Assembly (NCBI RefSeq): GCF_048128805.1
Contig: NC_135999.1
Location: 17,108,690 to 17,172,689, forward strand
Direction: 5' to 3'
DNA from: Centroberyx gerrardi
Taxonomy: Eukaryota > Chordata > Actinopteri > Beryciformes > Berycidae
Length of the DNA: 64,000 nt
The position numbers were made by a program, and so were the translations under genes. The notes under the pieces were generated by a model. That model saw only the letters and a program-made list of their open reading frames with translations, had not been told where the DNA came from and made no database searches. Below are positions 1 through 64,000 of this stretch, piece after piece (the stretch's first letter is position 1; every line of letters begins with the position of its first letter).

Positions 1-88
1 ACCTCACACACTACAACCTGTTTGTACCTGGGCTCACAAATGTTCAGGCCCTTTCATTGAGAAATCAGCCACTGTCCTACATATCCGT

Positions 89-120
<32 letters not shown>

Positions 121-129
121 CTTCCTCAG

Positions 130-277
130 GCGGGACGGAGTTCCAAGCGCCAGCTGTTTCTCTTCCCTGGAGGCATTGAGCGTCACCTTAAGGTCAAAAC
201 GTGCTCTGTAAGTGTTTAGCCACTGAGCATGTTGTTATTTCACACAGGTGTCTGTAAGGAGATGGCTGTGATATGCT

Positions 278-339
<62 letters not shown>

Positions 340-3335
340 GACATTGTTGTGTTTTTCAGGTTGCTCTGGAGGTGATTGAGGAGCTGTGTTATGAGATGGG
401 TCAACACAGACTGGAGGCCATGGATGAATACACAATTTTTTTAGTCACCGATAGAGGTAACACATGCAATCACGGACACATACTCTCTTTCTTTCACTCA
501 CTCTCTCTCTCTCTCTATCTCTTTCTCTCACACATACATGCACACACATTAAACATTGTATTAGTGCACAAAGGCAATCTCCTGCTCATTGTCAGTGGAG
601 CAGTTACACTCTCAGCTCACATATCAGAGGCTTCTCTGGTTTCCTGCTCTGGGAGAAAGTTACTCATGTTCACGAATACTGATAAGGCTTTCATAGGACA
701 ATAACAAATATGAATCCTTTAATTGAGTGGTTCCAGTAAATATTTAAGTAAATATGCATATCTCTATGTAATACATGACTTTGTGTGTGTGTGTGTATGT
801 GTGCCCAGGTCAGAATGTGCGTCCTCTGAACAAGCATGAGTACATCCTGGATCTTGCTACAGAGGCTGAGGCAGTGGACAGCAACTACAGCTTCTGGTTC
901 AGACGGGTTGTCTGGACTCAGGCACTCAAGTTTGACAATGAGCTTTGTGTTGCGATGCACTATAACCAGGTACAGCATCGCAGATGGCTGATATTTCACA
1001 CATACACTACCAGTCAAAAGTTTGGACACACCACATTTTCAAACAAATCAAAACTATCTTATATTTTAGATTCTTTAAACTGACACCTTTTGCTTTGATG
1101 GAAAGGCAAAGGCTTTGGAAAGAAATCCATACATAGGCATCAACTTCACTATTTATATTTGTCTATGAAACAAATTCCAAGCATTTAAGCATAAGCCTTT
1201 AGATCAAAATGGCTTTAAGATAATGAAAAACACAGTACATTCAATCAGGTGTGTCCAAACTTTTGCCTTGTAGTGTATCCCCAATGGGATCACTGGGTGA
1301 GGCTGCTTGTGTCAGTGCCACTGTTTCCATGTGTGTATGTTTATGTAATTGTTTTTATGTGTATGCCTAGATCCTGCCTGACTTCTGTAAAGGCCTACTA
1401 AATGTGCTTCCACAAGGAAAAGTCAGCGATCAACAGTTCCACCAGATCTCCAAACTGGCGGCTTTGCAGCACAGAGCCAAAGACATTGTCTTCGTCCCAA
1501 GCATGTGAGAATACATACATTAATAAAGGAAAATGGTTGTTTATTCTAATCCATCTCAAAGTAGAATGTTTGACACTTTAGCAACCATTTAAAAGTATCC
1601 AAATGACAAATATCTAAAAGGATAAGCTTACATAGAAGATTGTAAAATTACAGAAATCCATTATACCCATAATCATCAAGGAAAAATCCACCCTAAAACA
1701 CTTTGACACTGTTGGTGTTTCTTTTTCTCAACTCTCTTGCTCTTACTATCGCTATTGCTCTCTCCACCAACACATCCACCCCACAGCTGAATGCAACAAG
1801 TTCACGCCCGTTCTCTGAGGGTTGTCGAAAGGCATTCTGGGAAACATAGGAAATAAGTAAATGAAGTACAAGTAGACGAGACAGGTTGAGGGAAAGTGGG
1901 TATATCCAAAAAGTAAATTCATCACAAAATAACTCCTGGAACGCACTGAACATTGCAGATGAATGATATTTAACAGTGTAGAGTATCCAGGGGCAGATTT
2001 TATTTTTAAGTTTTGCCCATCTGGATTTCAGTTTATCTTAGACTCTTTATTTTCTGTTCCCCTCTCATGCAGCCATGAATTGTCGGAGTATATCGCCCCT
2101 CCTCTATTCAAGAAGCAGCCCCCGCAGCAGTGGGTAACCATGGTGACGCAGCACATGCAGCAAGTACAGACCCTGAGCCCCCACCAGGCCAGAGCACAGT
2201 TCCTGGGTAAGATCCCGGGTTACATTAAAAGATATGAATGTGCGTATCTCTGTGCTTCCCTTGTTAAAGTCTGTGTGTCTGTGTGTCTGTGTGTTTGTGT
2301 GTAGGGCTGATCAGTGCGTTCCCTATGTTCGGCTCCTCGTTCTTCTACGTCCACAGCAGCAGCTCCACCACCTTCTACGCCCCCTGCATCCTTGCTGTCA
2401 ATCAAAATGGTCTTCACTTCCTGCACAAAGACACACATGTGAGGAAACACTCAAACACACACACACACACATACAGATATTGATAGAATTACATTTCATC
2501 TCATCATGACTGAAAAATAAGTCCAGAGCCAGGTTTTCTTCTTTGAAGTTTTCATTCATTCATTAATTTATACAAGAAAAAAAGTTACAACATCATAGAA
2601 AGTATTTAAAACATTTACCTGCTCTGCTGGTTTGCAGAGGGTTCCTGTCCTACAGCAGCAGAAAAAAAAAAAGTATTTAAAGTGAGAGGATTCAAAAGAG
2701 GTAGATATTTAGAAGAACGAGATGGGGAAAAGATATAAGAAACAAGAGATTATAAAAGAAGTAAAAAGAAAGAGGTTAAGAATTGTATATTTCCAGCTCC
2801 TGGTTTGGAGGGAATCCCAGATATTACCTGACTACACAGCAAGTCAGCGATGACAGACCTGACGCTCCAGTAGGAAGGTTTTATCAGCTTGTTTAAAGAT
2901 GACAAGAGAATATGGTGCAACTGTAAAAGAAGGATCCAAGTCCATACAGTGTGTCACAGTGTTTGGTCCCTGTGGTGCAGGAACTGTTGGCGGTGGTCCC
3001 CCTGGTGGAGGTGCAGTCCAGCCGCACCCAGAGGCCCACTGCAGGAACCAGCTATCCATATGTAGACCTCACCCTGGGAGACACAAACACATGGCGGGTC
3101 ACTCAGCTGCAGCTGGAGCAGGTATACACAAAGGCACACTTCAGAAGCCACTCGCAATTTTCAAAAGTTCACATTAGTTCCTCTGTTGCAATCTCTCTAC
3201 TGATGCTGGTGTTGTGTGTGTGTGTTTCCACAGGGCCTGGAGTTGTGTCGAGTCATTGCCATGCAGGTGGAGAACATGATGTCGGTCCGGGAGAAGAGAC
3301 TCACCCTGCCGCCCAGCGAAATCACCATGTTGTAG
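130..3335 (+). CDS. myo15a: Unconventional myosin XV, C-terminal exons (5'-truncated by window edge)
   Basis: Actin motor of hair-cell stereocilia; this part encodes the end of the tail with the C-terminal FERM domain and the PDZ ligand. Exons read at 130-207, 360-456, 809-969, 1371-1504, 2073-2206, 2305-2438, 2981-3121 and 3234-3335; all junctions are GT-AG and phases run without a break (981 nt, 326 residues plus stop). Recognisable stretches are QLFLFPGGIERHLKVKTC, the RPLNKHEYILD block, QRPTAGTSYPYVDL and the end LPPSEITML. The last four residues, ITML, parallel the ITLL end of mammalian MYO15A, which binds a PDZ domain of whirlin. The motor, IQ and MyTH4 parts lie upstream of the window. 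The intron after 969 holds a Tc1 MITE and the one after 1504 another MITE. Which teleost myo15 paralogue this is cannot be settled here. Confidence 0.9.
281..338 (+). repeat. (GT)n microsatellite in a myosin XV intron
   Basis: About 57 bp of GT ending 20 bp before the acceptor of the 360-456 exon. A shorter GT tract at 88-117 precedes the acceptor of the 130-207 exon. Confidence 0.95.
1005..1275. mobile_element. Nonautonomous Tc1/mariner MITE in a myosin XV intron
   Basis: 271 bp, with ends CACTACCAGTCAAAAGTTTG and, inverted, CACTACAAGGCAAAAGTTTG, followed on both sides by GACACACC. It is flanked by TA dinucleotides (1003-1004 and 1276-1277), the Tc1 target site. There is no transposase. Confidence 0.9.
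1680..2003 (+). mobile_element. Unclassified MITE, copy 1 (internally deleted) of a three-copy family
   Basis: Starts GGAAAAATCCACCCTAAAAC and contains CCACAGCTGAATGCAACAAG and TGTCGAAAGGCATTCTGGGA, as in copies at 26142 and 33507. It lacks about 250 bp of the 5' half that the longest copy has. It lies 70 bp before a myosin exon. Confidence 0.65.
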
Positions 3336-3390
3336 CACAAGCTCACTCACTTCCATGCTCACTCGTTCAAGCAATCACATAGGCAAGTGC

Positions 3391-3428
<38 letters not shown>

Positions 3429-3980
3429 ACACACACAGACTCACACACACACTCATACATACATATACACAAAACCCTCAAAATAACCTACCTCTTCTTG
3501 CCTTCAGGTGTTGTGTTGTTGTGTGTAGCTTACACACACTCACAGATATATGTGAATGCAAAATTGTACTATAGTGTATTATATGCACTGCAATAACTGA
3601 ATTAACTGAAACTTCAGTATCAGGAGAATAGAGTATGCAGCCTAGCAACAATGGAAGTTCATATTAATTGATATTTATTTTCAGGTTGACACCCTTATAA
3701 TTGCACTTATATGCTAATTTTAATTGATCATGTTGAAGATGTGTCCTCTATATGAATGCTGTTTTATGAACAGTGAAGGAAGCTTCATAGGCTCCAAAGT
3801 TACTCCAAAGTTTTATAACTGACATGTGAGCAGTTTTTATTTTTTTATGTATATTGTACACTGTTTGTAAATCTTAAGGCATATTGATGTAAAGTGTTGT
3901 TTTCATCTGTTGTAAATGTGTTCATTTGCTTATTTTGTAAAGGACATTTTTATCACAATAAAATAAGCAATTTTAAAGAG
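3336..3980 (+). other. 3' UTR of the myosin XV gene
   Basis: Non-coding, AT-rich after a (CA)n tract at 3390-3423. It ends near a canonical AATAAA at 3957-3962, which is the most likely polyadenylation signal because T-rich sequence and a new GC-richer promoter-like region follow. Confidence 0.6.
3957..3962 (+). promoter_or_regulatory. Polyadenylation signal (myosin XV)
   Basis: AATAAA hexamer about 620 nt after the myosin stop codon, on the coding strand, with no other gene in between. Confidence 0.55.
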
Positions 3981-4299
3981 AGAATCGTGTGCACTGTATT
4001 GTTTGTTCATAAAAATGTCTAAAGGATGATAAAAGCAAGCATGTGAGATAAATAGGTATCAATATTAGAACAAAAAAAAGTCAATAGCGCATCTCAAACA
4101 TTAATTTCAAGGAATGTACAGTGAGGACTTCAAGGAGGTAAATAAGAGGTTACTAGGACAAAATAGAAATATTGGAGGGTGTCCTCAGTCCCAAAATGGA
4201 TTTACTTGTCTTGGTCCTATGAACGCCCAGGAAATGTGATAGTCCCTCCCCAAAGTGGCAGGTTACTTATGAGCATGCGCAGACCTCTGGCAGGTTACA

Positions 4300-6470
<2,171 letters not shown>

Positions 6471-9300
6471 AGACTTCACACACGCGCACACATACCACAC
6501 ACCAGTCCTTTTATGCATCACGGTTAAAAATGTAACATCTCTGATCAGTCATCACTTTCTCGCTCCAGTTTTATTCTGCCATGAGGAGCACAATCGTCGT
6601 GTTGTCTGTACTTTGATTTGAGTCTGGATCGGTTTGGTTGTATATTTGTTTATGGCAGACGAAGCCAGCGTCTCTGCTATACATTATAGAACCCCAGTTA
6701 CTTACTACAGTTATGCTCTGTTGTTAAACTGTTCAATTCAATTCCCCACCTTAAACATTTTTGTTTCTATGTTCATAGAAATCAAAATGGCATGTATTTT
6801 TTTGTAACCAAGATGTACAGACCTTAAGAGCTAAAGAGAAGATGTATGTATGGACTTGTACAAAAGAAAACCTGAACTGTAATGTAACTTGTTATAATGT
6901 ACAATAAGTTTGTATAGACTTTGATTGGGGGAACTTTTGTGCAGAAAGAAACCTGTACTTTTTTCACACATACAGTTCTGATCCATACCTGCACTGTGCC
7001 ATCCCAGATCATTCCTGTTCACATGAGCCTCCCTAGTTCAGTTCTAGATGCAGCACCTGGCAGGTGTGTAACCAGGCTTCATGTGTTTGAGTTTGATTCA
7101 TCTGTGTGACGCACACTCTTGGTAGAAGTCACAATATGGTGTATCAACTAAACTGACGCTGTATGGGGTATTGCAACAATGCAGTGAGGCCTTTTTTTTA
7201 CACTCAGTCTAAAGTTTCTTTACCTTAAGGAAACAGAAAGGACGTTTTTATCGCTATCTCAACAGGAAAATCTAATTTTTCCAAGATGAAATTGAATGAT
7301 ACTTGGGTCAGTTCAAAAAGTGACTTGGAACAAAAACAACCTTGTTATGTCTTGTTTGAATTGATCTGCTGAGGAGAAATTCAATTATACAGATCGATTT
7401 GTCCTTTCAGTTTGCGGTGTAAACACAGCCAAATTTGTTCCTTGCTGCCTGGTCTGACCCAGTCAGCCACATTTGGCAGAGCTTGCCATTAGCTGACTGC
7501 TAGTCTGGAGTTACACAGGAATAAAAATAGACGTAGTTTAAAGGAAGAAAACATTCTAAAAACTGGATGGGTGTTCACACCGTGTTGTGTAGGACAGTTA
7601 TGTCTACATTTGTCAACATGACCATGTCTTTACCAAAGGTTAAAAACGAGCTGAGATCAATAGCTGTTGAGATGGCCAACAGTCAGCAAGAGACAAATCC
7701 CGGATCTGCTGTACTGACAGTGAATGGGAAACCGACTTTGTGGATACAGTTGCAGTAGCTACATGAGATGGTTTCATGGGGATGGGGTCACATTTTCTGG
7801 CTTGTAGCTGTTAGCACAACAATGAAATGAAGCTCAAATAGTCGGCCTCCAATTCCATTGGCCACATTTCATTAGAAAGTAGTCGTCCCTCAGCCCTGCT
7901 GCCTGCTCAGGTGCCTGGTAAGGAGAACAACGCACTGGGACATTGGTCAGTTTACTGGGAGCACTAATTATTCCCAGTTGAATAAGGGAACCGTCCAAAT
8001 ACTTATTCAGGTTTTCTGGCCACCATAAATTATGTAAATTGGCTTGACCTGTAGTGTAATTTCTTACAGATATTTCTCATAGATAATGCTATCTGGCCTT
8101 AATTAGACACACTGTTGACTAAGTTCAAATGAAAAGTCATGAAATTTGATTGAAAAAAAGTTGATTAACCGCAAAAGATAACCAAACGGCCACAATATCA
8201 GACAGAGCCATCCCTCCATTCTCAATGTGTAACTGATACAGTAAACTTCTCCTCTGGACATAAGAGTAGAATGAAATTTCCTTTGAATGTCTGATCTGTA
8301 ATTTTGTGATTTCCCTGCTGATGGTCAAGAGAAAGACCTTTCCTGAGGGGATTTAACAAATCAAGGGCAACTTCACCACAGATCCATCTTCACTTAAAAA
8401 AATGCCCAGTTTGCATTTACCTTTCCAGGGTTCACATTCAACCAGATAGGAACCTCACTGAATATAGTGTGAATATGTTGTTAGGTCCTGTAGAGAGCCA
8501 TGAGCAGGTATCTACTGCCCAGCTGTCAATAGAACAGTCACAGATTTTGTGAAGTGACATCATCTAAATAGAAATAGGCTCTCTGGTTTCTAGCTTTGGG
8601 ACAGAGTTCATGTTGACTGGACTGTCTTAAGATCATACGGATATTATGTCAATTTTATGTAAGGGTGGATTTTCAGTTCAGCTCTCAAAACCATACAGAA
8701 GACATAATTGATAATAGTAATTAATACTCAAATGCTAATCTGTTTTAGACCTTTGCAATGAGATGCCTCTGTTTTCAAAACATTCTCCTATTATAAGACT
8801 GCTTCCTGTTATTGGTATCAGTCTGTGCTTTACACACCCTGGATATTTCAAGAAAGTGGACTTCGAAATTCAAAACATGTAAAACTGTTAAGTTATACAG
8901 CTAAGTCTCGAAGAAGATTCAAATATACAATCAAAGGCAACATATGAACTCTAAAAGAGTAAGGTGTGTAACGATCTGAAAAATCAAATGGATGTAAAAT
9001 TCAGGATTCAATAAAAATGTAGAGAAGGAATGCCAAATACTAACTACATAGATACATCAAAAATAAATGGAAAATAAATAGACAAATAAAAGAAACGCAT
9101 AAAAAGGAAAAGGAGACATCTCAGAGAAGTTGTTACATCATTTAGGTTGTAGTTTGCAGGGATTTATTTTAGTTAATTAATAATAATAATAATTAATAAT
9201 AATAATTAATAATAATTTAGTTATTTAAGTTTCTTTTTTTGTCATAAATGCAAGAGACGTGACAAAACAGCATGTAGGTAAAGACTTAAAGAATTTAGCT
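6471..9300 (+). other. alkbh5 3' UTR and intergenic sequence
   Basis: No convincing coding exon on either strand. Mammalian ALKBH5 has a long 3' UTR, so much of this may be transcribed; a candidate AATAAA lies at 9010-9015. The 9175-9225 stretch is an (AAT)n/(TTAAT)n simple repeat. The short ORFs seen have no recognisable product. Confidence 0.5.
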
Positions 9301-9339
9301 TTATTTATTGAAACCTTGGATCTACTTGGTTTAGGACTT

Positions 9340-9550
9340 GTGCCTACGTCATGAGAAATCTGTCTTTCTATTGGATCGACAGAATGTCAGTCAGTGGTCT
9401 GTGGGGCGTTCGGAACACTGACATGACAGTCGCTGCTAGCTAGCTGGTTAGCCGAGGGCGACAGATAGTAGGCTGTGTCGTTGAAGAACATCGGGACACA
9501 TATTTTAATGGTTTGGGGTCAGATTGTTATATTTCTCTCCTCGTTAAGTG
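9340..9550 (+). promoter_or_regulatory. Putative promoter and noncoding first exon of mief2
   Basis: GC-richer island with the GCTAGCTAGC/GGTTAGC motif at 9435-9455 and a strong donor GTAAGT at 9551. No ATG-led ORF of note lies before the donor, so it would be a noncoding 5' exon spliced to the acceptor at 10829-10830, 22 nt ahead of the mief2 ATG. More GCTAAC/GTTAGC palindromes follow at 9612-9665 and 9822-9860. Confidence 0.5.
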
Positions 9551-10852
9551 GTAAGTATAGTTCAAATAATAAGTTAGGTAATAGTGATGATAGAGTGTTG
9601 GAGTAACTATAATTAGCTAACGTCAGCTGCCATTGAGCTAACTTAGCTAATGTTAGCTAGCTAGGTTTACTGACTAGTAGCAAACAGAAATCGGCTTTGT
9701 TTGCCAGCCAGTTTGCTATCGCAATATTGAGACATGAAGATCACAAAATAGCTTGTTAATTTGGCATTTATACTTTTACTGAGCAGATCGCCTCTGTTCG
9801 TGTTGCTACTTTGCTATTTGTTAACGTTAAGTTATTGTCATGACGTTAACATAGCTAACTCAGCAATAAGTTAACACAAAGTCGGACAGCCTTCAGGCTG
9901 CCCATCCCACTCACAACAAGACCTGGAAAATAACAATAACCGTAGCGGCAGCATGTCGCTCGGTCATGTCAATGGCTGACTGGCCTATTTATTTGACAGT
10001 TGCCCCAGATTCAGTTTAGCTGCATCTGCAAGCAGTGTTTGCTAACCAACTTTTAACCAGTTATTTTAACCAGTTAAGTAACGTTAGTTCACACTGGGTG
10101 CACTTGCAAATTTAAGTAAACCAAAAGTGAACCGTGCTCTGATGTTGACAGTGGCACTGTACTGTACTGTACGGACTGCAGACATTTGTTATGCTGTAAC
10201 CTGACATGGGTGGTTATTATATATTTGATCAGGCAAATGTGACTCACGCGTGCATTGCGTCTATAAATAGGGTAAGTCATCGTCCTTGGGACCTCGCACC
10301 TCTGGCAAGGAGAGGGGACGCTCTAGTCTAGATTGAAAGGCCTTAGAGTGGTATTCTGCTTCTATTTCTGGATCCCAGGTGCTAAAGGCTAAATATGATA
10401 AACACAGTGCATAAGTTTGGTTTCGCGCAAGCTGACAAAGTGTATTTCTATCGCGTCTGCTCCAGAAATGGGCAAACCCACAGCGCAGAAATTTTCAGCT
10501 TGACCAGAAATCCCTTGAATCGTCTCTACTATGAGCCAAGTGGCGTGTAATCAAGGCTACAACGGTGTGTGGGTTGGGGGTGGGGATAATCCATGCAAGC
10601 TGGTATGTAAATATACATGCATGTTCCCTAATGAGGGTAATGCTGAGTTGGATTCCTCTCATGGGTGAGATGTTTGAGTTCATAGCATTTACAACACGAT
10701 TCCTGCAATACAACTCTAGAGAAAGATACAGTCAGAGAACTATTATATTTCCTATTAGACCGCAGGCATATTTTGAGTTGCTTCACATACATTTTTGCTC
10801 CCATAAATGTACCCATTCCGCTTTTCCAAGGCTAACCACAAGGAAGGAAGCA

Positions 10853-15169
<4,317 letters not shown>

Positions 15170-16330
15170 CTTCCTGCACACATACAGAGTTCATATAAGA
15201 CAAGTTCAGACGAGTACACACCTGAGATCAAACAAAGCTTTGAAGGAGATATCTTTATGATGAAGGATGTTTGGTTCAGAGTGAAGACGTGGGAAGAGAC
15301 TTAACTCTTAAAGGACAGCGAACGCTCTTCACCATACTTCACACTGGCCTCCTCTCCTTGTTTACTTCCTCCCTCCTACACTGATCAGAGGGAACAGGAT
15401 ACAGCTGGGGAAAGACAAAATGGCAGGCACCATGGACTAGAGTCTACCCTCACAGTTAAACAGTGCAGGTAGAGGAGAAGATACAAGGAGGCTGAAATGC
15501 GTACTGCAAGCTTGGGATAGGCTACAGTGTGAAAGTGACAACCCTGATAAAAACAAACCACTCCAGGGAAAGGAGACATGTGCCAAGGAAAGGAGATGAG
15601 GAAGTGTTAATTAAAATGTTTGAAATGATGCTTTAAGATGTGCCTGATCATGACTCCACACACACACACAGCCAAGTCCACATTAACTATTTAAGTAGGT
15701 CTATAAGGATTACATGGTGAGACTACTGAAGTTTCCAGGTCCTACATGAACAGTTTGTGTGTGATTATGATCCTTAGTTCATATGTATTGTTTTTTTGTG
15801 TGGGAGTCACTGAAAGTTAACATGGCAATACGTATCCATTAACAGCAGGGAAAGAGACAGAGTGTGAAGCTGTTTTGGGTGCTGTGAATGCATATATACT
15901 TTCTATCCTCTCTAACTGAATAGATGGTAGTGTGTGCTCTGCATCATTTCCTTTACTCTCCTTTAAAATATTCTGACTATGCAGAACTATAACGACCACC
16001 AGGTTTCACTGCACTTACACCATTCATTCTGCCTCATTAGTCGGACATTTAACTCGGTATGTTACATGTATATTTTACTGTCATACTGGAGGTTGAAGTG
16101 TGCAATATCTTTTGTTTTTTTTCTGTTTTCAATCTGTTGCCAATCCTATTTGGGTAAACTAACCCCTTAAGTTGTGGTTACAGTTGCCTAAGAATTTTAT
16201 GCAGTTGCTTTTTAATACAGTATGAATGTTGTTGGCAGTTGGTTTAGTTGTGTTTTCGAGGTGAGTGAGAGAAAACGAGATTTTCTGCTATTGAAGAGTG
16301 AAAATCAAAATAAAGGTATTGCACTTGTTC
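15170..16330 (+). other. mief2 3' UTR
   Basis: About 1.1 kb without coding sign between the mief2 stop and an AATAAA at 16309-16314, the likely cleavage signal. Confidence 0.5.
16309..16314 (+). promoter_or_regulatory. Polyadenylation signal (mief2)
   Basis: AATAAA on the coding strand; sequence beyond it loses any transcript-like feature until the smcr8 promoter. Confidence 0.45.
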
Positions 16331-18800
16331 AGATTCTTGCCCCTAAAGTTATATCTGAAGAAAATCAAGCGTCCCAAGTGTAGATCTTATGGGAAGAAAT
16401 AAAATGTCACGTTTGTTCCTTTATATATTCACACTAAAATCTAATAATTTTTCAGTCAAATTCAAAGCACTTTTGATAGTTGGGTGTTTTACTCCTCAAT
16501 TTCAGTGTTTCCCTTTGCCTTGAGCCATGACTTTAAGTTTTCTACAATTTCAATCAGAAAAACTTAATTTGATAAATCTGCCAGCAGTTTGCCCTTAATA
16601 TTGACATTTGCCCTACCTTTCATAAAATCTAGTGCAAATTCGAGGAATTGTGAAAGCTGTGACAATGACTATTATATGCTATAATCTATATTGATATGGT
16701 TGGTTACCTCATTAGTTAATAGGCTGCACTGCTGCCTGTTGAGGTCACGGTAACTTGGAATCATGTCATATTTAATCATTTTTAAGTGTAATAAGCAAGT
16801 GGTCTTAAATTGGTAGTATTCAATTGCCAAATGATTTAACTGTTTAATGTGATTTGAGTGGGAGAAGCCCTTGAGACGCGCTGTGATGCTGCAGGTGAGG
16901 AGAGAGCGGTCACATTTATTTACAGCAGGCCTAGATCTGGTCAGGACCAGTATTCATAGGCATGGAGGATTTAACTTGCCGTATCTGTTCATAGGCAGCT
17001 GTCACATCTGCATAAGCCTGTTTGACCCCCCAAGGAATGATCTGGGATGATTATGGAGATTTGAAGATGTTAGATCAGGCCAATTCTGCGCATTTTTTCA
17101 TTTACCTACAATAATGCCATCTGGGCTACATTATCATATGAAAAATTAACCAAACAAAGTTGAATATCCACCATGAGCCTGAATATAAATGTTGCCTATA
17201 TAAACTGCCAATAAACAGATTAGTCTGTATGGAGACTGAAGAAAAGGCATGGCGACAGTCATCGGCACCACGCGCGTGTCACGTGTCCGAATCAAATGAT
17301 CATGAACCGCCCGTATCCTTGTTCCTGTTGGCGGGCCGGGCCGCAGACCGTGACCTCATGGTGAAGACCCAACAAATTGTATAATGCGTCCTGCATGTGT
17401 TCTGCAAGGAAAATGTATACAGGCTCATGTCTGACCAATGTCTACTTTGCCCAGTAAAGTCTGTTAAATCGTGGCTTAATGTGGATTTTCTGATTATCTG
17501 GTGATGCTATGTGAGATCTCCTCGCTCCAGTTCCACATCAAAAGCTGCATATCTCCTGCCTGAAGTCGGAGCTCATTGATCAGTTCACCCTCCGCTCCCT
17601 GGAGCTGCGTCAAGCCAGACAGTAACAGCCAGGGTAATACCGGAAGTTACGAAATTTTGAAAATAAGTAAAATTCGCCTTTATAGCTATGAATTTGATTG
17701 AGTGGCTGAAGCTTTAAGGATCCCCGTCCCCATGGGGGAATTGGGTCGTGGCAGCAGCAAAGAATATGATGTAGGCTATAGGAGAATGTCAAATTGAAAT
17801 TAGTCTACTGAAGACAAGTCATTACAACAACCAACTACAACAACATATTTCAATCCTTTAGCAAATGAACTCAGCCTTTTCATATGCTCAAGTGGATGCT
17901 AGTTATTCATACATCAAGTACACAGACGCTATAGAACAGATGTACAGAAATGTGTCCAGATATGTAAATATGCATTGCAAACGGTCTACACTACCATATT
18001 TACAGATGGATGTAACATATGTACAGAAATATGTGTGCAGAGTATGCAAATGTGCATTTGATCAATTTATATAGTTTAGGGATGGAGGGAGCTACAGAAA
18101 TGCATTTGCATGTGTAAATGAACATTGTTGGGAGAATACTGAGAGATGGAAGGAGCATACACTCAGAGCTGTCACCAGGAATAAATACTAGTTTGCACAC
18201 GTGTTTGCATACAAATGTGCAGGAGTATATGTACCTACCAGTCTTGTGCATGGACACAAATCAGAATAATGCAAGCAGGACAAACAAAATATATGCTGTG
18301 AAAAGGACTTTTTGGGGTAAACTACATTTATTACAGATTCCCCCATAAATGCATTATACTTTTTCTCTTTGTATTACTCAAAAACGTTGGTTCAATGAGG
18401 CTTCTATTTTGAAAGGTTTAACCGGAAGCTCTACAGGTTATTCCGTCTAGCTTGACACCGGTCTCCCAGGCTGGTTTTCTCTGGAGCGCCGCTTTCGCAA
18501 CCTGCCCGGGCGCGTGCACTGACCGACTGCCTGACCAGCTGTCACATGGCTAAATATGGGTGCAGGGGGCTCACTTGCCGGTCAGATACGTGACACAGAG
18601 ACACAGTTTCAGACACACAGTCCGTTTGTTGTGCTGTTTAAAAACAAGAAGGGAGGAACCCAACTCCCGGTACAAAGGTCAACCGTGTGATCAGGGCGAC
18701 TGGCCGACGGCAACTTTCGTTTCTCAGTTCTCTCCGATGTCGGTAATTCCTAACGCCGCTGCTTGTTTTCGGGTTGTTTACGCGACTGCTGCTGTTAAGA
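16331..18800. other. Intergenic region between mief2 and smcr8
   Basis: Mostly featureless AT-rich sequence. At 17531-17625 there is an isolated exon-like stretch (AG acceptor, open frame, TAA). From 18430 the sequence becomes GC-rich with GTTAACG-type motifs near 18825-18850, which is the probable smcr8 promoter. Confidence 0.5.
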
Positions 18801-19158
18801 CGAAGCGGATAAGTTAGTCGATGGAGTTTTCTAACGGGAATAACGTTAATTTCCGTGGCTCAAATGGATCAGGAGACTTAAAGTGGGATTGTGAGCCAAA
18901 CATGGCTGTAATAGTAGTCAACTGCGCAACAAGTTGAATTCTCCGTTTGTCGTTATAGCGCGGGTGTAAAAGCTGACTCACGGAGGGCCGTGCGCTACCG
19001 GGACTTCTGGGCGCTCAAGGATCACCAGACAAGCTTGATGTTTACTCCGGTGGAAGTTCAGAGCAGCAGTGAGTAGATCAAGGCGGTTTGGTTTGATCTA
19101 ATCATCATCAGTCCACATCCTGGACCCTCTGACCCTCTGACCCCTTCACGGGCTGAGG

Positions 19159-20770
19159 ATGATTGGTTCTCCGGACCTGCTGGCCTTCACTGCTACAGAG
19201 GGGTTTGGGGAGGCGGTCGACTACCAGGATGCACAGGCTCTACCTGAAGAGCTGTCCATCCCGCTCTTCCCTCCCTCCCACCCCTGGGTCACCACAGCTC
19301 AGTTTCACAGAGACTTCATACTGGTGGCCGAATTCTCCGAGCAGGTGTGTGTTTCTGTGTGTGTGTGTGTGTGTGTCTCTCTCTCTACATGCTTGTGTTT
19401 TTGCATGCGCCCCTAAAGCCCCCGTGTGTTTCCAGGTGGGACCCAAGCCCGTGCTGACAATTCCAGACGACCCCCGAGTCGTGGGTTCATTTGACCTGAA
19501 CCACTTCTGCGTCCGAATCATGTCAGTGGACTACCAGGCGTCCGGCCCCGGCCCCTCCGCGACACCCGGGCCCCGCCTCAACTTCAGCGAGGACTCCAAG
19601 GTGGTCCTGGGAGACTCGGCCGAGGACGCGTTCGCGTACGTCCACCACCTGACCCTGTACGACCTGGAGGCCCGGGGCTTGGTGCGTCCGTTCTGCATGG
19701 CCTATGTGTGCTCGGACCAGGCCAAGGTGACGGAGCATTTCCCCGAGCTGTCGGCGAGCTTCTCCCAGGCGTCGGACAGCCTGAAGACGGGTAACAGACG
19801 AGCCTTCGCCACGGAGCTGCAGAGGAAACTGCAGGAGCTCGAGTAAGATCAGGATGAACTTTGATGTGTACACAACATAAAACACAGACAAACACATATG
19901 CAGTTACTACATAGATACCAAGTTTAGTGTGGAACATGCAGCATCCTCTTACAACAACATGCTCTGTCTGTTTCAGGTACACACGCCTGACTCTGCAGCG
20001 GGAGGCAGAGCTTCCGACGACAGCCAATGGGTTCGAGGAGACGGGAGAAGAAGACGATGAGCTTGCAGCTGTAGAGCATTCCATCTCGGATCACAGGGAC
20101 CTCCTCCGCCAGGTCACTTCTTACCCAAACAGGAAGCTGAAACAGCCCGACTTCCTGCCCTACGACCCGGCCGACACCGATCCACCCGGGTCGTTGACCC
20201 CTGACCCCTGTCCCTCCCCCTCCCCCTCCAGCTCCTCCTCCCGCAGGTCCGAACACCGCCTCAAGCCGCTGGAGGAGCTGAGCGACGCCTACTTCTTGTC
20301 CCTGACGCTGGAGCAGCTGGCGGACACGGAGCGGCGTCTGCGTGGCGACAGGAGCGTGTTGCGTACCGCTTGTGTCACGCGTTCGCTGTCCAGGAAGCTC
20401 GCGCTCACCAACTTCCTGTTTGAGCTGTGGAGCCCAGAGGAAGACGTGGAGGAGGAGGAGAGAGAGAGAGCCGAGGCGGAGCAGCAGCGGGCGAGAGGGG
20501 GCGGGAGCGGCGTCGAGGCGCTCTCCGCGGAACCGCCAAGCCTGGAGTCGTTCTTCTCCTGCGTAGAGGAGATCCCAATCAAACTGGAGGCGGGGGAAGG
20601 AGGGACAGTGACCCCTGACCCTGAGGTTGCCATGGAGATGATGGGGAGCGTGAGCAGCGGTGACAGCATCGAAGTGCTGGGGACTGAGAAGTCTTATCGG
20701 ACGCAACGTGTTGTCGCGGGGTCTGACAGCAGAGGTACGACCCGCCGGCAGAATCCCGGTCTTCACTGCG

Positions 20771-20811
<41 letters not shown>

Positions 20812-23800
20812 GTCGGTGTTCGGGCCTTTCGCTATTAGAGCGCTGACACTGTGGAACAGACTGCACGAGGAAATGAGGATAGCAAAGTCAGCGTCTTTTA
20901 AATGACTTCTCAAGACACTTTTATAGACTTGCTTTTAAGTAATTGTTTCTCGTTTTTAATCTTGTGCCGCCCTTAATGTTTGCTCTGGGCTTTGTTTATT
21001 ATTAAACGTTATTATTTTAGTTTATTATTACTATAGTTGTATAATTAATGAGTTCCAATAATTATAATAAGCTCAAATAAATCCTTATATATGAAACAAA
21101 TGAATAGCAGTACCTAAATGAAACTAAACTAATTTGTAGAAGTTAAGCCTCAATCTTAAAACTTTTCTATTTATTTTATTGTAGCAAACTAAATGCCGTC
21201 TAACGTTCCTCTCAGAGCTGTGACACTGTTCGCTCTTCTACAGAAACGCCAGTGGGGATGACTGACAGCTGTATCAGGCGTGTGGCAGCAGAGGCAGGAG
21301 TCAGGCGTGTGCGAGCCTCAGCGAGGCGCGCCAACAGCGAGGACAGCATCGAAGTCCTGAGTACCACAGAGTCCATCTTTCCCGACGACCTCACCGCCAT
21401 CACAGAGGAAGAAGCGGAGCACCAGCTTCTGAGTAACGGCTTCCCGGATGAGGAGGCAGCAGAGGAAGAGCGGTTGACAAAGCACAGATATGAGGAGCAG
21501 CCAATCCAAGAAGAGGAGTCATTTAAGGCAACTACCGTGGGAAATGAGGACGACAAAGATGTGCCTGTGCAGCACGAGGAAGATCCAGACAGAGAAGAGT
21601 CGTTAAAGCAAATAAATATCACTAATGAGGTCCAGAAAGAAGAGGAATCCGTCCATGAGGAGGAGTCTTTGAAGAGAAATCAAGTCCATGAAGACAGCGG
21701 TCCAGAGAATATGTCCACACCACTGCAGGGTAACACATCTACTATATTGTTAATCTCTGACTCACTGGTGCCATTTTGCATCCTTAAATAATGAACTCCC
21801 ATTACTTGTACTTCATGGAAAACAGAGTATCTTTCATGGTGACCTCATGCTGCACCAGTAGGCGGCCGGCCCCTCCCATCAACTAAAACTGCCTTTCTCT
21901 CCCTGACTGATATTCCATTAGACTATTGAATAATAATAATAACTTTATTTATATAGCACCTTTAAAAACAGAGTTTACAAAGTGCTTTGACAGACAAAAT
22001 AAAAGCAGAATACTCAAAATATGAATTTAAAAAGCAATAAAACAAAAATATGAATGATCCCATAATGTGTTATGTCCCGCCTCAACATGCTCTTTCAACA
22101 GGGAATACATCAAATCAAAGAAGTAAAGATTCCGTTTCATGGGGTCTTTAAACTAAGTGCCTAAAAGGTGGGATGCAAAATGGTTCCAAATGTCATATCA
22201 AGTGAAAGCAAAATGATACATTGAAACATCCAACCTATGTCTATGTCTAATAATTGATTCCATACCAGGCGAGACGTTTTTTTTGTTTAGCAATTTTTAT
22301 TGATTTTCCATTAAACCCATCGTACAGTGTTTGCAACATAAATTGGAAATAAAAGTGTATACAAGCATGGGACAGCTGCATTATTCAAATGATTACAATT
22401 ATGAAAGGTACCCCATCCAACCCTCCCCCCCACCTGCCCCACCCCAACCATCCCCACTTGTCCCCTTAAGTCCAGATCTTCACAAGAGGCGAGAAGTTTT
22501 TCACCACTGCAGAGTAATACATGTAAGATCATGTTAATCCCCAATTCGGGGCCTTTAAACCAAGTGCGTAAAAGGTGGGATGCAAAATGGTTCCAAATAT
22601 TATATCAAGTAAAATGATACATTAAAATATCCAACCTGTCTCAATAATTGATTCCATACAAGATAGGAGTTTTCACTGTCGTATTTTACTAACGTAAAAT
22701 AAAACTGTTATTACTGTACAGTTGAAGCCGAGCCGGTGGATTCGTCGGCCCGGTGGTCTGATGTTGGGCAGAGTGCTGCGAGGGTCCGGCCGGTGCCTGA
22801 CCTCCATGTGAACTTCGCTCCAGCGGTGGCCCTGGCTGAGGCGGACCGGTGGTCTCCGCCCTGCGCCCCCCTCAGGCTGCTGAGCGTCGACGAGGCATCC
22901 GACTGCACCAGCTTCACCAGCTCCTCGGAGCCCCCTACCCCGACCTACGGTCTCCACGGCAACCCCCGCTTAGACAAGAGGAGGCGAAGGAAGGCCGGGC
23001 TGAGAGCCCTCAGGTTCCTGCAACAGAACTCGTTTTCCCAGCATGCCGTGTTTTGTCTACTGAGCGGCCGACCGCTGGTCGTCATCGGAGGAGACGAGAG
23101 TTCAGTCAGGAAACTGGTGGACGCTCTGGCGCTCTTCCTGCCCGCCCCCGGGCCTGATGGGAATGCTGTGTTGTCATATTTGACCACGCCCCTTCAACTG
23201 ACCGACCTGCTCACCTGGCGGCTGATAGGCATACACAGGTACTCGTTAACCAACAGTCAACTGCCCATCACCTGCCAATCTATATACTCACTCAATACAT
23301 TTTTGCTTACTTTATAGACTTGCCTTTATTTGATGTCTTTTATCTATTTTTACTATTACTTCTACACTCCATTTTTTATCTTTTTATCTTGTTAGTTGTT
23401 GCTTTTACTTGGTTTATGAAATCAATCAAATTGTTAAAGTGGTGTACATATTGCGTTTATTATATTATTACCCATACATTGTGGACAGCCCTGAAGTAAT
23501 TCATGTTTTTGATGCAGAAGTGTTGCATTTTCACACCTCTGAGGTGAAGTTGCCCACTAAGTAGGCATCATCTTCCTTGTCTCCTTTCCTACTCCTAACC
23601 ATTAGTGGAGAAATTGCAAATATGACCACAAATCAGTGTCTTTAAGCAACTTCAACCTGTTTTTTCCTTTTGGTGACTATTTTTTAACGGAGAGAAATAC
23701 TGGAAATTCTCTATTATGTTTTGAGAAAATTATAGAAATGAAGGAAAGAGTCTCACCTTTTCTTTTTCTGTCGGCCTAGATCACCCTCCAGCGCTTCATC

Positions 23801-24227
23801 CAGCGTGCTTCACTCTCTGGCTCGATACAGTCGCTACTTGGCCCTGCTGGACCTGGACCAGAGGACGCTGCGCTGCCCGCCCTACTCAGGCTCGCTCATC
23901 AGCAGACTGGCTGATCCGCACACCGTCATCTGCAGGGGAAGCACCTACCTGCTGCATCTGGAGAGCTACCTGACTGCGCTGACCAATCAGGCTCTACTCT
24001 ACGCATTCAATCCCGCTCTCCACCTTCCCAACACATCCGACCGTCCCGGTGCTGCACAGAGAAAGGACTTTCTGTTCAGACGGGGATTCTGCAGCAGTGA
24101 GAATGATTTGAGAGTGATGCATTTCCTGTCTGACCTCATCAAACAGCGCCACGCAGGATGTGGCCCACCAGTTTTAAGCTTCTCTTACAGCTCAGGGCAA
24201 CTCCATAGAAATACATCCACAACGTAG
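19159..24227 (+). CDS. smcr8: Guanine nucleotide exchange protein SMCR8
   Basis: DENN-type protein that forms the C9orf72-SMCR8-WDR41 complex, acting in autophagy, lysosome homeostasis and small-GTPase control. Exons 19159-19344, 19436-19842, 19977-20734, 21244-21729, 22722-23238 and 23780-24227 join in phase to 933 residues (human 937). The start gives MIGSPDLLAFTATE, matching MISAPDVVAFTKED of human. Strong blocks are FDLNHFCVRIMSVDYQA, EDSKVVLGDSAEDAFAYVHH and LYDLEARGLVRPFCMAY in the N-terminal longin/uDENN part, the paired serine motifs SSGDSIEVLGTEKS and NSEDSIEVLST in the acidic linker, and SLARYSRY with LRCPPYSGSL in the C-terminal DENN part. The middle is Glu-rich and little conserved. 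Introns hold LINE debris and a duplicated segment. It is tail-to-tail with the next gene. Confidence 0.96.
20772..20810 (+). repeat. (CA)n microsatellite in smcr8 intron 3
   Basis: About 39 bp of CA dinucleotides right after the exon 3 donor region; adjacent to a LINE fragment. Confidence 0.9.
20811..21010 (+). mobile_element. LINE 3'-end fragment (L2/Rex-like) in smcr8 intron 3
   Basis: The conceptual translation reads FGPFAIRALTLWNRL...SASFK, then LLKTLL after a stop. This matches the typical end of L2/CR1/Rex reverse transcriptase ORFs, where an ALWNSLP...SFK..LKT pattern closes the protein. It is followed by T-rich 3' tail sequence. It is decayed and short. Confidence 0.5.
21930..22040 (+). 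repeat. Dispersed repeat tail in smcr8 intron 4
   Basis: Contains the common fish repeat pattern ACTTTATTTATATAGCACC ... ACAAAGTGCTTTGACAGAC, typical of SINE/LINE 3' regions; the family was not assigned. Confidence 0.4.
22140..22270 (+). repeat. Direct repeat copy 1, smcr8 intron 4
   Basis: Sequence from GGGGTCTTTAAACTAAGTG through TAATTGATTCCATAC recurs at 22548-22670 with about 90% identity by eye. Confidence 0.75.
22548..22670 (+). repeat. Direct repeat copy 2, smcr8 intron 4
   Basis: Second copy of the 22140-22270 segment, in the same orientation and offset by about 408 bp, ending 50 bp before the exon 5 acceptor. Confidence 0.75.
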
Positions 24228-26140
24228 AGTCTAGTGTAAGGACATTAAATAGGCAAAACCATCGGCCTGTCATGCAGATAGTGTGTTCTAATACCGATCC
24301 ACCTCCTAATTTCATCACTATACAGGTTTTACTGATGAATTATTTGTGTGTCTGAGTACTGCCTTGGTCATTTGCCACCATGTCAAACCACTTGGTTTGC
24401 TGCAGATTATCTGGACTGTATGTCTACAGAAATGTCTTATCAAGACCAGGTTAATACAAGAAAGGGAATTGTTGTCCTGTGCGTTTTTATCTGCAGTGTT
24501 TCATGTTCTGGACATGCATGATTTCCAGCCTGTGGTGCTATGGGAAGGTCATTTATCTCCATTATTTGGAATATTTCTGGATGCTAGTCAAGCAAAGCAC
24601 CAGCGCCTCCCTGGCACCATAGAAATTGATTTTTACTTCCAGGCAGCCGACTGGATTATTTATCGGACCCAAATGAAGAGTTTTTAGGCTGTTGAATAAT
24701 AATTTTAGGGACATGTTAGATTGGTGCAAGATGGGACGCCCCCTATACAGCTGAGCTATTTATAGATCGTTTCAATTGGAATGAGAGTACGCTTTAAGAA
24801 TGGGTAATTGGGCCACATGTGAAAGTGTAATTTAAGCAGGGAAAGAAATGTATAGATCTGAAGTTACTGTAAGTCAGTGTGGTTTCATGGCTCGTCCATG
24901 AGGAGGACGCAGTCTGGATTTCCTCACTAGTCCACAACCATGTGGACTGGAAAGGGTTGACTTCCCTAAAAATAAGAATGGATAGCAGCTAGCCTAGTGC
25001 CGTGTTCGACACTATAAATATTTCAATATTTTGTTATTTTACTGATGCAGATATGAGGTGATTTTAATGTGTGTATATTAAAGGAAAATTCAAGGAATGA
25101 ATCCAACTATTCTCACTAAATTAGTGATTAAAAAAATATGAGAATACCAGAACAGCAAGTATTTTCGTTTTTTTTTTTTGGCTAAAAGCAGTTAAATACG
25201 GTTTATTTTACCATTTATTTACTTACAGAGTACTTTACAGAATTACCCTTTATGGACCTTTACAGTAAAAATGCAAAACAGTGTTTCCAGAGAGCAAGAT
25301 GAAAACCACCATTCAAGTTAAATGACAAAATAAAACATTGTTTCATACCGAGTTCAAACATTCAAACTAACATTTGGTTTAGACTATCTCACATTGAAGA
25401 AACCAACTCTTTAAGTCATGAAGACATAATACAATATAAGGCAAAAAAAATTGTCTGCATCATGTTATGTAATGCATATTGATGAGGGCATATCTATGTA
25501 GGCAGCAGCAACTCCTGTCTGCCTTAAAGCTCCTCATGTGTTGGTCCAATACACATTCATCTGTGCAGAAACATTTCTCCACTGAACTAAACCCTGGCAC
25601 CTGTCCAGCAGTGCCCTATATTCCAGAAGAGGGGGGAGGGAGAGAGGGAGAAGGGGCCAGTCCAGTTGTCAACAGGACGTCCTGCAGTTCTTACTGTGAC
25701 AGCCAACAGAACAGGCTTGCGGCTCCATTTTGATGTGACCCGAGTGTTTCAGGACTTCCAGAGGCCTGCCAGGAAGACAGATATGGAATCAGGCCCAGCT
25801 ATGAACACCAAGGACAAAAAGTACAGACAAACTATTTCAACACACATCCACTGTGAGCAACATTGTAGCAGTTCTTTGCAAAGTTAATTCGAACCCCCCA
25901 GGTCGCACATCTGCGAACACACCAGAGAAATTATGCACTTACGATTCTGCCAATTTTAATTGCGGTGCAGCTCAAGAGTTGTAGTACTGCGACAAAGGAC
26001 CAGGCCTGAGGAAAAAATAACATGGTATTACTACTAACATCCACTCACTCACCACTCTTATTACTTCTGGTCTAAGAACATCTCAGAAGTCTAAACATAA
26101 CACAGAGGCTCATCAGGAACACGCCGGGACAATGTTTAAT
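24228..26140. other. smcr8 3' UTR and intergenic sequence
   Basis: No recognisable gene. It has AT-rich blocks and a poly-T run near 25170. Two modest open frames at 25479-25733 and 25666-25887 (+) overlap each other and resemble nothing known. Confidence 0.45.
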
Positions 26141-26141
26141 C

Positions 26142-26611
26142 TTTAAAAAATCTACCCTAAAACACTAACGCTGCGATGTACTTTGCATTTCAGGGTCTAT
26201 TCTGTTGGTTGGTGGTGTATTTTTCTTATTCCTGTGGATAACTGGCCAAACACAGACAACGTCACGTCGAGATATTTAATAGCAGAAAAAATTCTTGCCT
26301 ACTAAATCATCAACTTGCTTAACCTAACTCTTACTATGCTATCGCTATTACTCTCTCCACCTACACTTAAGCCCCACAGCTGAATGCAAGAAGTTGATGC
26401 TGTTCTCTGGGGTTTGTCGAAAGGCATTCTGGGAAATATAGGAAATCAGAAGTAGATGTAGACAAGGCAGTGAAAGTGGGTATACCAAAAAAAGTTCATC
26501 CAAAGTTCAATCCAAAGATACACTTCATCACAAAATAACCCATGGCATGCATTGATCATCGCTGACTGATGGTACAGAACAGAGAAAGAGGATCTGAGTT
26601 TGGGTTTTTTC
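26142..26611 (+). mobile_element. Unclassified MITE, copy 2 of a three-copy family
   Basis: Shares with 1680-2003 and 33507-34092 the blocks CTACCCTAAAACAC, CTATTCCTGTGGATAACT-like, CCACAGCTGAATGCAA, TGTCGAAAGGCATTCTGGGAA and CATCACAAAATAAC in the same order. Its two ends are more decayed than those of copy 3. Confidence 0.65.
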
Positions 26612-28403
26612 TTTAAAAAGCAAAATCTGATCTTGTCATGTCTAGTAAGCGTTAGTTGTTTTTCCCCAGTTCTATGTGTACTCTGCCTGGAAGGTTAAAT
26701 GATGAATAAACAACTGATGGCAGCTGAGGGACTTACAGGTGCTACTGGGGTGGGACCATCACCTTGGAGGAACAGTGTTTAACAGCCACTGGACTGCCTA
26801 GGAGAGGAAAAGTCACAATGACACACACACAGCGTAGACAGAGCGACACCACAGCACGTAGACACAAACATCACAACACACCACATGTGGCAGAGGAACT
26901 TACAGTAGGTGCTGATCACCGCCACATCAGGAAAGGACATGGAAAACAAGGCAACAGAAATCAGTTCCACGACCTCCTAATGCCTTTTTCAAATCCAATG
27001 AAAAAGGAAAAGAGAAAACCCCAAAGGCCAATCCCGGCTAGAATATAAATTACATCTCATCTCAGCTTGCTCCAACATACATCTCCCCCTACTTCCCAAG
27101 GGAATCGGAGCTGCATGGTTGAACTCATGCCTTTAAGTAATATTAAATCAATGGATAAATGACTTCTTACAACATGTTCCAACAGGATAACAGGGAGCTG
27201 GGATGATGATAGGCTGATGGCTGGATAAACAAAAGCATTGAAACGCTCTCTTCTCCTTCTTTGTAGGCTTCCTCTAAGGCTGCAGTCTAGAAACATGATG
27301 TACTTAATACTTTCGCTTCAAGGAAGAACAACTTAGAAATATTTGTTGTGAAAAGGCATAGCTGTATCCATGACTCACATGTCAGCTCACATAAAAGAGG
27401 CTTGCCTATTAAACAACCAACAAGCTAACAGCGTCCGGCCGATCCACCGGCTACATCAGCCGGCTCACGGCCATGAATCCGTTCTTGGCTGACTTCCTCT
27501 AAGCCCAAAAGGTTGTGCTGCATTCCTGGCCTATCTTATCTTATACTGCTGCAAGTTACAAATTAAATATGACTCACTGGTCCCACCTCTCTGGTGAAGA
27601 GGAGGGGTTGGGCGGAGAGGGGGAGATGGAGAGAGGACAGGGAAAGGTATTTTCCCGATCTGAGAGAAAGAGAGAGAGAATACCTAAGATAAAACATTCC
27701 TGCATTCATCCTCCCATATCTGTGACCTTTGAAAACGACTGCGACCCGACAGGCAAAACGAGGCACCACAGGTCGAGCAATGCTTCCCTCTAGTGGATGC
27801 AGAGTTATGCAAAGTGTCTGCTGTGTTGTACCTCAAGGCAGTTTCTGCCCACAACAGTTTTTTAATTTTCACTTAAGATTCACCCTCTTTTATACAGAAA
27901 CATTAGTAATCTGACATGACTTGAAACACACAGTATTAATCAAAGCCCTTAAGAATGGCCTCTCCTCTCAATAACTTCATATAGTGTGGAGATTATATGA
28001 AATGCAACAAATTTAAATTTACATCTTTGTCAAACCAAGATCACCGTTTTCAGTTTCAAACACATACAACTAGTCAGTCTGAACATGAATACGGCAAGTG
28101 AGCATTTTCAAAACGTCAAACCAGACAAGTTATTTGAAATAACTCTTCATAGTGTTGTACCATTGTCTACAAATACAAGCTTAACGTTTAGCTGTGCCAT
28201 GAGAACCAAAGTAAACGAAATGCACTCTTGCCAATCATGGCCTCTAGGTGAGCGGACATAAACACAAAGAAGTTACAACAGCACTCAACAACTGGTACTC
28301 ATTTTCAGGCAAATTTAATATATTACTAATGCAATCAATAGATATGAAGGAAGTAATGTTCTGATTTTACTAAGTAGATCACAAACTTCATCTACAGAGA
28401 ATT
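26612..28403. other. Region downstream of the zgc:112980-like gene
   Basis: Probable 3' UTR and spacer of the minus-strand gene. An alternative terminal exon is possible at 27425-27498 (-): AG acceptor, phase-compatible, 24 codons to TAG. No other coding exon could be supported. Confidence 0.35.
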
Positions 28404-36581
<8,178 letters not shown>

Positions 36582-37250
36582 GGTCAAACAGATCAGAGCT
36601 GACCAGAACAAAAAAAAAAAAGAGGATAAAAGAAAGTCATCAAAACACAGAAGTAACGTTAGGGTTGATGTTGGAGTGGAAATCTACACTAACCACACAA
36701 TCCATATGTGTTATTATCCCTGTGATCTTGGTTGGATTTCTGAATATGTACAAATCTTTATCTAGGAAGTACAGAGAGTCTTCAATTCACTTTCAGTTTC
36801 ACAAAGCCCTCCATGTTTGTTTATTAGCGACATCGAAGACTGAAGCCTTGGCTCTCTGGTTAGCATTTTTGGTAAAAGGATTCACTTGTATTCGGTGTTA
36901 TGGTGGCTTTTCCTTTGTTTTCAACGGTTACCAAACTAACTAAGTTACATTACGTTAGTCGCTAACTTCTACGAACGACGTGAACCGCCGCGAATAGGGA
37001 GCTAACTTCAGCTTCGTACGTATCGTAGCTCCACAAACAGGAAAACGTAAATTAAACAGTCGCCGATTGTGTCAACAGCCAAAATGTTAATACTTTATTC
37101 TTTTGTGTAAAGGTGGTCAATGTTAGATAATTTAATACTTATGCCGTAAGTTATAAGTGCGACAAATTCCCCTTACCTTTTAACAGTACGTTTCTCCCAA
37201 ATGTTTGCTCAGCTTGTTTCGCGCCGCGCGTCCTCAAATCTCCCCGGACA
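36582..37250 (-). promoter_or_regulatory. 5' region of the zgc:112980-like gene
   Basis: Upstream of the minus-strand ATG. GC-rich patches at 36960-37030 and 37210-37265 and the motif TTACGTTAGTCGCTAAC at about 36950-36965 suggest the promoter. No TATA box was evident. Confidence 0.35.
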
Positions 37251-39060
37251 TGACGTTACGACGTCGCTGTCTTTTTTTCTTCTTCTTCGTCTTCTTCCCG
37301 TTCTTGTTCTTCTTCACGTTACTGCCACCGTCTGCTCTTTATGGTTCTTTCCCGTACTTACATTTTGCAGTCTAGTACTGCCACATGTTGGTTTTCTTCA
37401 GGTCCTGGCAGTGTTTTTAGAGAGAAGGCTGCTATACTGTAATATGTGATAGTCAACAATATATATCAATATATAAAAGTCATTCTCTCCTTAACAGCAA
37501 TGTACAATATGAGCATATTCATGACACCTGTAGCATCATCATTAATATACAGTAGAACCTCCTTGGTAGCATCCCACACAGTCTCATCTCTAATTGATAA
37601 TATATATGATTATTCAGAGCGACCTGCAACGAATGAAACACTAGAAGAAGCCTAAATTCCATGATCACTAAATGTACAAGTAAAGAAATAGAGAAAACAG
37701 CTATGGAAAGAAGTGTAAGGGATTACCCTGAGAGATATTAAACTGATTGGAGGACAATTCAACCATTGACCGAGATATGAACCATGATGCTCAGATCCTT
37801 CCAAGGAGCTTGAGGGTGAAGTAAAAGAAAGGATTATGGTAAAATTACAACACAACTATTGCACTCTTCATCCTATCATAGTAATTTTAATTCATATTCT
37901 TGAATCCCACTGGTTCTCTCTCTTCCTTTTCTTTCTTTCCTTCCCCCCCCCAAGTTGGATTAGTCCATCCTTTGTCTTCATTATTTCCACCACGCTCATT
38001 GCTGGCATGATCTAGTTTCCTCACATCTCTTTGGCTAATCCTCGGAGCGCTCCCTAAACCGTTTTCCTTTATTCCCTCATTTGGATTACTCTTGGCTTTG
38101 CTTTTCCCTGAACAGCCGCGTTCAAAGTCTTGTTCCCTTATCTCGCTCCTGTTTTTACTTTTCATTATTGTGATATTTTTCCTTCTCTTGTTGGATTTCA
38201 AACTTACGACTGTTTTTGTGTCTGTTCTTTTCTAACTGTGTTTTGACAAGTGCTATATAAATAAACCTTATTATTGTTATTACTTTTTTAACAAGGGGCC
38301 ACTGAACTAAATCTTTCCAAACAGTCAAACCTGCTGCTTTCTGACAATTATCCACTCCTCTTTTCTCATCCTACCTCCTTTGATCACATACTGCTCATCT
38401 GTGGAGACACATGTAGGTCAATATTCTTATACTATAAAATACTATTCCTTCTTACTCAATTGGCTGTGGAATTTAAATTTGTGTAATGAGACTGGTGTCA
38501 AAAGAAAGTCAATTCTGCAATGATGAGGGATAAATCAACTCAAAACCTAAGCAGATGCAACACTTGACCCAACGTATATCACGTGGCATTATGTATTGTG
38601 TAACATTTGTTTAACATATTCATTCATAAAATATCCTAAAGACACCTTGACATGCCTTTTTGTTTGTGCATTATTGTATTAATGTCAAGTTGACAGCAAA
38701 GGCTAAGATGTGGTTCACTCCGGAAATTACTCTTGACACTGTGGCTCTAACGTAATGTGCAATGCAGCGGACAGCCATGATGAAGTTCAATGTTTCAACA
38801 GAGTCATGCACTCAAAGTCAAAGGTTGCATAGAGTTTACTTTCATTACCATATTAATTAAAATAGCATGAATCCTTTGAGTCATAAACACATTTACAATA
38901 AGTTAATTGAGGCACTGCTTTGACCCAACTCAGAGACAGAAGTCCATCCAGTCTTTCACAGCTTAATGTGAGCAGACAAGCAAGGTATCAAGGAGAAATA
39001 TGAGATTATTTTAGCAGGTGTGATTATAACAGGTTTGTGGTGAAACATGTGGTCTGTATG
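37251..39060. other. Spacer between the zgc:112980-like gene and ptcd1
   Basis: No coding evidence. An L2-type 3' tail (AAGTGCTATATAAATAAACC followed by TTATTATTG) lies at about 38248-38282. The remainder is AT-rich and featureless and includes the ptcd1 3' UTR. Confidence 0.45.
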
Positions 39061-42000
39061 TTACAGTGCGGGCACTTTGCTGCCCTGCTTGTCCTTCTTG
39101 TGAGACTTATATCTCCTTGCTGTGGCTCTCTGGTTCCTCTGGGCGGCTGTCAGTCCATCAGCAGGTCCAGTTTCCAGCCTGGCCTGCTCCGTCTCAGGCT
39201 GTGGCTCTGCCTGCTCCTCCTCAGCGCCCAGGGCAGGCATGGCTCTCAGCCACTGCTGGTAGTAACCACGGAAACCATCGATGTGAACAAGATAGTTGTT
39301 TCTGGTCTTGTACTGGGATGGAGAGAGATAACAGGGAGAGGGATGAAAGGAAAGGAAGAGAAAGGGACAAAACAAATACAGGGTATCAGGAGAAAGGGAG
39401 AGGGGGGATGTGGAGCATGTGAAACACAATCATGAAATTGTTTATCTGCAGCTGAAGTGAATCTAAGGCTGCTGAAGCAAATCTATCTTCTGTTTCAAAA
39501 GCAGTTAAGCCCTAAACCCTACTTCCTGATCAGGCATCTGTTTAGTTACATGATACCCGGCGGACTCTGCTGTGCACTGACAGCCAAGTTAACCAACTTT
39601 TCCCTGCAAAGTGGTCATGTCTGTCCTCTCTTCTAAACTTTTAGGCACAATAAAAGCTGCACTTGTGATTTTCTTCCCCCCAGTTAGGATGAACAATACT
39701 CTCTTTGCACCAAAAATGTCAACATTGGCGGTAACATGAGCTGGCTAGCATATGTTATGTCTTTGTCTATCTTTAATAGGCTCCACACTATGGATGTGAT
39801 ATTTTTAAGTAAGTAATATTTTTAAGTAAGTAAAAGTATGACCATAATCACAGTGTCTGTTTTCTTTAAAGATCATTACTGTTAGTAGAGACTTTGCCAG
39901 TGACATTTAACAACACAACTTATTAAAACCCTACAAAGTATGGAATCATCAATAGCGCAGAACAAAATAAAAGCATCTAAACAGTTCGGAGTGAAAATGA
40001 GGCACAGAAACCACAACTAGTGACTGCCAGAATTTTTGGCAATGAAGAAAAGGGCTGAGTGTTTCGGCTCTCATCAGCTTCTGTAGATCTCAGGTACAAG
40101 GAACTTTGGGAAATCCTTTGCCTTCACTTCCTCTGAAGTTACCGTGCTTACCGAGTTTGCAGGTCCCTTGGCAATGATCAAAATCAAAACCTACTAACTG
40201 AATTTTTTTTCATACCGTTAAGAGTTTTGCACAGGTACAGCATGTACGGCTCGGTTGGAACGCAAGGTGAAACACACAACACACACAAACACGCACATAC
40301 GCATGCTCACCTGGTCATAGTTGGGTGGATATTGTGCAGCAAACTCCAGCTGTCTGATGATGACCTCGTTAGGCCACACCCCCATGTCAGTCATGCTTCT
40401 GAGGAGTGTCTTAAGGTAGACGTAATCCAGCCTCCGAGCTGCTCGGCCAATTAGAGTAGAGAACACATGGACGTTAGGCCTCAGTCCCGCCTCCTGCAAA
40501 AAACACAAAGGGCCAGGCCGATGAAGATGGAGGCCTTCTGTACTGACAGTTACGCTTATGGACTTCACCTACTACTACTACTACTACTAGTAAGAATAAG
40601 TGCTGATGTTTGGACACTTTGCACTGGTGATGAAGACGTGCATGAGGAGCAAGAGGTGAGAGGTCAAACCAGAAGACCAAAACCTCCATGCAGCTGTTCA
40701 ACAATTCATTTAGCGGTGTGTCCCATTCAGTTTTGGACTACCAGATTTCTGGGTCTGTTTATGAAGCAGGCTACTGGTTCAAACAACTTTAAGTGGTGAC
40801 TTCATACCATAGGGAAGTTTGATCAGTATAAATACACATCCATTAGTGTCTCCCATAGTCAGATACAAGACAGAACAGTTTGTTACACAGTTGTGTTCTA
40901 TTTCCCAATGTCGTACCTGTGTTTAGATAAATAGAAAATGAATGGGAATTAATGGAAAAGGCAAGTGTGACAGAATCCAGGATGGTTTTCTAGGGATCTA
41001 GCTGTACATTGGTATATTACAAATATGTCCTGGTTTTCTGTTTTTTACCTGTGGAAGGTGTTCATTAACTGAACTGTTCTCAACCATAAAAATAACATGT
41101 TAATTCTTAATTTAACAGGTATTCTCCCTTAAATACTGAAGCCACTGATGTGTGTGTCATCACCTCCATATCTTTCAGCAGCTGCAGACCGTCCCTCTGT
41201 CGCTCACAGCCCAGTGCGAGGCTGCCATACGTCTGTACGTCCACATTTACATGTCGCTGTTGCATCACACGCACCACAGCCTGGAAAAAGAAAGGAGAAT
41301 ACAAAAATATGCACACACTCTTATGCAAAAAAGATGTCAAGAAAGACCCTATCTTGGTTTGGTTGAGGGTGGGTGAGTGTTTGTGTACCTTTGCCCCATC
41401 CAGGTCACCAGCTCTGGCTGCTCGGCGAATCACAGAGTTGAAGAACGCTGTATCAAGCTTCACTTTGTGCTGCTTGGCAACCGTCAGAAGCATCCGCAGG
41501 GATTGGGCGCCTGGTTCCATTGTATCAGCCAACAGGGTTAGGGTTCTGAGGTCTGGACTGAGTCCATTAACCGCCATCTTCTCCAGGAAGCCTTTGGCCC
41601 CTCCTATCAGGGCAAGCCTATCAAATGCTCCATTCACAGCACCAAGGGAAACCACACCGCCCCTTTTCCCCTCAAAAAGGTCCAGTAGGCTAGGAGGCTC
41701 AGAATTGGCCACTAACTCACAAGATAGCGAGACATTTGCCATTTCCCTGACCGGTACCAAATGGGTTGAGTCTTGTCTGCTATACGCCTCCATATCTGCT
41801 GCTGGGACGACCACAGCGTCTCTGTCGTCACTGCTGCCGGGGCCACAGAGGCTGTCGTCTTGGCGACAGAGTCTGTCGCTGTGTTGACCAGGCTGAAGAA
41901 ACAACTGCCTCTCCAGGAGGTCGATGTCTATTGGATCCCTCAGTCCTGACTTTGGCTTCACATTCGCCATGTCTTCTCTCCCTTTCTGGTACGTCCAATC

Positions 42001-43964
42001 AGGTCTCAGCAGCAGGTCTGTGGCCAGGCTAGGATCACCCATCCCACAATCCCTGGCAGTTCGCAAGAGCAAGGTGTAATTCTTAGAGTCTGGACGAATC
42101 CCTGACCTCAGCATCTGGCGCCAAACCTAAAACAAACACACAATTAGACTCAATCTCCAAAAACCCACACAAAACTAGTTAGATGCATGTAAACGTGTGA
42201 CGTGTCTACCTGTAGAGCCAGTCTGAACCCTGTGTCTTTGTCCTTCAGACATCCCATCAGCAGGTAGTGAAATGTCTCCTGAGTTACAGCATGGCGATTC
42301 TGCAGCATCTCCTACACACAAACACAAACATATGTGTATAGACAAATCTAAAACAATTCAGGGCATCAGTCCTTCATACGAATCATATACACACACACAC
42401 ATACACACAAGTCGTACCCTGAGTGTGTGAATACAGGCTTGAAGGTGATTGGTGACGGCGTGCGTCTTGAGAAGGGCGTGGTATGTGATGTTACTCAGGC
42501 GGTAGTTTTTGCGACGGAGTTCTTGCTCCAACTGCAGCGCTTGCTGAAGACCCGCTTGTTTCCATGGTGACTCAGCACAGGCATTGAAGAGAGCAGTGTA
42601 TGTGGCGTCTGTGGCAACCAGACCTCGCTTCTTCATCTGGAAGACACACACACACACACATACAGTACATATGTACATACTTACTTACTACACAACTTGA
42701 GGAGGTGTGTTCATGTGTTTGTGCATAAAGTGTCTACCAAAAACTTTACACATGTAATTATGTAACTGTCAAGGTCATAAAGTGAAATAAAAACAAAAAC
42801 AAGACTTTGAGAAAAAACTAAAACCGAGCTAAAACTATCTTGTCTACTTATAAAACTAAAATAAAATAAAAATATATGTGAAATGTTTTTAGTTTTTGTC
42901 TTTTTGTATATATGGAGCGTCAAACAGAATGAATTTCAGGGGAAATAATTTGTGGCTACATTCACTGAACACTAATTGAAAAATGAATGTAAATACATTT
43001 TTAAAAAAATATGATTTATTGTTCGTATCACACAATACCTGTTGTAAGTGTATACAAAATACCTGTTCTGAACTTCTATCATTATGCTTTTAAAAAACGC
43101 CAAGCCTACCAAAAATACTGAAACTAAATAAAAACTCAACTAAAACCACTAAACCCCCACTGAAAACTAACTGAAACTAAACTGAATTTGAAATATAAAT
43201 AAAACCTACATAAAAAATAAAAGATAATGAAAAATCTCCAACTATAATAACCCTGGTGAGTGTTTCCATACATCATTATAGAGTTTGAAGGCCTTTTTGA
43301 GGTGTCCAGCACGACCACAGCCTCCTATCAGCACAGTGTAGTTGTACTCCTGTGGCTGCAGCCTCTCTCCTCTCAGCATGTCTCTGTGGAACAGATCCAG
43401 AGCCTCCTGCAGCTGAGGGAGAGGAGGAGAAAAATGTAAACAACAGAAAACAAGGAGGAAGAGGAGCAAAGTGACACAGACATAACAGTCAGTCAGACCA
43501 ACCTTATTCCCCTTGATCAGTTGCTTGCACTGTAAGAAGTACCAGTAAGGTGTGTTTCCCCTCCCGAACTTGGGTTTAACCGGGTCTCCCTCCTCCTCCT
43601 CCTCCTCCTCTTCCTCCTCTTGGTGTCGCAGATTCTGGATGTCTGGGCTGCTTTTGCGGAAAAACCTCCTGGAGGATAAATCAGCAGACAGCGGGCCGAA
43701 GCGGAGGCCTTCCCCGGATGGGTCGCTCTCTGCCGGGCCGGTCGGGGCTGTGGGAGAGGCCGAGATGTCCTCCACGTTTCCTCGGGAAGCTGCGGAGAAG
43801 GACACGGGTCTGGTGAGAGGCAACAACCAGGGAGGCGGTGTGAGGATCCTGGATGACCGGGTGGTGGATGAGTTCCTCGCCGGGTAAACGAGGGACAATC
43901 TGGCAACACGGGCCGAGACTTTCCCCCCGTTTCGCACGCACGAACAGGCGACAGACGTTAACAT
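39061..43964 (-). CDS. ptcd1: Pentatricopeptide repeat-containing protein 1, mitochondrial
   Basis: Mitochondrial matrix RNA-binding PPR protein involved in leucine-tRNA levels and 16S rRNA handling. Exons 43503-43964, 43272-43412, 42418-42636, 42210-42311, 41389-42126, 41164-41280, 40311-40493 and 39061-39312 are all phase 0 and give 737 residues (human 700). The start is the first ATG after an in-frame GTG; the N terminus ([20 protein letters not shown]) is basic and free of acid, as expected for a mitochondrial presequence. A run of twelve Glu at about 118-129 precedes [21 protein letters not shown] units include [35 protein letters not shown] and [11 protein letters not shown]. The C-terminal block [15 protein letters not shown] is nearly identical to human. 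The large exon also carries a lineage-specific Asp/Ser-rich insert. It shares a divergent promoter region with the PRY-SPRY gene. Confidence 0.96.
42765..43255 (-). mobile_element. Nonautonomous DNA element in ptcd1 intron 2
   Basis: On the minus strand it starts CCAGGGTTATTATAG and continues with AGTTTTAGTTTCAGT-type subrepeats, a pattern common in fish genomes. It occupies most of intron 2. The far end is poorly defined, so the boundary near 42765 is approximate. Confidence 0.5.
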
Positions 43965-44455
43965 CTTCTCTGACTTCTCTGACTTTACCAGGCTAACCAA
44001 TCTCACGTTGTCAAGCTAGCTAGCTAGCAAGGTAGTACGCACGGTGTGTTTACGGTGACAAGACCTGAATAGTCGATATCAGAGCCGATATTTAAAGAGC
44101 CAGCCTGGTCGTTGGGAGGAAATCAGGAGGCCATAATTTGAGAAATTTCATTGAATACTCTTTAGTTTACATGAGCGGTTTATCAAAAGCAACATCCAGT
44201 AAGATTTAGGCAGCCTGCAGCTGGTTGACTACATCTGTGATGGATTAGTACACCTGTCGGATTGCAGATCGCTAATCACTGCCCCCAACTGGTCATAGGT
44301 CATTTTTGCGTTTCCTTCTGGGGTGAAACAAGGTAAAGAGACAGTCAGGTGGAGAGAAGAGTGAAGAAGAGTCTGATTGATGTAAAAGAGTCAAAGTTGT
44401 GATATTCGACCTAGTAAAATAGGACTTATACTTCCTGGATAAAAGCTTTACAGCA
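43965..44455. promoter_or_regulatory. Divergent promoter region, ptcd1 / PRY-SPRY gene
   Basis: 491 bp separate the two start codons on opposite strands. It contains the GCTAGCTAGCTAGC motif at 44013-44030 beside ptcd1. No TATA box was recognised, so a bidirectional promoter is likely but inferred. Confidence 0.45.
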
Positions 44456-44517
44456 ATGGAACACCAAGTCGGAGCAGACTACAGACCCACAGACTCCTCT
44501 TCCTCTCTGGTAAAAGT

Positions 44518-44591
<74 letters not shown>

Positions 44592-46775
44592 CGTGTGCGT
44601 GCGTGCGTGCGTGCCCGTGCGTGCGTGCCCAGCCCATTTAACCCAGTTGAACCAGTATTTGACAGTATGATCTAAAGTTTCATATCATAATGTTCAGAAG
44701 TACTCTTGATGAATTTGACTTGTAGATGGAAATAAGTGTATATTTTAGCTTTCGTGGCCCATTATCTGTTAAAACTCAGATGTCTTTCACTTCAGCAAAC
44801 AAAATGCACCTTTTAATAATTTTATTTTACTCAAAGATATGTTCTCCTAGTAATTATGCATAGATACAATTAGTGGAACTACCTACAGCACATTTTCATC
44901 TCTCTTAATATGTTTTTATAAGAATTTATAAGCAGATTTATAGTTGGTGTTTACAGTTGGTGTTTATATTCAACTTCTGAGCAGCAGTGCAAACTTCCAG
45001 AGTGTACAGCAAAACAAAATTATTTCACACAACTTTCTCAATACTTAGGTCACCCACTTTCTATTTATGGCCTGTGGCTACAACAGTTATGATTGGGCAA
45101 ATTGGACCGATACGCCGAGCTGAAAACCAGAGAACCAAGACTAATCTGCTAGCTGCTGCTCCAGTCACAGTGAAACGGAGACGGTCTTGGTGGCTGCATA
45201 TAATGTCTGTCTGAGCTTTTACATCCAAGTGAGCTTGATTTTGTGGTGCTGCTATCAGTTTCAAAACAGAAAACCTACCCTGATCCCCAGAAAATCCTCC
45301 TGCATATTGCCACAGGCACATTTCCCATCTTTTGGAGCTGATTCTTTTTGGAGCTTGTCATCTGCAAACTTTTCTCTCTTCTTTATGTTTAATAGCAGAT
45401 ATTTATTTGGTGAGTCACACAGAGCAACACATTACACACGACTTATGCAATATAACAATACTAATTTTATAGGTCCCAGGCTTTGACCCAGACCAGCTGG
45501 TGCCACCCTCCTGTCCTGTGGCCACGCCTCCTCCTGGTACAGAGCAAACACACCCAGAAACTAGAAATCCACCAACAGCACACAAGACTTAGTCCTTACA
45601 AACATTTCACATATAAGCATGTTTCATGTTTGGCAGAAATTCTGTCCCAGAGTTTCATGTACTTTTAAAGATTATACATATACAGCATACTTGATAAACC
45701 GAGACCCTGTGTTTGTATGTTCATACAACTTTTTTGTTTTTTTGTTCTCTTTGTCTGTTGTGAAACTAGCAGATGTTTCGCTGCCAGCAGAGCCCAAGAC
45801 CAGAGCTGACTTCTTGAAATGTAATAAATAAATTTATCTTGAAGTAGTACACAGTCTCTCTCTCTGCTGATACTCTCCACAAATCCCTAGACAGAAAAAG
45901 AAGCAGAAACAAATAGTAGTGGTGACATAGTGTCATGTGAATTCTTGCGGCTTGCAATTAAATTTTTAGGATTTGTCTTAAGCAAACAGTGGAGAACCCA
46001 GGTAAACTCACTGTTCAGAAGCAAGTTTTAGAATTGGCTCGATTGAGAGTCCTGCTGTATTACTGTATGTATGCATTGTATTTCTGTAATGTATTTCTAT
46101 CTGTAATGTGTTGATGTAGGCCTATAAAAGTTCACCCAGACTGTCTGAACCAACTCATCCATTTGGCTTTAGCTGTATAAGTGAGGGAGAGATTCATCAG
46201 GCTTTATATCTTTCTGTCTGTCCATTTCTTTCTCTAATTTGCTCTCTCCTCTCCCAGACTCCTGCCGGCTCACGCTGGACTCCAACACAGCATACAGAGA
46301 GCTGCGTCTGTCGGAGGGGAACAGGAAGGTGGAGATGATGGATATAGTCCAGTTGTATCCGGAAAGCCCAGAGAGGTTCTCTCACCTGTATCAGGTGCTG
46401 TGTGAACAGGCTCTGACTGGACGCTGTTACTGGGAGGTGGAGTGGAGCGGCTCTATTGAAATAGCAGTCGCGTATAAAGGTCTCGGCAGAACGGCCTATT
46501 ACCACGAGTGTGCGTTTGGGTGCAACGACAAGTCCTGGAGTTTAGACTTGAATGAAAACGCTAAATGTTTCAGACACGGTGACGTCGAGACTGAAGTGCC
46601 GGACCCCCAGTCCTCCAGAGTGGGAGTGTTCCTGGACCACAAGGCGGGCACTCTGTCCTTCTACAGCATCTCTGACACGATGACGCTGCTCCACACAGTC
46701 CAGACCACCTTCACTGAGCCGCTCTATCCCGGGCTCTGGGTTGCAGACAGTGCTGAGCTGTGTGAACTGGAGTAG
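44456..46775 (+). CDS. PRY-SPRY (B30.2) domain protein without RING or B-box
   Basis: Exons 44456-44509, 45473-45536, 45770-45820 and 46258-46775 join in phase to 228 residues. The first 56 residues are low complexity (MEHQVGADYRPTDSSSSL, then a Pro-rich FDPDQLVPPSCPVATPPP). They are followed by ADVSLPAEPKTRADFLK, the linker that precedes PRY-SPRY domains in many fish TRIM and NLR-family proteins. The PRY part has LDSNTAYRELRLSEGNRKV. The SPRY part has LTGRCYWEVEWSG, DKSWSLDL and VGVFLDHKAGTLSFYS, the three classical SPRY motifs. No RING, B-box, coiled coil, NACHT or membrane segment is present, so this is a stand-alone B30.2 protein, probably a protein-binding module or an immune-related adaptor (inference). 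Missing upstream exons cannot be excluded. A hAT MITE starts 24 bp after the stop. Confidence 0.8.
44520..44630 (+). repeat. (GT)n / (GCGT)n microsatellite
   Basis: About 68 bp of GT followed by GCGT-type repeats, starting 10 bp after the donor of exon 1 of the PRY-SPRY gene. The alternating purine-pyrimidine composition can adopt Z-DNA. Confidence 0.95.
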
Positions 46776-46798
46776 AGGTCCGTCCTGTGTCTTAAGGC

Positions 46799-47342
46799 CA
46801 GGGTCGGGGTCAATTCATGAATGAACTCATCAACCTCAGTTCAACTGAGGAATTGGAATTGGAATTTACAAACACCTACAGGAAACAGAATTGGAATTGA
46901 ATTGGAATTTCAGGAAGTTACATTTAATTCAATGAAATTCTGTGAAATTCCATGTTTTTTCTTACCACATATCTGAGATTACACTTAGTGTTATATATTA
47001 TCAATACTGAATATCATAAAATGTTAAAGGAACCTTTCAGGTGCTATTTGATGCATAACATGCAATCATAATACATACATTATGACTGAATGTATTTGAT
47101 TTGTTGAACTGTCTTTTATTTGATTCATAATGTTTGATTTCTAATGTTTAACAAGTCAGGACAAGCTCTCTTAGAAGTGGAATTTAATGGAATTTAATGG
47201 AATTCAATTCTGTTTCCTGTCATTCCAATTCAATTCCAATTCTGTTTCCTTAGAGCTGGGTGAATTTCCAATTCCAACTCCAGGAATTTAATTGGAATTT
47301 ACCATGCATTCTCAATTCAATTCATGAATGGCCCCGACCCTG
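46799..47342. mobile_element. Nonautonomous hAT element
   Basis: Ends are CAGGGTCGGGGTCAATTCAT and, inverted, CAGGGTCGGGGCCATTCATG. The flanks CTTAAGGC (46791-46798) and ATTAAGGC (47343-47350) are an 8-bp target duplication with one mismatch. The interior is made of AATTGGAATT-like subrepeats in both orientations, so the element could fold into a long hairpin. It does not code for a transposase. Confidence 0.85.
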
Positions 47343-47350
47343 ATTAAGGC

Positions 47351-49430
47351 AATAATTCATGGGTGACAGTGGAGATTCGTATTATTGCTTTCAGCAGCAG
47401 TCTGGGTTGGTAAATGGGACAAAATGTTAACATGTTAACACACATAATGGGCTACAGATAAAATAAGGCTTTGATTCGCAGCAGTCAGCGGCTTCTTTAG
47501 GACTCAAAGATACAGACTAGCAATTTTAATGCTCAAAATCATGCTACTTTAATTCTGTCAGATAATATTCTCTTACACACTATGTCAAATCACAATACAA
47601 ATTCTGTATCTTTAAAGAATAAGTTGCAGTTTCATTTTACATTTGAATCAGTGGAGTTGAAAGTGAATCGGTTTTGTTGAATGTAGGTTTCAGATTTGTC
47701 ACAATTCTATATGACTCTATATAATTAAAATAAATTAATAAATTAAAATGTATTTATTTATGTATTATGTATTTTAATTCAGATAAACAAATGAAAATAT
47801 AATTGATGAGTACTTTATTTAAAAAAATACTTATTCATTTGTTTTCCTTATATTTTACATCTTTGCCAATGTGCAAAATGAATTATTTGTTTCTTAACTT
47901 TTCTGTTTATTAAAAAATTACACAACCTCCTGATCAGCATGCCCAGCTTCATATATTGGCTAAATCACCATTAAAACATGTAATACTGTAGTTTGGTTGG
48001 TCCACAGCTACAGTCCTCCACGGTTGAGGACTAACAGATTACATATGATGGAAATAGAATAATTGGATCACAAAAAACTGTGGTGCAATTCCACTGTAAA
48101 AAAAAATAAAAATAAAGGATCCAATTGCAAATACTTGAAAAAAAAAATTATTTGAAGGATTTTCCTCAGACATGCTTGAAGGGTATAGAAGACATTTTGA
48201 TTGAGATAAAGCGATGGTTTTCAAAGTGCCGTCACAGGACTCCCACCTCTTGGCAGTAGTCCCTGTCAACATTTTCTCAGATGGGTTATGTCAAGTAAAA
48301 TGTATAAAACTGATACCATCCTCTCACTGCTGAACCTCTGATATACTGCATGTTTCCAGAGAAGGCAGGAACCCGTGTCCTGGAGTGATGTGAACATTTC
48401 TTCTTGGCATTTAACACCATTCACCTCCAGATTTTAGCAAACAGACTGCAGGAACATTTTGAACTGGATGGTAACTGATTGGCTGGACTACTAGTTTCTT
48501 GACAGGAAGAAAGAAAGAGTACTGTTCTCTCTCTTCTCTACATCATACACACACACACAGTGGATGAGGCAACCCGACCCTCACACCTTGATCAGAGGAG
48601 AGGAGGTTGACGCTGTGTAGGAGAGCAAATACTTCTGACTCATCGATGACAGTAAACTCTCTAAGGATCTGTGTTCTTAAGCCATGTTGAAGAAGGGATA
48701 TACTATATATATATATACTGTCAGGAAACTCAACATTGTCCATGTGGATCACGCCATCATGGTCATAATCTACAGGGATTTCACTGAGACTATTCTGTGC
48801 TATGGTTTGATCTGCTGTATGGTTTTCTAATCTAATCTAAACTTTGAGTCTCTGCTTTAAGAGGCGGCATTCAGAGCAAACGTTACTGGATCACAAACTC
48901 CTTTATATTGACATAACTCTTACCATCCATCAAAAGGTGCAATTTTCTCACTGGTATACAAGAACATTAAAGTGAACTATATACGTTTACCTTTGAGTAC
49001 ATTTAATAGAAGGTACTTAAAATTAAGTAGAATTTTGAACTTGGCAATTTATCAGAGTACTAATCTGTAAATCACGTTTACTTGTATAAATAGTAACATA
49101 AACAGCCACACTGAAACAATAAATGAAAATGCTAAATTAAAATTCTGCCTTTACTAAGTAGTTGTGTAGGCACCGTCAGAAAATGGAGGATTGGGTCACA
49201 GAATCCCAAACTATAACCACCACCACCAACACTACACTATTGCTATGTATCTGTAGTGGTAAATAAAAGTGATATTGTGGCATGAATAGACATATCGTAG
49301 ACAGCCAGGTGTTAAAAATAATTCACATGGAGTTTATTACAACATCATCTGATTCAGATCCTCTGTACAAAGGTTTAGAACATAGAGAACGTCTCATATT
49401 CTATTTTTTTGGCACTTATTTTCAGTGCAA
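47351..49430. other. Spacer between the PRY-SPRY gene and fbxl18
   Basis: AT-rich, without a gene. A decayed non-LTR retrotransposon stretch lies at about 48370-48840, and a SINE follows at 49437. Confidence 0.5.
48370..48840 (+). mobile_element. Decayed non-LTR retrotransposon (reverse transcriptase end)
   Basis: Broken frames read NTIHLQILANRL, then WTTSFLTGRKK, then HADHAIMVIIYRDFTETILCY. Their order matches the FNTI..LL..KL / W..SFLTGR.Q / Y.S..ES.L.. pattern in fish Rex1-like reverse transcriptases. Several stops and frame changes mark it as dead. Confidence 0.45.
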
Positions 49431-49436
49431 TTCAAA

Positions 49437-49665
49437 GCAGCTGGGTGGTGTAACAAGTAGGGAGACCGTCCTTTAACTGGAAAGCCCAGGTTCAAGTCCC
49501 ATATCAGCAAGCATCCACCCTGCTGAAGTGTCCTTGAGCAAAACACTGAATCCCTACCAGCTCCAAGGGTGCTGATCTGTAGCTGACCCTGACCTCTGAC
49601 CTCCCTGTGGAAGGGGGCCGAAAAGAGAATTTCCCTGTGTAGACCAACATCACAGTATCACAAAA
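49437..49665 (+). mobile_element. tRNA-derived SINE
   Basis: A tRNA-like head (CTGGGTGGTGTAAC ... GGTTCAAGTCCC, the latter a pol III B box at 49489-49500) is followed by TGTCCTTGAGCAAAACACTG, the conserved core seen in fish V-SINE/HE1-type elements. The 3' end is approximate. Confidence 0.75.
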
Positions 49666-49875
49666 AATGTAACATGCATTTCCAATATATTGCTGTAGAA
49701 CCAGCCTGTAACAGTGGGAGACATAACAGATCACACAGTCAGAATTCACTGAGCAGACGACCTGTCAATCAATCTTTGACAGATCGGTTGTGAATTTTCT
49801 TTTCTGGTAGGAAACCAGCCTGACTCGCCAGCTGTTGAGCACCACAGTCACATCGAAAACCTCTGGCAGAGAGTG

Positions 49876-52800
49876 TCACCATGGTGATAAATGTGGGGCT
49901 TGGGCCACGTGGCTCTGGAACAAGGTTGTCCGATCCAGCAGTGTGAGTGGGATATCTCTGATGACCAAAGGCAAGTCTTCATGTTGTAGTGGATAGATGA
50001 CCACACTTAGGGCGGGCCGCTCAGCTGAAAACCTAAGAGATCGAGAGAGAGAGAGTGAGAGAGAGAGCGAGCAAGAGAGAGAGCGAGAGAGAGAGAGAGA
50101 GAGAGAGAGAGGGCACAAGATGAAGGTGGAGTTCAAGTCTGTCAACATCAAATGTTAGATGCACGCCCCCTGCCCCAAACACGCACAACTACTGACCTGT
50201 CCAGTAATGTTTTCTGCAGTGTGCGACAAGCCACCAAGGTCCCACCCATGAACATGTGGCACATGACGACACTGCGGCAACGCTCCATGAAGGTTTCCGT
50301 GGCAAACGGGTCAAAGGTTCCACTGCGTGAGATGAGGCAGATGCGTTGCAGACGGGAACAACATGACAGAGCCTCAAAGAATGATGCGTTGGCACTCAGG
50401 TAGGGCTGCTCTAACCTACACACACACACACACAAACGAACACACACAATGTTCAACATAATTTGAAAAGAAGCAAATTTGAACAAAGCTGTAAACCAGT
50501 TACACAAAATTTTGTCAGAGTAGCTGGTGTATAGGCGAAAGATTGACATAGTTTTACAAGTGAACTGAGGCACCACCTTAAGTAAAACATTATTCCTTTT
50601 AGTTTCAATGTGATACACAGGTACGTGTTTGGAGTAATCTGACTACAAGGAGAAAACAGAATGCAAGGTTCATCTATTTGGTCATTCCCCATGAATATCA
50701 GAAATAATTGCCATCTTCTAATGCCAAATGATTGGGAGTCATGGAGACAATAGTTCTTGGTAAAATCAACAGCGCTACTTGGCTTTGGGCTAAAAGAGAG
50801 ATTAAGAATGAGAGATTCCCAAGACACTAAGAGTGATAGTGGTTTCTCAGTTCTGCATGTTATTAGAGAGCCATGCCATACATTCAGCTGGTTCTTAGTC
50901 TACTCTCAGGCCAAACACCCAGCTGAAAAAAAGATCCTTAATTTTGAAAGAGAGGGAAAATCAACTGACCAAAGGGACATAAAATCCTACATAAATTAAA
51001 ATTGTACAATCTATTGGTTTCTATTTTATTCATATAGTGAATGAAGGGTATACAGAAGTTTATTCTAACCTGAGCTCCTGCAGCTGTGTGCAGTGTTTAA
51101 GTGTGTCCAGCAAGGCGGAGGTGTAGTTCATGGTTTTTAAGGACCCCAAGTTGGCAAGGGACAACACCTGTAGGTCTTGACAGCGCTTGGCCAGCTGTAG
51201 CAGCCCAGTCCCCTTAAGGACCCCCGGAAGCCCAGCCAGAGTCAGACGACGTAATCGTGACAACGCCTCTAGTGCTGCCAAGTGTGTATCGCCGACTCCT
51301 CGAGCCCAGGCACACATACCACGAGGCTCCACGCACGCACGTGCGCAAGGCTCCAGCCGAGGCAGTGCAGAGATAAAACCAGGGCCGATGAGCTCCAAGA
51401 TCTCCAAAAAGGGGCAGCCAGCTAACAGCTGTGCCAGCCCCAAGGTGCTGTCCCTAGGCGAAGGAGACTCTGAATCTGGCTTGTAATTCTGGAGTCCCAC
51501 ACGTGGAGCCTTCTTCAACCCCAGTAACAGGGAAGAGGGCGAAGTAGTGTGTGTAGAGATGTGACGTGTGTTTAAGCCATCTGACAGGGCGCAGGCAGGC
51601 AGAGTGAGCGAGCGCAGGCATCCGAGTTTGGCCAGACTGGCACACAGGTGTGTTTCCCCACCTAGCCCCGGTGTGTTTTCATGGTGATAGTGTGTGTGCA
51701 TTAGGTTCAGGTGTTTGAGGTTGGAACAGCCAATTGCCAGCCGTCTCATTGTCCCGGCAACCAGCTTATCTTCCCCCCCGCGTATCCCGGTGCACTCTGG
51801 GTAAGGGGCATGGCTTATCCCGCTGAGGTTGAGGCTGAGCAACTGTGTAGCATCTTTGACCCCTCCCTCCAGCAGTGAATGGAAGACCTGTGCCCATAAC
51901 GCTGGGCAGCGGCTGAAGCTGAGGTGCTTGGGGCTGTTGCCCTGTAGGGCTCGCTCTAGTGACAGGGAATCCAACCAAGAACGAGGAAGTTGCAAGGCCT
52001 CCAGATCGCCATGGTTACGCAAGCTCTGGGCCAATGAGGTGGCAGCGGGCCAGTGGGCAGGGTTTGGACCAGGAATCGACACTAGAAAGACTCGAAGACG
52101 CTCTGGAACATGAACGCTGAACACGGCTAGGTAGAGAAGGAGCAAGGTCTGGTTTACCTAAGAACATCAACACACAGATACACTAATTAAAGGTACGCAG
52201 ATTACACATATTATTGCAGAACATATTGCACATATACAGTATGTGAACAGATTACACTCATATGCACAAACTCACCTCTCCTGGGGCCAGTCGAGCACTG
52301 AACTCCTCTAGCTGTTGATAATGTGGCACACTGCTCTGGCCCACCATCAACTGGCAGCAAACACCAACACCCTCTCTGGTCACATCTGAGATGTCGAACT
52401 GTAGAGCCAACCTATAAGCAGAAACATGGACATACACACCCACAATTTCAATAATGAAGCAGTAAAACAGTAAAGCATTCACGTAGTGATGCTAAACTCT
52501 ACCAATTGACCAAGGGCATAAAGATGCCTGCTTCCTGGTCTGACATCATTACCTGTCTAACAGTGCAACATGTCAAAGTGTTTATCAAGTGAATCTGATA
52601 GGTCCTTACCTGCGTAGTTGTGCACAGCAGGGTACCACACCGTAACTGGGCGTCAGAAGTGTTTGTTTCAGCTCTGACAGGCGGCTCAGTGAATCAACTG
52701 CCTCTGAATTTAGCTGAGCGGAGTTGAAGCCTGGCGCCACATCAAAAGCAAGTGATGTGAGGAGGGAGAGGGAGGAGAGGAGGCGGGAGAGACGAAGTGA

Positions 52801-54785
52801 AGTGAGGCGACAACCGGTGAGATCAAGGTGCGTCACCACCCGGCAGCGAACTAGATGCTCCATGGTAGAGGCAGGTAGCCAATAGCAGCCACTCAGGCTG
52901 AGAGACTGCACATGATTGGCTAGCTGCTTCAATACCTGCCGCACCGAAAGGTCATTGGCCTGGAGGGAAAGCATCAAAAATAAGGAAAAACAGAACCAAC
53001 ATAATTAAATGTTTCCATTAGTTGAATTACAACGGGTCTCCCATGTGGTGTTAAGCAAATGTGTTAAAAACATACTGACAGTTTCACAGACTAATGTTCC
53101 ATGAATTAAACACAGATTCATGGAACATTTTGATAGAGATCTTCGCTGAACAAACAGTTCAGTAAAGGACATGTCTCTGAAACATGCTTTATCAATTCAA
53201 ATGATGGTGAAAGGTTTATTTTAATAGTATTACCATGTACTCCTCAGAGAGACAGACGCGTGTAAGTAGGGTCTTGTCGTGGCAAAGCGTGTGCAACTTG
53301 CGGCAGACGCGTGCCACATTTAGCAGCAGGTCACACACCGGAACGTGGCGGAGGATGCACAGCAAGATCTCGTCAGACAAACCTGACATTCCCACAGAGA
53401 CACAAGCCATCGCATCCTCGTCACATACAGCCTGAAGAAGAGACAAAAATGTGCTGGTATATATTTTCTGCCATGCTCAGAGATGGGCAGCAAATAACTT
53501 CAGGGTTACGAGCTCTTACATCTTCTGTGTATTCAAGTCAAGCATTAGGAAGAATTGGCAATTTACAATTGCCAACAACAACACCAGTCTTTCTTATTGT
53601 CTGCTAGCAATCACAAATTATTTATTTGTGATTGACAGACAAGTAAGCTTTTATTAAGGATCTAAAAATGACAGCTCACCAAAACTCACACAAAACAGTA
53701 ATGTTTAGTTAAGATGCAACAATGATCTAAAAATATGTCTTTGCTTCTTGTCTATGAGCAATGTATGAGTGTGTGGCCAAAACCTGCTCATGCACACAGA
53801 CCTGGTATCTGTTTGGCAATAACGACCTCTAATGATCAAGCTGTGGAAAGGGGGCAGAACATTTCTGATTTCTATTCCACTATCATGATCTGGATCATTC
53901 TTGAAGAAATCAGTTAGGGGAGCAGACAGGATGAAACAAAGAAGTGAGAGAGGAAAAAGTGTAAATGATTAACAACTTTAACCATATATGGACAATAGAC
54001 TTTTTTATGCAGGTGACTTAATTACATCCTTAATGTCCTCAGGATGTCTGAATTTGTTGCAAGGTGGGAGGTTGACTTTGCTAGTCAGTCTTTGTCCACA
54101 AGTGTTGGGGCAACTAATTAACTGTAATAATGACTTACAGTAATATTCATTTAAGTGCAAGTAAATAATACTATACCGTAACATAACGTTTTAAATTAGA
54201 TAGTGTCATAGTTAGTTCAGCTGATATTTCAATATACAAAAATATTGCCTTAAGAATCAGACGTATCACTGCATTTTGTCTTGTAGAAAAGCATCCATTA
54301 CTTTATTAGAAGGGGAAACCATAAATGCTGCAACATGTAGTTGTTTGATATGCTGACATAAGCAACTTCGCAGCAATTTACAAAAATATAGACAGCGTAT
54401 CGATGTCAGCACCAATAGTAAAAGTGCTGAAAGGGGCTAAATTGTCTATCGGCTAGTCGGGAAATCCCTTTCCACACCTGCTAAATATTTTTATTTGACA
54501 AATGTCAGACGTAACGTTAGAAAACTACAAAACAGACCAAAACACCCTATCGCCCGACCACATGGCATTATTGTGTGTGCCGTGTGTATGTTTAAATGAA
54601 ACGTGGTTGAATGAGTTTACTGAAATTTAAGTCAAGCCTAGCCATTCAACCAGCTAACATTAACGTTAGCTGGTTAGCGTTAACGTTACCAAACTAATGA
54701 TATGTTGTCGAGGTTTTTCACTCAACCCAACCTGTACAATTTGTCGATCCATGTCCTCCGGCAGTCCTGTTACAGTCGTACTCAT
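49876..54785 (-). CDS. fbxl18: F-box/LRR-repeat protein 18
   Basis: Substrate receptor of an SCF (SKP1-CUL1-F-box) ubiquitin ligase. Exons 54732-54785, 53234-53431, 52610-52959, 52276-52411, 51070-52157, 50197-50415 and 49876-50032 join in phase to 733 residues, close to human FBXL18. The F-box is at about 34-70: GLSDEILLCILRHVPVCDLL then VARVCRKLHTL. LRR landmarks include SLSGCYWLPASTMEHL, SRLSELKQTLLTPSYGVVPC, HLDLTGCRLTSLRLS, LPRSWLDSLSL and FLEILELIGPGFISALPR. The C-terminal blocks LRLEQPYLSANASFF and SAERPALSVVIYPLQHE are almost as in human, which ends VAEEPPNLWW where this one ends VAQAPHLSPW. The first exon is short and opens MSTTVTGLPEDMDRQIVQ. A (GA)n tract sits beside the last acceptor. 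Confidence 0.97.
50041..50110 (+). repeat. (GA)n microsatellite at the fbxl18 last intron acceptor
   Basis: Imperfect GA repeats of about 70 bp, so a (TC)n polypyrimidine tract on the transcribed strand, ending 8 bp before the exon 7 acceptor at 50033-50034. Confidence 0.9.
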
Positions 54786-54900
54786 GCTTAAAAATATTAT
54801 TAATTTAACTGTCTAGCCAAAGCTACAGGTACGATGAACCAGTTTTACACTGAACTTGACCGTTGAGGCACATCGGAACTCTTCTTCTTTTTAGTGAACA
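54640..54900 (-). promoter_or_regulatory. fbxl18 promoter / first-intron region
   Basis: The palindromic motif TTAACGTTAGCTGGTTAGCG, with a second GTTAACGTTACC, lies at about 54659-54692 just inside intron 1. A near-tandem ACATCGGAACTCTT duplication lies at about 54871 and 54899, upstream of the ATG. Confidence 0.4.
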
Positions 54901-55486
54901 TCGGAACTCTTTCAGAGACGGACACACTTCCGACCAGCGAGGAAGTTTTGCTTGTTTTTTTAAATTTTAGAACATACATTTTTTTTTTAATCAGTTTAAC
55001 AGCATTCTTATTGGGCCTATTTATATATTGTTCAATATCCTTATAAAAGCCTATTATAAGGATAGCCTATTAGAAATTAGAGTTGTGTCATTGTGGATAA
55101 AGTTCTTCCCAAGGTGTCTAGGAGAGAACAAACTTACCATGAAAGCAAGCACACTGCTTAGTTTTATATTGTTGATAGGCCTCCTGTAATTGTCTTTTCC
55201 CTACTGACAGTACAACTGTTGCTGCTGCAACATCCCAGTTTCCCCATGGGGATCAATAAAGTGTCATCTTATATGGGAAAGATACAATACTTAATATGAG
55301 ATTGCACTAAGTCACTTTTTTGCCATGTATACATTCTTGTTTGTGGGTTGGATTTCTGCCAAACATCAGTGAGACACAGACAAATACACAATTTATGAAC
55401 AACAGCATTTATTAGTGTTAACACGAACTGGCTTAGGAGGCCATCTAAGTTTTAATTTGGGGCTGCATGAGAGTCTCCTCCCAATA

Positions 55487-55517
<31 letters not shown>

Positions 55518-56288
55518 ACCAAAGGCTTAGCAGTGTCAGTGAACGTCATCACAGCTGTTTGCTTTTGTTTTTGATAATTTTCCTTTGAACGCTAACAGGG
55601 ATTGTTTGCGTGTGTTTTGAAATAGTACAATGGGAGACTTTAACAGGGTGATGAAAGCACAACACACAAACAACCATGGAGACTTTCAGCTTGAGAAAAG
55701 TAAAAGAGAAATCCCCAGAGTGCAGCGATGCAATATCAGAGAAAACTGACTTGTATAGAATTAATATTTATAATCATCATAATTGTCCTTATCACCACCA
55801 TATATACATCAACAGAAAATAATTACAAACTAAATGGATAGGATTGAAAGTTCATTACAAATTAATCCACTCACACCAAATGAGCAACGTAGTCAGGAGC
55901 TAAATCATGCATTTCTTTGAAGGTAATCAATAAGATTGATTATAAAATCATTTCTCAATTCTAGCAGTAGTAAATGTAACAGGGTTCAACTGCAGAGGAC
56001 AGTCCAGATAATTCAGGTTAGAAGAACAGACAGCAACACTAAATCAAACATGGAAACGTTTGGCTTCATTTTGACCTTGGAATCTGTACAAATGTTCTGA
56101 AACTAATTACTAATCGAAGAAATTTCTAAAATTAACAATGATTGATTAATTATTTTATTTTATTAAAGCCGATAGAATTGCCAAAACACATGGCTGACTG
56201 GTTGTCTGTCTGCCTGGTTGGTTGCTAACTGGTTGGCTGGCTGGCAGGTTGGCTGACTGGCTGGTTGGAGTAGAGGAGCCTGTGGTTT
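54901..56288. other. Spacer between fbxl18 and the coiled-coil remnant
   Basis: No coding evidence. There is a repeat tail ending CCCATGGGGATCAATAAAGT at about 55240-55262 (the 3' end of a fish retroelement), a (GT)n tract at 55490-55517 and (GGTT)n-like imperfect repeats at 56200-56270. Confidence 0.45.
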
Positions 56289-57325
56289 TCAGACGGATTG
56301 CGGGCTGAAGCAGCCGTACAGAGGGAGATAAGTGCCAGCACAGATTGGATTTCCTGCTGAATTAAACATCGTCGCTCTTCTTCTTCCTCCTAAAATGCCA
56401 AAAAATCGCCTCAGTCCTTTGCGCTTCTGAAACGGAAAGAAAGAAGCATTTGTTTAGTAAGAAATGTCAATGAAGCTGCAATTTGTGTAACTCTTAGCTA
56501 AGAAAAATCACATTCTTAAAAAAAATGAATAAAAAGAAAAATTACATTGTTTGCCGCTAAAGTTGCTTAATCCCACGCATTCTGCCTCAAAAAACACAGT
56601 TTGTGCTTTTTCATTAGTAAAATAGCCAAGAAACTTATTGTGAAGCCCATCCACAGTAGAGCCTCATTTAAATATCGGCCTTTCTTGAGACCGACTAGTC
56701 GACTAGTCGGGACAACAAACCCACTAGTCCAGCTTGTAAAAACAGACTCGTGCTTGTCTCTACTCACCTTGCTCACTGCTGGGTCGGTCTGGGTTTCTTG
56801 GTCCAGGATGTTTCTCTCCTGAGCAGCTGCTGTTTGTTTCTGCTCCTCCTGGATTTGCTGCAGCAGAGCCTTCATCTCCTGGCAGGACTTTTGTTCCAGG
56901 AGGATTTTGTCCTCCAGGTCCTTGGTCCTGCTGGCTTGTGTCTCCTTCAGCCCGTCCAGACTGAGGAGAAGGGAATTGAAGGTTTTCCCTTTCTCTTTCA
57001 GCTCGATCATCCCTCTGATCTCTGCTTCTCTGGCCTTCTTCTCCGTCTCCTATCTTTCACTGCTGCGGTCTTTCTGCAGCGCTGCAGAGAAGGCTTGCAG
57101 ACGGCTGATGGTGGCGGTCATCTCTGCCTTCTCTTTGTCAGCAGACAGGAGTTTGAGTCGAAGGAGGTTGAGCTCAGCATCCTTCTCTTTCTGCTGCACC
57201 AAGCCAGTTTCTTCAGTCAGCTTCATCCGGCTCTGCAGCTCCTCTCTCTCCTTCTTCCACTCTTCGCGCTCCCTCGCTGGCCACTTTATTAGTTTCCCTA
57301 CCATTGAATAGGTGTGGTGGGTCAC
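56289..57325 (-). pseudogene. Coiled-coil protein gene remnant with an in-frame stop
   Basis: Two exons: about 57325-56768 and 56426-56289, joined in phase by a GT-AG intron. The translation is a charged coiled coil (WKKEREELQSRMK, DAELNLLRLKLLSADKEKAE, then KSCQEMKALLQQIQEEQKQ). It ends in a basic segment KRKGLRRFFGILGGRRR and a short tail to TGA at 56289-56291. One TAG at 57050-57052 interrupts the frame; reading continues cleanly on both sides in the same frame. No upstream exon with a convincing start was found, so the gene looks 5'-incomplete. It may be a recent pseudogene, a read-through or selenocysteine-free recoding case, or a base-calling error. The protein family was not recognised. 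Confidence 0.55.
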
Positions 57326-58589
57326 TCTGCCTTAAAGAGCTGCTAACACTAAAAGAATTTCATCAGTCTGGGTTTCAGTGGAGAGTTTTAGTGTCCCATG
57401 ATGGTCTAAATGCTGTTTCACCCTGACAAGACGACAATTCTAGAGGAAACACTGAATAGTTGTGATTTTTGCTTGTTTTGAAAGGAAATTTCATGGACAG
57501 ACATGCTCTAGTACCCATATTAAACTTCTCCACTTTTTATTCAGAATTTTAACTGTGAAATCCGGGAGAAATATTCATAATTGATTTAATTTTCCTTGAT
57601 CTTGCAAGGTCACAAGTCAAAACTCATAAATGCGACAAAACAAGGAATTTTAAGAGAATATTATTTGCAACGTAAAAGTCAGTTTTGTCAGAATAATCTG
57701 AAAGTGTCTGTGTGTGTATCAATACATTTTAACAAATAAAATATTTACTTTTGTATTTGTTGCGTGCATCCCTGACATGGCTACCTATAGCTGCCTTGTA
57801 GTCAGGCCAAGTTTCTCTTAAATATATATATATATATTAAAACATAACAGGTAGGCTTTTCGCCTGAAGGGCCGCACCATTGACTGATGGTGTAAATGAA
57901 GTATATCGTGCAACTTGGATGAAAAAAATAAATAAATAAGACTCCATATGCCTTGAGAGTTTTCAGTGATCTAGGTCTGGAATCCAACTCCTGTAGGAGC
58001 TGTATATCAATAACCAATGTTTAAAGAATGATCTTGCCCAAATGAAATATCTACACATTATTCATGTAGCCTGCACTTATGAAGCTTACACCTATAGGCA
58101 GCATACTGTGTGTAATATGGAACTTAACCCTTAGAGATAAATGTCACATACTGTAGTACAAGCAAATCTTTTCAATTCAACAAACTTTATCCATTCCTAA
58201 AGGAGAAGGATCCTACAGGTATTAAACAGCCTGCAGTAAAACACATTTTAAGTGCTTGTGGTTGGCAAGTTGGCCAAGACATAAAAGCTGACCATTAACA
58301 CAGTAATGTCCAGGTCATACTGTGATGCTCTTGACGAAAGAAGAAAATGTCCACACTACTCATAAGAAAATAAACAAAGCAGAAAAAATATTGTGTCAAT
58401 ATACTCGAGGAAATTTGTGTACACATCCCTCTGATGTGCACATGCTAGTCCACTACACATGCATCCGCTCAGGTAAGTCAGAGTTCATTGCCCTTAGTGA
58501 AGTGTTGCCCTTATTCAAAGACACTTGTATTTATCAAGGATTGAATTCAAATCACTACTTTTCTACACTGATGATTCAAATGTCCAGTA
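57326..58589. other. Spacer without recognised genes
   Basis: AT-rich sequence with a short (TA)n tract near 57823-57837. The open frame at 58322-58675 (+) overlaps the last integrase exon on the other strand and resembles nothing known. Confidence 0.45.
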
Positions 58590-60752
58590 TCAGACCGAGA
58601 CTACGATGTAAGGTCCTGTCCCGTTGCTCTCCAGACACTCTCCTTTGCCACCTTCCTTCCTCTTCTTGGCCTTAAGCGCGTCGTCTCCCGCAGCGGTTTC
58701 AAAAGATTTGACATTCCTCCGCTTGTACGACACAAAGTGCTTCTTTTGCCTGACTTTGGCCGCCTGGATGTTCTCAGAAATCTGTGCATGAGATTAATCA
58801 AGATTCAGTAGAACTTCAGCTGCACAAAGGACCTCAAACTCTTCCTATTACAAAAAGATTCTCACCCTGGCATGGATTTCTGCAGTCCGCTCCTCCAGGT
58901 TTTCCACTGGATCACCTACAACAAAGTCCCCCGTCATCTGGGTGGCGTTGACGTCTCCAGGAGTTAGCGGGTGTCTCCCAAACATGGCATAGTACGGTGC
59001 GTACTTTATTGCTCTCTAACAAAATCAACAGCATTACATACTATACTTTTCTCATTTTTTATGCACTGCAATGCCATTTTTTAGTTGTTTGTGCCACTCT
59101 TTACCTGCTTTGAAGTGTTAATGGATGATACAGCAGCTCTCAAATGAAGATCCCAGTCGTTCTGCTCTCCTCCGCAGCGCTTAGCCAAAGCCTTTTTAAT
59201 GGATTGTTTTGTCCTCTCATTCTGACCATGTGACTGAGGGTGGTAAGTGGAGGTGATGCAGTGTTTAATACCAAACACCTCAAATATCTCATGGTTGACC
59301 TGTAGAAGCATCAATATGTACACATATTAGCTGCTAAAGTACTCTATTTATCAACTGTCCATTGTTTGTATGGCAGATTTGCTGTGTTATAGTAAGTGTG
59401 AATATTTGGCCCACTGAAATTTGACATGTTAAGTGTTTACCTCGTCCACAAACTTTAGTTCTTGGTTTGTTATTATTTGGTCAACGAGTCCGAAATCTAG
59501 GAGCACATTGACAATCTTTCTCGCCACTTCGGCAGCAGTTTTGTTGCGAATGGGCTTTGCAATAACCCATTTAGTGAAAAGATCTGTCATGGTGAGGATA
59601 TACCTGCAAGATACATTACATATGTTGCATTTGAGTTCATGTATTATTGTAGCCCTTTTGAACTTTCAGGAATAACATAGCACACTTGACTCACATGAAG
59701 TTCTAGAAATTAAGCACTTAATCCTATACACTTTTTCTCCTCTATGCCATAACAATAATGGGTTTTAGCAGAACTCTTTCTCGTGCTGCCCGGCACTAAA
59801 ACATAACGTGGAGATTGGTCTGCGAACATAGGGTTACCCATGCATGAGGGAATTTGTTGAGATGCTTTTTGTACTATTTAACATACTTTTCTGTTGCTCA
59901 TATTGCTAGTAAATAGAGTATTGTTAGTCCAAACGGGCTGGACACCGCTAGGTGCATCACAAACAGCTTAGAACAACATACCTCCTGCCCTTTGAAGTGG
60001 TGTGAAGTGGGCCAATAAAATCCATCCCCAAAACACTCCATGCGCAGGTTCCCTTGGCGGGATGCTGGCCCGGAGCCACCATGTTAACTGTGTCATTGCG
60101 CTGACACTGAGGACACGCATCAACCTGCAAAATAAACAGAAAGACAAACTTCCATCAAAACGTCCTGGTATTCTTTTGGACTGATGCAACAGTTTTGTCA
60201 GGATGTCTCACCCATTTGTTAGCATCCGCTCTGATGCTGGCCCAGTGGTATGATGTCATAATTCTCTCCACTGTCCTGCGCCGGCTCGGGTGGCCTCCAG
60301 TGGAAACACTATCGTGGCACTCTCTCAGCACTTGATCTCTTTCCTCGATGTTCATAACTACCAAACGCAACTTGTCCCGGAAATTGTAGTACAAACGGTT
60401 ATCTATAAAAAGAAATAATATCTTATCATCTGCATTTCATTTGTTACATTTAATACAAACTGGATATGCTGACTAAAATAGAGAATGTTGCAACATCACA
60501 ACTACTGAGTCAATAGAACAAATCCCAAATAAATGCATTCGGAAATAACTTTGTAGCACAGTAGAATGTAGTGTTCCTGTTATTGGGATCTCTGACTGCA
60601 TTGTATATCTAACCTTTTACTAAGTAACACTTGGAAGATCTCCTGACAGCCGCCTTCCTGCGTTCACGGTTTTTACAGCAGTCTGTCAGAGGATGGTAGC
60701 GACCATTCTCCAGATAGTGCTGGACCTCTGTGAACAACTGGAAGCTCCCCAT
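58590..60752 (-). CDS. GIN/Ginger-type integrase-like protein, intron-bearing
   Basis: Seven exons in phase: 60614-60752, 60212-60402, 59982-60124, 59441-59603, 59105-59299, 58866-59015 and 58590-58781; 390 residues. Order of parts: an N-terminal segment; the H2C2 integrase zinc finger (His76, His84, Cys114, Cys117, the latter pair in DACPQCQ); then the DDE core with Asp165 in ILTMTDLFTKW and Glu240 in YHPQSHGQNER; then KYAPYYAMFGRHP and a GPY motif near the end. The second catalytic Asp is replaced by Asn204 (IITNQELKF), exactly 35 residues before the Glu. No gag, protease, reverse transcriptase or LTR flanks it. Gypsy-type integrases split by spliceosomal introns are known from the domesticated GIN1/GIN2 genes and from Ginger DNA transposons. 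Which of these it is cannot be decided without comparison. GIN1 in human is longer. Confidence 0.8.
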
Positions 60753-60789
60753 TTCAGCAATCTCCAAAACACCGACAGGAATTAAACAG

Positions 60790-61507
60790 AGAAAACTGAA
60801 TAGATAACAGCTATAATTTCACCGCCTAGAGAATATTTGTGGCCATGTACAAGTAGAATAGAATTTACCAATCTACAATCAATCTTAATATATTATTAAT
60901 CTAAATATATTTGCCTCAAAAAGGCCATTAAAAATGGCCGAAGTACCACACATAGAAAATAGTACAACATCTCTGTCATTGCAAATCAAGTACATCCCTT
61001 CATGGCAGCTGTGTATCTGCCTAGGAAAGTATTTTTTGTATACATTGCAGCAAATACGCAATCATAAAAAGTTAGCTCTATCATGCCAAGTAATCTTGTT
61101 CAGTCCATCAGCACACCATGCACATGAATAGCCTAATACACCAAGTAACTTCGACTCTTACCGATTAATTTTTTTTTTTTTACAGCAGTGGGGATTTAGT
61201 AATTGAGTGTATAAGACTAGCCGAGATCCAGCCCCACAAAAACATCTGAATAGAATATAACAGGCAGAGGAAGGCGCTTTTTCAAGGATCAAGGCGGTGA
61301 TGCTAAACTCTAGATATTTATGTCTCATTGCGAGGAGGGAAATTGTGAACGCTCTTTTTGTTAAGTAGCCTATGCAAACTATGCACAGATAATTTAATCA
61401 TAAAAAGATTTTGCGTTAGGTTGGAAAAATGGTAATTGATCATGACAACTGCAATCTAACAATTTGCAAAACTGTTGTCTTTCAACAGGCTGTGGACATG
61501 ATCTTAC
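60790..61507 (-). other. Putative 5' intron of the integrase-like gene
   Basis: No coding exon was recognised. If the donor at 61506-61507 (minus) is used, this stretch is the intron between a noncoding first exon and the first coding exon. Confidence 0.3.
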
Positions 61508-61600
61508 CTCAATGCGGGAAGGGAAAGTGGTTTTTTTGAGGGGTTTTTTTTTTGGCGCGGACTAGAGGAGTTTTTCTTTGTTTTCTTTTTTTAATGCGGC
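61508..61600 (-). promoter_or_regulatory. Candidate noncoding first exon and promoter of the integrase-like gene
   Basis: On the minus strand a GAG|GTAAGAT donor ends at 61508. Upstream of it an E2F-like site (TTTGGCGCGG on plus, 61550-61560) lies in a poly-T tract. A transposon end begins at 61614. Confidence 0.3.
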
Positions 61601-61613
61601 GAATGGCCAAGTA

Positions 61614-62664
61614 CACCCAGCTGCAGCCTGCGGAACGGGGCGGGGCTACAGGTCGAACCTGTAATGCATTGGTGATTTCACTGGTTTAGCGAACCTGTAA
61701 TCCCGCCCATTGATGATTTCATTGGTTTAGAGGTCGAAACAGGGCGGGACTACAGATCGCCTGTAATCTAAATTGAGAATCCACTATGGTTGGAAACGAG
61801 GGCAGAAGTGGTTTGTTTACTTAGTGGTAGTTACCGTAAATCCTCTAATAGTTTGCCTGTAGTCAATTAAAAGCCGGGTCTCCGATAATGGCCGGGGCCG
61901 TGGTCGACACGAACAAATAAAGGCCGGCCTCAAATACAGGCCGGGGAAAAAACAAAGGAAACAAGACTAGGTCAAAACCTCTCTCCGCCGCTGTCCTCTC
62001 CATTCTATTCTTAGCTTCAGTTAGCTTCAGTTAGCTTCAGCTTACATGCAAACAACGGTGAATACCGGTAAACTCCTGGTGCCTGTTTGTAACTGTAGTT
62101 TGTAGTAACGTACAAGTGCCACAAGATGGCTCGGCCGGCGGAAGTCTCTGGAGCATGCCGTCGTCGATTACCGTAATTATCGGTAATGCATTGCAGTAAC
62201 AAAAAAAACGGCTACCTAACGAACCCCAACAGAAGCAGATCAGAAAACAAGGAGGCTTCGTACTAAAATATGAGCAAATATACTTATCAAACAGAGGGAA
62301 TTAGAAATAAAGGCCTGTCTCTAATATAAGCCTGCTTCCAATAAAGGCCTGGTACCCTCTGCAGTTGAGGTAAATAAAGGCCTGGGCCAATATTAGAGGA
62401 TTTACGGTATTCAATTTAGTTTCCTACCCTGTTGCATGTAAGAAAAGTCAATAACACCAGCAATTAAAATAAAATGTTTTTATGGTGAAATATATTTATT
62501 ACCTTTTCGATTTTTTTCAGATGACAAAGACAGTACAATTGATTGATGATTTTATTGGTTTAGCGGTCGACTTCATTGTTTTAGCGGACGATTTCATTGA
62601 TTAGCGGTCGACCTGCCCGCCCCGATCTGTAGCCCCGCCCCGTTCTGCAGGCTGCAGCTGGGTG
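61614..62664. mobile_element. DNA transposon with about 40-bp terminal inverted repeats, interrupted by a nested MITE
   Basis: The left end CACCCAGCTGCAGCCTGCGG, continuing GAACGGGGCGGGGCTACAG, is repeated inverted at the right end (62621-62664) with one or two changes. Subterminal units TTTCATTGGTTTAGCGGTCG-like occur on both sides (61665-61735 and 62545-62615). No matching target duplication was seen. There is no transposase ORF inside; the middle is occupied by the MITE at 61832-62409. Confidence 0.7.
61832..62409. mobile_element. MITE with 19-bp perfect inverted repeats, nested
   Basis: Ends are TACCGTAAATCCTCTAATA and its exact inverse at 62391-62409. The interior carries AATAAAGGCC(G/T)GG subrepeats at both ends in the same or inverted sense, and an AGCTTCAGTT tandem at 62012-62040. 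The TA at the ends may be the target duplication, as in Tc/mariner-type elements (inference). Confidence 0.75.
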
Positions 62665-63206
62665 CTTCTCGCTGAGCTACTAACCTTCTACAGGTGTCAA
62701 TCAAAGTTTTACAACAATCAGAACGCAACACGTCACTCTGACTCTGATAAGGAGGAATCGGAGGACCTGAACAGCTTCAATACTGACCAAGGAGGTTTTA
62801 TATTAACCATAGACCGTAAAACTGACACCTCTTCTTCTGGTCTTTGGTTTTGGAATCGTGCTTCTGCTGTAAGATATCATGTCAAACGCATCATGGAGAA
62901 CATTAGCCCTGATTCTATAGGACTCTTTGGGAATCTTTAGTTGTTGTATTGGTTGTTGTCTCTTCTCCTAAACGGTCCCGTGCTAGGAGTCCTCCCTACA
63001 AACGTCGGAGAGGTCAAACAAACTACATCGTATTTCACTTTCCCAAACAGGTGTACATATTGTCCTTCACTTGTCTGCTTGTCACTTGTCAATTTTCAGA
63101 CTTTGTCAAAGACAAGTACACCCAAGGTCTCCATCATAATGAAGTCAAAGATGGCCGACAGACGCCTCGACTTCCTCGCAGGTAGCTGTAGCTACCAACC
63201 TCCTTG
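62665..63206 (+). other. Possible decayed coding stretch
   Basis: An open frame at 62662-62940 (RCQSKFYNNQNATRHSDSDK..., ending SIGLFGNL) follows a poly-pyrimidine AG at 62691-62692. A second frame, shifted by one, starts within 62949-63050 (SPKRSRARSPPYKRRRGQT) and meets a GT at 63050. The composition looks protein-like, but no family was recognised and the two parts are not in one frame. Confidence 0.3.
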
Positions 63207-63214
63207 CTATAGGC

Positions 63215-63554
63215 CAGTGGTTCTCAACGTGGGGTCCGGGGACCACCAGGGGTCCGTGAGGGGGTTCCAGGGGGTCCCCAGCAAATTGACGAATTATTCA
63301 ACTTCACCATTATTTAATTTACAAGACGTTAACACAATTAGAGAATGTAAAGGAATGACTATTTTGATCATAGTTTCACTGTTATCTCTCTACCTACAAT
63401 ACAGACAGTCATGAAATTCTGGACAAAATCATACCGAACAATAAAAATATTCTCAAATTTGGGTCCGAGAGACAAAATCTCATCAAATGGGGGTCCGTGG
63501 CTCTAATGTGGACTAAGTTAGGGTCCTTGATATCAAAAAGGTTGAGAATCACTG
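63215..63554. mobile_element. Nonautonomous hAT (Charlie-like) MITE with perfect 8-bp target duplication
   Basis: 340 bp with ends CAGTGGTTCTCAAC and, inverted, CAGTGATTCTCAAC. It is flanked on both sides by CTATAGGC (63207-63214 and 63555-63562). The CAGTGGTTCTCAAC start is the well-known terminal motif of MER5/Charlie-type hAT elements. The GGGTCCG and GGGGTCC words inside are typical too. It has no coding capacity. Confidence 0.92.
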
Positions 63555-63562
63555 CTATAGGC

Positions 63563-64000
63563 TACTGTGCCTCCGAGCAATAAGCTCGCTGCTGCCACCG
63601 GTGGCCGAGCGGTAGATTGAAAGGTAGATTTGGGTTTCTGAATATATTGTTACTGAGAGATCCTAATTATTGTGCAGTATTTTCAATGTCTCTCACGTGT
63701 ATTCTCTTGTGTAAAGTACAGGGCCGGGAGATGTCACTATTGTGTATCCATATGTCAAGTGCATTTCCTACCAATGTATGGTGCTTTACCATAGCTCATT
63801 GGCTGTGGCTGTAATTTGATTATAATCAAATGTTTTGCTACCAAGACGGCTGTGTGGTAATGTAACAAGACTATGAATATAGCAAGTGGAGATAAGACAA
63901 CACAGCGGCACATTCTGTGATTTGAGCTGCTGTTCACCAATATTTCTCAATGCATCATATTTGTGCCATAATCCAGAGGTGAGTGTTCATATAGAGGCCC
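63563..64000. other. Terminal stretch without recognised genes
   Basis: AT-rich sequence. A short tRNA-like phrase (GTGGCCGAGCGGTAGA, 63601-63616) is not continued by a foldable tRNA. Nothing else can be supported. Confidence 0.5.

Follow-up and report, generated by a model that had tools for sequence, protein, structure and literature searches.

A gene coding for an integrase lies on the minus strand of the window (the whole 64-kb stretch of DNA analyzed here), at 58590-60752. Its predicted protein has lost the second of the three catalytic acids, and its duplicate on another contig, C24 (the C24 twin), has retained the complete D, D, E triad and, in its gene model, continues into a domain of DNA repair factors. 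The explanation that we consider probable is that both genes form a host gene pair derived from a Ginger1-type integrase, the window copy being most likely a non-catalytic binding or multimerizing protein. Broken triads have been described before in domesticated Ginger1 integrases; what was not found among the best-matching open-licence papers is the variant seen here, a duplicated pair at new loci with a predicted fusion of the twin to the C-terminal domain of PWWP3A/B. A natural pair, in which one member has D-D-E intact together with a repair-factor domain and the other has lost the second Asp, allows asking whether hosts keep catalysis or binding.

Anatomy and active site of the window gene

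The window gene has seven coding exons and six GT...AG introns of 211, 87, 378, 141, 89, and 84 nt (introns 1-6), and splicing in silico gave an open frame of 390 codons, in agreement with the seven exons, GT-AG introns, and matching phases described in an earlier note made from these letters. All coordinates in this paragraph are read on the minus strand. Exon 1 (60614..60752) starts with the ATG at 60752, is followed by the donor GTTAGA, and aligns without indels to exon 1 of the C24 twin. Exon 2 (60212..60402) codes for the first part of an H2C2 zinc finger (H76 and H84), which is completed in exon 3 (59982..60124) by C114 and C117, the latter exon also containing the first catalytic Asp, D145. 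N204 (codon AAC; the twin has Asp, GAC) is in exon 4 (59441..59603) and E240 in exon 5 (59105..59299), while exon 6 (58866..59015) was defined by the spliced frame and the alignment to the twin. Exon 7, together with the stop codon (58590..58781), carries a GPY motif and shows little conservation with the twin in its second half (61.3% identity for the exon). The region upstream of the gene (60753..61111) is also common to both copies, with 75.7% identity over 341 aligned bases, and is probably a promoter or 5' untranslated region. On the other side, three short blocks (58161-58197, 58069-58109, and 57973-58010) are collinear with sequence past the predicted stop codon of the twin.

The Pfam analysis of the spliced protein revealed an Integrase_H2C2 domain (PF17921, residues 66-121, E=1.6e-17) and an rve domain (PF00665, residues 141-233, E=2.6e-8), with the GPY motif located after the core by eye (residues 383-385). 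When compared to solved structures with phmmer, 11 distinct sequences matched the protein at E up to 0.01, the best one being PFV integrase (residues 43-309, E=1.7e-21), and Ty3 was among the matches (E=1.4e-19). NCBIfam returned only sub-cutoff matches to IS481, IS30, and IS3, as expected for the integrase fold. Y19, P21, Y43, and Y51-Y52 fit, by eye only, the YPYY motif that precedes the zinc finger in Ginger1, and a domain search found no OTU or Ulp1 domain either in this protein or in the predicted protein of the twin. The putative Ginger1 kinship of the gene rests on these domains and motifs and not on a tree. The frame and the H2C2 and rve domains bear out the previous description of an intact, intron-bearing Ginger/GIN-type integrase gene, and a dead retroelement with a chance frame is ruled out by the intact frame, the Pfam domains, and the absence of coding indels.

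All the residues listed in the earlier note (H76, H84, C114, C117, D165, N204, E240, and GPY) are present, but the assignment of D165 as the first catalytic Asp has to be corrected. The residues that we take to be catalytic in PFV integrase pair with D145 (in MDFIGP), N204, and E240 of the window protein, with 35 residues between N204 and E240. D145 precedes D165 by 20 residues, and a conserved Asp about 20 residues past the first triad position was considered an alternative conserved residue in the GIN2 study, in a passage that leaves its role open (PMC3424704). The triad is incomplete in the window protein, as the second acid is replaced by Asn; in addition, the Gly found two residues past the second Asp (SDQG in PFV, TDRG in the twin) is Glu206. 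The C24 twin reads ITDRGPTF where the window protein reads ITNQELKF, and retains D148, D207, and E243. Asp was taken as the ancestral residue at the second catalytic position because it is common to the twin and PFV integrase. The loss of a catalytic residue proposed previously is supported, as N204 aligns with the second Asp that the twin keeps.

The C24 twin and its predicted fusion to a PWWP3A/B domain

The window gene was used to search the genome at the DNA level (779 Mb in 278 contigs, probably of a teleost, judging by gene content; the counts of matches are lower bounds). There were at least 11 matches: one was the window, two were adjacent parts of a single C24 locus (80% and 75% identity), and the other eight were short. 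In this single search only one extended nucleotide-level relative was found, on contig C24, and not the many near-identical copies that the earlier note had named as a sign against a host gene. Relatives were also sought in viral contigs, where peptide patterns matched 85 stretches, none of which was confirmed.

The gene model of the twin comprises 12 exons (C24:13830269-13834721). Its six introns corresponding to those of the window gene have the same positions and phases, each of exons 2-6 equals its window counterpart in length, and exon 1 has nine extra bases at its start. Exons 1-6 of the two copies are 76.3-86.5% identical (802 of 981 aligned bases, 81.8%) and the introns 71.1-88.9% (748 of 940, 79.6%). 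The homology extends 359 bases upstream of the ATG, perhaps further, and outside this shared unit of ∼3-5.5 kb only scattered short matches were found between the 64-kb window and 30 kb of C24. The shared introns and upstream region indicate a DNA-level duplication of an intron-containing gene, and the introns rule out a retroposed copy. Relative to the twin, the first ATG and a possible 5' splice acceptor (TTTAG) are changed in the window copy. A 5' intron was considered, with its donor and acceptor placed only tentatively. The C24 locus is flanked on one side by a weak tetraspanin match (E=0.0038, below the cutoff) and on the other by a Ras-family gene (E=3.8e-22). An insertion with 32-bp inverted ends (C24:13831104-13831660) is present in intron 3 of the twin and absent from the window copy, so it either postdates the duplication or was lost in the window copy.

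After exon 7, the C24 locus has five more exons joined by in-frame GT-AG splicing (a possible 18-base microexon was not counted), giving a predicted protein of 563 residues, with exons 8-12 modelled from genomic DNA. PF20886, the domain at the C terminus of PWWP domain-containing DNA repair factors 3A/B, was matched by residues 418-540 (E=3.6e-25; E=4.1e-27 for a piece assembled by eye). Pfam found no PWWP domain in this protein, and a search of solved structures with the PWWP3A/B-type piece gave no match at E up to 1. The description of the gene as integrase-only thus holds for the window copy, but not for the gene model of its twin. The twin also lacks GPY, having GPP at the paired position in the protein alignment (the DNA alignment is poor there). 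No PWWP3-like exons were found near the window gene by tblastn at E up to 1 in the window and 10 kb beyond; the database also included six 10-kb loci of C24 or C3 and five short loci, and the sole matches were the exons of the twin. Because the blocks downstream of the window gene are collinear with sequence past the stop codon of the twin, either the window copy has lost the PWWP3-type exons or the twin has gained them.

PWWP3A, which we take to be the same protein as MUM1 and EXPAND1, has a single feature in common with the pair, the C-terminal PF20886 domain, which is present only in the C24 twin; the twin differs from it in having an integrase as its N-terminal part and no Pfam PWWP domain. 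EXPAND1 reportedly relaxes chromatin and causes 53BP1 foci at breaks to expand, in the portion of text available to us (PMC9778356), and in the available text of a survey of PWWP genes the words 'integrase' and 'transpos' are absent (PMC3457860). The predicted fusion would tie a Ginger-type integrase to the EXPAND1/MUM1 family, a member of which reportedly acts at 53BP1 foci.

Selection on the pair and competing explanations

In one MAFFT alignment of the two copies, no gap event was found in 981 coding aligned bases, while there were 28 in 1273 noncoding ones; the expected number of coding indels is ∼21.6 (Poisson P ∼4e-10). The pairwise dN/dS ratio was 0.506 (Nei-Gojobori, 327 codons, exons 1-6; bootstrap 0.36-0.74, with none of 1000 replicates reaching 1), a value obtained with one relative only, in which the branches are not separated, and which is also compatible with constraint on one branch and relaxation of the other. 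By regions, the zinc finger had a dN/dS of 0.28 and the core (residues 138-245) one of 1.19, compared to 0.38 for the residues outside the core. The contrast between the core and the rest (Fisher P=0.029) is descriptive, as the bounds of the core were set after a first look at the regions, in which the core was taken as residues 122-245 and dN/dS was 1.11. The dN/dS check suggested in the earlier note gave a divided answer, ∼0.5 overall, which is below 1 but not strongly purifying and speaks for a host gene, and ∼1.2 in the catalytic core, which speaks against it. Taking the window branch as half of the window/C24 divergence, the probability that the copy shows neither a stop nor an indel and has all 24 splice bases intact is ∼3e-8 if this branch had been fully neutral, ∼3e-5 if it had been neutral in its last three fifths, and ∼3% if only in its last fifth. 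The low probability of an intact gene under long neutrality indicates selection on the window copy through most of its past, and its frame has been preserved by selection, as for a domesticated host gene. A very recent decay or relaxation of the window copy may be compatible with the overall ratio of ∼0.5 and the core ratio of ∼1.2.

According to the probable explanation given above, a Ginger1-type DNA-transposon integrase would have become a host gene, which was later duplicated at the DNA level with its introns and upstream region to give the window copy and the C24 twin. The twin would have kept D, D, and E, its gene model being joined by splicing to the PWWP3A/B C-terminal domain, and the window copy would have kept the HHCC finger, the integrase-core signature, and GPY while its second Asp changed to Asn and the nearby Gly to Glu. 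The window gene would be expressed and selected for DNA or protein binding, its product most likely binding nucleic acid or partners through the HHCC finger and the integrase fold, without strand transfer. It may multimerize through GPY, as known for the family (GPY is given a multimerization role in part of PMC2836005), possibly forming mixed multimers with the twin, which it could thereby affect. Several observations go against this explanation: exons 1-6 are barely more conserved than the introns (81.8% vs 79.6%), dN/dS is 1.19 in the core vs 0.38 elsewhere, the overall ratio would also suit relaxation of one branch, the first ATG and the possible 5' splice acceptor are changed in the window copy, no PWWP3-type exons were found nearby, and neutrality in the last fifth of the window branch would still leave an intact gene in ∼3% of cases. 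A bolder and quite doubtful version would make the pair a third vertebrate domestication of Ginger1, in which the twin is a DDE-intact integrase-PWWP3A/B chimera, possibly an active recombinase, and the window copy a dead partner or inhibitor that still multimerizes. If true, the C24 chimera would be a predicted host recombinase, possibly active, addressed to repair or chromatin.

The main rival, which we consider unlikely, is that the window gene is a duplicate of the C24 gene that began to die recently; constrained for most of its existence, it would now be losing catalytic activity, the C-terminal exons, and the original start. The ratio of 1.19 in the core, the Gly-to-Glu change beside N204 and N204 itself, the absence of detected PWWP3-type exons nearby, the changed first ATG and possible 5' splice acceptor, and an exon identity close to that of the introns would all be in line with such decay; however, exons 1-6 contain no stop, frameshift, or lost splice site, the ratios of 0.28 in the zinc finger and 0.38 outside the core indicate constraint, and GPY is present in the window copy, while the twin has GPP at the paired position.

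It could also be thought that the two loci are old copies of a still or formerly mobile multi-intron Ginger1 transposon and not host genes, which seems improbable. Like the window gene, Ginger1 transposons (of Hydra and others) have the H2C2 finger, the core, and GPY, together with an N-terminal YPYY motif to which the window protein may have a counterpart (by eye), and some of their transposase genes have 1-4 introns, according to the portion of PMC2836005 available to us; moreover, the shared unit is short, with only scattered matches outside it, and copies were counted at the DNA level. The same portion of that paper gives 0-4 introns for the listed families, fewer than the six found here, an OTU or Ulp1 domain in all families but one, and TIRs of ∼40-270 bp with TGTNR ends and 4-bp CCGG or CCGT target duplications (PMC2836005). 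In contrast, only two copies of the window gene were detected, with no OTU or Ulp1 domain found, and no convincing TIRs surround either unit, so that a Ginger TIR element was rejected and the flanking inverted repeats anticipated as a refuting sign did not appear. Of the 16 inverted pairs in window 57000-63500, one encloses the coding region (16 nt, 81%, 58045-58060/61304-61319), every pair obtained in a scan with 16-mers had 2-3 mismatches, and no long inverted pair was found at the ends of the C24 unit. The short pairs around the window gene were taken as chance, a judgment made without a statistical test, and no 4-bp CCGG/CCGT target duplication could be assigned because the ends of an element are not definable. 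The single extended relative, the frame constraint in the pair, and the host-type domain in the gene model of the twin likewise stand against a transposon.

Among the known domesticated relatives, gin-1 and gin-2 are named as Ginger1-like in part of PMC5753468, and GIN1 and GIN2 share three conserved intron positions with Ginger1-5_HM in the text of PMC2836005 available to us. That the window gene is GIN2 itself, or a translocated or duplicated GIN2, is in our opinion highly improbable. GIN2, a Ginger1-derived fish gene, does resemble it in having an H2C2 (HHCC) finger, an integrase core, GPY/F, multiple coding exons (eight), and no second catalytic Asp (PMC3424704, in part). However, fish GIN2 lies between OGFOD2 and ABCB9, while the window gene is beside FBXL18; it has Asp in place of Glu, while the window gene has E240 and its twin a full D, D, E plus the PWWP3A/B domain; and it reportedly retains an Asp at a distance of four residues from the second triad position, while the nearest one in the window protein, D199, is five away (PMC3424704, in part). 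GIN1, reported there from amniotes with its catalytic residues kept (PMC3424704), is likewise Ginger1-derived and has the same 29 residues from the second His to the first Cys, although its finger is HX6H and that of the window gene HX7H (GIN1 spacing from part of PMC5384227). Among Ginger1-derived genes that have lost DDE, the closest parallel is Imagin of malacostracan crustaceans, a domesticated integrase that kept H2C2 (PMC12863088). It differs in its host and in having three exons, the first wholly 5'UTR, and a dN/dS of 0.05-0.13 among decapod orthologues, and the portion of the paper available describes it as single copy and mentions no host-domain fusion (PMC12863088). GIN-type genes are described as domesticated transposases without known function in part of PMC3424704. 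For a cellular role of an HHCC finger, a precedent by analogy could be zebrafish Zbtb11, in which the integrase-like finger is linked to TP53 repression and its point mutants do not rescue, a precedent qualified by the rescue still obtained with constructs that lack the N terminus (PMC5384227, in part).

Surroundings of the window gene

FBXL18 (PF19729, E=1.1e-148) is located downstream of the window gene on the same strand, at window 51063-52145, and an open reading frame with PRY-SPRY (B30.2) adjoins it on the plus strand (46239-46775). An actin-like coding sequence was recognized by eye in the 10 kb past the high end of the window. Just downstream of the gene, at 56567-57325 of the minus strand, there are coding fragments of coiled-coil type, separated by a stop (by eye), possibly a gene fragment; the upstream one starts near a repeat end that resembles that of the intron 3 insertion of the twin.

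Upstream of the gene, an insertion at 61614-62664 has 42-bp terminal inverted repeats (61614-61655/62623-62664, 95% complementary) with a second inverted pair nested within it (61832-61850/62391-62409), and looks like a MITE inside a MITE. Its terminal pair was discarded as the ends of the window gene, as it lies wholly upstream and belongs to a separate insertion. Window 62678-62718 is 90% identical over 41 bases to C24:13828964-13829003, also upstream of its gene and in the opposite orientation relative to it, and this common segment is probably a dispersed repeat. Finally, intron 1 contains a small dispersed repeat at window 60516-60575 (query 1927-1986), with eight other genome matches of 32-52 bases.
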